Positions 1-64,000 of a stretch of DNA of 64,000 bases are shown piece by piece. The notes under the pieces are model-generated. The model saw only the letters and a program-made list of their open reading frames with translations. It made no database searches and had not been told where the DNA came from. The position numbers were made by a program, and so were the translations under genes. Every line of letters begins with the position of its first letter. The stretch's first letter is position 1. Source of the stretch: Flavobacteriaceae bacterium (GTDB taxonomy: Bacteria; Bacteroidota; Bacteroidia; Flavobacteriales; Flavobacteriaceae); contig JAGYJA010000007.1 in NCBI GenBank assembly GCA_018402385.1, positions 62,001-126,000 of the forward strand, read 5' to 3'.

Positions 1-6
1 CTGGTC

Positions 7-63
7 AGTTTCTGGTTTCTAGTTGTATACAAACTTCAACCTGAAACCTAGAAACCAGAAACT
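7..63. repeat. Inverted repeat with nested palindrome
   Basis: A 16-bp perfect inverted repeat (7-22 with 48-63) flanks a 25-nt spacer whose first part, positions 23-32, is itself a perfect 10-bp palindrome (TTGTATACAA). The words CTAGAAACC and AACCAGAAAC recur in tandem up to position 70. It lies directly after the stop of the TPR gene, so it may end its transcript, although no long U run follows on the minus strand. It looks like an interspersed intergenic repeat. Confidence 0.6.
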
Positions 64-70
64 AGAAACC

Positions 71-3000
71 TTAATTCTCCTCTGCTTCCACTGAGGCGTT
101 TGTTTTGGCTTCTTCGGCTTTGATTTTGTTGAGCTCTGTGCGGGCTTCTTCAACTATCTCTTGGAAATCGGCAAAATTTTCTATCACACTTTCCAAAATG
201 TAAGTTGCTTGAAAAGCATCTTTTAGAGCGTAGAAATTTTTAGCCATTACAACAAGTCCTTTTCCACCCCAAATTTTATATCCTGAAAAATCTTTGGCCA
301 GTTTTTGTACCGTGGCATTGGATAGTTGAAACGCACCAGATTTATTTTCAAAATAAGCCTGATAATACAATGCCTCTGCTGCCAGTTCTCCGCTTGCTGT
401 TTTTTGAACTTCAGCATAGGCGTTTTTAGCTTTGGTTTCATCACCGGTTTTCATAGCAGAACGGGCAATGATACTGTGCGCATCGTTTTTGGCTCTGGGA
501 TCGGCGCTTGCATCTTTCAAAACTTTTTCTGCAAACACCACTGCCTGTTGGTAGTTTTCGCCTTCATAATAAACCTTCATCAAGTTGGATTGCGCAAATA
601 TGATATTCTGGGCGCGGGTGCCTTCTGTTTCCAATCGCTCCAGGAGGGGTTTCGCTTTTGCGAAATCATTTCGTTCCAGGTGAATTTGAGAAACACGTGA
701 CAAGGCTTGTTCTGTAAATTCATTGCGTTCTCTGGAAATCACAAAGGTGTAATTGGTGACTGCTTTGTCTTTTTGGTTCCCCGAAAAGTACAATTCGGCC
801 AGGTAAAAGTTTGCAGGTAAACTATGGATTCCATTAGGGAAATCCTTGATGTATTTTTCCAAAAGTTCTAAAGCTTGTGCGTCATTTTGTAAATACCTGT
901 TTTCAGCTGCTGCGAAAGAAGCCTGATCGAGTTCAGCATCTGCTATATCAATAAAATCAAGTGTTTGAACCCAACGTGCATATTCATCCACTTTACCCAA
1001 ATCAATATATATCAACTTTGCAGAAGACACCGCCTGAATGGCTTCCGGCGAAGAGGGATAGTCATTTGCTACCTTTTTGAAAACAGTCAATGACTGCTCA
1101 AGTCGCTCTGTATTGTTTAAAATCAATCCTTTTTTCAGTAATGCTTTTGGCACATAACTACTTCGAGGCACATTGGTTATGAGTTTATCATAAGCGGCGA
1201 TGGCTTCGTTGTTTTTATTGAGAGCCAGTTGGGTATTTCCCAATTCATAAAGCGCCACATCGCGGTAGCTTGAGTTGGGAAAGTTTCTGTCAAAAGCGGT
1301 GAGTTCTTCCAGCTTGGTAGCCGTTCTATCGACAAACCCATAACTGATGGCTTTTTGAAAAGCTGCATAATCTGCTTCTGCTCCACCTACTTCAATCACT
1401 TTGTTATAGCTTTCCATTGCCGGCCAGTATTGACTGCTAACAAAATAGCTGTCTGCAAGTCGCAGGTTGGCATCTTTTTGTCTGGCCTGGTCAATACCCG
1501 GTTGGGATAAATAGTTTTGGAATGACGTTATGGCTTCTGTGTAGTTTTTGGTTTTAAATTGAGTGTAAGCCAGATGGTAGTTGCTGTTTTTTGCCTCGGG
1601 GGTGTTTCTATTTTCAGGAAGCTGCTGAAACTGCCTGAACCCAATGAGTGCCTGCTCAAAATTATTTAATTGAAAATCGGTTTCTGCTTTCCAAAAGGTG
1701 GCTCTTGCTGTGTATTTGGCATCCCGGGGCTCCTTGAGTGATTTTTCAAAATGTTGCTTTGCCAATGCATAGTCTCTTTCTTGATAAAGTTCCAATCCCC
1801 GGAGGAAAGCGACCTTTTGATATGCGAGTTTGTTTCCAAAATTTTTGTTGTTTTCCAGTAACTCCAGTGCGGCTTTGTAGTTTTTTGAGGAAATATAAGA
1901 ATCAATCAATAGGTCTTCTATTTCGGTTTTGTTGTTTGTTTGCGGGTATTTTTCCAAAAAAGCAGTGAGCACCTGTGGTACCGAAGTATATGCGTTCCCT
2001 ATTTCATAACTCAGTTTGGCATAATTGTAAAAAGCATCTTCCTGAATCTGGGCACTAAAACTCATTTCAGAAGCATTTTTAAAAGCGTTTAGTGCTTGTT
2101 GCTTTTTGTCTTGTTTGAGGTATGAATCGCCCAGGTGGTAATAGGCATTTTGAGCAACGGCATTGCGCCCGTCAATGATTTTATTGAATTCTGTAATGGC
2201 TTTTGCATAATCTTTCTGCATATAGTAGGCATAGCCTAACTGGTAATAATCGGTGTTGTTCCACCTTCCGCGGGCACCCCTGTATTCGCTCAAATATGGA
2301 ATGGCTGCTTCATATTGTCCTAAATTGAAATAACTCTCCCCTATGATTTTTGAAAGTTCTGATTTTTCGCGTGGATTTGATCTACCATACTGTTCTTTTC
2401 CTAAACGAATGGCTTCTTCAAAATTGCCCAATTTAAAATTCATATCTGCCTGAAAGTAAGACAGGTTTTCAGACAATCGTTCATCGTCTTCAACACCTTC
2501 AAAAAATTGACTTGCTTCTTGATAGTCATCTCCTTCATAAGCCATATAACCCAAATAGTATTTTGCCTGTGCACCATATTCTTTTGAGGTGGTAATGCGG
2601 TTGAAGTATTTTTGAGCTTCTGTGGGGCGTTTGTTTTGAAAATAAGTGTATCCTTTTTGAAAATAAAAGCTTTCGCGTTCAGCGAAACTTAAATTACCCT
2701 CATCAACTTTGTCAAACCACTTCATCGCTTGTGGAAACCTTCCTATTTCAAAATAGTAGGTTCCCACCTCCATAAAGGCATTGTTTCTCTTTGTGCTGGT
2801 GGGGTGATTTGCCACAAAATCTTCCATCATTTGCTCAGCGCCCTGTTGGTTCATTCTTATGGCAGCATTTGCAGCATAATAAGCACAATCTGCTTTGATG
2901 CTCTCATTGGTAGAGGCACGTTCAATTTTTAAAAACTGGGATTGTGCTGCACTGTATTGCTTGTTTTGGTAGAGTGTTAATGCATTTTGAAAAGCAGCAA

Positions 3001-3091
3001 AATCATTAGTATAAATCGCCGTTTGTTGTGCAGTAACAGAAATAGTAAAAAGAAAAAAACAGCCAAGTAAAAGGATGTGCTTTTTAATCAT
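71..3091 (-). CDS. Secreted tetratricopeptide repeat protein
   Basis: The 1006-residue product starts with a signal peptide (about residues 1-21, ending in VTAQ) and is then almost entirely TPR-type helical repeats; signatures such as A..Y...G..Y and N.A.YHLGDSYL recur from about residue 30 to 960. The C-terminus is a charged tail rich in Glu and Ala. Such large periplasmic or outer-membrane-associated TPR proteins are common in Flavobacteriia and act as protein-protein scaffolds; the specific partner cannot be read from sequence. A -7 type box (TATCTTTG) sits 22 bp upstream of the start. It is monocistronic as far as the window shows and is divergent from the small secreted protein at 3266. 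The family call is secure, the role unknown. Confidence 0.9.
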   Translation of the reverse strand: MIKKHILLLGCFFLFTISVTAQQTAIYTNDFAAFQNALTLYQNKQYSAAQSQFLKIERASTNESIKADCAYYAANAAIRMNQQGAEQMMEDFVANHPTSTKRNNAFMEVGTYYFEIGRFPQAMKWFDKVDEGNLSFAERESFYFQKGYTYFQNKRPTEAQKYFNRITTSKEYGAQAKYYLGYMAYEGDDYQEASQFFEGVEDDERLSENLSYFQADMNFKLGNFEEAIRLGKEQYGRSNPREKSELSKIIGESYFNLGQYEAAIPYLSEYRGARGRWNNTDYYQLGYAYYMQKDYAKAITEFNKIIDGRNAVAQNAYYHLGDSYLKQDKKQQALNAFKNASEMSFSAQIQEDAFYNYAKLSYEIGNAYTSVPQVLTAFLEKYPQTNNKTEIEDLLIDSYISSKNYKAALELLENNKNFGNKLAYQKVAFLRGLELYQERDYALAKQHFEKSLKEPRDAKYTARATFWKAETDFQLNNFEQALIGFRQFQQLPENRNTPEAKNSNYHLAYTQFKTKNYTEAITSFQNYLSQPGIDQARQKDANLRLADSYFVSSQYWPAMESYNKVIEVGGAEADYAAFQKAISYGFVDRTATKLEELTAFDRNFPNSSYRDVALYELGNTQLALNKNNEAIAAYDKLITNVPRSSYVPKALLKKGLILNNTERLEQSLTVFKKVANDYPSSPEAIQAVSSAKLIYIDLGKVDEYARWVQTLDFIDIADAELDQASFAAAENRYLQNDAQALELLEKYIKDFPNGIHSLPANFYLAELYFSGNQKDKAVTNYTFVISRERNEFTEQALSRVSQIHLERNDFAKAKPLLERLETEGTRAQNIIFAQSNLMKVYYEGENYQQAVVFAEKVLKDASADPRAKNDAHSIIARSAMKTGDETKAKNAYAEVQKTASGELAAEALYYQAYFENKSGAFQLSNATVQKLAKDFSGYKIWGGKGLVVMAKNFYALKDAFQATYILESVIENFADFQEIVEEARTELNKIKAEEAKTNASVEAEEN

Positions 3092-3113
3092 AGTGTGTGG
3101 GTTTATCGTTGAC

Positions 3114-3121
3114 CAAAGATA
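3114..3121 (-). promoter_or_regulatory. Candidate -7 box for the TPR gene
   Basis: On the minus strand this reads TATCTTTG, matching the Bacteroidetes -7 consensus TAnnTTTG, just upstream of the TPR gene start at 3091. No good -33 TTG element is visible. Confidence 0.4.
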
Positions 3122-3265
3122 TTGTAATCTCTATTTATTTTATTCATTTTAAACGTGAGAATTTTGTTAATGTTGTTTTTGATTTTTGTAAATTGAGCTT
3201 TCGGTTGTAGATTCGTTTTTTAGAAACCTAATAATCAGACTGATTCTTAAATACTCCTCTTTTAT

Positions 3266-3742
3266 ATGAAAAACTCCATTCTCATTACCATTGTATTTTG
3301 TGCAATTACTGTTGGCTATAGCCAAAATCAATTGACTTTTAAAAATATCACTGAGGCTCAAAACGGCTATATCGGCATCAACACAAAAAGTCCTGACGCT
3401 ATGCTCACAGTAAAAGGAACCATTCACACTCAAGAAGTAATGGTTGATCTTGAAGGGGCTGTAGCACCGGACTATGTATTTGAAAAATACTTCACGGGAA
3501 CCTCTCTTTTGAATCCGGCTTATGAGTTTCTTTCGCTTAGCGAAATTGAGCAATTCATTGAAGAAAACCACCATTTGCCAAAAGTTCCATCAGCTGAAGA
3601 AATTGGTACAAACGGTCTTTCTTTAAAACAAATGAACCTGATTTTGCTTGAAAAAATTGAAGAACTCACCCTTCATACCATCGCCCAGCAAAAACAGATA
3701 GACGCACTTTCTAAAAGAATCGAAACGCTGGATCATGAATAA
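3266..3742 (+). CDS. Small secreted protein with tail-fibre-like C-terminus
   Basis: This 158-residue protein has a signal peptide (cleavage near residue 20, GYSQ-N). The segment GYIGINTKSPDAMLTVKG resembles the N-terminal part of Bacteroidetes proteins annotated as tail-fibre-domain or cell-wall-anchor proteins. The C-terminal part (EEIGTNGLSLKQMNLILLEKIEELTL) is the helix that follows the S74-like intramolecular chaperone region, ending in a short coiled coil. It overlaps the signal-peptide start of the next gene by 8 bp (ATGAATAA), a translational coupling arrangement. It may be a cofactor or substrate of the downstream subtilase; this is inference from position only. Confidence 0.75.
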   Translation: MKNSILITIVFCAITVGYSQNQLTFKNITEAQNGYIGINTKSPDAMLTVKGTIHTQEVMVDLEGAVAPDYVFEKYFTGTSLLNPAYEFLSLSEIEQFIEENHHLPKVPSAEEIGTNGLSLKQMNLILLEKIEELTLHTIAQQKQIDALSKRIETLDHE

Positions 3743-5673
3743 ATGGTTACTTTTTCTTTTTCTGTCGTTTGGTTTCACGTTTTTAGGACAAGTAGCAAGA
3801 AGAATTGTACCACTATCACGTGACAATTTCAAATCCGGAGTCTTTAAAAATCATCAAACAAAATAACGGCACCCTTAAAATTGAAAACCCGAGAAACGGA
3901 GCGGAAACTCAAATTTTTGCACGACACCCTGTTTATGCATTCCAACCTGCTTTCCCAAATACCCAAAAGGAAAACCTCAAAAACGTTTATCGTGTTTCCA
4001 CAAACAGCAATGTACTTTTGGGGCAATTACAAAATCAACAGCCTGAAAAATACAGCAGAATTGGTCAATATTACCCGGCACCCAATGCCTATTACCCCAA
4101 TGATTATGGAACCACCAGCCCGGTGGAGAATTTGGGAGTACCTTTCCCGATGACTGGACTCGATTTAATTAATGCGCCCGGAGCCTGGGGTATTACCAGA
4201 GGTGATAAAAAAGTGGTGATTGGAATTTCTGATGGTAGGATTGATTCAACAAATGTAGATTTGATGGGAAGAGTGAGTAATTATTTGAAATACTTTAAAA
4301 AAACTGGTGGAGCTGTGTGCTATCACGGTACCGGTATTGCCTCAATTATTGGAGCCAGGGCTGATAATGAATTTGGAATTCCGGGAATTTGTTCAGACTG
4401 TGACCTCATTGCAACGGGTTATGGTCGTTTTGAGTACATCGAAGAGCTGGTTGAAGCAGGCGCAAAAGTAATCAATACCAGTTGGGCACTCTGCGGCTTT
4501 GGTGCTTACCATCAAAATGTACAAGAACGCATCAATGAATGGTATGATGAGGGAATTTTAATTGTTTCCAGTGCCGGAAATTCAAAAAAATGCAACCCAT
4601 ACCTGAGAGATTACGCTTCCAACTATGCCTATCCCGCTTCATTTAAACGGGTAATTTCTGTAACAAAAGTATTTGCAGATTGTGGTCACTTTGAAGATTG
4701 TATTGTTGATGATGAAAAGTATGGAATAATCGCCAGTAAACTCAAAGACAGACACATTTCAAGATTGAGAATGCAACAAGAAGGCTCCTTTGATAAACTT
4801 TCACCCATCAATGCTCAATTTGGCGCTCAGCATAATCTTGCAGTGGATATCTCTGCTCCGGCAGAAACTTTCAATATGGGTCGCCCGGAATGCGGTTATG
4901 AAGAGGACCTGTTTGTGGGAATGACTTCAGCTTCAGCTGCGTTTGTGACGGGGGTGATTGGACTCATTTGGTCTATAAATTATTGTTTGTCAAGTGCAGA
5001 GGTTGAAAGTATTCTTAAGTTGAGTTCTGTTGACATAGAAAACCTTCCGGGTAATGAACCTTTTAAAATGAAATTAGGTGCCGGTCGTGTTGATGCATAC
5101 AGTGCTGTAAAAATGGCTCAGGAGATGCAACTTGAAAATGGAATTGTCGAAATTTCAGGCAGGGATTTTTACCGTTTTGATTTTACATTATTTTCGTCGC
5201 CTTACCAAATTGGAATTGCAAACCAAACTTTTAGGGATTCTACAACAGTTGATTTTAAAGCTCGAAAACGTATTCATTTAAAACCGGGAACCACTTTAAA
5301 ACCAGATAAAAATGGCTTTGTAAAACTTAGTATTGACCCCACACTTCCCACTGAAGAATGTTTCCCAAAACAGGTAAACCCAAAACCCAAGTTAGAACGT
5401 GACAGCATTCCAAACTCGCCTAAATCTGAAGCTCCTTATATAATTAAAGGTGATAAAACAATTAGAGGATTGCGCATCAGCCCGGTTGAAGGAGTGATTG
5501 ATTCCGATTACCTGGTAGTTATTGAAACCGATAAAGAAATTTTCAGACAGCAGTTTAAAAAAACAGAAGTAGCTGAAATTCCCTTACAGAAAGTTGTAAA
5601 TGAAACCGTCACAATTACTGTGAGTACAGAGCTATACAGAACTCAAAGAAACATGACAATCAACAGGGATTGA
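3735..5673 (+). CDS. Secreted S8 (subtilisin) family serine peptidase, single frameshift near the N-terminus
   Basis: The large open frame (from a TTG at 3805 to 5673) carries a subtilase: the Asp motif ISDG (~residue 140), the His motif CYHGTGIASIIGA (~175), and the Ser motif GMTSASAAFVTG (~375). It has no signal peptide. An ATG at 3735, overlapping the stop of the preceding gene, encodes a good one (MNKWLLFLFLSFGFTFLGQVA) in another frame. Removing one A at 3797/3798 joins the two as ...GQVA-EELYHYHVT..., giving a normal secreted enzyme of about 645 residues. The gene is therefore either frameshifted in the assembly, or a real mutant lacking secretion. The C-terminal ~200 residues have no domain I recognise; there is no clear T9SS sorting domain. 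Confidence 0.85.
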
Positions 5674-5819
5674 GATGAGTAATTTTTGTGTTTGCATTGT
5701 TTTTCATTGCTTTTATTTAGAAAGTCTCAAGTCTTAAAACTTATAAATATGATTTTACAATCTTTTTCGTTAGTAGAAAGAAAATAACATGTAATTTCGC
5801 TGTAAAGCAATAAATCGCT

Positions 5820-6503
5820 ATGTCAAAACCTGTTTTATTTTTAAAAAATGCCTCAATTTTCCAAAGGGAAACCTTGATTCTTTCTGAAGTGAATGTATCT
5901 GTGGAAAAGGGAGAATTTGTCTATCTTATCGGAAAAACCGGAACCGGTAAAAGTAGTTTTATGAAAACGCTGTATGGTGACATCCCATTGATAGAAGGCG
6001 AAGGCGAAATTGTTGACTTTAATTTAAAAACGCTCAAAGAGAAAGACATTCCTTTTTTACGAAGAAAACTGGGTGTAGTATTTCAGGATTTTAAATTACT
6101 CAATGACCGAACGGTCAATGAAAATTTGATGTTTGTTCTCAAAGCCACCGGCTGGACGGATAAAAAGGCTATGGACAATAAAGTGGAAGAAGTTTTGAGT
6201 AAGGTGGGTATGAAAACTAAAGGCTTTAAGTTTCCCTACCAGCTCTCTGGAGGTGAGCAGCAACGTGTGGCTATTGCTCGTGCTTTGTTAAACGACCCCG
6301 AACTCATCCTCGCCGATGAACCCACAGGAAACCTTGACCCACAAACCTCTGTCGAAGTCATGGAAGTTTTACAGGAAATCAATAAAAATGGTAATACGAT
6401 TTTGATGGCCACGCACGATTATGCGCTTTTATTGAAATATCCCTCCAAAACATTAAAATGTGATGAAAATCAGATATTTGAAGTGGTACAGAAAACGGTT
6501 TAA
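5820..6503 (+). CDS. ftsE: FtsE-like cell division ABC ATPase
   Basis: The 227-residue ABC ATPase has Walker A GKTGTGKS (residues 38-45), the Q-loop in VVFQDFKLL, signature [15 protein letters not shown] (~142) and Walker [12 protein letters not shown] (~160-170). The [14 protein letters not shown] stretch and overall length fit FtsE rather than LolD or MacB. In E. coli FtsE pairs with FtsX at the divisome to control peptidoglycan hydrolases; no ftsX is adjacent here, which is usual for Bacteroidetes. It is followed after 9 bp by a glycosyltransferase gene, so the two may be cotranscribed. Confidence 0.85.
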
Positions 6504-6512
6504 CTCAAAACG

Positions 6513-7418
6513 ATGCTTTCTATACTGATACCTACATACAATTACAAAATCACAAAGTTGGTAGAAACCCTTTCTATGCAACTAAAACAAGTAGATTTTC
6601 CTTTTGAAGTACTGGTGCTTGATGATTGTTCGAAAAACATCGATCTCATAGAAACCAATAAAACCATCACTCAATTTACAAATTGTTATTACATACAAGA
6701 AACTGTAAACAAAGGTAGAACCGCCACCAGGCAGGCACTTGCAGAAACTGCCAAATACAATTGGCTCCTCTTTATGGATGCTGATGTACTTCCCCTAAAT
6801 GATAATTTTATCAAAATACTAGACATTGAAAACCAAACAGCAGACGTGGTTTTTGGCGGAATCTCATATGAAAAATCCAAGCCTGAAAACGATAAAATAC
6901 TACGGTGGAAATATGGAAAAGCCCGGGAAGCAAAACCGGTTTCTGAACGTGAAAAAATTCCTTATCTTTCCATTATATCGCAGTGTTTTTTGATTAAAAA
7001 AAGTGTGTTTTTAAAAGCCAATGATTTTCACGACAATGTGTATGGCGTGGATGTGCTTTTTGCACAAAACCTTGAAAAAATGCAAGTTCAAGTTTTACAC
7101 ATCAACAACCCCATTATTCACCTGGGGCTGGAATGCAGTGAGAGTTTTATCAAAAAAACAAAAAAAGGGCTAGAGTCACTTTACCAATTTGAAAAAGAAA
7201 ATAAAATTCCAAAGGATTACCGGCCCATTCAAAAAGCCTATCAAAGTCTGAAAAAAAACGGCGCACTAAAACTCTTTATGAAAATCATGAAAACCTTTGA
7301 TAAAGCCATTCTAAAAAACTTAAAAAGCAGCAGTCCCTCATTGTTTTTATTTGATTTATATCGACTATACTATTTTGTCCAACATCAGAATAATTTAAAC
7401 CCTAAAACTAGATCCTAA
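6513..7418 (+). CDS. Family 2 glycosyltransferase
   Basis: A 301-residue GT-A type enzyme: it opens with SILIPTYNYK, has VLDDCSKN (~37) and a DxD-type MDADVLPL (~90) for nucleotide-sugar and metal binding. No transmembrane segments are evident, so it is cytoplasmic or membrane-peripheral. It lies 9 bp from ftsE and 9 bp from the next glycosyltransferase, forming a short + strand run at the edge of the glycan locus. Acceptor and donor sugar cannot be deduced. Confidence 0.85.
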   Translation: MLSILIPTYNYKITKLVETLSMQLKQVDFPFEVLVLDDCSKNIDLIETNKTITQFTNCYYIQETVNKGRTATRQALAETAKYNWLLFMDADVLPLNDNFIKILDIENQTADVVFGGISYEKSKPENDKILRWKYGKAREAKPVSEREKIPYLSIISQCFLIKKSVFLKANDFHDNVYGVDVLFAQNLEKMQVQVLHINNPIIHLGLECSESFIKKTKKGLESLYQFEKENKIPKDYRPIQKAYQSLKKNGALKLFMKIMKTFDKAILKNLKSSSPSLFLFDLYRLYYFVQHQNNLNPKTRS

Positions 7419-7427
7419 ATATCAAAA

Positions 7428-8369
7428 ATGCCCAATTTCTCAGTCGTCATACCGCTTTATAATAAAGAAAATTTTATTTCACAAACTTTAACGTCGGTTT
7501 TGAACCAAAGTTTTTCTGATTTTGAAGTGGTAATTGTCAATGACTGTTCGACAGACAATAGTGTGGCAATAGTAAACCAATTTAAAGACCCCAGAATCAG
7601 GTTGATTCACCATCAAAAAAACAGTGGCCTTTCTGCTTCCAGAAATACCGGTATTAAGAATTCTGTTGCAAACTACATCGCCTTTTTAGATGCTGATGAC
7701 CTTTGGAAAGTCGATTTTCTAAAAACAATTCATTTTTTGATTCAAGAATATCCGGAGGCAGATTTTTTTGGAACAAAATATGAAGTCAACCTTGATGGTA
7801 AAAAGGTCATTGAATATACAATTCCAATAAAGGAATTTGAAGTACACGGCATTATCCCCAATTTTTTTGATTATAGTCGCAACTATTCAATATATACTCC
7901 GTCGTGCTTTTGTGCCAAAAAAGAAGTATTTGAAAAAGTGGGTTATTATAACGAAAAAGTCAATTACAGTGAAGATGTTGATTTTAACATCAGAGCTTAC
8001 GCCGAAAACCAATTAGCCTATTACAACAAAGTACTAGCAACATACTTAATGATTTCTGAAAACCAAATTACACAGGAAAGCCTTCTAGGTAAAACCATAC
8101 CTGACTATGATTTTTTTGAAGAGAAATACAAAGACAGGGCAGACATTAAAAAATACCTTGACTTTCAGCGATATGTAAAAGCTAAGCAGTTTAAACTTTC
8201 AGGGGATACTAAAATGTTCAAGAAACTAGCATCAAAAATTGATGGAAAGAACATCAACTTTAAGCAAAAAATATTGTTGAAATTGCCCAATTTTTTTGTG
8301 AGACTCATTAGTTTTACAAAACAAAAGTTACAAAAAAAGGGCATTGAGTTCAACAGTTATTCGCGTTGA
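7428..8369 (+). CDS. Family 2 glycosyltransferase
   Basis: This 313-residue GT-A enzyme begins FSVVIPLYNKENFI and carries VVIVNDCSTDNS (~36-47), GLSASRNTGI (~67) and the metal-binding FLDADDLW (~85). Such enzymes transfer one sugar from a nucleotide sugar to a lipid-linked glycan at the inner face of the cytoplasmic membrane. Its 3' end overlaps by 13 bp, tail to tail, with the cupin gene on the other strand, so the two transcription units converge here. Confidence 0.87.
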   Translation: MPNFSVVIPLYNKENFISQTLTSVLNQSFSDFEVVIVNDCSTDNSVAIVNQFKDPRIRLIHHQKNSGLSASRNTGIKNSVANYIAFLDADDLWKVDFLKTIHFLIQEYPEADFFGTKYEVNLDGKKVIEYTIPIKEFEVHGIIPNFFDYSRNYSIYTPSCFCAKKEVFEKVGYYNEKVNYSEDVDFNIRAYAENQLAYYNKVLATYLMISENQITQESLLGKTIPDYDFFEEKYKDRADIKKYLDFQRYVKAKQFKLSGDTKMFKKLASKIDGKNINFKQKILLKLPNFFVRLISFTKQKLQKKGIEFNSYSR

Positions 8370-8758
8370 TTGGTATATTTTAAAAAGGCATCAAAATCCC
8401 TAATGTAGTCACTCTCATCATATTCTTTAGAGGCAATTACAAGGCAAACCGCTCCTGAAGAAAAATTTTCTAGTTCCCGCCAAACCCCACTCGGTATAAT
8501 AAGACCCTTGTCTGGTTTGTTCAAATGAACAGATTTACGTTCATTTCCATTATCCAACACTACATCAAAACTTCCACTTAGTGCAATCAGGCATTGTTGC
8601 AACTCAATATGCGCATGTCCACCGCGGTGAGCATTGCTGGGTATGTCATAGAGGTAATAAACACGTTTTATCGGGTAAGGCAAAATATCTTTTTCAATCA
8701 CGGAAATATTTCCCCTGACGTCTTCAATTTTTGGCAGTTGTAAAATTTCATAATTCAT
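8357..8758 (-). CDS. FdtA/QdtA-type sugar 3,4-ketoisomerase (cupin)
   Basis: The 133-residue single-domain cupin has the FdtA/WxcM C-terminal hallmarks: RVYYLYDIP near residue 33, the histidine-rich RGGHAHIELQQ (~45-56), and IIPSGVWRELENF (~87-100). Family members convert dTDP-4-keto-6-deoxyglucose to the 3-keto isomer, the step before 3-amination in dTDP-Fuc3NAc or Qui3NAc synthesis. The DegT aminotransferase at 13498-14637 is the natural partner for that next step. It overlaps the upstream glycosyltransferase gene by 11 bp (8748-8758), implying cotranscription. Stereochemistry (FdtA or QdtA) is not decidable. Confidence 0.85.
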   Translation of the reverse strand: MNYEILQLPKIEDVRGNISVIEKDILPYPIKRVYYLYDIPSNAHRGGHAHIELQQCLIALSGSFDVVLDNGNERKSVHLNKPDKGLIIPSGVWRELENFSSGAVCLVIASKEYDESDYIRDFDAFLKYTNQRE

Positions 8759-9857
8759 TATTTACAGGTATTTTAAGATAATCGAGCCATTGCATCCCTA
8801 TGGATTCAAAGTTAAACTTTTCTACACTATTCACGGTATTGGATTTTAACTCATCATAAAGTTGTTTGTCGTGAATCAGAGTTTCTATTGCACTTGTCAT
8901 TTCATCAAGATTTTGGTTTTCAACAAGTAAACCATTCTCTTTATGTTCAATTATTTCTCCCGGCCCTGATTCACAATCATATGCCACCACGGGAGTGCCA
9001 CAAGCAAGGCTTTCAATAAGCACATTTGGAAAACCTTCATTTATACTGGTTAATACCGTTAAAAAAGCGTTACTAAAATAAGGAAAAGGATTTTCCTGAT
9101 AGTTCAAAAATACCACATTGTTTTCCATCCCCTTTTTTTGAACCAGGTCTTGCAGGTCACTTTTGGAATCCCCATCGCCCATTAAAATCAGTTTATATCC
9201 TTTATCAATGGCAGAAGTGCGTGAAAACGCATGGATCATATGGTCAAATTGTTTGACGGGATGCATTCTCCCCATCCCTAAAATATAAGGAAAATCAAAA
9301 GGTTTAAATGCAGTTGCAGCAGCTGAAATTGATTCAAGCCTTAACGGGTTATAAATCGTTTTTACGTTTTTATAATTGTAAGTTGATTTTATTTTTTCCT
9401 CCAAAGCTTTTGAAACGGTGATGATACCGTATGCTTTTTTATAAATAATCCCGGCCAGGTAGTTGTTTTTAGGGAAATAATACCGTGTATCAAAACTCCT
9501 GATGCTCATGACATAAGGAGAGGTATATAAGAAATTTGCAATATAATATTCCTGCAAAAACTTGTTCTTTACCCTAAAGTCGATGATAAAATCAAAATGT
9601 TGTTTTTTTAAATAATTCTTAAATGCCTGAAAGCGATACCACTTATTTGAAATCCCGTTGGATTCGTCTTTGAGTTTTCCCATATTGAATAGGGTTCCGG
9701 CATACTCGTAGGTGACGACATCCTGAACAATAATATGGTGTACTTCAATGCCTTTGGCTTCAAAAAAAAACGACAAACCCGCCTGCACTTTTTCTGCACC
9801 ACCTCTGCTGAGCATTTCCCCAACGAGCGCAATTTTAAAACGGTGTTGTTTTATCAT
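8748..9857 (-). CDS. Family 4 glycosyltransferase
   Basis: A 369-residue GT-B enzyme with N-terminal LVGEMLSRGGAEKVQAGL and the C-terminal donor-site region NEGFPNVLIESLACGTPVVA followed by GPGEII (about residues 270-300), which contains the family-4 E(x7)E pattern. It acts in the cytoplasm on lipid-linked glycan intermediates. A -7 box (TATATTTG, 9887-9880) lies 23 bp upstream, so it likely heads the two-gene unit with the cupin gene. It is divergent from the glycosyltransferase at 9896. Confidence 0.88.
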   Translation of the reverse strand: MIKQHRFKIALVGEMLSRGGAEKVQAGLSFFFEAKGIEVHHIIVQDVVTYEYAGTLFNMGKLKDESNGISNKWYRFQAFKNYLKKQHFDFIIDFRVKNKFLQEYYIANFLYTSPYVMSIRSFDTRYYFPKNNYLAGIIYKKAYGIITVSKALEEKIKSTYNYKNVKTIYNPLRLESISAAATAFKPFDFPYILGMGRMHPVKQFDHMIHAFSRTSAIDKGYKLILMGDGDSKSDLQDLVQKKGMENNVVFLNYQENPFPYFSNAFLTVLTSINEGFPNVLIESLACGTPVVAYDCESGPGEIIEHKENGLLVENQNLDEMTSAIETLIHDKQLYDELKSNTVNSVEKFNFESIGMQWLDYLKIPVNNEL

Positions 9858-9879
9858 ATAAGAATAATTAACTTCGAGG

Positions 9880-9887
9880 CAAATATA
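9880..9887 (-). promoter_or_regulatory. Candidate -7 box for the family 4 glycosyltransferase/cupin unit
   Basis: The minus strand reads TATATTTG, a perfect TAnnTTTG match, 23 bp upstream of the ATG at 9857. The whole divergent intergenic space is only 38 bp. Confidence 0.45.
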
Positions 9888-9895
9888 ACCAATCT

Positions 9896-11056
9896 ATGAA
9901 GATTTTATTGCTTGGCGAATACAGCCATCTGCACACCACTTTAAAGCAAGGTTTAGTGGCTTTAGGACACGAAGTTACCTTAGTGGGCGATGGCGACGGG
10001 TTTAAAAATTTTCCTGTGGATATTTCCATCAGACCTATTTTCACTGAGAAACCGGTTATCAAAACGATTAAAAAAGCACTTTATAAAATTTTTGGTTATG
10101 ATTTGAATAATTTGGAACGCGGACTCCGTTTTTATAAACAGGAAAATAATTTCAGAAACTATGACCTTGTCCAGCTGATCAATGAAAAGCCTATAAAGAC
10201 CAGTCCTTGGCTGGAGCAAAACCTACTTAAAAGACTATTCAAACACAATAAAAAGGTGTTTTTGCTGTCCTGTGGAATTGATTACATAAGCTTGCAGTTT
10301 ATGATGAATAATGGTTTCAGGTATTCATTGATGGATCCTTATTTGGAAGATTCCGAGCACAAAAAACATTATCAATATATAATGGATTACACAACAAAAG
10401 ACAATAAAAAGACACACAAACTGGTGTTTAAACACATCAAGGGTGTGATTGCTTCCGATTTTGACTATGTTTTGCCTCTGCAAGGTCATCCAAAGTTTTT
10501 GGGTCTAATTCCAAATCCGGTCAACTGTGATGTGATTGATTTTATACCTTCAGAAATAAGCGGAAAGATTAAAATTTTATTAGGTATCAATCGGAGTACA
10601 GCAGTTAAAAAAGGTATTCCATTTTTTGAAAAAGCAATTCAAATCATCAACGAAAAATACCCCGACAAGACCGAAATCATCGTAGTGGAAAGTCTGCCCT
10701 ATTCTGAATACATCAAACTTTTTGACAAAGCACACATATTATTGGATCAGGTATATGCTTACGATCAGGGTTATAATGCTCTGGAGGCTATGGCCAAAGG
10801 CAAAGTGGTTTTTACCGGTGCCGAAAAAGAGTTTCTGGAGCACTACAATTTGCAAGAAGACCAAGTTTGTATCAACGCTTTGCCCAATGTAAATGCACTA
10901 GTGGAAAAGTTAAGTTGGTTAATTGAAAACCCTGATGAAATTAATCGCATTGGTAAAAATGCCCGCGCCTTTATTGAGCAGGAGCATCATTACTTGAAAG
11001 TAGCTGAAAAATATATTGGAACTTGGTGTAAAACAAAATTAGATGAAAGAATTTAA
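9896..11056 (+). CDS. GT-B fold glycosyltransferase
   Basis: The 386-residue protein starts with MKILLLGEYSHLHTTLKQGL, typical of GT-B N-domains, and has a family-1/4-like C-domain (ALEAMAKGKVVFTGAEKEFLEHY, about residues 297-320, then an RIGKNARAFIEQEH helix near 355-370). The N-domain is divergent from GT4 enzymes in the same locus, so donor specificity is unknown. It overlaps the downstream sulfotransferase gene by 14 bp, pointing to a translationally coupled pair. Confidence 0.8.
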   Translation: MKILLLGEYSHLHTTLKQGLVALGHEVTLVGDGDGFKNFPVDISIRPIFTEKPVIKTIKKALYKIFGYDLNNLERGLRFYKQENNFRNYDLVQLINEKPIKTSPWLEQNLLKRLFKHNKKVFLLSCGIDYISLQFMMNNGFRYSLMDPYLEDSEHKKHYQYIMDYTTKDNKKTHKLVFKHIKGVIASDFDYVLPLQGHPKFLGLIPNPVNCDVIDFIPSEISGKIKILLGINRSTAVKKGIPFFEKAIQIINEKYPDKTEIIVVESLPYSEYIKLFDKAHILLDQVYAYDQGYNALEAMAKGKVVFTGAEKEFLEHYNLQEDQVCINALPNVNALVEKLSWLIENPDEINRIGKNARAFIEQEHHYLKVAEKYIGTWCKTKLDERI

Positions 11057-11966
11057 AAGGGTAAATTTATTTGTGCCCGGAGCCGCAAAATCTGGCACTA
11101 GCAGTTTGCACGATCTTTTAAATCTGCATCCTGAAATTTGTATGTCTAAAAACAAAGAACCCCATTTTTGGACAAACAAAATAGTGTCAGAAAATACAGA
11201 ACAAGATATTATGTATTACTTAAAGAATTTCAATTTAGAGAAAAGTTATTCTTATTATGGAGAGTCCAGCACAGGGTATTTTTACTTTGACCTTTTTAAA
11301 AACAACTTGCTAACTTTAAAAAAATTAAAACCAAAATTCATTTTTATCCTTCGCAATCCCATAGACAGGGTATATTCTCATTACTGCTATGTTAAAAGCC
11401 TGGGAAGCGAAGATGACAACTTTAAAGATGCTGTGCTAAAAGACCATCAAAAAAACCCACAACCCGAAGATCTTTTACCCGAATTGATTGTCAAAAACTA
11501 TTATCAATACAGCCTTTATGGAAAATGGCTATCAAAATTTTATGAAATATTTGATGAAGACCAAATTAAGGTAATCCTTTTTGAGGACTTCAAAGAAAAC
11601 CAACTGCAAACTTTAAATGAGTGTTTTGATTTCTTAAAGCTGCCCAAACTTGATACAATCCCTGAAATAAAATCCAATGTTACGGTAAAAACAAAATTTC
11701 CAAAAATGTATAAGAGATTGAGGATTCTCACCTTGAGTAAAAACAGATTCAGAGATGTGGTCAAGCATTTCTTTCCTAAAAAATTCAGAAGGAAGTACAA
11801 AAAAAATATTTCAGAAGCTTTTTTAAACTTGACTAAAACAAATGAACGCTATCCAAAACTCTCTGAAGAACAACGGGAGTGGCTCTTTCAATTGTTCAAA
11901 GAAGATGTTGAACTTCTTAAAAAGATAACTTCTATGGACTTCAAAAAATGGGAAGATTTTTATTAA
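11043..11966 (+). CDS. Sulfotransferase domain protein
   Basis: The 307-residue protein has the two PAPS-binding motifs: a P-loop-like 5'-phosphosulfate loop PGAAKSGTSSLHDLL (~10-24) and a 3'-phosphate motif ILRNPIDRVYSHY (~100-112). Family members transfer sulfate from PAPS to a hydroxyl or amine of carbohydrates or lipids. Embedded between glycosyltransferases and the flippase, it implies that the glycan made here, or its lipid carrier, is sulfated; that is inference from context. It ends 3 bp before the convergent flippase gene. Confidence 0.85.
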   Translation: MKEFKRVNLFVPGAAKSGTSSLHDLLNLHPEICMSKNKEPHFWTNKIVSENTEQDIMYYLKNFNLEKSYSYYGESSTGYFYFDLFKNNLLTLKKLKPKFIFILRNPIDRVYSHYCYVKSLGSEDDNFKDAVLKDHQKNPQPEDLLPELIVKNYYQYSLYGKWLSKFYEIFDEDQIKVILFEDFKENQLQTLNECFDFLKLPKLDTIPEIKSNVTVKTKFPKMYKRLRILTLSKNRFRDVVKHFFPKKFRRKYKKNISEAFLNLTKTNERYPKLSEEQREWLFQLFKEDVELLKKITSMDFKKWEDFY

Positions 11967-11969
11967 AAA

Positions 11970-13457
11970 CTATTGCCCTTTAGACTTTAAGAAATTTCTT
12001 ATTGCACTTAAAAAATCCATTTTCTTGTTTAAGAGATAAAATGATAAAGATGAAGAAACAATAACCAAAAGACTGAAAATAAAATATTTCAACATATCAT
12101 TTTCCAAAAAAGTGCTCATAAAAGTCGCGAAACATAGTAACAAGCAAATTAAAAAGAGACCATAAAATGAAGCCGGAAAATAAAATTTATAAACTGCTTT
12201 TGTTATTATATTCATCAAAAAGAAGTGAAGTACATAATAGCTTAAAAAGCTAATTCCCAAACCTACCAAACCTCCATAATAGTAACCAAGAATATTAAAA
12301 GTAAGCAACAAAGCATTAAATAAAACTGCTGTCTTAATAAAAATTTTTGAATCTCCCTTGGCTACAAAAATATACCCCATACACATAGATACTCCTTTAA
12401 AAAGAGTGCCCAATATTGCCCAAGCAACAAAACTGGCTACCGGTAAAAACGCTGTTGAATAAAGGAGTTGAATGACAATTTCTGCAAAAATTAAAAATAA
12501 AACAATAATGGGTGTAATCAACAGAACAGCAATATAAGCCTGATGTAAAACTGTTTCTCTAATTTTGACAATATCATCAGCAATAGCAGCTAATCGCGGA
12601 TAATAATCTGTGGACATGGCACTAAAAATCATACCGACATACGAATTGATAATCACAATTCCTGCATGATAAAACCCAACCTCATCCACACCACCGGTAT
12701 TACTCACAAAAAGCTGAACCAAAAACATTCCTAAAGCAACCAAAAGACTGCTGATACTCATCATCACCCCCAGCCTAATCATTTCCTTTCCTTGAGAAAA
12801 AGCTTCTTTTGTGGTTACTTTTTCCGGCTGAAGTCGCACTCTTTTTGCAAAATAATGACTAAACAAAAATGTCATCAAAAAGGAAATAGCGATTGCCGGT
12901 GCAATAGCGTCAATTCTAAAAAAATAGTAAAGTGGCACTACAATGGAAAGTCCCACAGCACTGCCCATCAAATTGGCTTTGGCAAGGGATTTTAGTTTTC
13001 TCAGTCCTTGCAAAACCACCAGATTACCATAAGCCAGTTGTTTGATTAAAATGGCAAATGCAATCCAAATAAAAGCCAACGTAAATTCATCACTATCAAA
13101 CGCCCATTGGCTTAGAAACGGTGCCAAAACAATTGTAAGAATTGCTCCCAGAAGTCCGGTAAACCAGACCAATCTTCTTAAAACCCCCAGTACCCTAATG
13201 ATTTTCTGCTCGTCTTTTTTGCCAAAAGCAGCAGACACATCCTTGACGGCACTGCGGTCCAGACCTGCACCCGTGAGCTCACTGATAAAATTTAAGGTAG
13301 TAAATAACAATCCGGAAATACCCATCCCATAAGGACCTAGTAAAACCGCAATCACCTTTGAACGAATAACCGCTATCAAAATCTGAAACACCTGCACCCC
13401 ACCAAATAAGGAAGTGGCTTTAAAAACTTGGCGGTATGCATTACGGTTTTCGTTCAT
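11970..13457 (-). CDS. Wzx-type O-antigen/polysaccharide flippase
   Basis: A 495-residue polytopic membrane protein with about 12-14 hydrophobic helices. The N-terminal pattern (SLFGGVQVFQILIAVIRSKVIAVLLGPYGMGISGL) is characteristic of MATE/PST family O-antigen translocases. It would move undecaprenyl-diphosphate-linked repeat units across the inner membrane. The gene ends tail to tail with the sulfotransferase gene and is 40 bp downstream of the aminotransferase gene, so it belongs to the minus-strand glycan operon 16777-11970. Confidence 0.9.
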   Translation of the reverse strand: MNENRNAYRQVFKATSLFGGVQVFQILIAVIRSKVIAVLLGPYGMGISGLLFTTLNFISELTGAGLDRSAVKDVSAAFGKKDEQKIIRVLGVLRRLVWFTGLLGAILTIVLAPFLSQWAFDSDEFTLAFIWIAFAILIKQLAYGNLVVLQGLRKLKSLAKANLMGSAVGLSIVVPLYYFFRIDAIAPAIAISFLMTFLFSHYFAKRVRLQPEKVTTKEAFSQGKEMIRLGVMMSISSLLVALGMFLVQLFVSNTGGVDEVGFYHAGIVIINSYVGMIFSAMSTDYYPRLAAIADDIVKIRETVLHQAYIAVLLITPIIVLFLIFAEIVIQLLYSTAFLPVASFVAWAILGTLFKGVSMCMGYIFVAKGDSKIFIKTAVLFNALLLTFNILGYYYGGLVGLGISFLSYYVLHFFLMNIITKAVYKFYFPASFYGLFLICLLLCFATFMSTFLENDMLKYFIFSLLVIVSSSLSFYLLNKKMDFLSAIRNFLKSKGQ

Positions 13458-13497
13458 GAAAAGTTATTTCAAATGTCAAATTTGAAATATTAAATCG

Positions 13498-14637
13498 CTA
13501 ATAACTATTAATTACCTTTATAACTTCCTGAACTTCCTCATCTGTCATTACGGGACTCATTGGAATACTAACCACAGTGTCGTGTAATATATCAGTAACA
13601 GGGAAAATCAGGTGGTTCAATTCAATCAAGCCTTTTTGTTTATGTGGAGCAATGGGATAATGAATCAATGTTCCCACTCTATGTTGTTCCATATAGTCCA
13701 TAAATTCGTTTCGGTTTTTTACCCTGACAACAAAAAGATGAAAAACATGTGCTTCATAATTAGGCACCACAGGTAAGATGACTTTTGGATTGAAAAGTTG
13801 CGTGAGATAGGTTTTTGCAATTTCGCGACGCCTGTTATTATCTGTATCCAACTGTTTTAATTTGACAAGTAAAAATGCTGCTTGCAATTCATCAAGTCGG
13901 GAATTAAATCCTTGTAATTCATTCACATATTTTGTGGAGGCGCCATAGTTCCGCAGTTTCCTTAAAACTTCAGCCAGTGCATCATCATTGGTAGTCACTG
14001 CCCCGCCATCTCCTAGAGCTCCCAGGTTTTTTGTAGGGTAAAAACTGAATCCGGCTGCATCTCCCAGATTTCCGGCTTTTAAAAAGTGGTGAGTATCATT
14101 TGGAATTTGGGGTTTGGAATTTGAAATTTGGAATTTTGCCCCATGCGCCTGGGCTGCATCTTCTATCACTAATAAATTATGCGCTTTCGCGAAAGCGGTA
14201 ACTATGTCAATATTGGTGATTTGACCATACAAATGCACCGGCATAATGGCTTTGGTTATTGTGGTGACAGCTTGCTCCAACTTTGAAATATCAAAACCGT
14301 AGGTATCTGCTTCAGCATCCACCAAAACGGGTTTTAATCCGGCTTGTTTGATGGCGAGAATGGTGGCGATATAGGTATTTGCAGCAACGATGACCTCATC
14401 GCCTTCCTTTATTTTCCCCAATACTTTATACCCTTCCAATATCAATCGTAAGGCTTCCAAGCCATTTGCAACACCTATGCAATTTTTGACACCGCAATAA
14501 TGAGCAAACGTCTTTTCAAATTGAGCAACCGAATTCCCCAAAATGTAATATCCGGAATCCAGAAAATGTTTAAACGCTTCCTGAAATTGGGTTTCAAAAC
14601 GGGCGTTGATTTTATGAAGGTCTAGAAAAGGTATCAC
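13498..14637 (-). CDS. DegT/DnrJ/EryC1/StrS sugar aminotransferase with an in-frame repeat insertion
   Basis: The 379-residue PLP enzyme has the family motifs [13 protein letters not shown] (~57-69), [10 protein letters not shown] (~160) and the PLP lysine region [19 protein letters not shown] (~195-213). The family aminates keto-sugar nucleotides; with the FdtA-like cupin in the locus, a 3-amino-3,6-dideoxy sugar is likely. About 16 residues ([18 protein letters not shown]) interrupt the usual short loop between HGA and [11 protein letters not shown]. They are encoded by three TTTGGAATTT copies spaced 14 bp apart (14099-14136), which looks like an inserted intergenic repeat. The 3' end of the next gene upstream overlaps its start by 4 bp. 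Confidence 0.9.
14099..14136. repeat. Three copies of TTTGGAATTT at 14-bp spacing inside a coding region
   Basis: TTTGGAATTT starts at 14099, 14113 and 14127. The array lies within the aminotransferase gene and keeps its frame, adding residues absent from the usual family loop. The composition resembles short intergenic repeats of flavobacteria. Confidence 0.7.
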
Positions 14638-15602
14638 ACAAATCTGTTTGTTAAATTTTTATACTTAGCAGTTTGAATTTCATAGAAATTTTGAACGACT
14701 GTACTGGCTCCAAAACTTTCTTTCCAGTATGCAAGTCCGTTATTGATTTTACTTCCATTTGCCTCACTGCTTGTTCCAAAGCTAACATACTTTTTGTGTT
14801 TATATTGCCTGATAATAAAGTCAAAAAGTAAGTCTAATGCACCTTCATCACGGTTCTCATCACCGGAACTGTATTGAAAATGTGCCACCTCTTTCATTTC
14901 AAAGATAACGGCTCCTGCTTTGAGAGCATCTTCTTCATAAGCGCCATAGAATATGATGTTGTTTGGAAACCTGTCTTTTAATAATTCAATTTCTGAAAGT
15001 GAATGAGTTGGGTTTACTTGAAAACGATTTTGTAAGTTTGGAGTTAAGATGCTTTCCCAAAATAATTTTAAGTCGTTTGATTTTTTGATTTGCAAGCCAT
15101 TTGAAGTTGCCTTGTTGATTGCTCTTTTTCGGTTGCGATTGGGAGTATATTTTGAGTTGTTATCAATTATAAAATAGGTATCAATTCGTTTTAATTTTGC
15201 TTCAAGAAAAAATGTCAATAACTCTAATTCTTGACAAATTGGGTATTGATAAATAACCGGAATTGACTTAATGTGTAGCTTCAATATCTCATTATCAAAA
15301 AGGTATTTTAAAACTCCTTCATAGATTGCAATGCAGTCCTGAAGGTTGCTTTTTCCAGAGAAAACAAGACCACCATAACTCAACCCTTGATGGGAGTAAA
15401 GTTCATTACTATTTAAATTTGCAGGTAAAATTGAGATAAGCTTCTCATTATTAAATACCAGTAATGAGAAATCCTGAAAACGATCACTGTGGTACTCCAT
15501 AAAGTCACGGTAAAACAAAAAGGTGGCGTTTTTAGCTCGGCTTACAAAGTCATCCCATTGGTGTTTATATTCCGGTTGGTATTTTATTATCTTATAATTC
15601 AT
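14634..15602 (-). CDS. FemAB/GNAT-like acyltransferase
   Basis: The 322-residue product begins [21 protein letters not shown] and has [10 protein letters not shown] (~70), YFIIDNNS (~142) and a C-terminal GNAT-like domain ([22 protein letters not shown], ~235-256, then [19 protein letters not shown]). This matches the GNAT_6/FemAB-like acetyltransferases of polysaccharide loci. It would acylate an amino sugar, plausibly that made by the neighbouring aminotransferase. It overlaps the aminotransferase gene by 4 bp and the GlmU-like gene by 1 bp, so all three are one operon. Confidence 0.75.
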
Positions 15603-16777
15603 TAATTTCTTCGGTGTTTGGAGGAAACCTCAAAAACATGCTCCAAAATCTTTTCTTCGGTTTGATTAAACTCCAGGTTTCTTCTTTTCATTACTTCGCG
15701 GGCTACTTCAAAAGCTTTATCAGTTTTAAAAGTGGTCATTCCCGCTGCGCCACCCCAGCTAAAACTTGGGATAAAATTGCGAGGGAAGCCGCTCCCAAAT
15801 ATATTGGCACTCACTCCCACTACTGTTCCTGTGTTAAACATGGTGTTGATACCACATTTACTGTGGTCACCCATCATCAGCCCACAAAATTGCAAGCCTG
15901 TTCGTGCAAAATTTTCGGTATTGTAATTCCACAGGCGCACCTCGGCATAATTGTTTTTTAAATTGGAATTGTTAGTGTCTGCACCCAGGTTGCACCATTC
16001 GCCTATGACTGAGTTGCCCAGAAAACCATCATGTGCTTTGTTGGAATAACCAAAAATAACCGAGTTATTCACTTCACCGCCCACTTTACTGTGAGGACCG
16101 ATGGTTGTGGGACCATAAATCTTAGCACCCATTTTCAAGGTGGAATGCTCGCACAGGGCAAACGGACCTCGAATGGCGCTTGCTTCCATAACCTCAGCAT
16201 CCTTTCCAATATAAATGGGACCCGAACTTGCATTGAGCGATGCCAGCTCTACTTTGGCACCATCTTCAAGAAAAATATTTTCTTTATTGACACAAAAAAC
16301 CGATTCAGGTATAGGTTGTGATTTCCTTCCTTTTGTAATCAATTTAAAATCCCGTTCTATGGCCTGGCCGTTTAACCGGAATAGATCCCAAGTGTTAGAA
16401 ATTTTAAGAATATCATCATGTGTATATTGAATTACCTCAAAAGTATCAAAATCAATTTCCTGATTTTTGGAGTAAAAATAAGCGATGGGCTGGTCTTCAA
16501 AAAAAACAGCTTGGTTTTCTTTGAGGTTCTTCACAATCCCTGCTAGATTTTCCGAAGGAATAAACGCGGGATTGATTTTAATGTTTTTATCGAGTTCTAC
16601 TTTTTGAAATTTATCAGAAAGATAGTCTTCTGTCTCAATAGATGTGGAAGCTTGAAGGAGTTTTTCCCACTTTTCACGAATGCTTAAAATTCCTATTCTT
16701 AAAGAGGCAATGGGTCTTGTATAAGTAAATGGCAGGAGGTTATCGCGTTCAGGTCCATCAAAAAGGATGTAATTCAT
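15602..16777 (-). CDS. GlmU-like putative sugar nucleotidyltransferase/hexapeptide protein
   Basis: The 391-residue protein starts NYILFDGPERDNLLPFTYTRPIASLRIGI, the signature of the Bacteroidetes 'GlmU family' proteins. Its C-terminal half (about residues 175-350) is a left-handed beta-helix of hexapeptide repeats (e.g. IYGPTTIGPHSKVGGEV, NSVIFGYSNKAH). The N-domain lacks the classical GlmU pyrophosphorylase loop GxGTRxxP, so true GlmU activity is doubtful; an acyltransferase or sugar-nucleotide role is more likely. It heads the minus-strand glycan operon. Confidence 0.75.
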   Translation of the reverse strand: MNYILFDGPERDNLLPFTYTRPIASLRIGILSIREKWEKLLQASTSIETEDYLSDKFQKVELDKNIKINPAFIPSENLAGIVKNLKENQAVFFEDQPIAYFYSKNQEIDFDTFEVIQYTHDDILKISNTWDLFRLNGQAIERDFKLITKGRKSQPIPESVFCVNKENIFLEDGAKVELASLNASSGPIYIGKDAEVMEASAIRGPFALCEHSTLKMGAKIYGPTTIGPHSKVGGEVNNSVIFGYSNKAHDGFLGNSVIGEWCNLGADTNNSNLKNNYAEVRLWNYNTENFARTGLQFCGLMMGDHSKCGINTMFNTGTVVGVSANIFGSGFPRNFIPSFSWGGAAGMTTFKTDKAFEVAREVMKRRNLEFNQTEEKILEHVFEVSSKHRRN

Positions 16778-16851
16778 AATTCACTTTATTCAATTAATAG
16801 TAAAAGTATTGAAAATTATGTAAACGCAAGAAACTAAAAGAGATTGTAAAT

Positions 16852-16876
16852 AAAAAAAACTGCCCATTTGGGCAGT
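16852..16876 (-). terminator. Rho-independent terminator of the FKBP gene
   Basis: On the minus strand ACTGCCCA/TGGGCAGT forms an 8-bp stem with a two-base loop followed by eight T, 14 bp after the stop codon at 16890. Confidence 0.85.
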
Positions 16877-16889
16877 CATAATTAATTTT

Positions 16890-17813
16890 TTATAGATTTG
16901 GATAGGTATCATCTAAGTAATCAGGAATACCATTTTCATTTGTATCTGGAAACTCGATCGTTCCATCCGGAAGTATGTTGATTTCATCACGAGTTAAAAC
17001 ACCATCTCCATCATCATCAGTATCCAAAAAATTTGGAATTCCATCCTCATCAGTGTCGTCATCATTAAGAAATTCATTGTTATTCAAATCTTCCATATAA
17101 GAAGGAATACCATCCTCATCGTGGTCGATATCTGTAGTAACATCAAGTAAATTAAATGTAAATATCAATTGTGAATAAATGGGTATATTACTATTTGATG
17201 GAGGATTTGACCAAAACCCCATTCCAGAGGGTACAAAAACAGCACCCACTCCAAATCCATCAAAGCTAAGTGTTCCATCAGGGTTTTCAGTAAAGCTCGT
17301 TGCACTATTAAATTCCACAATCGCCTCTTGAAAACCTGTAACTACTGAAGTCAAATCAAATTTAATGGGAGAATCTGAAGCATCAAAAGTATTTAAATCC
17401 AAATACTGACCTTTAAAAGTTACAAGGGTTTCATCAGCAAATATTGGAGAGTCACCTCCACCTTGTAAAACATTCAAGTAGTAAAGGGTGTATATTACTT
17501 CCGGTTTGACTCTATCAGTCACTTGTTTTGAGGTTACTTGGTCAATCAAAGGTATTTTATCAGCATTATCACCTTCACGTTTTCCAAAAACTATTTTATA
17601 ATCAAAATTTGCCGGTGGGTTCTCAAATTCTTCATAATTATAAAAATGATTTTGAAGAAATTCTTCAATTTGAATTTTAGCAACTGCAGCTTCCTCTGCT
17701 CTATCTCTTTCAGGAATAAATTCAAAACCATCATCGTCATCATCCTTCTTACATGAAGTGAATCCAACTGAAGTTACTAGAAGTAAAAAAAGTATTTTGT
17801 ATGCAAATTTCAT
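16890..17813 (-). CDS. FKBP-type peptidyl-prolyl isomerase lipoprotein with acidic calcium-repeat tail
   Basis: I place the start at the ATG at 17813 because the following 21 residues form a lipoprotein signal (LLVTSVGFTS-C, Cys21) whereas an upstream ATG would spoil it. After a poly-Asp linker the domain DETLVTFKGQYLDLNTFDAS...VTGFQEAIVEF...IYSQLIFTFNLLDV (about residues 125-230) matches the FKBP fold. The tail (about 235-305) is a run of D.DEDGIP, DTDDDGDGV repeats of the thrombospondin-3/calcium-binding type. It probably folds exported proteins at the outer membrane, as do GldI-like lipoproteins; whether it binds Ca2+ is inference. Confidence 0.85.
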   Translation of the reverse strand: MKFAYKILFLLLVTSVGFTSCKKDDDDDGFEFIPERDRAEEAAVAKIQIEEFLQNHFYNYEEFENPPANFDYKIVFGKREGDNADKIPLIDQVTSKQVTDRVKPEVIYTLYYLNVLQGGGDSPIFADETLVTFKGQYLDLNTFDASDSPIKFDLTSVVTGFQEAIVEFNSATSFTENPDGTLSFDGFGVGAVFVPSGMGFWSNPPSNSNIPIYSQLIFTFNLLDVTTDIDHDEDGIPSYMEDLNNNEFLNDDDTDEDGIPNFLDTDDDGDGVLTRDEINILPDGTIEFPDTNENGIPDYLDDTYPNL

Positions 17814-17892
17814 TCTGTCTAATTTTAGTGGTGCAAGATACAATATTCTCTTATTTTTGTAAACATATTAACTAATTTTAAACAGCACTAGT

Positions 17893-18261
17893 ATGCGTGT
17901 GGACAAATATCTGTGGTGTGTGCGTTATTTTAAAACCCGTAGCATCGCTACCAATGCTTGTAAAACCGGAAAAGTAAAAATCAAAGGTGATACTATAAAG
18001 CCTTCCCGTGAAGTTTATCCCGGTGATCAAATCCAAGTTCGCAAAGATCAGGTTGATTATATTATCGAAGTCCTTGATGTTCCTGAATCCAGACTGGGAG
18101 CCAAGCTTGTTGATATTTACAGAAAGGATATTACACCCAAAGAAAACCTTGAAAAACTGGAACTTCTTAAATATTCAAAAGATCACTATCGCAAAAGAGG
18201 CACCGGTCGCCCAACCAAAAAAGACCGCCGAGACCTGGATGATTTTGTAGATGAGGATTAA
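17893..18261 (+). CDS. S4-domain RNA-binding protein (Hsp15-like)
   Basis: The 122-residue protein opens MRVDKYLWCVRYFKTRSIATNACKTGKVKIKG, the S4 fold of heat-shock protein Hsp15, and ends in a basic/acidic tail (KRGTGRPTKKDRRDLDDF). In E. coli Hsp15 rescues stalled 50S-nascent chain complexes. It is divergent from the FKBP gene and convergent with pabA (stop codons 5 bp apart). Confidence 0.88.
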   Translation: MRVDKYLWCVRYFKTRSIATNACKTGKVKIKGDTIKPSREVYPGDQIQVRKDQVDYIIEVLDVPESRLGAKLVDIYRKDITPKENLEKLELLKYSKDHYRKRGTGRPTKKDRRDLDDFVDED

Positions 18262-18265
18262 ACCG

Positions 18266-18829
18266 CTAATTTTTTAACCAATTTTCGAGAATTTGACTAC
18301 CTAAAGGTGTCAAAATGGATTCAGGATGATATTGTACCCCTTTTATATCCAAAAATCTGTGTTTGAAACTCATAACGTTTCCAAAATCATCAACAGAAGT
18401 AACCTCAAGTGCTTCTGGCAGAGGATTTACGGCCACCCAGGAATGATAATGACCAATTTCAAAAGACTCAGGAAGGTATTTAAATAAATAATCGTCAGAT
18501 ACAATTTTAACCCGGGTAGAAACACCGTGCAATGGAAGCTCTAAATTCATAAGTGCCCCTCCAAAATGTTCAACAATCGCTTGATGCCCCAAACAAACAC
18601 CTAAAATGCTTTTTGAAAATGCATATTCGTTTAAAAGCTGAGGCATCAATCCGGCATCTTTTGGTAGTCCCGGACCAGGAGAAAGGACAATTTTGTCAAA
18701 ACGGTTGACACTTTCTAAATCCAATTCGTCATTTTTAATCACCGTGATTTTAGCAAGATTGAACGCATCAAGCAGGTGAACGATGTTGTACACAAAAGAG
18801 TCGTGGTTGTCAATAACAAGTATGTTCAT
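18266..18829 (-). CDS. Anthranilate/aminodeoxychorismate synthase glutaminase subunit
   Basis: A 187-residue class I glutamine amidotransferase: nucleophile Cys in LGVCLGHQAI (~80), His and Glu in GVQYHPESI (~168), and NHDSFVYNI near the start. It releases ammonia from glutamine for the chorismate-using partner TrpE or PabB, which is not in this window; TrpG and PabA cannot be separated by sequence alone. It lies 69 bp downstream of hisIE in the same orientation and could be read through from the his operon. Confidence 0.85.
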   Translation of the reverse strand: MNILVIDNHDSFVYNIVHLLDAFNLAKITVIKNDELDLESVNRFDKIVLSPGPGLPKDAGLMPQLLNEYAFSKSILGVCLGHQAIVEHFGGALMNLELPLHGVSTRVKIVSDDYLFKYLPESFEIGHYHSWVAVNPLPEALEVTSVDDFGNVMSFKHRFLDIKGVQYHPESILTPLGSQILENWLKN

Positions 18830-18898
18830 TAATAGAAGCTAAAAAATTGAATTTCTTTTGACAATACAATACTACAACTTTTTTGAGGCATCAAAATA

Positions 18899-19486
18899 TT
18901 ACTTAGCCCTCAATTTGAGTACTTGTTCAATATTTTCCAATGAAAATCCTTTCGCCTTCAGCAAAATCAAGTAGTGAAAAAGTAAATCGGCTGCTTCATT
19001 TTTAAACAATTCATCGTTGGAGTCTTTGGCCTCTATAATCAATTCTACAGCTTCTTCACCCACTTTTTGGGCGACTTTATTGATGCCTTTTTGCATTAAA
19101 TCCCGAGTGTATGATTTCTCATCACCACTTTCCACGCGCTTTTGAATGGTTTGTTCCAATTGGTAAAGAAATCCTTTGGCGGTTTCTTCGTTAAAACAAG
19201 TTGTGCTCCCGGTGTGGCAGGTGGGTCCCATTGGCTCGGCTTTAATGAGCAGAGTGTCCTGATCACAATCAATTAAAATTTCTTTGACCAATAAAAAAAT
19301 ACCGGATGTTTCACCCTTGGTCCACAAGCGGTTTTTACTTCTGCTGAAAAAAGTCACTTTGCCTTCAGTCTTGGTTTTTGCGTAGGCTTCTTCATTCATA
19401 TAACCAAGCATCAATACCTGACTGCTGGCAAAATCCTGAATGATGACCGGCACCAGGCCGTTTGTTTTTGAAAAATCTATAGACAT
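18899..19486 (-). CDS. hisI: HisIE: phosphoribosyl-AMP cyclohydrolase/phosphoribosyl-ATP pyrophosphatase
   Basis: The 195-residue fusion has the cyclohydrolase domain ([25 protein letters not shown]; the zinc/Mg ligands in CDQDTLL and CHTGSTTCF, to ~100) followed by the pyrophosphatase domain ([29 protein letters not shown], ~125-155). It catalyses steps 2 and 3 of histidine biosynthesis. It overlaps hisF by 10 bp and is the last his gene. Confidence 0.95.
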
Positions 19487-20235
19487 CTTACGGGTATTTT
19501 TTGAGTTTGTAAATAGGTTTTAAGCTGCGGGATGGGTATTTCTCCAAAGTGAAAAATACTTGCCGCCAGTGCAGCACCGGCTTTGGTTTTCTGAAAAACT
19601 TCCTTAAAATGAGCCATCGTCCCTGCCCCACCCGAAGCAATCACCGGAATGTTGACTACCTCACTTATAGTGTTTGTGATTTCGATAGCAAAACCATTTT
19701 TAGTTCCGTCGTTATTCATGGAGGTGAGCAAGATTTCGCCTGCACCGCGACGCTCTGCTTCCAATGCCCATTCCACTGCATCGAGATCTGTGGGTATTTT
19801 ACCACCATGACTGAATACTTTCCAGTTTCCATTGGTGTTTTTTACATCCATAGCAAGTACCACACATTGATTGCCAAAATAATTAGAAATATCAGTAATT
19901 AACTGGGGGTTTTTAATGGCAGCACTGTTGATGCTCACTTTATCGGCACCCGCAAGAATGACGGCTTTGGCGTCTTCCAACGAGTTAATCCCACCACCCA
20001 CAGTAAACGGAATATTAATAGCCGAAGCAATTTGAGTAACCAATTCCACCAGTGTCTTTCTCTTTTCAAGTGTTGCGGTAATATCGAGAAAAACGAGTTC
20101 GTCTGCACCTTCTTCTACATACCTTTTAGCAAGTTCAATAGGATCACCCGCATCACGGATATCCAAAAAATTAACGCCTTTAACGGTCCTGCCGTTGGCG
20201 ATATCCAGACAGGGTATGATTCTCTTTTTTAGCAT
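19477..20235 (-). CDS. hisF: Imidazole glycerol phosphate synthase cyclase subunit HisF
   Basis: A 252-residue (beta/alpha)8 barrel starting [23 protein letters not shown]; catalytic Asp residues lie in CLDIANG (Asp11) and AMDVKNTNG (~130), phosphate-binding loops in FTVGGGI and VIASGGAG. With HisH it converts PRFAR to imidazole glycerol phosphate and AICAR. It overlaps hisA by 7 bp and hisIE by 10 bp. Confidence 0.96.
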
Positions 20236-20942
20236 AGTTTCTCTAATTCTTTTAAAGTGATTCTTCCTTCATAAATCGCTTTTCCTAATATCACACCGGT
20301 GCAACCCAGTTCGCGGAGTTTTATCAGGTCATCAAACTCTGAAACACCTCCGCTGGCGATGAGATTTATATTGGTTTCTTTTAAAATTTCTTTATATAAT
20401 TCAAAAGAAGGCCCTTGAAGCATCCCGTCTTTGGAAATGTCAGTACAAATTACTTGTTGGATGCCTTTGGATTCATAATTTTTAATAAATTCAATCACAT
20501 CGAGTGTTGAAGTTTCTTTCCATCCGTGGATAGCAATTTTTCGGTTTTGGGCGTCTGCACCTAAAATGATTTTATCTGCACCATACATTTGCAGCCAATT
20601 TTCAAAAATAGCGGGTTCACTTACTGCAATACTCCCCCCTGTAATCTGATGAGCGCCGTTTTCGAAAGCAATTTTAAGGTCAGCATCCGTTTTTAAACCG
20701 CCGCCAAAATCGATTTTTAAATTAGTTTGCGAGGCAATTTGATAGAGTACCTTGTGATTGACAATGTGTTTTGACCGGGCCCCGTCAAGATCGACGAGAT
20801 GCAGGTATTGGACACCGTGATCTTCAAATGATTTGGCGACTTCCAGTGGGTGCTCGCTATACGTTTTCTGCGTGTCGTAATCACCTTTGGTGAGTCGCAC
20901 ACATTTTCCGTTGATGATGTCTATAGCTGGAGTTACTCTCAT
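20229..20942 (-). CDS. hisA: ProFAR isomerase HisA
   Basis: The 237-residue barrel begins [22 protein letters not shown] (catalytic Asp8) and has [14 protein letters not shown] and [20 protein letters not shown] with the second catalytic Asp (~127-130). It isomerises ProFAR to PRFAR, the substrate of HisHF. It overlaps hisH by 4 bp (ATGA) and hisF by 7 bp. Confidence 0.96.
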
Positions 20943-21517
20943 ATCTCTAGGAAATTTTTAAGTATGCGCTCCCCCACTCCGGCTGATTTCTCCGGGTGAA
21001 ATTGGGTGGCATAAAAGTTATTTTTTTGCATGGCTGCACTGAAATCAATTCCGTAATTACAGATAGCTTTGGTATCCTGTGAAACTTCCGCATAATAACT
21101 GTGCACAAAATACACATCATCAGCTGCTGAAATGCCTTTTAGCAAAGGACTATCTTTGACTTCCAAAACATTCCAACCCATATGCGGAACGATTAGATTA
21201 TTGGGAAATCGCTTCACTTTAGCATCAAAAATTCCGATGCAGGTAGTATCATTTTCTTTACTGTGTTTACAGAGCAATTGCAATCCCAAACAAATCCCCA
21301 AAACAGGCTGTTTTAGTGAGAGGATTAAAGTGTCCAATTGGTGTTCTTTAATATAAGCCATTGCGGTGCTCGCCTCGCCCACTCCGGGAAAAATTACTTT
21401 TTCTGCACTTTTTATAATTTCCGGGTCATCTGAAACTACACAAGGATATCCGAGTCGTTCCACAGCATTTTTTACTGAAGTGGTGTTCCCTGCGTTGTAT
21501 TTTAATATAGCAATCAT
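20939..21517 (-). CDS. hisH: Imidazole glycerol phosphate synthase glutaminase subunit HisH
   Basis: A 192-residue class I amidotransferase: [29 protein letters not shown], nucleophile Cys in [10 protein letters not shown] (~77) and the His-Glu pair in ATQFHPEKS (~173). It supplies ammonia to HisF. It overlaps hisB by 4 bp and hisA by 4 bp. Confidence 0.96.
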
Positions 21518-22071
21518 AAAGTTCCTTTTGTACTGGGTATGGAATAGTTTTCGGTTTTTGAGACGGCGGATTGAATCGCTTTCGCGAACCCCTTGAAAAT
21601 CGATTCAATTTTGTGGTGTTCATTTTCACCTTCGGCTTTGATGTTCAGGTTGCATTTGGCATGGTCGCTGAAGGATTTGAAAAAGTGCATAAACATTTCA
21701 GTGGGCATCTCGCCTATTTTTTCCCGTTTAAAATTGGCTTCCCAAACCAACCAGGGTCTTCCTCCAAAATCGATGGCTACCTGTGCCAGACAGTCATCCA
21801 TTGGCAATAAAAATCCATAACGGGTGATGCCTTTTTTGGAACCTAAAGCTTTTAAAAATGCTTTCCCAAACGTGATGGCGACATCTTCAATGGTGTGATG
21901 CTCATCAATATGCAAGTCGCCTTGAACCGCAATGTCCAGATCGATATTCCCATGCTTGGCGATTTGCTCCAGCATATGGTCAAAAAATCCAAGTCCGGTG
22001 TGGATGCTACTTTTACCTGAACCATCGAGGTTAACAGTGACACTTACTTGTGTTTCATTGGTGGTGCGCAT
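21514..22071 (-). CDS. hisB: Imidazoleglycerol-phosphate dehydratase (HisB C-terminal half)
   Basis: The 185-residue dehydratase domain has the metal-binding motifs [13 protein letters not shown] and [14 protein letters not shown], and later [14 protein letters not shown]. It makes imidazole acetol phosphate. In Flavobacteriia HisB is normally one bifunctional chain with an N-terminal histidinol phosphatase. Here that half is in another frame just upstream, and the region 22072-22099 read in this frame encodes [11 protein letters not shown], the conserved linker, joined directly to MRTTNET. The ATG used as start is therefore probably an internal Met of a frameshifted fusion gene. Confidence 0.92.
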
Positions 22072-22097
22072 AACGGTTTCCTTTCGCGGCAGCGCTT

Positions 22098-22604
22098 TTA
22101 AAAAGTGAATATCTCTTTCCAGGAAGTGGTGGTTAAAGTTGCCTCGGGGTTTATATCGATCCCAATAAAAATGGCTTTACAGCCGAGGTTTTTTGCCAGT
22201 TGTACATCTGTATTTCGGTCACCAATCACATAGGAATTTTCTAAATCATAATTTCCTTTGATATAATGTGTTAGCAAAGCCGTTCCCGGTTTTCTAGTGG
22301 GTGCATTCTCTTCAGGAAACGATTTGTCAATGAGTATTTCCGAAAAACGTACTCCTTCATTTTCAAACGCCTCAATAATTTTATTTTGTGCCGGCCAAAA
22401 GGTTTCCTCGGGAAAAGAAGTTGTGCCTAATCCATCCTGATTAGTTACCATCACCAATTCAAAGTCTAGTTCTGTGGCGATGCGGGCTAAATACTGAAAC
22501 ACCCCGGGGTAAAACTGTAGTTTTTCAAGGCTGTCCAATTGAAAATCAATGGGTGGTTCTATGACAAGTGTACCGTCACGGTCTATAAATAGGACTTTTT
22601 TCAT
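22098..22604 (-). CDS. hisB: Histidinol-phosphatase (HisB N-terminal half), terminated by frameshift
   Basis: The 168-residue HAD phosphatase has motif I FIDRDGTL (~5-12), motif [10 protein letters not shown] (~52), and motif [20 protein letters not shown] (~133-149). It dephosphorylates histidinol phosphate. The frame ends at TAA within ACTTTTTAAAAG; adding one T (T5 to T6 at 22100-22104) continues as ...[24 protein letters not shown] into the dehydratase half. The pair should be read as one hisB gene of about 363 codons with one frameshift, unless experiment shows two separate proteins. Confidence 0.9.
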
Positions 22605-22606
22605 TT

Positions 22607-23626
22607 TTAAAGGTTTTTAAGTTCGTTGATCAATTGATTATTTTCTTCAGGAGTGCCAATAGTGATGCGCACACAGTTTTTGATGACGCTGTCCCTGTTT
22701 CTGATGATGATGTTTTTCTCAACCAGTTTGTTGTAAACCAAATGGGCATCTTTTACTTCAACCAATAGAAAATTTGCGTCTGATGGATAAATTTTAATGA
22801 CCTGATTCAGATGCATAAGGGCTTTATAAACTCGTTTTCTTTCTTTGTATATCATGGTGAGATGTCTTCGTGTGGTTTCGTGGTTTTTAAGTGCTTTCAG
22901 TGCTGCTTTTTGATTGAGTGTGCTCACGTTATAAGGCGGTTTTACTTTATTCATCAACTCGATGATGGTTTCACCGGCATAGGCCACTCCTACTCTTGCT
23001 GCTGCCAAACCAAGTGATTTGCTAAAAGTCTGCAAGACAATTAAATTGGAGTAATTCAATAATTTTCCAAGAAGTGAAGGACTCCCTGAAAAGTCAACAT
23101 AGGCTTCATCGACAACCACAATGGCATTGCATTTAAGTAACTTTTCAATGTTTTTAATGCTGTTTCCTGTGGGGTTATTTGGCGAGCACACAAACACAAT
23201 TTTAATATTTTGATTTTCCTCTGTTTGACGATAAAACTCTTTAAAGTCAATCTGAAAATCTGTTGTCAAGGGTACAGTGATTACCTCTACATTATTAATA
23301 CCCGCCGATACTTCATACATGCCATAGGTGGGCGGAAACGTAATGACTTTGTCCTTTCCCGGCTCACAAAAAATGCGAAAAACGAGGTCGATGATTTCAT
23401 CACTTCCGTTTCCGATAAAGATGTTTTTGGAAGGAATGTCTTTAAGCTGACTCAATTTTTCTTTCAATGCTTTTTGATACGGATCCGGATAACGATTGAA
23501 TTCGCCAAACGGATTTTCATTGGCATCCAGAAAAACACCTTCTGAACCGCTAAACTCGTCACGCGCACTGGAATAAGGCTTCAGCGCACGGATGTTTTCT
23601 CTTACTAAACTTTCTAACCTATTCAT
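22607..23626 (-). CDS. hisC: Histidinol-phosphate aminotransferase HisC
   Basis: A 339-residue fold-type I PLP enzyme: [19 protein letters not shown] (~32-50), [13 protein letters not shown] (~70), CSPNNPTGN (~150), [12 protein letters not shown] (~175) and the PLP lysine in [15 protein letters not shown] (~203). It transaminates imidazole acetol phosphate with glutamate. It overlaps hisD by 8 bp and is 2 bp from the phosphatase half of hisB. Confidence 0.95.
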
Positions 23627-24908
23627 TTTGTAAAGCTTTAAGTCTTAGGGTAACCGCATTTTTGTGCGCCTCAAGTTCTTCTGCCGCAGCCATTAATTCG
23701 ATTGCAGGTCCAATGTTTTTAATTCCCTGAGCGCTGAGTTCCTGAAAGGTGATTTTCTTTACAAAACTGTCCAGGGAAACCCCGCTGTAATTGCGGGCAT
23801 AGCCGTTTGTGGGTAAGGTGTGGTTGGTTCCGCTGGCATAATCGCCGGCGCTTTCACAACTGAAATTTCCGAGAAAAACAGAACCTGCATTTGAAATTTT
23901 TGGAATGACTTCATTGTAATTTTCAATCGCTAGAATCAAATGTTCAGGGGCATATTGATTGCTAAAGGTGATACATTCGGTTATTGACTTTAATAAAATG
24001 GCTTTGCTACTCAAGAGAGCCTCTTCAGCCATATGCTTTCGCGGAAGCGCTTCCAGTTGGATGGTGATTTCTTCAAGCACAATATCGATTATTTTTTCAT
24101 TATCAGAAAGCAACATCACTTGACTGTCTGTGCCGTGTTCTGCTTGGGAGAGTAAGTCGGCTGCGACAAAGGCGGGAACGGCGGTAGCATCTGCAATGAT
24201 CAAAACTTCACTAGGTCCGGCGGGCATATCGATGGCGACGCCGAAATTTTGAGCCATTTGCTTGGCCGCAGTGACATATTGATTTCCAGGGCCAAAGATT
24301 TTATCTACTTTGGGAATGCTTTCTGTTCCAAACGTCATCGCACCAATGGCCTGAATGCCACCCACTTTGAAGAGATTTGTAATTCCTATGAGTTGGGCGG
24401 TATATACAATTGCGGGATGAATGTTTCCGTTTTTATCGGGTGGAGTGCATAGTACAATTTCGGTGCAACCGGCAATCTTTGCGGGTATTCCCAGCATCAT
24501 AACTGTTGAAAATAGTGGCGCCGTTCCTCCCGGAATATAAATCCCTACTCGTTCAATGGGCCTGCTTTCACGCCAGCATATTACTCCGGGAGTTGTCTCT
24601 GTTTTTTGAGCTTTTTCAATTTGTGTTTTGTGAAAAACTTCTATGTTTACAGCCGCTTGTTGTATGGCTTTTTTTAAATCATTTGGAACATCTGTAGTTG
24701 CAATTTGAATCTCACCTTCAGAGACTTTAAGTTGATCTAACTCCACGGAATCAAATAAGTTAGTGTATGATTTCACACTTTCATCGCCATTGTTTTGAAT
24801 GGCTTGAAACACTTTATGAACAGTATCTGAAATGGATGCATTTTCTATTAATGGGCGCTTTGATAATTCAGGCCAGCTTTCAGGATTGGGAAATTCTATT
24901 TTTTTCAT
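23619..24908 (-). CDS. hisD: Histidinol dehydrogenase HisD
   Basis: I place the start at the ATG at 24908 (MKKIEFPNPESWPELSKRP), 13 bp after the hisG stop; longer reading would run into hisG. The 429-residue enzyme has ERVGIYIPGGTAPLFS, MPAGPSEVLIIAD, the zinc-site QAEHGTDSQ and NHTLPTNGYARNYSGVSLDSF. It oxidises histidinol to histidine in two NAD+-dependent steps, the last of the pathway. Confidence 0.95.
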   Translation of the reverse strand: MKKIEFPNPESWPELSKRPLIENASISDTVHKVFQAIQNNGDESVKSYTNLFDSVELDQLKVSEGEIQIATTDVPNDLKKAIQQAAVNIEVFHKTQIEKAQKTETTPGVICWRESRPIERVGIYIPGGTAPLFSTVMMLGIPAKIAGCTEIVLCTPPDKNGNIHPAIVYTAQLIGITNLFKVGGIQAIGAMTFGTESIPKVDKIFGPGNQYVTAAKQMAQNFGVAIDMPAGPSEVLIIADATAVPAFVAADLLSQAEHGTDSQVMLLSDNEKIIDIVLEEITIQLEALPRKHMAEEALLSSKAILLKSITECITFSNQYAPEHLILAIENYNEVIPKISNAGSVFLGNFSCESAGDYASGTNHTLPTNGYARNYSGVSLDSFVKKITFQELSAQGIKNIGPAIELMAAAEELEAHKNAVTLRLKALQNE

Positions 24909-24921
24909 TTTTATAATTGTA

Positions 24922-25779
24922 TTAAAGAACCATTTTTTCAATAGGTACGACAAGAATCCCTTCTGCACCGTGGGCTTTCAACTGGTCAATGACATCCCAG
25001 AATTCATCTTCTTTTACCACTGAATGTAAACTGCACCATTCCTTATTAGCCAGTGGTAAAATGGTGGGTGATTTCATTCCGGGTATTATTTTTGTTATTT
25101 GATCGAGGGATTTTATGGGACAGTTGAGGAGTATGTATTTATTGCCATTTCCGTTTTGAACGGCCTGAAATCTGAAAAGAAGACGGTCGAGGATTTGTTG
25201 TTTTTCTGTGCTAAGCGCAGTATTGGAAATCAAAACAGCTTCACTTTTGGTCACAACTTCCACCTCTTTGAGTCCGTTCATCAAAAGAGTGCTTCCGGTG
25301 CTGACGATGTCAAAAACGGCATCAGCCAGGCCAATTCCTGTGGCGATTTCAACACTGCCACCTATTTCTTCGATTTCGACAATTATGCTTTTAGAATCAA
25401 AATACTTTTGGAGGATGATGGGATAAGAAGTGGCAATGCGTTTTCCGGAAAAATACTGAATGTCTTTATAAAATTCATCTTTGGGAATGGCGAGTGACAT
25501 TTTGCAATTGGCAAAACCCAGTTTTGAAATAACTATTACTTTTTTGTCCTTTTCCCAGACTTCATTTTCTCCAAGAATACCAATATCTGCAACGCCCTGT
25601 TCCACATACTGGGGAATGTCATCATCACGTAGAAAGAGGATTTCGATAGGAAAATTTGAAGACTCGGCTTTGAGTTTTCTTTCGCCATTTGAGATCTTAA
25701 TTCCACATTCTTGAATGAGTTTGATGGACTTTTCGCTTAAGCGACCACTTTTTTGGATGGCAATTTTTAGTTTACTCAT
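24922..25779 (-). CDS. hisG: ATP phosphoribosyltransferase HisG (long form)
   Basis: The 285-residue protein is the long HisG type with a C-terminal regulatory ACT-like domain (TILPLANKEWCSLHSVV ... GAEGILVVPIEKMVL). The catalytic part has KLKIAIQKSGRLSEKS, VADIGILGENEVWE and the PRPP-binding FDIVSTGSTLLMNGL (~165-180). It commits ATP and PRPP to histidine synthesis and is usually feedback-inhibited by histidine. It is the first structural gene after the leader/attenuator. Confidence 0.95.
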   Translation of the reverse strand: MSKLKIAIQKSGRLSEKSIKLIQECGIKISNGERKLKAESSNFPIEILFLRDDDIPQYVEQGVADIGILGENEVWEKDKKVIVISKLGFANCKMSLAIPKDEFYKDIQYFSGKRIATSYPIILQKYFDSKSIIVEIEEIGGSVEIATGIGLADAVFDIVSTGSTLLMNGLKEVEVVTKSEAVLISNTALSTEKQQILDRLLFRFQAVQNGNGNKYILLNCPIKSLDQITKIIPGMKSPTILPLANKEWCSLHSVVKEDEFWDVIDQLKAHGAEGILVVPIEKMVL

Positions 25780-25821
25780 AGTTTTTAATTAGTGTCTGAG
25801 TAAAACCAAAAGGGAAGTCAT

Positions 25822-25855
25822 AAAAAAACCCGTCAGAGATACTCAGACGGGTTTT
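25822..25855 (-). terminator. Histidine operon attenuator hairpin
   Basis: On the minus strand AAAACCCGTC and GACGGGTTTT pair, with an internal GAG/CTC extension separated by a single mismatch and a TAT loop, followed by a run of seven T. It lies between the leader peptide stop (25887) and hisG (25779), the position expected for a transcription attenuator. Confidence 0.88.
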
Positions 25856-25886
25856 AAATTTTATGTTCAATCGCTACATAGAATCA

Positions 25887-25940
25887 TCAGCTCGCCTGTT
25901 GGCCAGAATGATGATGGTGATGCAGTGTGATGAAATTCAT
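25887..25940 (-). CDS. hisL: Histidine operon leader peptide
   Basis: A 17-codon frame encodes MNFITLHHHHHSGQQAS with five consecutive His codons (CAT CAC CAT CAT CAT) and ends at TGA 31 bp before the attenuator hairpin. Ribosome stalling at the His codons when charged tRNA-His is scarce would be expected to favour an antiterminator and let transcription reach hisG, as established for the enteric his operon. The competing antiterminator fold was not worked out. A TATATTTG -7 box lies 20 bp upstream of the ATG. Confidence 0.88.
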   Translation of the reverse strand: MNFITLHHHHHSGQQAS

Positions 25941-25959
25941 TTCTTGAATATTGATGAGG

Positions 25960-25967
25960 CAAATATA
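25960..25967 (-). promoter_or_regulatory. Candidate -7 box of the histidine operon
   Basis: The minus strand reads TATATTTG (TAnnTTTG consensus), 20 bp upstream of the leader peptide ATG. No clear -33 TTG is seen. Confidence 0.5.
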
Positions 25968-26057
25968 TTTGATTTTTTTGAATAGAAAATTGTTTTACGA
26001 AAAAATTAAGAAACTAAACAAAAATGGAGCTTGACTTAATCATAATTTTCACAAGAA

Positions 26058-26103
26058 TTTCCTCGATTTTTTGCCCCAACACTAAAAGGTGAAATCGAGG
26101 AAA
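26058..26103. other. Intergenic hairpin between the his leader and the nucleoid protein gene
   Basis: TTTCCTCGATTT (26058-26069) and AAATCGAGGAAA (26092-26103) form a 12-bp perfect stem with a 22-nt loop. It sits in the ~310 bp divergent region 25968-26279, upstream of both promoters. No reading frame or known RNA family is recognised; an operator or small RNA structure is possible. Confidence 0.4.
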
Positions 26104-26279
26104 ATTAGACCTACTGTAGTGATTAATAAATGTTAGAGAAATTGTATCGGTAATTAAAAATGGTTAATAAATAAAACCAGAAATCCTTTGAACCCATTTA
26201 AAATATACTAATTTTAAACTTTTCAAATTCAGTGACTTTCTGACTTTCAGAGTGCACATAATCAAAGAATTAACTCCAA

Positions 26280-27338
26280 ATGATCAACTTATACAACACC
26301 CAAATCGAATCGCTTTCTATCCACAAAGTGGGAAACAAAAGCAGAAATGAATCTGTAATTTTATCACAAAGTCCATACAAACTGGATGACGAGTTAACAC
26401 CATTAATTAAAGAGTTTTTCTTCAAACCTTTCAGGGACAAGGAGGAAAGTTATTATCAGTTTTCACACGAGCAGGATTTGGAGTTTCATCCATTATTTAA
26501 TCTGGTTTCAAAATTATTTGACAACCCGGACGAGGCACACGTGTTGAGTCTGGAAATTACAAAACACCTTTTTGAACAATCTCAACATCCCCACATAAAA
26601 AGTGGCGAGGTGTATGTAGCTTATTTGGAGAATATGCAGATTGACAATGAAAAAGTGGATGGTATTGGTATTTTTAAATCTGAAATCAAACAGGATTTCC
26701 TGCTTTTTGAGGAAAAAGAAAATCAGCTGGACCTCATCCTCCAACAAGGAATTAATTTAAATAAACTCGACAAAGGTTGTTTGATTTTTAACACCAAAAA
26801 AGAAGAAGGTTATAAAATACTTTCCATTGACTCAAACAAATATGACACTAAATATTGGTTAGAAAGTTTTCTGGGCGTTTCACTTTTTGAAGACGAAATT
26901 TTCTACACTAAAAAATATCTAAAGTTTTGCCAGGATTTTGCCCGTGATGTGGTGCTACCTTCTGAGGATAAGCAACAAGAGGTCATGTTTATGAATCGCA
27001 GTGTCAACTATTTTGCAAAAAATGATGAATTTGAGGAAACAAACTTTATGAATGAAGTCATAGATAACCCAGACTTGCATCCTGAGTTTAGACACTACAA
27101 ACAAGAAAAAGCGCCTAAATACCATATTGAGGATATTTCTAATTTTCCAATTGCCAACAATGCAGTGACAGCTGCAAGAAAATCAATCAAGAATGTGATT
27201 AATTTGGACACCAATATCCAGATCAAAATGGATTTTATCAATCCGGAATCTGCAGAACGGTTTATTGAAAAAGGCTGGGACGAGGAAAAACAGATGTATT
27301 ATTATCTGGTTTATTTTAACAAAGAGCAAAAAACATAA
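26280..27338 (+). CDS. Nucleoid-associated protein, NdpA/YejK-like
   Basis: The 352-residue protein starts with MINLYNTQIESLSIHKVGNKSRNESVILS and has the family segment VYVAYLENMQIDNEKVDGIGIFKSE (~115-140), matching the 37-kDa nucleoid-associated protein family (NA37). Homologues associate with bulk DNA; the molecular role is poorly defined. Its stop codon abuts that of the convergent kinase-like gene (27338/27339) with no spacer, so both transcripts must overlap. Confidence 0.85.
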   Translation: MINLYNTQIESLSIHKVGNKSRNESVILSQSPYKLDDELTPLIKEFFFKPFRDKEESYYQFSHEQDLEFHPLFNLVSKLFDNPDEAHVLSLEITKHLFEQSQHPHIKSGEVYVAYLENMQIDNEKVDGIGIFKSEIKQDFLLFEEKENQLDLILQQGINLNKLDKGCLIFNTKKEEGYKILSIDSNKYDTKYWLESFLGVSLFEDEIFYTKKYLKFCQDFARDVVLPSEDKQQEVMFMNRSVNYFAKNDEFEETNFMNEVIDNPDLHPEFRHYKQEKAPKYHIEDISNFPIANNAVTAARKSIKNVINLDTNIQIKMDFINPESAERFIEKGWDEEKQMYYYLVYFNKEQKT

Positions 27339-28418
27339 TTACTGCATCGCTTTAATTTCTGCTACTTTTTTTGTGTTTACGGTTTCATAATTTCGTTTGA
27401 TAAACTCAAGCGCTGTTTTAACAATTTGTCCCATTGATTTGCATCGCTTGAACTTCATATCATATGTCAATTCATAAAGTTGAGTGCGTAGTTCTTTGAG
27501 GTTTGAAGTGGACGAAATTTGATCTTTCATCATACACCTTATTAATAATCTCAAACGGCTTTGAGAAGAGATAATCCTTTTTGCCAGCAAGGAGCGTTCT
27601 TCTTTACGGTATTGTTCAATAGAGGTTTCGTGTAGTTTAGATGCCACTAAATCAACCATTTTATAATTTTCTTTAAAAAACTGAGGTCGATAGACTTTCA
27701 AGTTTCCTTCATAACATTGCTGATCAAAGTCGATAGCCCGAATCTTATATTTTACATGATCAAAATCGTGAGTTGGTACAATGACATAATTGTATGAACG
27801 CATATCGCCAAGCAAAAGCATCATACAGCGTTCATTGAATTTTACAAATTCTTTAGCAATTTGCGTTTTACCATACCCGTCGAGACTATCAAGCTCATTT
27901 TCAATAAATACATCTCCCGGTATTCCAGCGATGTGTTCTTCGATCAATGTATCACCGTGAACCACAAAATTGATTCTATTGGGTGACAAAGCGTGTTCTA
28001 GTTCAAGCCCATAAATTCTTGAAGCATCAGCTCTTTTAATATAAAAATAAGTATAATTATCGTTGAGAATATTTCTTATTTTTATTCTGAAAGGTTTTGA
28101 ATTCCCGAATGTACAATAGTCTATAGCATCAACATTTAAAAATTCTGTAATGTCATCACCTCCATCTGAAAAGAGAATGGTATAAACCTGTTTTAAGTTG
28201 TGAACGAGTTCTTCGCGTTCAGAATCAGAATAATAAACACTCACCCAAAGTGTGTCTTCATCATTTTTATCATAAACAGCTACAGAGCCTGTAAAACGAA
28301 GTAAATCATCATAAAACACCGGAATAGTCATATCCCGGTTATACCTTTTTAAATATTGGAAAAGAAAATCCTTCACAGGAAAGGAAGGTTTCTTTTTTGA
28401 CATTAATTTTTCTTCCAT
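27339..28418 (-). CDS. Conserved protein with kinase-like motifs
   Basis: I do not recognise a named family for this 359-residue protein. Several features resemble a protein/aminoglycoside-kinase fold: FYIKRAD (Lys128) as a candidate ATP-binding lysine, FVVHGDTLIEEHIAGIPGD (152-169) as a hinge-like stretch, GDMRSYNYVIV (Asp205, Asn210) as a catalytic-loop-like D(x4)N, and AIDFDQQ (Asp230, Asp232) like a DFG position 20-25 residues later. A glycine-rich loop is not obvious. The rest is charged and helical, with no membrane segment. Start could also be Met6. Kinase activity is inference from motif order only. Confidence 0.6.
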   Translation of the reverse strand: MEEKLMSKKKPSFPVKDFLFQYLKRYNRDMTIPVFYDDLLRFTGSVAVYDKNDEDTLWVSVYYSDSEREELVHNLKQVYTILFSDGGDDITEFLNVDAIDYCTFGNSKPFRIKIRNILNDNYTYFYIKRADASRIYGLELEHALSPNRINFVVHGDTLIEEHIAGIPGDVFIENELDSLDGYGKTQIAKEFVKFNERCMMLLLGDMRSYNYVIVPTHDFDHVKYKIRAIDFDQQCYEGNLKVYRPQFFKENYKMVDLVASKLHETSIEQYRKEERSLLAKRIISSQSRLRLLIRCMMKDQISSTSNLKELRTQLYELTYDMKFKRCKSMGQIVKTALEFIKRNYETVNTKKVAEIKAMQ

Positions 28419-28523
28419 TGGATTTTGATTCTCTTTAAAAATTCTATCTTTAATATTGAAACTTAATGTAACAATATAAGAGAAATTAAGTCATATACAA
28501 ACAATCCTTAAAATTAATCAATT

Positions 28524-29422
28524 TTGGAAACCATTCTTACAATTGAAAACTTAACCAAACACTTTGGCCCCATAAAAGCAGTTCAAAATTTATCTTTTAC
28601 AATCGAAAAAGGCAATGTTTACGGCATTTTAGGCCCTAACGGAAGTGGCAAATCGACCACTTTGGGAATGGTACTCAATGTGGTTAATAAAACGGAAGGT
28701 AAATTTCACTGGTTTGATGGAAGTGATTCCACTCACAATGCACTCAAAAAAGTGGGGGCGATTATTGAACGGCCCAACTTTTATCCCTTTATGACTGCCT
28801 CACAAAACCTGGAATTGGTTTGTAAAATTAAAGAAGTTTCAAAAGCTAAAATTGATGAGAAACTGGAATTAGTGGGTTTACTGGAGCGGAAAAACAGCAA
28901 ATTCAGTACTTTTTCTCTGGGGATGAAACAACGTTTGGCAATTGCTTCGGCTTTATTGAATGACCCAGAAATATTAATCCTCGATGAACCCACAAATGGT
29001 CTTGACCCACAAGGAATTCATCAAATAAGGGAAATTATCAAAAAAATAGCAGCAGACGGCACAACAATTCTGTTGGCTTCCCACCTGCTGGATGAAGTAG
29101 AAAAAGTGTGTACCCATGTTGTTATTTTACGTCAAGGGGTCAAACTCTATTCCGGCTCTGTGGATGGTATGAATGCCAGTCACGGATTTTTACGCTTAAA
29201 AGCGAAAATCAAACCCATTTAAAATCAGCCTTGGAAAGTCACCCCGATTTTGCATCTGTAAAAGAAGAAAATGGGTTTCTAATAGCCTATTTAAAAAACC
29301 CTATGGCTCCTTCTGAACTCAATAAATACCTATTTGAAAAAGGAATTGCACTTTCTCATTTGGTGCACCGAAAAGAAAGCCTGGAGGAACAATTTTTACA
29401 ACTCACAAAATCCTTAAACTAA
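28524..29422 (+). CDS. ABC transporter ATP-binding protein, single frameshift near the C-terminus
   Basis: An ATPase of the ABC-2 export class: Walker A GPNGSGKST (~38), signature FSLGMKQRLAIASAL (~130), Walker B ILILDEPTNGLDPQG (~150), H-loop LLASHLLDEVE. The opening codon is TTG (28524). The frame stops at 29222 within ...MNASHGFLRLKAKIKPI, but the neighbouring frame from 29190 onward continues with FTLKSENQTHLKSALESHPDF...LVHRKESLEEQFLQLTKSLN to 29422, the normal accessory C-domain. One extra T in the T5 run at 29187-29191 restores a ~299-residue protein. The permease partner follows after 4 bp. Confidence 0.88.
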
Positions 29423-29426
29423 AAGT

Positions 29427-30263
29427 ATGTTACGTCTTTTATCCATAGAACTTCACAAATTGCGATATAATAAATCGGCTAAGGTGATATCCATCGTCTA
29501 TTTTGTACTCATTACTTTTATTGCTTTGATTGCTTCCATCGAATTCAATTTTGGAAATATCAACTTTAGAGTTGCAGATCAAGGCATTTTTAATTTTCCA
29601 TACATCTGGCACTTTAATACCTATATTGCTGCGATTCTAAAAATATTTTTGGCTATTGTCATTGTATCAATGATGGCAAATGAGTACAGTCATCGCACAC
29701 TCAAACAAAACCTTATTGACGGTTTGAGCAAAAAGGAATTTGTGCTATCAAAATTTATTACTGTAGTCGGTTTTGCATTGATATCAACATTATTCGTTTT
29801 TATTGTCTCTATGATTCTGGGATTGAGCTTTTCAGATTTTACAGAAATAGGAATCATTTTTAGCAATCTTGAATACTTATTAGCATACTTTATAAAACTC
29901 CTGGGTTTTTTCTCCTTTTGTTTGTTTCTAGGAATTTTGGTAAAACGTTCTGCCTTTGCCCTAGGGTTTTTGTTAATCTGGTATATTTTTGAAGGGATTA
30001 TGTATTTCGCTTTAAAATTGCTATTCTTCAGAGGCACCAATGTAGCGGAAAGGATTGATGATTTTTTCCCTCTGGAATCCATGTCCAATCTCATCGTAGA
30101 GCCCTTTTCAAGAATTGGTGCCATTAAATCTGCTGCTTCTCAGTTGGGTGAGGGTTTTACAAAAAGCTATGCCGTGCACTGGGAAACCATTTTAATAGTA
30201 ATCGCCTGGACTATTATTTTTATTTATCTGTCTTATGTGGTTGTGAAGAAAAGGGATTTGTAA
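29427..30263 (+). CDS. ABC-2 type transporter permease
   Basis: The 278-residue protein has about six hydrophobic helices (near residues 20-40, 70-90, 110-135, 150-170, 175-195, 255-272) and the NEYSHRTLKQNLIDGLSKKEFVLSK segment typical of ABC-2 permeases after the second helix. It is the membrane partner of the upstream ATPase; together they may export a lipid, peptide or drug. Substrate is unknown. Confidence 0.85.
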   Translation: MLRLLSIELHKLRYNKSAKVISIVYFVLITFIALIASIEFNFGNINFRVADQGIFNFPYIWHFNTYIAAILKIFLAIVIVSMMANEYSHRTLKQNLIDGLSKKEFVLSKFITVVGFALISTLFVFIVSMILGLSFSDFTEIGIIFSNLEYLLAYFIKLLGFFSFCLFLGILVKRSAFALGFLLIWYIFEGIMYFALKLLFFRGTNVAERIDDFFPLESMSNLIVEPFSRIGAIKSAASQLGEGFTKSYAVHWETILIVIAWTIIFIYLSYVVVKKRDL

Positions 30264-30368
30264 AAGAATGCCACTAATGCACGAATGATTCTCTTTTTAT
30301 GAATGCCCTAAAAGCTATAGGGATGGCAAAAAGAGTTTACTATCATTCTTTCTATTCATAGAGATTAA

Positions 30369-31626
30369 CTACGTTGAACCTTTGGTTTCCTGCTTTCGCA
30401 GGAATTTGCCTTGCAACATCACTTTATCAATTTGATTGCTCCCAAAGGAATAAGGCAAAAACCCATAAGATGGGATGGGTTTGGTGAAAATTAAATTAGC
30501 TACTTTCCCTTTTGCAATACTACCGTGTGTTTGAGACAACTCCATCGCCGCTGCACCATTAATTGTAGCAGCATTGATGGCTTCTTCAGGAGTCATTTTC
30601 ATTTTGATACATGCGGTTGCCACCACAAAATTCATATTCCCGCTGGGAGTAGAACCCGGATTGTAATCTGTTGCCAATGCTAACGGAAGTTGTGCATTTA
30701 TTAATTCACGTGCCGGTGTGTATGGGATACTTAAAAAATAAGAACACGAAGGCAAAGCCACAGGTATTGTTGCTCCTTTTTTGAGGATTTCAATATCTTC
30801 GGGCAAGAGGACTTCAAGATGGTCCACACTCAAAGCGCCATTTTCAATCAGCTGCTCTAATACCGCCTATAGCCGTAAATTGGTTGACGTGAATTTTTGA
30901 TTTAAGACCATAATCTTTCCCTGCCTGCATAATTTTGATAGTTTCAGCAACAGAAAAATAACCTGTTTCACAAAAAACATCAATGTAGTCCGCTAACTTT
31001 TCTTCAGCGATTTGAGGTAGCATTTCTTCGATAAGCAAATCGATGTATTTGCTTCTTTTTTTTACAAAATTTAATGGAATGGCGTGAGCTCCCAGAAAGG
31101 TAGCTTTTATCGCCACGGGATAGTTTTCTTTTAAGCGTTTAATGACACGCAACATTTTCAACTCAGCTTCGGTAGTGAGTCCATAACCACTTTTAATTTC
31201 AATGGCTCCGGTTCCCAATTGCATCACCTCTTCCAATCGCCTGGCACTTTGGTGATATAAATCATCTTCCGTTGTTTCCTGCAGTTTTTTTGCAGAATTC
31301 AAAATACCACCACCTCTATTTGCAATTTCCTCATAACTCAACCCATTGATTCTGTCAACAAATTCCTGTTCGCGGTTTCCTGCATAAACAATATGTGTAT
31401 GGGAGTCACACCAGGCTGGTAAAACACTTGCTCCAGGTACATCTGTAATTTGATTGTAATCATTTGAAGGTACATCATCCATCGTCCCAAAATCTGCAAT
31501 CAAACCATCATCAATGACTAAAAAAGCATTTTTAATTGTGGGAAGCTCTTTCATCTCATCACCAATCAAAATGGGTTTTGAAGTGATGCCAATCAATTCT
31601 TTGATATTTGTAATTAGATGTGTCAT
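30369..31626 (-). CDS. hutI: Imidazolonepropionase, split by a single frameshift
   Basis: The N-terminal part (start ATG 31626, MTHLITNIKELIG; an upstream ATG at 31692 is less likely) carries the metal-binding CDSHTHIVYAGNR, the substrate loop INGLSYEEIANRGGGIL, GAIEIKSGYGLTTEAELK and HVNQFTAIGGIRAA, then hits TGA at 30846-30844. The neighbouring frame continues IENGALSVDHLEVL...PVALPSCSYFL...LALATDYNPGSTPSGNM to 30369. Removing one base near 30847-30852 gives an intact amidohydrolase of about 418 residues, the usual length. It hydrolyses imidazolone propionate to formiminoglutamate in histidine degradation; hutG lies 5 kb away. Confidence 0.9.
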
Positions 31627-31801
31627 AGTATAAACAATAGTTGATAGTACAAAGTTAGAAATATGGACTAAAGTAACAAGTTTTGAATTCATTCTTTAAA
31701 CTTTGGTAATTTCAGTTGGTCAAAATCAAAGATTATATTTTTGTTAACCCCCACAAAAAAGGACGAGTTTTCTTAACTTGCTGCTCTAAAAATAACTGGC
31801 A

Positions 31802-32956
31802 ATGAACAACAATTCCAAACCCGGCATCAACACGATTTGCACTCATACTGGCGAACTGAAGGACACACAATTCAAAGGAGCTGTATCACCTCTTTATATG
31901 TCAACTTCTTATGCATTTACTGATGTAGATGAGAAACGGTACCCACGTTATTTTAACACCCCAAACCAGCAAGCTTTAGCCATAAAAATTGCAGCCTTGG
32001 AAAACACCGATGCCGCACTTATTTTTGGAAGTGGAATGGCAGCTGTCAGCACTTCTCTCCTCGCCTTTTTAAAGCAAGGAGACCACGTCTTACTTCAGAA
32101 AACTCTCTATGGAGGCACCTTCAATCTGGTGACTGAAGAGTTTGATAAATTCGGAATTCAATATTCATTTACAGACAATTTATCTGAAAAAGCTTTCGCC
32201 GAAAAAGTACAATCAAATACCAAAGTCATTTATATAGAAACCCCATCAAACCCTTTAATGACCATTACTGATATTGAAATGGTAGCCCAGCTGGCTAAAA
32301 AGCACGGGATTGTCACTATGATTGATAATACCTTTGCCTCGCCTGTCAATCAAAACCCAATCGACTTTGGAATTGATATTGTGATCCACAGTGCCACCAA
32401 ATATATGGGAGGACACAGCGACATCCTTGCCGGTGCAGTTGCAGCTTCACAGGAACACATAGATCGCATTTTTCACATGGGTAAAAACCTTGGGGGCAAC
32501 TTGAGCGATTATACCGTTTGGCTTTTGGAACGCAGTATAAAGACAATGGGAATTCGCGTGAAAGCCCAAAACAGAAATGCCAAACGTTTGGCAAAATTTC
32601 TAAACAATCATCAATCCATTGCAAAAGTCTATTACCCGGGATTAAAATCACATCCCGATTATGAAATTGCAAAAAAGCAAATGAAGGGTTATGGCGGGAT
32701 GCTTTCCTTTGAGCTTATTGAATCCATAAATGCAAGAGAATTTATAAAGAAACTCCAACTCATCAAATCCTCAATGAGTCTTGCCGGGGTTGAATCAACT
32801 ATACTTTTGCCGAGTGAGACTTCACACGCTTTGCTAAGTTTAGAAGAGCGAAAAGCGCAAGGGATTTCAGAAAACTTATTGCGTTTTTCAGTTGGAATTG
32901 AGGAGAAAAAAGATTTAATTGCAGATATAGAACAGGCTTTGGAGGCTTGTAAGTAA
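31802..32956 (+). CDS. Cys/Met metabolism PLP-dependent enzyme (methionine gamma-lyase-like)
   Basis: A 384-residue fold-type I enzyme: TICTHTGELKDTQFKGAVSPLYMSTSY, RYFNTPNQQALAIKIAALE, FGSGMAAVS, YIETPSNPLMTITD, and the PLP lysine in HSATKYMGGHSD (Lys200), then SLAGVESTILLPSETSH. Members perform gamma-elimination or gamma-replacement on cystathionine, homoserine esters or methionine; sequence does not settle which. A hairpin (32978-32997) separates it from bshB1, so the two may be cotranscribed. Confidence 0.85.
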   Translation: MNNNSKPGINTICTHTGELKDTQFKGAVSPLYMSTSYAFTDVDEKRYPRYFNTPNQQALAIKIAALENTDAALIFGSGMAAVSTSLLAFLKQGDHVLLQKTLYGGTFNLVTEEFDKFGIQYSFTDNLSEKAFAEKVQSNTKVIYIETPSNPLMTITDIEMVAQLAKKHGIVTMIDNTFASPVNQNPIDFGIDIVIHSATKYMGGHSDILAGAVAASQEHIDRIFHMGKNLGGNLSDYTVWLLERSIKTMGIRVKAQNRNAKRLAKFLNNHQSIAKVYYPGLKSHPDYEIAKKQMKGYGGMLSFELIESINAREFIKKLQLIKSSMSLAGVESTILLPSETSHALLSLEERKAQGISENLLRFSVGIEEKKDLIADIEQALEACK

Positions 32957-32977
32957 TAAGAAATTTTAATTAACGGG

Positions 32978-32997
32978 ATACCCGCCTTCGCGGGTAT
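32978..32997. repeat. Interspersed hairpin ATACCCGC-CTTC-GCGGGTAT
   Basis: An 8-bp perfect stem with a 4-base loop directly upstream of bshB1. A 19/20-identical copy occurs at 53505-53524 after htpG. Without a T run here, it is a dispersed repeat rather than a strong terminator. Confidence 0.6.
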
Positions 32998-33004
32998 TAG
33001 AAAT

Positions 33005-33721
33005 ATGAAATTAGATATACTAGCCATAGGAGCACATCCTGACGATGTGGAATTAGGATGTGGAGCAACACTTGCCAAAGAAATCGCCGACGGAAAAAAA
33101 GTGGGTATTTTAGATTTGACCCGAGGTGAGTTGGGAACCAGAGGCACTGCTGAAATTAGAGATACTGAAGCTGCAAAGGCTGCAGAAATACTGGGAGTTT
33201 CCTTTAGAAAAAACCTCGAATTTGCTGATGGCTTTTTTGTGAATAATACTGCCTCCCAGCTTGAAGTCATTAAAATACTGAGAAAATTCAGACCAGAAAT
33301 TGTGTTTTGCAATGCAACAGATGACAGGCATATTGACCATCCTAAAGGAAGCCAGCTCGTTAGTGATGCTTGTTTTTTAAGTGGTTTGAGAAAGATTGAA
33401 ACCATTTTTGAAGGAAATAAACAAAAAGCATGGCGACCCATAGCTGTATATCACTATATCCAGTGGAAAAACACAACACCCCATTTTGTTGTGGATGTTA
33501 CCGGTTTTATGGAAAAGAAAATGGAAGCAGTCATGGCTTATGAAAGCCAGTTTTTTGATCCAAAAACAAATGAACCTGAAACTCCCATTAGCAGTTCCAA
33601 CTTTAAGGACAGCATCACATACAGAGCGAGAGATTTAGGACGATTAGCAGGTGTGGAATTTGCCGAAGGTTTTACAGTAGAACGCACAATAACAGTCAAT
33701 TCTATTTTTGATATAAAATAA
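33005..33721 (+). CDS. bshB1: Bacillithiol biosynthesis deacetylase BshB1
   Basis: The 238-residue LmbE-like zinc deacetylase has GAHPDDVELGCGATLAKE (His11, Asp13, Asp14 zinc-site motif), LTRGELGTRGTAEIRDTEA and NATDDRHIDHPKGSQLV. It removes acetate from GlcNAc-malate in bacillithiol synthesis; bacillithiol is the main low-molecular-weight thiol in many Bacteroidetes. The other bsh genes are not in this window. Confidence 0.92.
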   Translation: MKLDILAIGAHPDDVELGCGATLAKEIADGKKVGILDLTRGELGTRGTAEIRDTEAAKAAEILGVSFRKNLEFADGFFVNNTASQLEVIKILRKFRPEIVFCNATDDRHIDHPKGSQLVSDACFLSGLRKIETIFEGNKQKAWRPIAVYHYIQWKNTTPHFVVDVTGFMEKKMEAVMAYESQFFDPKTNEPETPISSSNFKDSITYRARDLGRLAGVEFAEGFTVERTITVNSIFDIK

Positions 33722-33820
33722 ACATGAATTTGTTTTGAAAATGACCGCAAATTAAATTAAATTTGCGTCCGCTTTTGAAAACTCTTCATTTTTTGAAAAC
33801 TCTTCATTAGCTTTTAAAAT

Positions 33821-33895
33821 GGTGGTTGTAGCTCAGTTGGTTAGAGCGCTAGATTGTGGTTCTAGAGGTCGCCGGTTCGAGACCGGTCTTCCACC
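33821..33895 (+). tRNA. tRNA-His (anticodon GTG)
   Basis: The cloverleaf is clear: D-arm GCTC/GAGC, anticodon stem CTAGA/TCTAG with loop TTGTGGT (anticodon GTG), T-arm GCCGG/CCGGT with loop TTCGAGA. The extra 5' G at 33821 (G-1) facing C73 is the tRNA-His identity element. The acceptor stem GTGGTTG/CTTCCAC contains two adjacent U-U mismatches (positions 5-68 and 6-67), which is unusual. A complete 3' CCA is not encoded. Confidence 0.93.
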
Positions 33896-33904
33896 CAAAA
33901 CCAG

Positions 33905-33932
33905 AGCCTCTGTATTTGCAGAGGCTTTTTTT
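33905..33932 (+). terminator. Terminator after tRNA-His
   Basis: AGCCTCTG and CAGAGGCT form an 8-bp stem with a 6-base loop, followed by a run of T, 9 bp after the tRNA end. Confidence 0.85.
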
Positions 33933-33999
33933 GTGGCTAAAAATTTTAAAAATGAATGAGGTCGAGAAGTTTATCCCGATGAGTAAAGCGATATCGGGA

Positions 34000-34053
34000 A
34001 GACCGGTCTTCCACCCAGAATATAAGTCTCTGTGAAAGCAGGGACTTTTTTTG
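34000..34053 (+). repeat. Duplicated 3' end of tRNA-His with its own terminator-like hairpin
   Basis: AGACCGGTCTTCCACCCA at 34000-34017 repeats exactly the last 16 bases of tRNA-His plus two downstream bases (33880-33897), 120 bp further on. It is followed, like the first copy, by a hairpin and T run (AGTCTCTG/CAGGGACT then T7 to about 34053). The spacer shows no tRNA body. It is a remnant of a tandem tRNA copy or an attachment-site duplication. Positions 33722-34109 otherwise contain no gene. Confidence 0.75.
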
Positions 34054-34109
34054 TTAGTACATTTTACAAATAACATTTTGTATATTTAGACTGCCGAAAA
34101 ACCAACCTG

Positions 34110-36516
34110 ATGAAATTTGTATTCAAGTTAATTTTTCTTTTTATTTTTTTTGGATCCAGTGCCCAAGAGATTGAACTTTACCAACAATTCAATGGTAGGT
34201 ATGATTATCTCGCAATTGGAAATACGATGAACACAGCTGAGAATGGTTCCGGAGCTCCATGTGAAATCTTAACCAGTTCTTCTGCAAATCTTGAACTCCA
34301 AGCAAATCAAAGCGCAATTGCAGCTTATCTATATTGGGCTGGTTCCGGGGAAGGAGACTTTGAGGTCTCACTCAATGGAACCCCCATTGCTGCTGATCGA
34401 ACTTTTGCAGATCAAATAGATGAAGAAAGAGTTTTTTTTGCTGCTTTCACTGATATTACAGACCTTGTTCAAACAATTGGAAATGCAAACTACACCCTTT
34501 CTGATCTTGATTTGACAGATGTTATTGGTCCTTATTGTCCTACAGGAACCAATTTTGCAGGTTGGTCTATTGTTGTTATTTATGAAGACCCCGGATTACC
34601 TCTTAATCAACTTAATATATATGACGGTCTTGAAAGTGTATCAACATTTAATAATGAGCTTAGCTTCCAACTGGACAACCTCAATGTAATCGACAATCAG
34701 GGAGCAAAAATAGGGTTTCTTGCCTGGGAAGGAGATGCATCAATTTCCGTGAATGAAACTTTACAGGTAAACGGAAATATCATAAGTAACCCGCCTCTCA
34801 ATCCCTCAAACAACGCCTTTAACAGCACCAATAGCTTTACAAACAGTGATGAATTATGGAATATGGATATTGATTTTTATACTATTCAGAACAACATTCA
34901 AATTGGGGACACTCAAGCAACAATTTCGCTTACCTCGGGCCAGGATTTTGTAATGATTAACAACATCGTCACTGTATTAAACAGCCAATTACCTGATGCT
35001 ACCATCGAGATAGACAATGTAATTGCAGGTGATGAATGTGACAACCGTGAGGTATTTTTGGAATTTACAGTCTCTAACATCAATAGCACAGATATACTAC
35101 CCGCAAATACCCCAATTGCTTTTTATGCCAATTCCACTTTGGTTGGAAATGCAGCTACTCTTATCGAAATTCCCATCGACGGCTCAGAATCACAAGAAAT
35201 TACTATAACCATTCCACAAGCAATACCAGAAGAATTTACTTTAACAATTGTTGTAGATGACCTCGGAAATGGAAATGGAGTTGTTACTGAAATCGATGAA
35301 ACAAATAATGAAGACAGTACAGAAATCACCTTGCTTGTATCTCCGGAAATATCAGGACTCATTGATTTGGAACAAGTGTGATGCTGTGGGCATTGAAACA
35401 TTTGATTTAACTCAGTCCACTCAACAAATTGACCCTTCAAACAACCTTAGCTTTCATCTCAATGAAGTTGATGCTGAAAACAACCAAAACCCCATTGAAA
35501 ACCCTGAAAATTATATCAATATTCAAAACCCTCAAACCATTTTCATAAGGGTTGCAAATGAATCTTGCTTTTTGATTGATAGTTTTGAAATCGAAGTCAT
35601 TACCTGCCCTCTCCCCGATGCTACAATCGCTTTGATTGACGATTTGAATGCATGTCGCCAGCGTGATTTAGAAGTTGTATATCAAGTTGCAAACACTTTA
35701 GGCACAGCACCACTGCCGGCTCAAACACCCATAGCCTTTTACATCAATGAAGAACTTTATACCACAGATTTCACACCCATTCAAATACCCATTGGTGGTC
35801 AAATACAAATGACAACTTCGATGCAACTTTCAGACAATACACCTGATGTGTTTGAACTTAAATTAAGTATTGATGACCTTGGTGATGGCACCGGTATTGT
35901 TGAAGAACTGGATGAGACAAACAACTTGTATCTCACCACAGTAAATTTTGAAAGTATTCCTGAATTACCTCCTTTACAAGATATGGAATTGTGTAATGAA
36001 GGGTTTGGATTTGCTGTTTTTGATTTAACGTTACAAATTGAGCTCATTAACCCTCAATCAAGTGCAGAAGTAACATTTTATACTTCATTTGAAGACGCTC
36101 TCGAAAAAAACAATCAAATTTTCTTACCGGAAGCTTACCAAAGTATCGCTAACCCCCAATCCATTTATGTGCGATTAGATAATGAAATTTGTTTCACAAT
36201 TTCTTCCTTTAAAGTTTTAACTGAGAACTGTCCACCTTTCATTCCGGAAGGTTTCTCTCCAAATAACGATGGCATCAATGATTATTTTGAAATATCAGGA
36301 TTACTCAATATTTTCACAGATCATGAACTCCTCATTTATTCAAGAAAAGGAAATCTGATTTTTAGAGGAAATAACGACATTGGATTTTGGGATGGAACTG
36401 CCAATGAAGGTTTACTCTATGATGGTCCTGTTCCATCCGGACTCTATTATTACGTTTTAAACCTCAATCATCCTGATTTTAAACCCTTTATTGGTTGGGT
36501 TTATTTAAATAAATAA
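34110..36516 (+). CDS. Secreted T9SS adhesin-like protein with gliding-motility-associated C-terminal domain, single frameshift
   Basis: After a signal peptide (residues 1-18, GSSAQ) come a large N-terminal beta region, then CARDB-like repeats; the pair DDLGNGNGVVTEIDETNN and DDLGDGTGIVEELDETNN marks two. The C-terminus FIPEGFSPNNDGINDYFEISGL is the gliding-motility/T9SS type B sorting domain. The first frame stops at TGA 35379-35381; the neighbouring frame continues CDAVGIETFDLTQ, and the internal repeat partner (LPPLQDMELCNEGFGFAVFDLT) shows the joint should be LEQ-CDAVG. Dropping G35376 restores about 801 residues. Surface adhesion or matrix role is likely; exact ligand unknown. Confidence 0.85.
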
Positions 36517-36606
36517 AATAAGCATTGGTCATTTATATTCCCAAATTTAATGCCTAAATTCAAGATTTTAAAAGCCAAAACAAATTAAAAAAGTACTCCC
36601 TTGACA

Positions 36607-37614
36607 ATGAAAAATTTAATTATTTACAGTAATAAATCACTTGAAAAATATATCAATAAAAGAGAACTAGAAGTAAAATTTGGTGAGTCAGTACTTACTA
36701 TTAATGAACTTGACGAATTAAAAACCACCCCGGCAAAATATGTATTACTTGGTATTCCTGAAGATATTGGAGTTTTAGCAAATTCAGGAATTGCCGGCAC
36801 TAGAAATGCCTGGATTGCTTGCCTCAAAGGTCTTTTAAATATGCAGGCAAATGACTTCACCACCCCCGAAAATTTAGTCATTCTTGGTGAAATTGATTGT
36901 GCAACTCAATTAAAAGCTTCAGAAACTCTTGACAAAGAAGATGCTCATTATTTTGAAGAACTGGGGACAATTATCAAACAAATCGATACAAAAGTAGCAA
37001 CAGTTGTTGAACACATTGTCAAAGCCGGAAAAGTACCCATCATTATTGGTGGTGGCCATAATAACAGTTATGGTAACATCAAAGGCACTTCATTTGCCCT
37101 GAAAAAACCCATAAGTGTCATTAATTTTGATGCTCATGCCGATTTTAGGCCACTAGAACACAGGCACAGTGGCAATGGCTTTTCTTATGCTTATGAAGAA
37201 GGTTTTCTCAACCATTATTTCGTTTTTGGACTTCAAAAAAATTACAATTCACAAGCTGTTTTTGATGTGCTTCATAAAAACAAAGAAACCATCTCTTACA
37301 ATTTGTTTGAACATATTGCAACACACCGCACAAAAGCTTTTGGGCAAGCAATGAAAGAGGCAGAATCCTTTACGCTGGCAGGTGAAAAATTTGGCCTTGA
37401 AATGGATTTTGACAGTATTCAGGATATTCCCAGCAGCGCCAAAACGCCCAGCGGATTTTCAGTAAATGAAGCGAGACGTTTTATCAGTTATTTTGCGAAA
37501 AACGACAATGTTGCCTATCTACATCTTTGTGAAGCAGCTCCAAAGGCCGGTACAGATGAAGAAAAACAGGTGGGTAAACTACTTGCTTACCTTGTTGTTG
37601 ATTTTATAAGTTAG
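36607..37614 (+). CDS. hutG: Formimidoylglutamase-like arginase family protein
   Basis: I use the ATG at 36607 rather than the TTG six bases upstream. The ~335-residue protein has the ureohydrolase manganese motifs GGGHNNSYG, NFDAHADFRPLEHRHSG and EMDFDSIQDIP. This combination fits formimidoylglutamase (HutG), which splits N-formimino-glutamate to glutamate and formamide. hutI nearby makes the preceding step more complete; hutH and hutU are not in the window. Another arginase-family activity cannot be excluded. Confidence 0.82.
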   Translation: MKNLIIYSNKSLEKYINKRELEVKFGESVLTINELDELKTTPAKYVLLGIPEDIGVLANSGIAGTRNAWIACLKGLLNMQANDFTTPENLVILGEIDCATQLKASETLDKEDAHYFEELGTIIKQIDTKVATVVEHIVKAGKVPIIIGGGHNNSYGNIKGTSFALKKPISVINFDAHADFRPLEHRHSGNGFSYAYEEGFLNHYFVFGLQKNYNSQAVFDVLHKNKETISYNLFEHIATHRTKAFGQAMKEAESFTLAGEKFGLEMDFDSIQDIPSSAKTPSGFSVNEARRFISYFAKNDNVAYLHLCEAAPKAGTDEEKQVGKLLAYLVVDFIS

Positions 37615-37672
37615 TTAACACTCTCTTTTTCTAACTTGTTGTAATTTAACGTTTCAAACTATAAAAATCACT

Positions 37673-38449
37673 ATGAAACGTAAAGGACTGTTTTTATTAA
37701 TTATAATGATTACCGTTTTTAGCTGTAAAAATAACACAGATAAAACTCCAGAAACCAAAATTGAAACACCAATTTCCAAAGCTGAACCATCCATAGATAT
37801 TCAGCCAATCAGCCATGCTACAATGATACTTGATTGGGAAAATACTAGTATGTATTTTGATCCTGTGGGTGGAAAAGAAGCTTTTGAAGGAAAAAAAGAT
37901 CCTGACATCATTTTTGTGACTGATATCCATGGGGACCACCTGAATGTGGAAACCCTTCAGGCTGTTATGAAAGATTCACAAATCATTGCTCCCCGTGCCG
38001 TGATTGACCAACTCCCTGATAACTTAAAAGAAGGTGTTATTGAACTTGGAAACGGGGAATCCACCGATTTTGAAGGTTTTACCATCACCGGAGTTGCTAT
38101 GTACAACTTAAGGGAGGAAGCATTAAAATACCACGAAAAAGGACGTGGTAACGGCTATATTATTGAAAAAGATGGTTACAGAGTCTATATTTCCGGCGAT
38201 ACAGAAGACATCCCGGAGATGCGTAATCTCAAAGACATTGATCTCGCTTTTGTATGTATGAATCTGCCATATACCATGACCGTTGAAAGTGCAGCCTCAG
38301 CTGTTGCCGACTTTAAACCAAAAACAGTAGTCCCCTATCATTACAGAGGAATGGATGGATTTGCAGATGTTGATGCCTTTGAAAAAATGGTCAATGAAAA
38401 AGCTCCCGAAGTAGAAGTTAATCGCATCGATTTTTATCCTAAGGAATAA
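37673..38449 (+). CDS. MBL-fold metallo-hydrolase lipoprotein
   Basis: A lipoprotein signal (MKRKGLFLLIIMITVFS-Cys18) precedes an UlaG-type metallo-beta-lactamase fold: ISHATMILDWENTSMYFDP, the zinc motif DIHGDHLNVETLQ, YISGDTEDIPEM and a C-terminal VPYHYRGMDGFADVD. It is probably a periplasm-facing hydrolase; substrate unknown. Genes on both sides offer no functional hint. Confidence 0.85.
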   Translation: MKRKGLFLLIIMITVFSCKNNTDKTPETKIETPISKAEPSIDIQPISHATMILDWENTSMYFDPVGGKEAFEGKKDPDIIFVTDIHGDHLNVETLQAVMKDSQIIAPRAVIDQLPDNLKEGVIELGNGESTDFEGFTITGVAMYNLREEALKYHEKGRGNGYIIEKDGYRVYISGDTEDIPEMRNLKDIDLAFVCMNLPYTMTVESAASAVADFKPKTVVPYHYRGMDGFADVDAFEKMVNEKAPEVEVNRIDFYPKE

Positions 38450-38588
38450 TAAAAAGATTTAATATATGAAAGTAAAGATTTTGCGATAATATTAATTTTT
38501 TGAATTTGCTTTTGATTTTCTTTTCAAGAAAATAATGATGTTACAACCTATTGAGAATAACTTTCTACTATATAAAAATTAAACATAA

Positions 38589-38682
38589 CTAGCCCCGATG
38601 GAGGCATCGTTGGAGCTCTTTTAATTGCTGAGTCACAGCAATTAAAAAGCGACTGCCGAAAGCGGGTTTCAGCTCCTAATAA
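38589..38682 (+). ncRNA. Flavo-1-like structured RNA candidate
   Basis: Conserved-looking blocks TAGCCCCGATGGAGGCATC and AGCGGGTTTCAGCTCCTAA flank a 12-bp variable hairpin TTTTAATTGCTG/CAGCAATTAAAA. The outer blocks and the variable central stem agree with my recollection of the widespread intergenic RNA motif of flavobacteria called Flavo-1; I could not align it here. It fills most of the 310-bp gap 38450-38759 between the MBL gene and secDF (convergent). Function of the family is unknown. Confidence 0.55.
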
Positions 38683-38700
38683 TTTAGTAAAATAGTATCA

Positions 38701-38740
38701 AAAAAAAATCCGTTCTGAAAAATATATCAGAACGGATTTT
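38701..38740 (-). terminator. secDF terminator
   Basis: AAAATCCGTTCTGA and TCAGAACGGATTTT form a 14-bp perfect stem with an 8-base loop; on the minus strand it is followed by nine T. It lies 20 bp after the restored secDF stop at 38760. Confidence 0.88.
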
Positions 38741-38759
38741 ATATATGGATTATTTAAGG

Positions 38760-41700
38760 TTATGCCTTTGCAGGAGTTGCTCCTTCTTCAGCTTCCTCTT
38801 CTTCTTTGTATTTAAGGTCAATGCCCTTTTTCTTTACAGTGTCAAACATCACCGGAGTTGCAATGAAATACCGATGAGTAGGTACCTACAATCACACCTA
38901 TAATCAAGGCAAACATAAAGCCTCTGATGGATTCTCCACCAAAAATAAAGATGGCCAGTAACACAATTAAAGTTGTGAACGAGGTGTTGATGGTTCTACT
39001 AATGGTACTGTTTACAGCGGCATTTATGACCCTGAAAAGTTTCCAACTGGGGTTTTCATTAAAGTACTCCCTAATGCGGTCAAACACAACCACGGTATCA
39101 TTCAGCGAGTATCCAATCACAGTTAATATTGCGGCAATAAATGCCTGATCGATTTCCATTGAGAAGGGCATCCAATCTTTAAAGAGAGAGAACAGACCCA
39201 AAACAATGATGGTATCGTGCATAACGGCCGCGACAGCTCCCAAACTAAATTGCCAACGTCTAAAACGTAACAATATGTATAGAAACACCACAATCAATGA
39301 ACCGGTAACCGCCCAAACTGATGCGCGTTTAATATCACTTGCAATAGTGGGTCCAACCTTCATAGACTGCATCAAACCAACCTGTTTGGTATCATCGTCA
39401 CTCAAGAAATCTTGATAGGTAAATCCTTGTGGGAAATTGGGTTGTAAAGCCTGAAACAACAACTCCTGCACTTCGGTATCTACTTCTCCACTTTGTTCAT
39501 CCACTTTATAAGCGGTTGAAATCTTCAATTGATTAGCACCTCCAAAAGTTTTTGCTTCTGCTGTTCCATAAACCGCAGCCAAATCTTGTTGAATTTCTGA
39601 GGCGATTACTGTTTTGTCAAAACGAACAGTGTAAGTACGCCCTCCTACAAAGTCAATACCCTGATTTAAACCTTGGGTAAATAAAGAGCCCAAAGAAAGT
39701 AGAATCAAAAATCCAGAAATGATATATGCTACTTTGCGTTTTCCTAAGAAATTAATTCCCACATTTCTAAATAGGTTTTTAGTTACAGCTGTTGAGAAAT
39801 TTAATGGCTTTCCGTTAACAGTATAGCGTTCTATGAATAATCTTGTAATAAAGATCGCTGTAAACAATGAAGTCAAAATACCAATTAATAAAGTGGTCGC
39901 AAACCCTTTAATGGGTCCTGTACCAAATATAAGTAGTATTAAACCTGTTAAACCGGTGGTAATGTTTGCATCAAGAATGGAAGAAAGTGCATTGTTGAAA
40001 CCATCTTTGATGGCGTCCTTTTGTGCTTTTCCTTTATAGAATTCTTCTCTGATACGTTCAAAAATAAGTACGTTTGCATCCACCGAAATACCAATGGTTA
40101 AAACGATACCGGCAATACCGGGAAGTGTCAACACAGCTCCCAGACCCGCTAGAATTCCAAAGATAAACAAGATGTTAACCACCAGGGCGACATCTGCATA
40201 GATTCCGGCGCGACCGTAATAGAAAATCATCCAAAGGAGAACCAATACTAAAGCCAGTAAAAATGAATTGATACCACTATCAATTGCTTCCTGACCCAAT
40301 GATGGTCCCACAATTTCACTTTGAATGATATCTGCTGAAGCGGGTAATTTACCGGCACGTAATACATTTGCAAGGTCAATCGCTTCAGTAAGCGTAAAGT
40401 TTCCGGTAATTTCTGAACGACCTCCTGAGATAGCACCACTAGATACACCCGGTGCTGAATATACTATATCATCGAGTAAAATGGCAATCTGGCTTTGTTG
40501 AGCAGAGGCAAGCCCGGTCATTTCTTCCCAGATTCTGGCACCTGTTCCATCCATTTGCATCGTAACAGCAGGTTTTCCTCTTTGGTCATAGCTTTGTTGT
40601 GCATCTGTGACCACATTTCCACTTAAAGGAGGGAGGTTATCTCTATTTGCTTTTACTGCATATAAGTCTGTAAACTGCTCTCCTGTCTCAGGGTTAAGAG
40701 TTGGTTTACCCCAAACAAATTTTGCAAATCGTTGTTCTTGTGAAAGTAATGCTCTTACTTGAGGCATTCTCAAATAACTATTTATCTCGGCAGTATCTCT
40801 CAACTTAAATGTCGCGATGACCGGTCCACCCTGACCTCCAATTCCTTGAATTTTTCCAAATATGGGGTCTTCTTCCACATTATCAACAACATCATCAAGA
40901 TCTTCGCCACCCAATAATTTAGAAACATCATCTTCCTCATCAGCAACTTGTGTTGTATCTGTTTCTATTTCTTCCGGCTCTTCAGTAGTCGATTTTTGAA
41001 TTGCTTTTACTGTTTCATTAGCTGAAGACATAAAGCTCAGCATTTCATCCATTTTGAATACATGCCAAAATTCCAACTGTGCAGTGCTTTGAAGGAGTGC
41101 CTGCACTCGTTGTACATCTCTAGCACCTGGTAATTCAACTAATATACGAGCTGACTCTCCTAAACGCTGAATATTGGGTTGAGTAACTCCAAATTTATCA
41201 ATACGTTTTCTTAATACCTCAAATGCTGCATCAATAGATTCGTTTACTTTTCGATTTAAAACAGCCTCGACTTCTGTATTAGACATTTCAAAATGAATGT
41301 CTTCACTCAACGTTTTATTGGCAAAAATATCTGGTGATGCCAGACGATTTTCTCCGGGTATTTCATTAAATGCTTGAAAGAAGGCCTCTAGAAAAGTATC
41401 TGTTCCTTCTGTTTGAATTTCTACAGCTCTGTCTAGTGCTTGGTTAAATGCAGGATCTCTGGAATTATTAGAAAGGCCCACGAGAATATCTCTTACTGAG
41501 ATTTGTAGAATCACGTTGATTCCACCTTTTAAATCCAAACCTTTGTTAAGTTCCTTTTCTTTAGCATCATTGTAGTCTATGCCTAGAAGTACAGGATTGC
41601 TTCCAATAGAGTCAAGGTAATTTTTTTCTTCTAAGTCTCTTGCTACCACATAGTTTTCAACATCACTAGCGATTTTGTTTGCTGCATATTCTTTAGCTTC

Positions 41701-41799
41701 TCCTTCAACTTTTGTCGCTATATAAGTAAATGAAAGTTGATAGATACTCACTAAGCCAAACAATATTGCAAATACTTTAATCAGTCCCTTGTTTTGCAT
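38760..41799 (-). CDS. secDF: Protein translocase SecDF fusion, frameshift near the 3' end
   Basis: A single-chain SecD-SecF: first periplasmic domain with GLDLKGGINVILQ, RIDKFGVTQPNIQRLGESARILVELPG, then VLTIGISVDANVLIFERIREE (SecD), RTYTVRFDKT and the SecF helix GYSLNDTVVVFDRIREYFNENP. It uses the proton gradient to pull exported proteins across the membrane. The main frame ends at 38842 in an abnormal ...SVFHCNSGDV. Removing one T of the TTT at 38868-38866 gives SVFIATPVMFDTVKKKGIDLKYKEEEEAEEG..., the expected tail, ending at TAA 38760 (about 1012 residues). Between SecD blocks, residues ~260-300 form an acidic insertion. Confidence 0.93.
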
Positions 41800-41851
41800 T
41801 CTTTGTAAAATTAGGTGTATAAATGTTAATTATTGGTTTTTTTCAAACGTG

Positions 41852-41859
41852 CAAATATA
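41852..41859 (-). promoter_or_regulatory. Candidate -7 box of secDF
   Basis: Minus-strand TATATTTG, matching TAnnTTTG, 53 bp upstream of the secDF start. Confidence 0.45.
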
Positions 41860-41927
41860 GAATTTCCAATAGGAAATGACAATTATTTTTTAAGTTTTAA
41901 AAACACTGAAATTTCTTAAAAACAAAA

Positions 41928-41970
41928 TCCAAATCCCATAACACAATTTGTGCCGTGATTTGGATGCTGT
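41928..41970 (-). terminator. mdh terminator
   Basis: ATCCAAATC and GATTTGGAT pair across about 20 bases that include a smaller CACAA/TTGTG stem; on the minus strand TTTGTTTTT follows. It lies between mdh and secDF. Confidence 0.75.
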
Positions 41971-42014
41971 TTATTGTCTTTTTATCGGAAAAAAGTATGT
42001 AGATTCCTTGAAAA

Positions 42015-42938
42015 CTAGTTTAATAGCGCATTTACATCTCTAACGGCGACTGCACTCTTTTCCATTATTTCTTTTTCTTCTTCAGATAGTGGGATTTCAA
42101 CGATACTTTCAATTCCGTTTTTGCCTAAAATAACCGGAACACCGATACAAAGGTCTTTCATTCCATATTCTCCATCTAGCAGAACAGAGCAAGGAAACAT
42201 CTTTTTCTGGTCACAAGCTATCGCTTGAACCATTGAAGATACTGCTGCACCCGGGGCATACCAGGCAGAAGTACCTAGAAGTTTAGTGAGGGTTGCTCCT
42301 CCCACTTTGGTATCTTCCAGCACTTGTGCCAAACGATCATTTGAAAGGAAGTTGGATACCGGCACACTATTTCTTGTAGCCAGACGCGTTAAAGGAATCA
42401 TTCCTGTGTCACTGTGCATACCGAGTACCATTCCGTCCACATCAGATTGTGGGCATTCAAGTGCTTCTGCAAGTCTGTATTTAAAACGAGCACTGTCTAA
42501 TGCACCGCCCATTCCGATTATTTTGTTTTTGGGTAGTCCTGTCACTTTATGAGCAAGGTAAGCCATGGTATCCATAGGGTTGCTCACTACGATAAGAATT
42601 ACATTGGGTGAATGTTTTACTAAATTTTCAGAAACAGTTTTGACAATTCCGGCATTGATGCCAATTAATTCTTCACGTGTCATTCCAGGTTTACGTGGAA
42701 TTCCACTAGTGATAACAGCGACATCACTGTTTGCTGTTTTTGAATAATCGTTTGTAGTTCCTGTAATTTTTGTATCAAAACTCATTAATGATGCAGTTTG
42801 CATCAAATCCATGGCTTTTCCTTCTGCAAAACCTTCTTTGATATCAAGAAGAACTACTTCTTCAGCAAAATCTTTAATGGCAATGTATTCTGCACAACTA
42901 GCACCAACGGCTCCTGCACCAACAACTGTTACTTTCAT
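42015..42938 (-). CDS. mdh: Malate dehydrogenase
   Basis: The 307-residue LDH-like protein starts MKVTVVGAGAVGASCAEYIA (NAD+ Rossmann loop), and has ITSGIPRKPGMTREELI with substrate-binding Arg residues, VVSNPMDTMAYLAHKVTG and the catalytic His in GMHSDTGMIPL. It interconverts malate and oxaloacetate in the TCA cycle. Residues fit the bacterial/LDH-like MDH type common in Bacteroidetes. Monocistronic, with its own terminator and -7 box (42979-42972). Confidence 0.94.
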   Translation of the reverse strand: MKVTVVGAGAVGASCAEYIAIKDFAEEVVLLDIKEGFAEGKAMDLMQTASLMSFDTKITGTTNDYSKTANSDVAVITSGIPRKPGMTREELIGINAGIVKTVSENLVKHSPNVILIVVSNPMDTMAYLAHKVTGLPKNKIIGMGGALDSARFKYRLAEALECPQSDVDGMVLGMHSDTGMIPLTRLATRNSVPVSNFLSNDRLAQVLEDTKVGGATLTKLLGTSAWYAPGAAVSSMVQAIACDQKKMFPCSVLLDGEYGMKDLCIGVPVILGKNGIESIVEIPLSEEEKEIMEKSAVAVRDVNALLN

Positions 42939-42971
42939 ATAATTTCGTTTTTTAAGTTAAAATTGAAAGTG

Positions 42972-42979
42972 CAAAATTA
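42972..42979 (-). promoter_or_regulatory. Candidate -7 box of mdh
   Basis: Minus-strand TAATTTTG (TAnnTTTG) 34 bp upstream of the mdh start. Confidence 0.4.
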
Positions 42980-43013
42980 CAAATATCCTGATAAAAAATT
43001 GGGTATTAAAGCA

Positions 43014-44036
43014 TTAAATTCCAAAACCAATTCCAGCACTTGCCGTGCTATATTCAGCAAGGTTGTATTCTGCATAGATGCTGAAAAAAGCCAGACTCAA
43101 TCGGGTTCCCAAAGTCGCTTTAACACCGGATGCCTTGTTTTTTACTGAAAAAGGATCTTCAAAAGTACTGTTGGTTTCGGTCAATGGAGTACCGGCTCTA
43201 ACTGTATAGGTCCCCAGGACATCAAAGTCTGAAGTCCCTGTTACATAGCCCAATCCGCCATAAAAGTTAATCACCGGAAGCTTCGTGGAAGCGTGCAGTT
43301 GGAACAACCAGCTGTTTTGTTTCACTTCAAACCGCTGTTGTGAACCTTCAATGATTTGACTGTCTGTAAAATCAAAGCTTCCGTTTAAACTTGTATAACC
43401 GATGAATCCTGAGATAGCCAAAGGAAAAACATTATCTGCGGGAAGCATTTGGGTAAATTCATGTTGAAGTCCAAACCCGATGAGTCCGGTTTTCACATCT
43501 TCATAATCTATTTTTGGAAAGTAACGAATTTTCAATTCGGTTGCTTTAAAAATTCCCATCCGAGCCTGAATAAAAGCAGATGGTAAAAAATTCATATTTT
43601 CTGAAGCAAGTCCTTGGGGGAGATTAAACTCTACTTCTTCTTCAAAAAGTCCAGTGCCGTCAGTTACAATAGCATACATTCTTACATTGGGGTTGTTTTC
43701 GCCAAAAGCGGTAGCCACATTTTTAGAGGTACTTCCATCCCTAAAATACAAGTTGTTGTAATCTGCAGTATTGAGGGTGAAATCTCGCTTCTCATCTTTA
43801 ACAAATGTGGCATTACCAATTAATGAAATTTCAAATTTAAGTGGTTCTTTCACCTTAGCTGATTGAATCCAACCGTTTGACAAGTTGTAGATCACACCTT
43901 CTGCTGCCGGAGAGATATACCCCTTTGCAAAGCGCTGCGCATCTTCAATACCAGCTGCTAAAAGATCCTCCAATTGATTTTGTGCATAGGTAACTAGATT
44001 TACCAAAAGCAATATAAAAACACATAATTTTCTCAT
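43014..44036 (-). CDS. DUF6588-type outer membrane protein
   Basis: I place the start at the ATG at 44036 (MRKLCVFILLLVNLVTYAQ, a signal peptide); an ATG 18 bp upstream is possible. The mature protein (about 320 residues) alternates short beta segments and loops and ends in ...STASAGIGFGI, an aromatic-poor beta-barrel-like C-terminus. The conserved start NQLEDLLAAGIEDAQRFAKGYISPAAEGVIYNLSNGW matches the DUF6588 family of Bacteroidetes. Function is unknown; an outer membrane barrel is likely. Confidence 0.75.
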   Translation of the reverse strand: MRKLCVFILLLVNLVTYAQNQLEDLLAAGIEDAQRFAKGYISPAAEGVIYNLSNGWIQSAKVKEPLKFEISLIGNATFVKDEKRDFTLNTADYNNLYFRDGSTSKNVATAFGENNPNVRMYAIVTDGTGLFEEEVEFNLPQGLASENMNFLPSAFIQARMGIFKATELKIRYFPKIDYEDVKTGLIGFGLQHEFTQMLPADNVFPLAISGFIGYTSLNGSFDFTDSQIIEGSQQRFEVKQNSWLFQLHASTKLPVINFYGGLGYVTGTSDFDVLGTYTVRAGTPLTETNSTFEDPFSVKNKASGVKATLGTRLSLAFFSIYAEYNLAEYSTASAGIGFGI

Positions 44037-44120
44037 AATAGTTATTATTTTCAAACATTAAATTTACTATTACTATAACAGCTTCACTACATAAAACCCT
44101 ATAAAGTCTTTTAAATTATA

Positions 44121-44153
44121 AAACCCCTCAAAAGAAATATTCCTGAGGGGTTT
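44121..44153 (-). terminator. gyrB terminator
   Basis: AAACCCCTCA/TGAGGGGTTT, a 10-bp stem with a 13-base loop, followed on the minus strand by TTTATAATTT, 25 bp past the gyrB stop. Confidence 0.8.
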
Positions 44154-44177
44154 AATAAAATGGAAGATGGCATGTAA

Positions 44178-46121
<1,944 letters not shown>

Positions 46122-46186
46122 TTAGTTGAAATTTTAGTTTTCCAAAAGCTTTTTATCTCTGTTTTTAACTAAAAAAGCCTAACGAG

Positions 46187-46194
46187 CAAATATA
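46187..46194 (-). promoter_or_regulatory. Candidate -7 box of gyrB
   Basis: Minus-strand TATATTTG, 72 bp upstream of the gyrB start. The rest of 46116-46398 is AT-rich spacer of a divergent promoter region with no gene seen. Confidence 0.45.
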
Positions 46195-46398
46195 ACAAAA
46201 CCAATAGTAAATTTAGGGGTTACCACACTTTTAAAGCATCAAGTTATTAACAAATTTTTGTGGAAAATTAGACATTATCTTGCTATCTTATTTCAAAAGA
46301 TAGAATTATCCAAAACCCTCAAAATAATTTTAACATAAGTTCTTCGTTTAGTTAACAACCTTTCCAACTTAATTAGAGTATTTTTAAAAAATAATTGA

Positions 46399-46947
46399 AT
46401 GAAATTCCAAATTTTGAAAAACACTATCGCCTTACTTCTACTCCTTTTTGTAATGCCTTTAATACATGGCCAGGAGTTCCCAATTCTAGATACCAGCCCT
46501 TTGGATATAACAATTGCCAGAAATACAGATATGTCACCAATAGTGAGGGTAATCTACAGCAGGCCACAAAAAAGAAACCGGACCATTTTTGGAGATCTTG
46601 TGCCATTTGGTGAGGTTTGGCGCACAGGGGCAAATGAAGCCACCGAACTTGAAGTTTATGAACCCTTACTCCTTGAAAACCATTTACTGACACCTGGCAC
46701 TTATACACTTTATACCATCCCCGGAAAAACAGAGTGGACCGTTATCATCAATTGTGAAACAAATGCCTGGGGTGCTTTTAGTTATGATGAAACGATGGAT
46801 TTAATTAGGATTCAGGTAGAATCTAGTCGTGCAGCAGCTGTAATTGAATCTCTCTCAATGGCGTTTAAGCCCAATTCTGATGGTGTTAGCCTTATGATTG
46901 GTTGGGACGATCGCTTTATAGAAGTTCCATTTAGAAAAGTTCAATAA
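46399..46947 (+). CDS. Secreted DUF2911 protein
   Basis: A signal peptide (about residues 1-24, ending LIHGQ) precedes the DUF2911 domain, with VRVIYSRPQKRNRTIFGDLVPFGEVWRTGANEATEL (~50-86) and TPGTYTLYTIPGKTEWTVIINCETNAWGAF. Family function is unknown. No TPR extension is present, as some homologues have. It ends 3 bp before the convergent queE. Confidence 0.88.
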   Translation: MKFQILKNTIALLLLLFVMPLIHGQEFPILDTSPLDITIARNTDMSPIVRVIYSRPQKRNRTIFGDLVPFGEVWRTGANEATELEVYEPLLLENHLLTPGTYTLYTIPGKTEWTVIINCETNAWGAFSYDETMDLIRIQVESSRAAAVIESLSMAFKPNSDGVSLMIGWDDRFIEVPFRKVQ

Positions 46948-46949
46948 CA

Positions 46950-47579
46950 CTAAGGAATATTTAAGTACTTGTGTGTTTGAAGTGAAACCTTCCATTTTGG
47001 GCTTTTCATTACATAATCAACGATTTCAGGCATCATTTTCTCTCTTTTGCTCCATTCAGGCTGTAGGTATAGCAAGCAATTTTTATTGACTTTTGCCGCT
47101 TGTTCTTCAGCAAAACGAAAATCGTCCTGATTGAAAATTATCATCTTCAATTCATTTGCCCTTTGGTAGATTTCATCTTTGGGCAATTTTATTTTTTTTG
47201 GAGAAAGACAAATCCAATCCCAAACACCGGTCAACTTATAAGCACCCGAAGTTTCAATATGAATTTGAAGATTTTTTTCTTTAAGCATTTTGGTAAGTGG
47301 ATCCATATTCCAGGTTAAGGGCTCCCCTCCTGTAACAACTATAGTGTTTGAATAGTTTGATGCATTATTGACAATCTTATCAATGGAAGTGGGAGGATGG
47401 AGTTCTGCATTCCAACTTTCCTTTACATCACACCAGTGACAACCTACATCACAACCGCCCACTCTAATAAAATACGCTGCTGTACCCTTGTGATATCCTT
47501 CTCCTTGAATGGTATAAAACTCCTCCATCAAAGGAAGCATAACACCTTTATTTACTAAATCTTGAGTTTCTTTCTTCAT
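46950..47579 (-). CDS. queE: 7-carboxy-7-deazaguanine synthase
   Basis: The 209-residue radical SAM enzyme has the 4Fe-4S motif CDVGCHWCDVKESWN (Cys-x3-Cys-x2-Cys, ~43-50), EEFYTIQGEGYHKGTAAYFIR and VVTGGEPLTWNM (~78). It makes the 7-deazaguanine ring of queuosine precursors. The -7 box TATCTTTG ends 7 bp upstream of the ATG, so the mRNA is likely leaderless or nearly so. Confidence 0.93.
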   Translation of the reverse strand: MKKETQDLVNKGVMLPLMEEFYTIQGEGYHKGTAAYFIRVGGCDVGCHWCDVKESWNAELHPPTSIDKIVNNASNYSNTIVVTGGEPLTWNMDPLTKMLKEKNLQIHIETSGAYKLTGVWDWICLSPKKIKLPKDEIYQRANELKMIIFNQDDFRFAEEQAAKVNKNCLLYLQPEWSKREKMMPEIVDYVMKSPKWKVSLQTHKYLNIP

Positions 47580-47586
47580 CAGAATG

Positions 47587-47594
47587 CAAAGATA
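47587..47594 (-). promoter_or_regulatory. Candidate -7 box of queE, very close to the start codon
   Basis: Minus-strand TATCTTTG (TAnnTTTG) with only 7 bp before the ATG at 47579, predicting a leaderless transcript. Confidence 0.4.
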
Positions 47595-47712
47595 GTAAAA
47601 GGGAATGCCATAGAGATATTGACAACAAAAAAATGATTAAAATAATACCTTATTATGTGTCAAAGGTTATTTTTTTTAACTAAAATAAATTAAATAATAA
47701 ATGTTAAATGAA

Positions 47713-47720
47713 TATATTTG
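47713..47720 (+). promoter_or_regulatory. Candidate -7 box of the T9SS subtilase
   Basis: TATATTTG, matching TAnnTTTG, 32 bp upstream of the ATG at 47753. Confidence 0.4.
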
Positions 47721-47752
47721 AAACTTAAACATTTAAAAATGAATTTCTTATC

Positions 47753-50700
47753 ATGAAAAAAACTTACTTATTCTTAATGACTAAAGCAAAAATATGGGGA
47801 CTTTTTTCTCTTATTTTTGTTTTTAATCTCTCCTTTTCCCAAAACAATTACACGATTCAATTTCAGGATACCACAGTTGATTTTCCTGAAAACATTCAAA
47901 ATTTTGACTGGAATCAAATGCCCGAAAGAGCACATTTTGACAATGGCTATTTTGGCTGGGTTCAATTTTATGAAACCCCAAACCAAACCATTCAAGACAG
48001 ATTCAAAAATGCAAATCTGCAGCTCTTGGAATACATACCACACAAAACTTATTTATTTTTCTTTCCAGAAAACACCTCAATTAACTTTTTGAAGGATAAC
48101 GGCGTAAGAGGTATCATTCCTTTAGAAGCCAATTATAAAATATCTAAAGAATTACAAAATCCACCCTTTGAGTCCTGGGCTATGGATGGGGAAAACTACC
48201 TGGTCACTTTACAATTTCACGATAACGTGAGTATTCAATATGTAATAGACCAACTTGCCGTTCTTCAAATTAAAGTAAAGCAACAATATAAAAATACTGA
48301 TTTAATCGATTTGTCCATTCCTGATAATTGTCTTGAAGAACTTGCAAATCTACCCTTTGTGAAGTGGATTGAATTAATTGTGCCGCCGGATGTTAAAGAC
48401 GACACTAGAGGGCGAAGTTTACACAGAGCTAACAGCCTTGATACACAAACAAGCGTAGGCACAAACTATACAGGCGAAGGTGTAGGAGTATTGGTGAGAG
48501 ATGATGGAGTTGTGGGTCCACATATTGATTTTCAAGGAAGAATCAATAACAGTGGCGCCAGTGGTTCAGGTCAAACACATGGTGACGGAGTAGCGGGCAT
48601 CATGGCAGGGGCCGGCAATTTAAATCCAGATATGAGAGGAATGGCTGCCGGAGCAGATGTATATGTATCAAACTATGCCTCTAATTTTTTGGATGCTGTA
48701 ACACAGAATTACATCAATAATGACATTGTTCAAATAACAAACTCATCTTACAGTAATGGTTGTAACGCAGGATACACTTCAACTGCCCGTACTGTTGATT
48801 TACAATCAAACTCCATTCCCGCTTTAATGCATGTTTTTTCGGCCGGAAATTCAAATAATAGCAACTGTGGTTATGGTGCAGGAAGCCAATGGGGAAATAT
48901 CACCGGAGGACACAAACAAGGAAAAAATGTAATTGCAACAGCTAATGTGTTTTTTGACGGATCACTAGTGGGCTCAAGCAGCAGAGGGCCGGCACATGAT
49001 GGAAGAATCAAACCCGATATTACAGCAAATGGTCAAGGTCAAAATTCAACGAATGAAAACAATCAGTATTTGGTATTTGGCGGAACCTCCGGTGCTGCTC
49101 CTGGTATTGCAGGTGTATCAGCTCAATTGTATGAATTGTATGCAGAGTTAAATGGTGGTGACCATCCTCCAGCTGCATTGATTAAAGCAACACTCCTTAA
49201 TACTGCCAATGATTATGGTAATGTGGGACCCGATTTTAAATTTGGATGGGGTATTGTCAATGGAAACAGAGCTGGTAAACTAATTGAGGATGAAAGGTTC
49301 TTAAGTGATCAAATTTCTCAAGGAAATACCAACACTCACACTATCAATGTACCCGCTGGGACCTCACAGGTGCGATTTATGGTTTATTGGAATGACCCTG
49401 CAGCAGCAGCTGGCTCAAACACAGCTCTTGTTAACGATTTAGACCTAGTGGTTAAAGACCCATCAACAAACTCTTTATTACCCTGGATACTCGATCCAAC
49501 CCCCAGTCCAGTAAATCTTGATACTCCGGCAACAAATGGAATCGACAGATTGAACAATATGGAGCAAGTACTTATCAACAATCCTGATGCCGGAAATTAT
49601 GATATTGAAATTACCGGATTTAATGTGCCCTTTGGACCTCAGGAATACTTTGTAGTTTATGAAATTATTACAGAAGAAGTGGTTGTTACCTATCCAAACG
49701 GAGGAGAGAGTTTTACTCCAAATGGAAATCAAGCCATTCACTGGGATGCCACAAATACCACCGAAGACTTTTTGCTTGAATACTCCACAAACAACGGAGG
49801 GAGTTGGTCAACAATCACAACTGTAAACAGCAACTTAAGATTGTTTTCCTGGAATGTTCCAAATGAAATTAGTGGAGAAGTGCTGTTAAGAGTAACCAGT
49901 GGTGTTTATCAAGATGAAAGTGATGCTAATTTTTCAATAGCTAATTTCCCCGGAGGTCTCATTCAAGTGACCCAAGTTTGTCCCGAAACCGCCTCCTTTA
50001 GTTGGAATGCTGTACCCGGTGCAGAATCGTATGATTTTTATGTTTTAGGTGAGAAATATATGGAAGTTGCAGGAACAACAAATACTAATTCTATCACCAT
50101 TTCGATTACTGATCCTGATGATTCTATCTGGTTTGCCGCTGTTGCTAAAAATGCCACTTTGGGATGGGTATCACGCCGATCCAATGCAATATTTTACGCA
50201 GGAGGTTTACAGAATTGTTCACTGGCTAATGATATGGCATTACTTTCAATAAATAATGACCAGAATGACTTTAACTATGTATGTGATGATACACCTGTTA
50301 CCATTTCGGCTACAGTTGTAAATACCGGAATAGATTCACAAAGCGACTTTACAATGCGTTATCAAATTACCGGACAAGATGCTGTTGAAGAAACATTTAC
50401 AGGAACACTCAACCCCGGACAACAAATCCTTTATGAATTTGACACTCCCGTTTCAATAACTGAGGAAGGAGCATATACTTTAACTGTTGAAGTAATGAAT
50501 CCCGGCGATCAAAATACAACAAATAATGTTGAGGAACTTAGTTTTTATGCAACTACAGAAGCCACACCAATTGATTTTCTCGAAGATTTTGAAGTCAACG
50601 GCTTCCCGCCAAATGGATGGACTATAATTAACCCCGATGATGATACAACCTGGGAAGAAAGAGTCCAAATTTTAGGTAGCGATGGTAATTTCTCTCAAAC

Positions 50701-51364
50701 CAGTTTTATCAATAATTTTACCTACGATGCCCCGGGTGAAGAAGACATATTCCAAACAGAAATTTTTGATTTGACAAATGCAAGCTCTGCTTTATTATCA
50801 TTTGATTTGGCGAAAGCACAATTTTCAGCAAGCTTATCTGATGGATTACGTGTTGAAATTTCTATTGACTGTGGAGAAACATTTACGACAATCTATGAAA
50901 AGGATGGTTTGGATTTATCTACAATCCCCAATTTTGTTACAACTAATTGGACACCCAACACTCCCGGAAACTGGAGAAATGAAGAAATTGACCTTACAAA
51001 TTATATGGGTAATATTGCTCAGTTCAGATTTATTAATATAAATGGTTATGGAAACAGCACTTTTATTGACAACATAAATATAGAAACTGTTTTGAGTACC
51101 CAATCTAGCGTAAGCAACCCATTTGTAATCTATCCAAACCCTGCTTCTAACGAGGTATTTTTGAGATTTCAAAACACCCCGGAAAGTGATTTAGAAATTA
51201 CAATCACAAACGCAATGGGACAAATAATTTTCAAATCTAACTCCATATCGATGGATGGAAATAATCAAGCCATTATAAACTTGGTAAACTACTCCAGTGG
51301 ACTTTATTTTGTTAGTATCAAACAAAATAACTCCACCCAGATTAAGAAATTGATTGTAAAATAA
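47753..51364 (+). CDS. Secreted S8 serine peptidase with T9SS type A sorting domain
   Basis: The 1203-residue protein has a signal peptide (residues 1-29, LSFSQ), an N-terminal propeptide-like region, then a subtilase domain: Asp in VLVRDDGVVGPH (~250), His in GQTHGDGVAGIMAGAG (~276) and Ser in GGTSGAAPGIAGVSA (~446). The second half contains beta-sandwich modules (VTYPNGGESFTPNG at ~640, a CARDB-like module at ~840) and a carbohydrate/adhesion-like domain (FLEDFEVNGFPPNGW). The last ~85 residues (FVIYPNPASNEVFLRF...LIVK) are the type A sorting domain. It is likely a cell-surface or released protease for protein degradation. Confidence 0.92.
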   Translation: MKKTYLFLMTKAKIWGLFSLIFVFNLSFSQNNYTIQFQDTTVDFPENIQNFDWNQMPERAHFDNGYFGWVQFYETPNQTIQDRFKNANLQLLEYIPHKTYLFFFPENTSINFLKDNGVRGIIPLEANYKISKELQNPPFESWAMDGENYLVTLQFHDNVSIQYVIDQLAVLQIKVKQQYKNTDLIDLSIPDNCLEELANLPFVKWIELIVPPDVKDDTRGRSLHRANSLDTQTSVGTNYTGEGVGVLVRDDGVVGPHIDFQGRINNSGASGSGQTHGDGVAGIMAGAGNLNPDMRGMAAGADVYVSNYASNFLDAVTQNYINNDIVQITNSSYSNGCNAGYTSTARTVDLQSNSIPALMHVFSAGNSNNSNCGYGAGSQWGNITGGHKQGKNVIATANVFFDGSLVGSSSRGPAHDGRIKPDITANGQGQNSTNENNQYLVFGGTSGAAPGIAGVSAQLYELYAELNGGDHPPAALIKATLLNTANDYGNVGPDFKFGWGIVNGNRAGKLIEDERFLSDQISQGNTNTHTINVPAGTSQVRFMVYWNDPAAAAGSNTALVNDLDLVVKDPSTNSLLPWILDPTPSPVNLDTPATNGIDRLNNMEQVLINNPDAGNYDIEITGFNVPFGPQEYFVVYEIITEEVVVTYPNGGESFTPNGNQAIHWDATNTTEDFLLEYSTNNGGSWSTITTVNSNLRLFSWNVPNEISGEVLLRVTSGVYQDESDANFSIANFPGGLIQVTQVCPETASFSWNAVPGAESYDFYVLGEKYMEVAGTTNTNSITISITDPDDSIWFAAVAKNATLGWVSRRSNAIFYAGGLQNCSLANDMALLSINNDQNDFNYVCDDTPVTISATVVNTGIDSQSDFTMRYQITGQDAVEETFTGTLNPGQQILYEFDTPVSITEEGAYTLTVEVMNPGDQNTTNNVEELSFYATTEATPIDFLEDFEVNGFPPNGWTIINPDDDTTWEERVQILGSDGNFSQTSFINNFTYDAPGEEDIFQTEIFDLTNASSALLSFDLAKAQFSASLSDGLRVEISIDCGETFTTIYEKDGLDLSTIPNFVTTNWTPNTPGNWRNEEIDLTNYMGNIAQFRFININGYGNSTFIDNINIETVLSTQSSVSNPFVIYPNPASNEVFLRFQNTPESDLEITITNAMGQIIFKSNSISMDGNNQAIINLVNYSSGLYFVSIKQNNSTQIKKLIVK

Positions 51365-51385
51365 AGAATTCTCTTTTATCTGAAC

Positions 51386-51424
51386 AACTACCCTTGGTGA
51401 ATTCACCAAGGGTAGTTTTTTTTC
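51386..51424 (+). terminator. Terminator after the T9SS subtilase
   Basis: A 16-bp perfect inverted repeat (AACTACCCTTGGTGAA/TTCACCAAGGGTAGTT) closed at its AATT centre and followed by a run of T. Confidence 0.9.
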
Positions 51425-51536
51425 AAACTAAACTGTTTATAAAAGGAAATTAAATTCAAGTGCCAACTTGTCACCTCAATTTGATTGGTACTTTTTTTGC
51501 CATATCCAAGAAAACATTTACTAAACAGAACATATT

Positions 51537-53426
51537 ATGGCAACAGGAAACATTAATGTATCGGTAGAGAATATCTTTCCGTTAATTAAAAAGTTTTTAT
51601 ACAGCGACCACGAGATTTTTCTTCGGGAGCTTATTTCAAATGCAACAGATGCAACTCTAAAACTCAAACACCTTACCTCCATTGGCGAAGCCAAAATAGA
51701 GTATGGTAACCCAATGATTGAAGTCAAAATTGACAAAGACAATCAAACCTTACACATCATTGATCAAGGTGTTGGGATGACAGCAGATGAAGTAGAAAAA
51801 TACATCAACCAGATAGCTTTTTCTGGTGCAGAAGAGTTTATTGAAAAATACAAAGATAAAAACGGTAAGGATGCCGGTATCATTGGACACTTTGGTTTAG
51901 GTTTCTATTCAGCGTTTATGGTGGCCAAAAAAGTGGAAATCATCACCAAGTCTTATACTGATGCACCGGCAGCTCACTGGACTTGCGATGGTTCACCAGC
52001 ATTTACACTTGAGGAAACAGACAAAAAAGAGCGTGGCACAGAAATCATCCTGCATATTGCAGATGATAGTACCGAGTTCCTAGAAGAAAATCGCATAAGC
52101 GGTCTGCTTACAAAGTACAACAAATTTATGCCGGTACCCATCAAGTTTGGTACCCGCACAGAAACTTTACCAAAGCCCGAGAATACAAAAGAAGAAGACC
52201 CCGCTCCCACTCATGAAGTTGATAATATCATCAATAACCCAAACCCCGCCTGGACAAAAGCACCCACAGATCTCAAGGATGAAGACTATAAAAACTTCTA
52301 TCGTGAGCTATATCCCATGCAATTTGAGGAACCCCTTTTCAATATTCACCTCAACGTGGATTATCCTTTCAACCTTACCGGAATTTTGTATTTCCCCAGA
52401 TTGGGTCAGGATATGAATATGCAAAAGGATCGTATTCAGTTGTACCAAAATCAAGTCTATGTGACTGATAATGTAGAAGGAATTGTGCCGGAGTTTTTAA
52501 CGATGCTCCGTGGAGTCATTGACTCTCCAGATATTCCTTTAAACGTTTCCAGAAGTTATCTACAAGCTGATGGAGCCGTTAAGAAAATCTCCAGTTACAT
52601 TACCCGCAAAGTGGCAGATAAATTAAATTCCCTATTTAATGAAAGCAGAGAAGATTTTGAAAAGAAATGGGATGACATCAAAATTGTCATAGAATATGGA
52701 ATGCTTTCTGAGGACAAATTTTTCGAAAAAGCTCAGAAGTTTGCCTTGTACCCCACAGTAGATGGTACTTACTTTACCTATGACGAGTTGGTAGAAAAAA
52801 TAAAAGCCAACCAAACAGACAAGGATGATAAATTAGTAATTCTTTATGCAGGTGATAAAGATGCACAACACGCATATATCGCTTCCGCGAAAGAGAAAGG
52901 CTATGAAGTCCTTTTACTTGATTCACCCATTGTGTCTCACCTCATTCAGAAGCTTGAAAGCGAAAAAGAAAAAGTAAGCTTTGTGCGTGTGGATGGTGAT
53001 CACATTGATAACCTCATCAAAAAAGATGATGAAGTGATTTCAAAACTTAATGACGAAGAAAAAGAAAGTCTTAAAACAGTTTTAGAAGAAATTGTTCCAA
53101 AAACTAAATTTTCAGTGCAGCTGGAAGCAATGGACAGTAACGCCAGCCCGTTTATCATCACACAACCCGAGTTTATGCGCCGAATGAAAGAGATGAGCCA
53201 AACCGGAGGCGGTGGTATGTTTGGAATGGGCAATATGCCTGAAATGTACAATCTGGTTGTCAATACAAACCACGAGCTCGTGGGCGAAATTCTAAATACA
53301 AAAACCAAGAAAAAACAGGAACGCCTTATCAATCAGGCATTAGACTTGGCGCGACTTTCTCAAAACCTATTGAAAGGAGAAGAACTCACTGCCTTTATAA
53401 AGCGTAGTTATGATATGATTAAGTAA
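51537..53426 (+). CDS. htpG: Molecular chaperone HtpG (Hsp90)
   Basis: The 629-residue protein has the GHKL ATPase motifs RELISNATDATLKLK (~30-44), DQGVGMTADE (~77) and GHFGLGFYSAFMVA (~115), then the Hsp90 middle domain (LNVSRSYLQADGAVKKISSYI) and C-terminal dimerisation part. The charged linker of eukaryotic Hsp90 is absent, as usual for bacteria. Terminator follows at 53501. Confidence 0.95.
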   Translation: MATGNINVSVENIFPLIKKFLYSDHEIFLRELISNATDATLKLKHLTSIGEAKIEYGNPMIEVKIDKDNQTLHIIDQGVGMTADEVEKYINQIAFSGAEEFIEKYKDKNGKDAGIIGHFGLGFYSAFMVAKKVEIITKSYTDAPAAHWTCDGSPAFTLEETDKKERGTEIILHIADDSTEFLEENRISGLLTKYNKFMPVPIKFGTRTETLPKPENTKEEDPAPTHEVDNIINNPNPAWTKAPTDLKDEDYKNFYRELYPMQFEEPLFNIHLNVDYPFNLTGILYFPRLGQDMNMQKDRIQLYQNQVYVTDNVEGIVPEFLTMLRGVIDSPDIPLNVSRSYLQADGAVKKISSYITRKVADKLNSLFNESREDFEKKWDDIKIVIEYGMLSEDKFFEKAQKFALYPTVDGTYFTYDELVEKIKANQTDKDDKLVILYAGDKDAQHAYIASAKEKGYEVLLLDSPIVSHLIQKLESEKEKVSFVRVDGDHIDNLIKKDDEVISKLNDEEKESLKTVLEEIVPKTKFSVQLEAMDSNASPFIITQPEFMRRMKEMSQTGGGGMFGMGNMPEMYNLVVNTNHELVGEILNTKTKKKQERLINQALDLARLSQNLLKGEELTAFIKRSYDMIK

Positions 53427-53500
53427 TTTTTTCAAAGGATCACTTTTGCTTTAAAGCTGAGTGTTTTTTACCCCAAAGAAAAGTGGGGTTAAATCTATTC

Positions 53501-53531
53501 AAAAATACCCGCCTGCGCGGGTATTTTTTTT
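53501..53531 (+). terminator. htpG terminator
   Basis: AAAAATACCCGC/GCGGGTATTTTT with a 4-base CTGC loop and a T8 run. The core 20 bp is a near copy of the hairpin before bshB1. Confidence 0.85.
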
Positions 53532-53581
53532 GGCAAAGTACTTGATAAGGTCTTATCAGAAACCACTAAATATATCTCATT

Positions 53582-53992
53582 ATGAAACCAATATTACTTT
53601 TCGCTTTAAGCTTATTTATCTTTCAAGGTGTTCACTCACAAACCATTCAAAACTCAAGTTACAGTACTACTGGTTATGTAAAGGCAGATGGCACCATTCA
53701 AAACTCAAGTTACAGCACCGTGGGCTACATAAAGGACGATGGAAGAATTCAAAACAGCAGCTACAGTACCATAGGCTTCATAAAGGATGGTGGACGCATC
53801 CAGAATAGTAGTTACAGCACCGTGGGCTATGTAAAAGAAAGTGGCACAGTGCAAAACAGCAGTTACAGCACTATTGGATATGTAAAAGAAGATGGAAGAG
53901 TGCAAAATAGCAGTTACAGTACAATAGGGTATGCAAAAGGCATAAAAAAAGAATGGGCTGCTGTGGTATTTTTCTTTTTCAAATTTGATTAA
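53582..53992 (+). CDS. Secreted six-repeat protein (5-fold beta-flower-like)
   Basis: A signal peptide (residues 1-20, GVHSQ) is followed by six near-identical 17-residue repeats of the form (I/V)QNSSYST(I/V)GY(I/V)K.(D/S)G(R/T), encoded by 51-bp DNA repeats starting at 53645, and the tail AKGIKKEWAAVVFFFFKFD. The repeats and the EWAAV-FFFF ending recall small Bacteroidetes proteins annotated as 5-fold beta-flower proteins; this is by memory and unverified. Most units likely form one blade-like beta turn of a closed toroid. Function is unknown. Confidence 0.75.
   Translation: MKPILLFALSLFIFQGVHSQTIQNSSYSTTGYVKADGTIQNSSYSTVGYIKDDGRIQNSSYSTIGFIKDGGRIQNSSYSTVGYVKESGTVQNSSYSTIGYVKEDGRVQNSSYSTIGYAKGIKKEWAAVVFFFFKFD
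53645..53938 (+). repeat. 51-bp tandem repeat, six units
   Basis: Units start at 53645, 53696, 53747, 53798, 53849 and 53900 with the constant part CAAAAC(T/A)(C/G)(A/C)AGTTACAGTAC; the reading frame is kept. It is a coding repeat of the preceding gene, not a CRISPR array, because there are no unique spacers. Confidence 0.9.
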
Positions 53993-54106
53993 AGCCTTCA
54001 TTTAAAGTTTTATTATCATCTGGTTTTTGCAAATCAAAGGGAGATTCTTTATGTTAGCGTCGGCATTTTTAACCTGCTAGAATAACTAACTCAACTTCAA
54101 ACCTTT

Positions 54107-56269
54107 TTGAAAAAACTACCCCAACTAAAGGATTTTGTTAACCGCAAGCAATTTGAGGATGAACATCGTCCAATGTTCTCAAGACTTAATAAAGACATAC
54201 CGGCTGGTATTGTCGTCTTTCTCGTAGCGCTTCCACTGTGCTTAGGCATTGCTTTAGCTAGTGGTGCTCCTTTGATTTCGGGATTGATTTCAGGAATTGT
54301 GGGGGGTGTGGTTGTGGGTTATATAAGCAAATCTGGCACTAGTGTTACCGGACCCGCTGCCAGTGTTTCTGCGGTTATATATATTGCTATTCAAGACTTG
54401 GAACGCTTTGAGCTATTTCTGGTTGCATTAATTATAGCAGGAATTATTCAAGTTATTTTAGGCGCTTTAAAAGCTGGCATAATTGCTGATTACATGCCCA
54501 CGAGTATAATTAAGGGTTTGTTAGCCGGAATTGGTGTTATACTTATCCTTTCACAATTACCATATATCGTTGGTCTTGATTTTGATAACAACAGGTATTT
54601 GGATACTTCAGAAAACTTTATAAGTAGAGCACCAGAGGTTATTGGAATGTTTTTTAGTTCATTTACTCCCGGAGCAATCTTGTTATCCATGCTCTCCCTT
54701 TTTATTTTGATTTACTGGGAAAAAACTCCGCTCAAAAATTTTAAATTATTTCCCCCGGCTTTGTTTGTCGTAATATTTGGAGTCTTAATTAATCAATTGT
54801 TTAAATATTTTTTGCCTTATCTATATCTGGACGGAATCCACCTAGTTAATATCCCAAATATAGACAGCATTTTTTCTTTTTTTACTTTTCCTGACGTAAG
54901 TGGTTTTACAACCGGAAAAGTATGGACAACAGCAGTTACCATTGCAATTATAGCCTCAATTTCTTCATTACTAAATATTGAAGCAACTGACAATCTGGAC
55001 CCTTTAAAACGTAAAACCCCTCCCAACAGAGAACTCATTGCCCAAGGAATTGGAAATGCTTTGTGTGGTTTATTGGGTGGAATTGCAGTAACCTCTGTGA
55101 TTGTACGTAGCTCAGTGAATATTGAAGCTGGTGGTCAAACCAAATTCAGTACAATAAGTCATGGTTTTTTATTACTCGTGAGTGTCTTGTTTTTGAGCAG
55201 TGTCATCAACCTTATTCCACTAGCGACACTAGCGGCTATACTACTTGTTGTGGGTTATAAATTGGCATCTGCTAAAGTATTTAAAGAACTTTTTCAAAGA
55301 GGTTGGGATCAATTTATTCCTTTTATTGTTACCGTCTTTTTTATAGTAACAATTGATGTCTTAACAGGGGTATTGATTGGAACAGCATTAAGCTTGTTTT
55401 TCTTATTAAGAAATAACTATTACAACCCATTTTTTGTGGTTAATACAAAATACATTCAAGATGAAGTCATCAAACTAGAGCTTGCCAATGAGGTCTCTTT
55501 CTTCAACAAAGCATCGATTAAAAATACATTATGGAGTATTCCGGATAACAGTAAAGTATTAATTGACGCTACATTTACTAGTTATATTGATAAAGATGTT
55601 ATTGACATTTTAAAAGATTTTCAAAATACAGTTGCAGCCGAAAACAATATCGAAGTCAATATTATTGGATTAAAAGACACCTATGATGTGGGTGAAGAAA
55701 TCAATTTTTTTGAACAAAAAAAAGAGCGAATAAAAAAAACCACAACCCCCGAAGAAATATTGTCTTACCTTAAGGAAGGTCATAAAATTTATGTGAGCGG
55801 TAGTGATAATCTGCAACGTTTCAGAAATAAAGAATTAGAGGAATACAGAAACACAATTCCTTTGGCTGTTGTAATTAGTTGTCTAGACCTTAAAGAGCCA
55901 TTACCAATTGTGATGAATGCAGAAGTGGGTGATTTAGTAAACATTCGTTCTGCAGGACACATAATTAATAAACATGTGATTAAAAATGCTGAATATGCTT
56001 GTGAGCAACAAGGTGCAAGACTCATATTACTTTTTGGAAACACAGATAATAAACTCATTGATGAAGCATTAGAGGATTACCTTGAAAATCGAAAATCCAA
56101 AAGCCTGAGCCTAATAAAAGATGTTCTAAGCCAATCTAAATTTACCAAGGAATATCTTCAGTCAAAAGATAAAAAAGAAATCGTTAAAGAAATTGTAGAA
56201 ACACAACTTGAACTCGCCAAACAAAAAATGGTAGAAAATAGCAACTTTTTGAAAAAAACATACCTTTAG
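54107..56269 (+). CDS. SulP-family anion transporter with STAS and degenerate beta-carbonic anhydrase domains
   Basis: The start codon is TTG (54107; an in-frame ATG lies at residue 23). Residues ~25-430 form a multi-pass SulP core (VFLVALPLCLGIALASGAPLISGL, SVTGPAASVSAVIY, RGWDQFIPFIVTVFF). A STAS-like stretch (~445-530) follows, then a beta-carbonic anhydrase-like domain (~580-700). The CA zinc Cys is kept (Cys592 in SCLDL), but the GHxxCG ligand pair is GNTDNK, with Asn645 and Asn648 in place of His and Cys. So hydration activity is unlikely; a bicarbonate-binding or scaffolding role is possible. Substrate is likely sulfate or bicarbonate. Confidence 0.88.
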   Translation: MKKLPQLKDFVNRKQFEDEHRPMFSRLNKDIPAGIVVFLVALPLCLGIALASGAPLISGLISGIVGGVVVGYISKSGTSVTGPAASVSAVIYIAIQDLERFELFLVALIIAGIIQVILGALKAGIIADYMPTSIIKGLLAGIGVILILSQLPYIVGLDFDNNRYLDTSENFISRAPEVIGMFFSSFTPGAILLSMLSLFILIYWEKTPLKNFKLFPPALFVVIFGVLINQLFKYFLPYLYLDGIHLVNIPNIDSIFSFFTFPDVSGFTTGKVWTTAVTIAIIASISSLLNIEATDNLDPLKRKTPPNRELIAQGIGNALCGLLGGIAVTSVIVRSSVNIEAGGQTKFSTISHGFLLLVSVLFLSSVINLIPLATLAAILLVVGYKLASAKVFKELFQRGWDQFIPFIVTVFFIVTIDVLTGVLIGTALSLFFLLRNNYYNPFFVVNTKYIQDEVIKLELANEVSFFNKASIKNTLWSIPDNSKVLIDATFTSYIDKDVIDILKDFQNTVAAENNIEVNIIGLKDTYDVGEEINFFEQKKERIKKTTTPEEILSYLKEGHKIYVSGSDNLQRFRNKELEEYRNTIPLAVVISCLDLKEPLPIVMNAEVGDLVNIRSAGHIINKHVIKNAEYACEQQGARLILLFGNTDNKLIDEALEDYLENRKSKSLSLIKDVLSQSKFTKEYLQSKDKKEIVKEIVETQLELAKQKMVENSNFLKKTYL

Positions 56270-56350
56270 GACAAGTGGGTATCGCCTCAGCAATGTTTAA
56301 TCGAACAACTAAAAATATTAAATTTTCACCGCTTTATAAAAACATAAAAA

Positions 56351-57829
56351 ATGAATAGAATCTATTTTTTCCTTACCTCATTCTTACTTTGTGGAACTAC
56401 TCTACTCTTTAGTCAAACAGACAAAGAACTTGCAGCTTCACTCATAACCAAAGAAAAAATTGAAGGTCACATCTATTTCTTAGCAAGTGATGAGCTTAAA
56501 GGCAGAGCCACCGGAACAAACGAAATAAAAATTGCTGCACAATACCTTGCCAATAATTTTCGAGCTTATGGTGCAAAACCCGTTCCCGGTGCTAACGGTT
56601 ATTTTCAAGATGTTCCCTTTTCAAAAACCACTCCGGCAACAACACGCAGTCTTCTTGTGAATGGCGAGGAGACAGCAACGGCTCCTGTTCCGGTGGGTGG
56701 AGGAAATATTGATTATGATGGCACCGCTGTTTACCTCAATTATGGTTTGGAAGCAGATTATGTGGGACAGGATGTTGCCGAAAAACTGGTATATGTAAAA
56801 GCCGGAAGTGAAACAGCAACCAGTCCGCAGGAAATGTTTCGATTGATGGAAGAAAAAAGAGAACTCGCTAAAAAGCACGGTGCAAAAGCCGTTATAGAAC
56901 TTGCTAATATCAACCCAATGGTTTGGAATTTTATTGAAAATGCTTTCGCCGAAAGTCGAATGACTTTGCAAAATGAAGAGGATGAAGACGATTTTAACTA
57001 CATCTGGGCAATGGATCCGAATAACGAAACCGCCAACTCATTAGCATCAAAACGCAGCAATTTTGCAAAATTGACGATTTCAGGCATCGAAGAGCAAACC
57101 ATTATGTGTCGCAATGTGGTGGCAATGATTGAAGGCACAGACCCCAAACTTAAAGATGAATATATTATTTACTCCGGTCATTATGACCACGTGGGTATTG
57201 GTACACCAGATGCTTCAGGCGACTCTATATACAATGGGGCAAGGGACAATGTTGTGGGTGTAACTACTGTCTTGAGTATGGCTGAAAATTTAGCTAAGCA
57301 TCCTACAAAAAGAAGTGCGTTGTTTATTTTATACACCGGTGAAGAAATGGGTTTACACGGAAGCTCCTATTATGTAGAAAACCCCTTACTTCCTTTAGAA
57401 AAAATGGTGTTTTGCTTTAATAGTGACAATGCCGGTTATAGTGACACCTCTCTCATTACTATTTTTGGATTGGGAAGAACCACCGCTAAAAATGATATTA
57501 AAGTTGCATCAACGGCTTTTGGGCTAACCGCTATTGACGATCCTGCTCCCGAACAGAATCTGTTTGAACGAAGTGACAATATCAACTTTGCAAGAAAAGG
57601 AATTCCTTCACCCACATTTTCAATGGGATTCAGGTCTTTTGATGGTCAAGTGACTGATACCTATCACAAACCAAATGATGAAGCACATACCATCGACTAT
57701 GACTATTTGGTCAAGTTTTTCAAATCTTATGTGCTTGCAGGAAGGCTTATTGGCAACAATCCAAAAACACCTTTTTGGACTTCAGGGGACAAATATGAAG
57801 CTGCCGGAAAAGCTTTGTTTGGGAAGTAA
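56351..57829 (+). CDS. Secreted M28-family metallopeptidase
   Basis: After a signal peptide (residues 1-22, LLFSQ) comes the zinc aminopeptidase fold: SGHYDHVGIG (zinc His), NGARDNVVGVTTVL (bridging Asp), YTGEEMGLHGSSYY (catalytic Glu-Glu), and a PA-like insertion in the N-terminal half (residues ~110-215). The last zinc His is in DTYHKPNDEAH (~440). It is probably an exported aminopeptidase for peptide use. Confidence 0.9.
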   Translation: MNRIYFFLTSFLLCGTTLLFSQTDKELAASLITKEKIEGHIYFLASDELKGRATGTNEIKIAAQYLANNFRAYGAKPVPGANGYFQDVPFSKTTPATTRSLLVNGEETATAPVPVGGGNIDYDGTAVYLNYGLEADYVGQDVAEKLVYVKAGSETATSPQEMFRLMEEKRELAKKHGAKAVIELANINPMVWNFIENAFAESRMTLQNEEDEDDFNYIWAMDPNNETANSLASKRSNFAKLTISGIEEQTIMCRNVVAMIEGTDPKLKDEYIIYSGHYDHVGIGTPDASGDSIYNGARDNVVGVTTVLSMAENLAKHPTKRSALFILYTGEEMGLHGSSYYVENPLLPLEKMVFCFNSDNAGYSDTSLITIFGLGRTTAKNDIKVASTAFGLTAIDDPAPEQNLFERSDNINFARKGIPSPTFSMGFRSFDGQVTDTYHKPNDEAHTIDYDYLVKFFKSYVLAGRLIGNNPKTPFWTSGDKYEAAGKALFGK

Positions 57830-57918
57830 TTTTAATATTTCTGAAATCTATTTAAATTATAACAATTGACCATCATACTCTTATATCCAATAACTAATAC
57901 ACTATTAACTAACAAAAA

Positions 57919-58242
57919 ATGACAAATAACGACATCCTTAAAAAACTACGTGTAGCTTTAAAGCTTACCAATGATGATATTGTTGCAATCATGAAATTGG
58001 TTGATTTTCAAGTTTCAAAATCTGAGCTGGGTGCCTTATTTAGAAAAGAAGACCACCCTAAATATATGGAGTGTGGCGACCAGTTTTTGCGAAATTTTCT
58101 CAATGGGTTGATTATCCATTTGAGAGGCCCAATGGAGAAAAAAAGTTCAAATACCCCTTCAAATAAAAAGCCCCTTCACCAAAAAGCAAAAGGGCTTGAC
58201 ACTAACAAATTGGGAATAAAAAAGGGAAAAACTAAATCTTAG
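57919..58242 (+). CDS. DUF1456 family protein
   Basis: The 107-residue protein opens MTNNDILKKLRVALKLTNDDIVAIMKLVDFQVSKSELGALFRKEDHPKY, a single DUF1456 (YehS-like) unit; enteric YehS has two such units. The lysine-rich tail (KPLHQKAKGLD...KKGKTKS) is unstructured and may bind nucleic acid. Role is unknown. Its 3' end overlaps by 11 bp the convergent lipoprotein gene. Confidence 0.82.
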   Translation: MTNNDILKKLRVALKLTNDDIVAIMKLVDFQVSKSELGALFRKEDHPKYMECGDQFLRNFLNGLIIHLRGPMEKKSSNTPSNKKPLHQKAKGLDTNKLGIKKGKTKS

Positions 58243-58684
58243 TAAAGCTTAGCAGGTCAATACTTCCATCGCCTCCACTTACGTGTTTTAAATCAATTTT
58301 AGAGCTTGTTGTAGATTCAATACGCCAGTCTTCACTTATTTCTTCAAAGGGACCATCATTATCTGGAAAACTTATAATTAGTTTTGGGGTACTATCATCG
58401 GTTCCGGTGACCCAAGTTCCGTTTTTGGTAGTTGAGCCATTTGTTGCTATGACAGTTCCGTCATCACCAAAAGAAAATATAAACCCATTGAAATTGCTTG
58501 TTTGATTGTCTCCATCCTCAACAAAATTACTTACTCTCCAGGTTCCAGATTTGATAGAAGTTTCAAGCTGAGCAATTACAGTAGAAGAGTCTCCGGAATT
58601 TGAGTCATCATCACTACTACAAGAAATTAAAGGGATACTCAAAAAGAGCATAAAAAAAATACTTAAAATGTGTTTACTTTTCAT
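58232..58684 (-). CDS. Small lipoprotein with a single lipocalin-like domain
   Basis: A lipoprotein signal (IPLIS-C) is followed by an acidic linker (SSDDDSNSGD) and one ~100-residue domain: SGTWRVSNFVEDGDNQTSNFNGFIFSFGDDGTVIATNG...GTWVTG...LIISFPDN...EDWRIESTTSSKIDLKHVSGGDGSIDLLSF. The same domain occurs twice in the adjacent lipoprotein, e.g. NWFVALFLEDGEDDQTSDFNSFSFDF. The beta-rich pattern fits a small lipocalin-like barrel. Function is unknown; it appears to be a paralogue arising by duplication. Confidence 0.72.
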   Translation of the reverse strand: MKSKHILSIFFMLFLSIPLISCSSDDDSNSGDSSTVIAQLETSIKSGTWRVSNFVEDGDNQTSNFNGFIFSFGDDGTVIATNGSTTKNGTWVTGTDDSTPKLIISFPDNDGPFEEISEDWRIESTTSSKIDLKHVSGGDGSIDLLSFTKI

Positions 58685-58717
58685 AAAATTGGTGTTTAAT
58701 TATTAATTGAATTGGGG

Positions 58718-60103
58718 TTAAAATTTTTCAAATATGAGTATATCAGCATCATTGTCATCGTCGTCAGCTAGTTTCACTTGGTTGTTTTGTGTCTCAACAA
58801 CCAGCCAATCATCATCAATTTCATCTAATGGAAAAACGCTTATAAAATTTAGTTTGAGTTTTAGCTCATCATCACTATTTAATGTCACCTGCCAGGTACC
58901 TTCAAGTGTCACCTGAGAATTTGAGGCTATTACCAAACCATTTTCAAGGAAATCAAAACTAAACGAATTAAAATCTGAAGTTTGATCATCCTCACCATCT
59001 TCAAGAAATAGAGCAACAAACCAATTTCCATCATTAAGAATATCTTTTAACTCTTGAACAGCAGGATTTCCTCCTCCACCACCTCCTTGAGTGGGAGTTC
59101 TTGAAAAGTGAAGATAGTCTGTACTTCCATCACCACCACTTACATCAAACAGTCTAATTAATTCATTACTAAAGTCAATCACTTTCCAGTCTTCTTCCAA
59201 TTCATCTAATGGAAAATCATTCCCAAAATCAAGATCTAACTTTATTTGTCCTCCACTTGAATTTGTTATTGACCAAGTTCCGGGAACAGTATTTGAGCTG
59301 TTTGTTGCTGTTGCTGTTCCATTGCTATTAAATGTAAACTCATAACCTGCAAAATCATCTGTTTCATCCTCATCATCAAAAAAGTAAGAAACAAACCAGC
59401 TATCTGTCGTCAATACAGTTTCCAGATCAACGGGATTTGGCGGGTCTGTAATGATTTCTTCACAATTTTCTATAAGTTCCTGCAGTTGAGAATTTGAGTT
59501 TACGGTTTCAAATGTGCCGTCTGCTAAAATCACAGTAATTGGAAAGTCAATTGCAACAAATACACCAGTTTCCAATGAGGATAAAAATGAGAAAAATTCT
59601 GCATTACTATTAATTGTAGTAGTTCCTATTTGTTCATTGTTTGAATTAAAAATAAAAAGTGTGATGGGATAGACCAGTTCAATACAGTCAATGGCTTCAT
59701 TTAATGATTGACAGAGTTGACCTAAATCATTTAACTCTTGCTGATTGTTTACTGTTAGTGTAGAAAAATCTTCAAAAACTACTGTTATTGGAAAAACAAT
59801 AGTAATGGGTGAAGTGATATTAGCTAGCGGCAGCAAATCAGTTGGATTTGAAATAGTTAAAGTTTGACCATTGATAATTACCTGATAAGGAAACTGAATG
59901 GATGAGCAGGAAGTACCATCAATAAAGTCATCAATACTTCCGTTGTTTTGAGTGGTGTTGAGCAAGAGATTTGTCAAAGGAGTTTCAAGGGTGATTGCAT
60001 CTCCCGGAGTTTCATCAATAATTTCTATTTCTTCTTTCTGACAAGAAAAGAAAAACAGACTTAAAATAGAGATGAAAAAAAATGAAGTGTATAGATGTTT
60101 CAT
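58718..60103 (-). CDS. Multidomain lipoprotein paralogous to its neighbour
   Basis: A lipoprotein signal (SLFFFS-C) precedes an N-terminal region with repeated blocks FPITVVFEDFSTLTVNNQQEL, YPITLFIFNSNNEQIGTTTINSN and FPITVILADGTFETVNSNSQL (about residues 100-210), then two copies of the domain found alone in the adjacent gene (about 230-340 and 355-460), separated by a GGGGGG linker. It is divergent from the sigma factor gene (103 bp apart), which suggests it belongs to the same surface system, perhaps as the associated surface lipoprotein; no function is assigned. Confidence 0.75.
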   Translation of the reverse strand: MKHLYTSFFFISILSLFFFSCQKEEIEIIDETPGDAITLETPLTNLLLNTTQNNGSIDDFIDGTSCSSIQFPYQVIINGQTLTISNPTDLLPLANITSPITIVFPITVVFEDFSTLTVNNQQELNDLGQLCQSLNEAIDCIELVYPITLFIFNSNNEQIGTTTINSNAEFFSFLSSLETGVFVAIDFPITVILADGTFETVNSNSQLQELIENCEEIITDPPNPVDLETVLTTDSWFVSYFFDDEDETDDFAGYEFTFNSNGTATATNSSNTVPGTWSITNSSGGQIKLDLDFGNDFPLDELEEDWKVIDFSNELIRLFDVSGGDGSTDYLHFSRTPTQGGGGGGNPAVQELKDILNDGNWFVALFLEDGEDDQTSDFNSFSFDFLENGLVIASNSQVTLEGTWQVTLNSDDELKLKLNFISVFPLDEIDDDWLVVETQNNQVKLADDDDNDADILIFEKF

Positions 60104-60206
60104 GGCTACTTAATCATTTATGTACATAGAACAGCAAAGTTATAAAATACCCTACCCACTATTTTAAAAACTTTTTAAATACATTTACATTTCAAAATTT
60201 AAATTT

Positions 60207-60716
60207 ATGAATGAACAGGATACAGTCTGTGAAGAATCTGTTTACAATAAGTTATTTCAAACTTTGTCACCATCAATTTATAATTTCATTTATTTTAAAT
60301 GTGGGAATGTTGCGCAAGCTGAAGATCTTGTACAAGAAGCATTCATAAAGCTTTGGGAAAACTGTGCAAAAGTACCTCAAGCAAAAGCCAAATCATTTTT
60401 ATATACTGTTTGCAACAATAGTTTTCTCAATGAGGTTGCTCATCAAAAGGTGGTACTAAAGTTCACAAAAAAAACCACGCCAATCATTAATGAACAGTCA
60501 CCTCAGTATGTTTTGGAAGAAAAAGAATTTGAACAAAAATTACAAAAAGCACTTTCAAATTTAACAGAAGCACAACGTACAGCATTTTTAATGAACCGTA
60601 TTGAGGGTAAAAAATACCGGGAGATTGCAGAAATTCTTGAAATATCTGTTAAAGCTGTCGAAAAAAGAATGAGCCAGGCCTTAGAATCTTTACGAAAAGA
60701 AATAAAAAACATCTAA
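60207..60716 (+). CDS. ECF-type RNA polymerase sigma-70 factor
   Basis: The 169-residue protein has region 2 (LSPSIYNFIYFKCGNVAQAEDLVQEAFIKLWENCAK) and region 4 (LTEAQRTAFLMNRIEGKKYREIAEILEISVKAVEKRMSQALESL) of the FecI-like ECF class. It is followed 55 bp later by the anti-sigma regulator FecR gene and the TonB receptor. By analogy with Fec/SusCD-type systems it would activate the receptor genes on an outer signal. Confidence 0.9.
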   Translation: MNEQDTVCEESVYNKLFQTLSPSIYNFIYFKCGNVAQAEDLVQEAFIKLWENCAKVPQAKAKSFLYTVCNNSFLNEVAHQKVVLKFTKKTTPIINEQSPQYVLEEKEFEQKLQKALSNLTEAQRTAFLMNRIEGKKYREIAEILEISVKAVEKRMSQALESLRKEIKNI

Positions 60717-60771
60717 TTTAGGTAGGGTAATTAGCTCCACCCCTGTTTTATAACCAGAGAATCTAAAACAA

Positions 60772-61674
60772 ATGAATGAAGAACTTCTACATAAGTATTT
60801 TAATAACGAAATTACAGAGACTGAGTTGGAACAACTAAAAGTCTCTGATGAATATCGTGATTATTTAAGGATTTCAGCACACACCTCCCAATTGCAAACA
60901 CCTGCTTTTGATAAGGATAAGGCTTGGAAAAACCTTTCTGAAAAGGTGAAAAAAGAACCAAAAGTGATTTCTCTTTTTAATTCCAAAAACCTATTGAAGT
61001 ATGCAGCCATCTTAGTTTTGATTGTTTCAGGACTTTTATATGTTACAAGTCTTTATACTACTGTCACTGCACCACTCGCTGAAAAAAAGAGCTTTACATT
61101 ACCTGATCAATCTGAAGTGGTCCTGAATGCCGGTTCAGAAATAAAATTCAGTAAAAAATCCTGGGATCAAAAAAGAACACTCTCTTTAAATGGTGAAGCA
61201 CTTTTTAAAGTTGCTAAAGGAAAAACCTTTGATGTGAACACCTCTCTGGGAGTTGTTAGCGTTTTGGGAACCCATTTCAATGTACAAAGCAGAAATACTC
61301 ACTTTCACGTGACCTGTTATGAAGGAAAGGTTGCCGTTACTTTTAACAATAACCAAATACAACTTTTTGCCGGCGATAGCGTTATTATAGAAGATGGTGA
61401 AATTATTTCTCAGCAAAAAATAAGCACACTTCAACCGGGATGGATGCTTGATGAGAGCTCCTTTGAAAATAAACCACTATGGTGGGTCATTGAAGAACTT
61501 CAACGGCAATACAAAGTTACTGTCACAATTGAAAATATAGATAAAAACACCCGATTTACAGGAGCATTCACCCACACTAATCTTGATGCTGCACTTAAAA
61601 CAATTTGTGTGCCATTAGAATTAACATACAGCATTAACCAAAATGGGAATGTATTAATTTATGGGGCAAAATAG
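60772..61674 (+). CDS. FecR-family anti-sigma regulator
   Basis: The 300-residue protein has a short cytoplasmic N-terminus, one membrane helix (LLKYAAILVLIVSGLLYVTSLY, ~77-98), a periplasmic FecR domain (LPDQSEVVLNAGSEIKFSKKSW, EALFKVAKGKTFDVNT, VSVLGTHFNVQS) and the DUF4974 C-terminal domain (ENKPLWWVIEELQRQYKVTV). It would hold and release the sigma factor after a signal from the TonB receptor. Its end overlaps the receptor gene by 14 bp. Confidence 0.92.
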   Translation: MNEELLHKYFNNEITETELEQLKVSDEYRDYLRISAHTSQLQTPAFDKDKAWKNLSEKVKKEPKVISLFNSKNLLKYAAILVLIVSGLLYVTSLYTTVTAPLAEKKSFTLPDQSEVVLNAGSEIKFSKKSWDQKRTLSLNGEALFKVAKGKTFDVNTSLGVVSVLGTHFNVQSRNTHFHVTCYEGKVAVTFNNNQIQLFAGDSVIIEDGEIISQQKISTLQPGWMLDESSFENKPLWWVIEELQRQYKVTVTIENIDKNTRFTGAFTHTNLDAALKTICVPLELTYSINQNGNVLIYGAK

Positions 61675-64000
61675 GGGGCGTTACTTTCAATACATAATTA
61701 CATTGATTTTGTTTCTCTACGGAAGCCAACAAGCTAATGCTCAAAACACAGAAGCACCCTTGCTCACTATTCTGGATCAAATTGAGGAACTCTATGACGT
61801 AAAATTCTCCTATGCCAATGAAGTTATCGAAAACACGCGTTCCACACCACCGGATTATACCCAAAAACTTTCGGGAATTCTGGACGAATTGTCAAAAAAA
61901 ACATCTTTAACTTTCAAGTTTATTGATGAGCGTTATATTGCAATATCACTTTCACAAGATGCATTCATTGACTTGTGTGCAATCCTTATTGACGGTGAAA
62001 CACAATTCCCGCTTGCTGGTGCAACAATTGAAGTAATAGGAACCAATCAAACAACTATATCTAATGCTGAAGGACTTTTTTTACTAAAAAATATTCAAGC
62101 CGATGCACAAATTGAAATCAGATTCATTGGGTTTGAAAGCCGCATTGTGAATGTACAAGAAATCCAAGAAACAAACCCCTGTGTTCAAATAAACTTGAAT
62201 CCAAATATAAGTATTCTCAGAGATGTTGTTCTGGAGAGCATTTTTGCAAAAGGCATTAATAAAACAAATGACGGGACCTTAAAATTAGATGTCAGCACCT
62301 TTGGAAACCTTCCGGGACTCACAGAGCCGGATGTTTTACAAATGATTCAAGCGCTACCCGGTGTTAATAGTGTAGATGAAACAATTTCAAATATCAACAT
62401 TAGAGGAGGAACTACAGATGAAAATCTCATCTTATGGGATGGTATCAGAATGTATCAAAACGGTCACTTTTTTGGAATGATTTCAGGGTTTAACCCTTAC
62501 TTGACTGAAAATGTTTCCTTTTACAAAAACGGTACTCCGGCTCGCTATGGCGAAAGTGTTTCTGGTTTAATTTCTATGCATTCCTCAGAAGAGTTTCCTG
62601 ATAAAATTAAGGGAGGTTTTCAACTCAATATGATTAATGCGGGTGCTTTTGCAAAAATACCGGTAAACGAAAAATTAGTCATTCACACTTCAGGAAGACG
62701 CACTTTTACAGACCTCTTTGAAACTCCCGCATTTAAACAATATTTTGACAAAGTATTTCAAGATACTGAAATTACCAACCTTCAGAATAATCAGCAAGGG
62801 ACACTTAGTTCTGAGGATGAATTCACATTTTATGATTTTAGCTTAAAAGCCATCTATGCTCCGTCAAAAAAAGACCGTTTCAAACTCAATTTTTTAAACA
62901 TTGACAACAGTTTAGACTTTACAAAATCATTTGCAACAGAAAATTCTCAAACATCTGAAACAAGTGAACTTGATCAAAATAGCATTGCGGGTGGGCTTTC
63001 CTGGAATCGCAATTGGAATGAAAAGATAAATACAGAGGTATTACTTTATGGCACCTATTATTTACTCGATGCCTCTAACCTTGATATCTTTTCCAATCAA
63101 AAGTTTGAACAATCCAATGAAGTTTTAGAAACAGGTGCACAATTTGATTTTAATTGGCAAATTAAAGACAACTACCGATTTACAACAGGCTACCAATTTA
63201 CTGAAACCGGCATTAGCAATAAACAAGAGGTGAATATTCCGCTAGTAAGGAATTTTGTAAAAGAGGTTTTGTTAAAACATGCGCTATATGTGAGTAATTT
63301 TCTGGAACTTCCTAAAACAAAAACGAGTATTAGAGCGGGTTTGAGAGGCAACTATTTTCAAAAATTCAACACCATGCTCATAGAACCCCGTGTCAATATT
63401 CATCAAAAATTAGGGAATGGATTTGCACTGGAAGTAGCTTTTGAGCAAAAAAGTCAAACTGTCACACAACGCATCGACTTTCAAAGTGATTTTTTGGGTG
63501 TCGAAAAACGCAGATGGGTGCTTGCAAATGACAAAGATGTACCCATTGTGAACAGCACTCAATTTTCTTTTAATATACAATATCAAAAACGCAATTGGTT
63601 AATTCAAGCAGAGGCCTATTCAAAAAAGGTGAATGATATCACTTCTGCCAATCAGGGGTTTCAAAATCAATTGCAATTTGTGCGCACCACAGGAAATTAT
63701 GAAACGCAAGGTGTGGAATTTGTGGTTAACAAAAAAACCAAAAACTGGAGTAGCTGGTTGAGCTACACTTTTGCAAAAAGCGATTATACTTTTGATAGTT
63801 TAGACCCGAGTACTTTTCCTCATAACTTTGACATAAGGCACCAAGTAAATTTGGCAACATCTTATAGTATGAATCAATTTAAAATTGCTTCAGGGATCAA
63901 CTGGTACACAGGGAGACCTGTTTCGGTTCCGGTAAGCCGTGATGCCATTGAAATAGTAAACAGCCAACCTGTCATTCGTTTTGATGACCCAAATACGAAA
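61661..64000 (+). CDS. TonB-dependent outer membrane receptor with signalling domain, truncated by the window edge
   Basis: Translation from the ATG at 61661 stays open for 780 codons to the right end, so the gene is partial. It has a signal peptide (LILFLYGSQQANA), an STN signalling domain (APLLTILDQIEELYDVKFSYA...KTSLTFKFID, ~30-95), a carboxypeptidase-regulatory-like domain (~105-185), the plug (EPDVLQMIQALPGVNSVDETISNINIRGGTTDENLILWDG, ~226-265) and much of the barrel. STN receptors in this class respond through FecR and the ECF sigma factor, both directly upstream. The transported substrate is unknown. Confidence 0.9.
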   Translation, partial: MGQNRGRYFQYIITLILFLYGSQQANAQNTEAPLLTILDQIEELYDVKFSYANEVIENTRSTPPDYTQKLSGILDELSKKTSLTFKFIDERYIAISLSQDAFIDLCAILIDGETQFPLAGATIEVIGTNQTTISNAEGLFLLKNIQADAQIEIRFIGFESRIVNVQEIQETNPCVQINLNPNISILRDVVLESIFAKGINKTNDGTLKLDVSTFGNLPGLTEPDVLQMIQALPGVNSVDETISNINIRGGTTDENLILWDGIRMYQNGHFFGMISGFNPYLTENVSFYKNGTPARYGESVSGLISMHSSEEFPDKIKGGFQLNMINAGAFAKIPVNEKLVIHTSGRRTFTDLFETPAFKQYFDKVFQDTEITNLQNNQQGTLSSEDEFTFYDFSLKAIYAPSKKDRFKLNFLNIDNSLDFTKSFATENSQTSETSELDQNSIAGGLSWNRNWNEKINTEVLLYGTYYLLDASNLDIFSNQKFEQSNEVLETGAQFDFNWQIKDNYRFTTGYQFTETGISNKQEVNIPLVRNFVKEVLLKHALYVSNFLELPKTKTSIRAGLRGNYFQKFNTMLIEPRVNIHQKLGNGFALEVAFEQKSQTVTQRIDFQSDFLGVEKRRWVLANDKDVPIVNSTQFSFNIQYQKRNWLIQAEAYSKKVNDITSANQGFQNQLQFVRTTGNYETQGVEFVVNKKTKNWSSWLSYTFAKSDYTFDSLDPSTFPHNFDIRHQVNLATSYSMNQFKIASGINWYTGRPVSVPVSRDAIEIVNSQPVIRFDDPNTK

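Follow-up and report, generated by a model that had tools for sequence, protein, structure and literature searches.

A probable histidine attenuator in Flavobacteriaceae with a conserved post-terminator strand that may also set hisG translation

The his operon of the window (the whole stretch of 64,000 nucleotides of DNA that was analysed) is preceded by a leader that we read as a histidine attenuator carrying an added post-terminator strand, hereafter the switch strand, which may also set the translation of hisG. We place the probability of this explanation as a whole at about 50%. Judged from aligned sequences, several Bacteroidota orders have kept both the switch strand and its ability to pair with the terminator, and both are confined to hisG. 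The underlying attenuator had been proposed in the original prediction, which described a his operon leader peptide and attenuator. Comparative findings discussed below support ribosome-mediated histidine attenuation as the correct reading of the region and indicate that its elements are real, since the His run, the terminator, the promoter and a competing antiterminator are conserved across the phylum. Such attenuation is no new principle; attenuation of amino-acid operons is textbook biology from enteric bacteria. In the Bacteroidota, whose ribosomes work without Shine-Dalgarno pairing, there has been little experimental work on attenuation. Nevertheless, peptide attenuation in this phylum is less unexplored than the original prediction held, as indicated by Rfam RF01692 and by the accessible part of one study (PMC9723704).

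The operon is read from the minus strand and opens with hisG (24922..25779), which encodes ATP phosphoribosyltransferase (Pfam PF01634 HisG and PF08029 HisG_C). It continues on the same strand with hisD, hisC, an ORF, hisB (IGPD), hisH, hisA/hisF (two His_biosynth matches) and hisIE (18899..24908), which, apart from the ORF, were recognized using Pfam and either overlap or are closely spaced; the names hisC, hisH, hisA and hisF were assigned within their respective superfamilies based on gene position. The ORF between hisC and hisB (22098-22604, minus strand) returned no match in a Pfam search at 1e-10, and resembles the separate histidinol-phosphatase half of HisB. Directly after hisIE is a lone glutamine amidotransferase gene of the trpG/pabA type (18266-18829, minus strand). 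Two genomes of the same genus (G003 and G004) contain trpE with a WWW leader at a comparable distance from hisG (L123 and L124), and no full trpE match was found in the window's genome; it looks as if trpE was lost next to the lone glutamine amidotransferase. Elsewhere in the window, a tRNA gene (Rfam RF00005) is located at 33822-33895 on the plus strand. As judged by HisG, the closest named relative is Planktosalinus lacus (89% identity), which places the genome in the Flavobacteriaceae.

Regions upstream of hisG were gathered from 30 relatives and 80 named species, yielding 108 loci after two duplicates were dropped. A -7 box about 20 bp upstream of the leader had been predicted, and one is present in the window at 25967-25960 (minus strand) as TATATTTG, conforming to the Bacteroidetes TAnnTTTG. 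The gap from its last base to the leader ATG is 19 nt, and transcription would start a few nt downstream of the box. The same box precedes the leader in most hisG loci: TAnnTTTG was found upstream of the leader ORF in 83/101 loci compared to 5.2 expected from shuffles, and in loci that have it the distance to the leader ATG is mostly 16-24 nt, with the bulk at 16-21 nt. A sigma-70 promoter and terminator scan of the window detected neither this Bacteroidetes promoter nor the intrinsic terminator discussed below, the hairpin of which carries a U-U mismatch in the window.

The predicted 17-residue frame is likewise present on the minus strand. This ORF, hisL (25887..25940), consists of 17 codons plus TGA and encodes MNFITLHHHHHSGQQAS, of which the His run and the C-terminal QAR/QAS are kept in most loci. 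Its five consecutive His codons, CAT CAC CAT CAT CAT (25908..25922, minus strand), presumably serve as the stalling site as well as the 5' side of the pause hairpin. The hisL start lies in an A-rich context and a Shine-Dalgarno sequence is absent; the hisG start is A-rich as well, making the earlier remark on initiation in bacteria that do not rely on Shine-Dalgarno sequences an apt one. Such A-rich start contexts are known from F. johnsoniae (PMC6847099). One point on which the original prediction was to stand or fall, namely that relatives share the His run and the hairpin, was clearly borne out: an ORF containing 3 or more His codons lies upstream of hisG at 102/108 loci, and a terminator was detected at 101 of these 102, positioned 16-46 nt past the leader stop. 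Consistent with a structured leader, the fold of the leader transcript had a z of -5.2, and 0/200 shuffles were equally good. His-rich ORFs before hisG were also seen at L202-L206, L218-L220 and L224 (e.g. LHHGLHHGHHHVH), where no intrinsic terminator was detected; loci of this type perhaps use another mode of control.

Helices were scored on alignment A1, which was built with MAFFT from 65 non-redundant loci without being fitted to any structure; covariation counts are plain counts over related sequences with no tree correction. The pause (1:2) hairpin (25874..25925, minus strand), in which CTGCAT.../ATCATCATTC pairs with GATGATTCTATGTAG, was recovered in the MFE fold and among the A1 helices, and in the window it encloses the antiterminator strand. 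On A1, 65% of cells in its outer part and 79% in its inner part were paired, with two-sided changes at 8/15 pairs. The intrinsic terminator, predicted as a stable hairpin before hisG, consists of the hairpin AAACCCGUCUGAGUAUCUCUGACGGGUUU followed by a U-run (25854-25826, minus strand; -15.8 kcal/mol). Its helix was paired in 96% of cells on A1, with two-sided changes at 6/11 pairs.

A fold check for a competing antiterminator had been suggested with the original prediction, and such a structure was found, a helix between CAGGCG of the leader and CGUCUG in the arm of the terminator. The antiterminator strand ACAGGCGA (25892..25899, minus strand) lies in the last leader codons (Gln-Gln-Ala-Ser), and its partner in the terminator 5' arm is CCGUCUGA. 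Since this strand sits in the last codons of hisL, its pairing accounts for conservation of the leader C-terminus QAR/QAS. The ACAGGCGA/CCGUCUGA duplex came to -9.1 kcal/mol in the window, with a mean over loci of -12.1, and the 6 bp plus flanks found in the window extend to 8-10 bp in many relatives. Across the 65 sequences, the helix between leader CUCAGGCG and terminator CGUYUGAG was 89% paired, and on A1 it displayed 20 two-sided changed cells compared to 6.5 in shuffles. Both sides were replaced together at L006 (CTCAAG with CUUGA) and at L008 (CCACGGC with GGCUGUGG). Slid controls for the pause, terminator and antiterminator helices were each <48% paired on A1. Taken together, these findings indicate that, as far as alignment and folding can tell, a mutually exclusive antiterminator masked by a pause hairpin is present as anatomy.

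The switch strand UUUUACUCAGAC (25794..25805, minus strand) lies between the terminator and hisG, outside the coordinates covered by the original prediction. It has two alternative partners, GUCUGAGUA in the terminator and UGAGUAAA at the hisG start. GUCUGAGUA (25840..25848, minus strand) comprises the terminator 5' arm and loop, and is the strand common to the terminator, the antiterminator and the post-terminator helix; UACUCAGAC within UUUUACUCAGAC is its exact complement. At several loci the complement runs from the 5' arm through the loop and some way into the 3' arm (16 bp at L106). Across loci, the terminator core formed a far stronger duplex with the downstream segment than it did with shuffled versions of that segment (mean z -4.7), and pairing was stronger with a locus's own strand than with those of other loci (Wilcoxon p ~1e-10, uncorrected for relatedness). 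The 13 pairs of the post-terminator helix were 87.5% paired on A1, with two-sided changes at 9 pairs, and slid controls were 20-42% paired. This helix exhibited 68 doubly changed cells compared to 19.8 +/- 3.7 in shuffles, 30 further pair types compared to 23.4 +/- 1.8, and a covariation of 0.349 compared to 0.209; A1 columns 143-146 contained up to six pair types. These measures were matched in 0/500 shuffles, except for the count of doubly changed pairs (73/500). On the strength of this covariation, it appears nearly certain that the switch strand pairs with the terminator.

The many G-U intermediates indicate that the post-terminator helix is formed in RNA rather than being a DNA palindrome; a palindrome serving as a protein operator was ruled out by the variable spacing of the arms together with the many changes that proceed via G-U. 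Likewise, the switch strand is made only once the terminator has been transcribed, an order that ruled out a role in termination itself. We searched 296 genomes of the class with a covariance model of the post-terminator helix, and all 24 matches scoring at least 39 bits directly precede hisG; those of the weaker matches that were inspected were ordinary terminators. Leaders of other amino-acid operons in relatives gave a different result. No post-terminator complement was found where it was looked for in the trpE (WWW), ilvD (VVV, III) and pheA (FYFYFFF) leaders, although these do carry terminators, which for trpE and pheA lie near the gene. The idea that trp, ilv and phe leaders carry the same element was therefore rejected. 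Loci of homoserine dehydrogenase, most of which stop short of the gene start, were left out of this comparison. In more distant families, His leader ORFs and a terminator were present but the switch strand was absent; based on this pattern of presence and absence, rather than on a tree, the switch strand appears to have been added in one part of the phylum.

In roughly half of the loci, the window among them, the switch strand has a second partner in the hisG start (AUGAGUAAA), which in the window is UGAGUAAA (25771..25778, minus strand). Among the 50 gene starts of the window, only that of hisG begins ATGAGTAAA, and it is also the best partner for the switch strand. The start helix was 82% paired, while its covariation alone was marginal (18/500 shuffles). 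In the AGTAAA class, in which hisG starts with ATGAGTAAA, pairing with the own start was -10.9 kcal/mol compared to -6.8 kcal/mol with foreign starts. In contrast, the ATGGAA and ATGACA classes displayed no own-start effect, though the terminator helix was retained in many of them. Predicted openness of the start in the AGTAAA class was 0.31 with the terminator formed, compared to 0.66 with the alternative helix; in passing from the former to the latter, the start opened by >0.3 in 35/71 loci and closed by as much in none. When the antiterminator strand was included and the terminator pairs were penalised, openness rose only modestly, from 0.32 to 0.46, with no change in the other classes. For read-through RNA, the predictions gave an alternative fold that occludes the start in loci of the AGTAAA and AGTAC classes, but not in others.

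Secondary structure around the start is known to tune initiation in F. johnsoniae (PMC6847099), and the predicted folds make start-codon gating plausible in the window's own clade. An effect of the switch strand on hisG translation would concern only those clades in which hisG begins AUGAGUA, and we propose it tentatively, at somewhat less than an even chance. The terminator helix is often retained in AUGGAA and AUGACA clades despite a lack of start pairing; start sequestration is therefore not its sole role, and these clades ruled out sequestration of the start codon as a universal function. The switch strand may thus have a second function, such as in stability or as a lock on read-through.

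Based on these results, we propose the following mechanism. RNA polymerase would start just upstream of hisL, and a ribosome would translate the leader. With ample His-tRNA, the ribosome at the stop codon would cover CAGGCG, or the pause hairpin would mask it, so that the terminator forms and transcription ends before hisG. Upon His shortage, the ribosome would instead stall at the His codons, allowing CAGGCG to pair with the terminator 5' arm and leading to read-through. These steps are very probable: the anatomy and pairing were observed in the leaders, and the response to His is taken over from established attenuation. Past the terminator, the UUUUACUCAGAC strand would be transcribed. Under rich conditions with leaky read-through, the terminator hairpin would stand, and UUUUACUCAGAC could pair with the hisG start codon and damp translation; under starvation, with no hairpin, UUUUACUCAGAC would pair with the free GUCUGAGUA arm, which would open the hisG start and block re-formation of the terminator. 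In the full read-through RNA, the terminator was the minimum-energy fold in 88/101 loci, and this last step would therefore need kinetic control. One leader-peptide switch could thus have two outputs in bacteria that do without Shine-Dalgarno sequences, with the terminator both stopping transcription and deciding whether the hisG start is hidden, its loop mimicking the hisG start region (UGAGUAAA); we regard this joint proposal as possible, though short of probable.

The alternative that survives best, which we nonetheless consider unlikely, is plain His attenuation in which the long hairpin formed between switch strand and arm upon read-through protects or positions the hisG 5' end, the start codon being irrelevant. 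Retention of the post-terminator helix in clades lacking start-codon pairing is what this would lead one to expect, as is the position of the helix end, which in most loci falls ~15-25 nt before hisG. However, a protective hairpin could do without the terminator's own arm as its partner, and the strong covariation with that arm suggests that exclusivity with respect to the terminator matters. We likewise considered whether the switch strand acts as a lock that captures the 5' arm from the antiterminator once read-through has occurred. This would keep the terminator from re-forming as the stalled ribosome proceeds, and hisG translation would be affected only indirectly. The post-terminator duplex, often at -20 kcal/mol, is indeed stronger than that of the antiterminator, and ~12 pairs of the post-terminator helix formed once the terminator pairs were excluded; but a terminator hairpin re-formed ~45 nt upstream of hisG would have no evident consequence, and trp and phe leaders work without a switch strand, making a lock improbable as the whole account.

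Attenuator RNAs that act in trans occur in other bacteria, and the terminator loop and the switch strand are complementary, such that the terminated leader RNA might act as an sRNA, using its terminator loop to bind the switch strand on other hisG mRNAs. Because the complement includes part of the stem, where the terminated RNA is already paired, and because pairing under rich conditions would free the hisG start, which is the wrong direction, we regard this as highly improbable. Finally, that there is no attenuation and that a chance His-rich ORF lies next to the ordinary terminator of an upstream transcript can practically be dismissed: nothing was found in its favour, it is contradicted by the alignment, in which the ORF, the promoter, the antiterminator and the terminator are conserved throughout the phylum, and the gene upstream of the his leader is divergent.

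Returning to an attenuator with an added switch strand, the alignment provides a test bed that combines a conserved leader, antiterminator and terminator with a covarying third partner of the arm. If the switch strand gates the hisG start, then leader-peptide attenuators of biosynthetic operons can control translation as well, and in bacteria without Shine-Dalgarno sequences it could be the start codon itself that is hidden. Other operons of the relatives (L111-L127, L136-L146 and L175-L190) have leaders with runs of their own, namely trp (WWW), ilv (VVV/III) and phe (FYFYFFF), and these are likely peptide attenuators; one phe leader (L180) had no Rfam match at gathering score. As regards the pathways themselves, dihydroxy-acid dehydratase (ilvD) and homoserine dehydrogenase had no match in the window's genome (92.5% complete) or in four genomes of the same genus (G001-G004), and among these five prephenate dehydratase was found only in G004. 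The lineage thus probably has several amino-acid auxotrophies while mostly keeping His synthesis.

Among known systems, the enterobacterial his leader (Rfam RF00514 His_leader) likewise has a run of His codons, a pause hairpin, an antiterminator and a terminator before hisG. RF00514 matched the window over 25923-25820 with 37.4 bits (E 1e-4), below the gathering score of 49, and none of four relatives tested gave a match at gathering score. In contrast to the RF00514 system, the window's leader is without a Shine-Dalgarno sequence; its extra post-terminator strand, which pairs with the terminator, would be a further difference. Bacteroid-trp RNA (Rfam RF01692, PMC2864571) is a peptide-leader attenuator of the same phylum; the trpE leaders of two relatives reached its gathering score, while the region in the window gave no match up to E 10. 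It differs in having Trp codons, a different sequence, a terminator near trpE and no post-terminator complement.

For F. psychrophilum, the accessible part of one study reports that hisG is preceded by a conserved 5' element that is structured but has no Rfam match, together with clues for leader-peptide attenuation of amino-acid operons (PMC9723704). This 5' element is very likely the same as that of the window; the main text of that study gives no mechanism, alignment or switch strand for hisG. A literature search that lay mostly outside subscription papers likewise returned no paper describing the switch strand.

Two systems of Bacillus subtilis pair control of a terminator with control of translation. 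In the tlrB (yxjB) leader, a peptide controls a terminator, and a second structure in the read-through RNA sequesters the ribosome-binding site and start; it differs in that a macrolide is sensed, no antiterminator was identified and the target is a Shine-Dalgarno sequence (PMC6851288). In trp/TRAP, transcription is attenuated and, in addition, an alternative leader fold represses translation of the first gene, but this control is mediated by a protein, involves no leader peptide and acts by Shine-Dalgarno sequestration (PMC12288461). Set against these systems, what appears to be new here is the switch strand, a third partner for the terminator arm that, as judged by comparison of loci, is specific to hisG and covaries strongly with that arm; it would act as proposed above.
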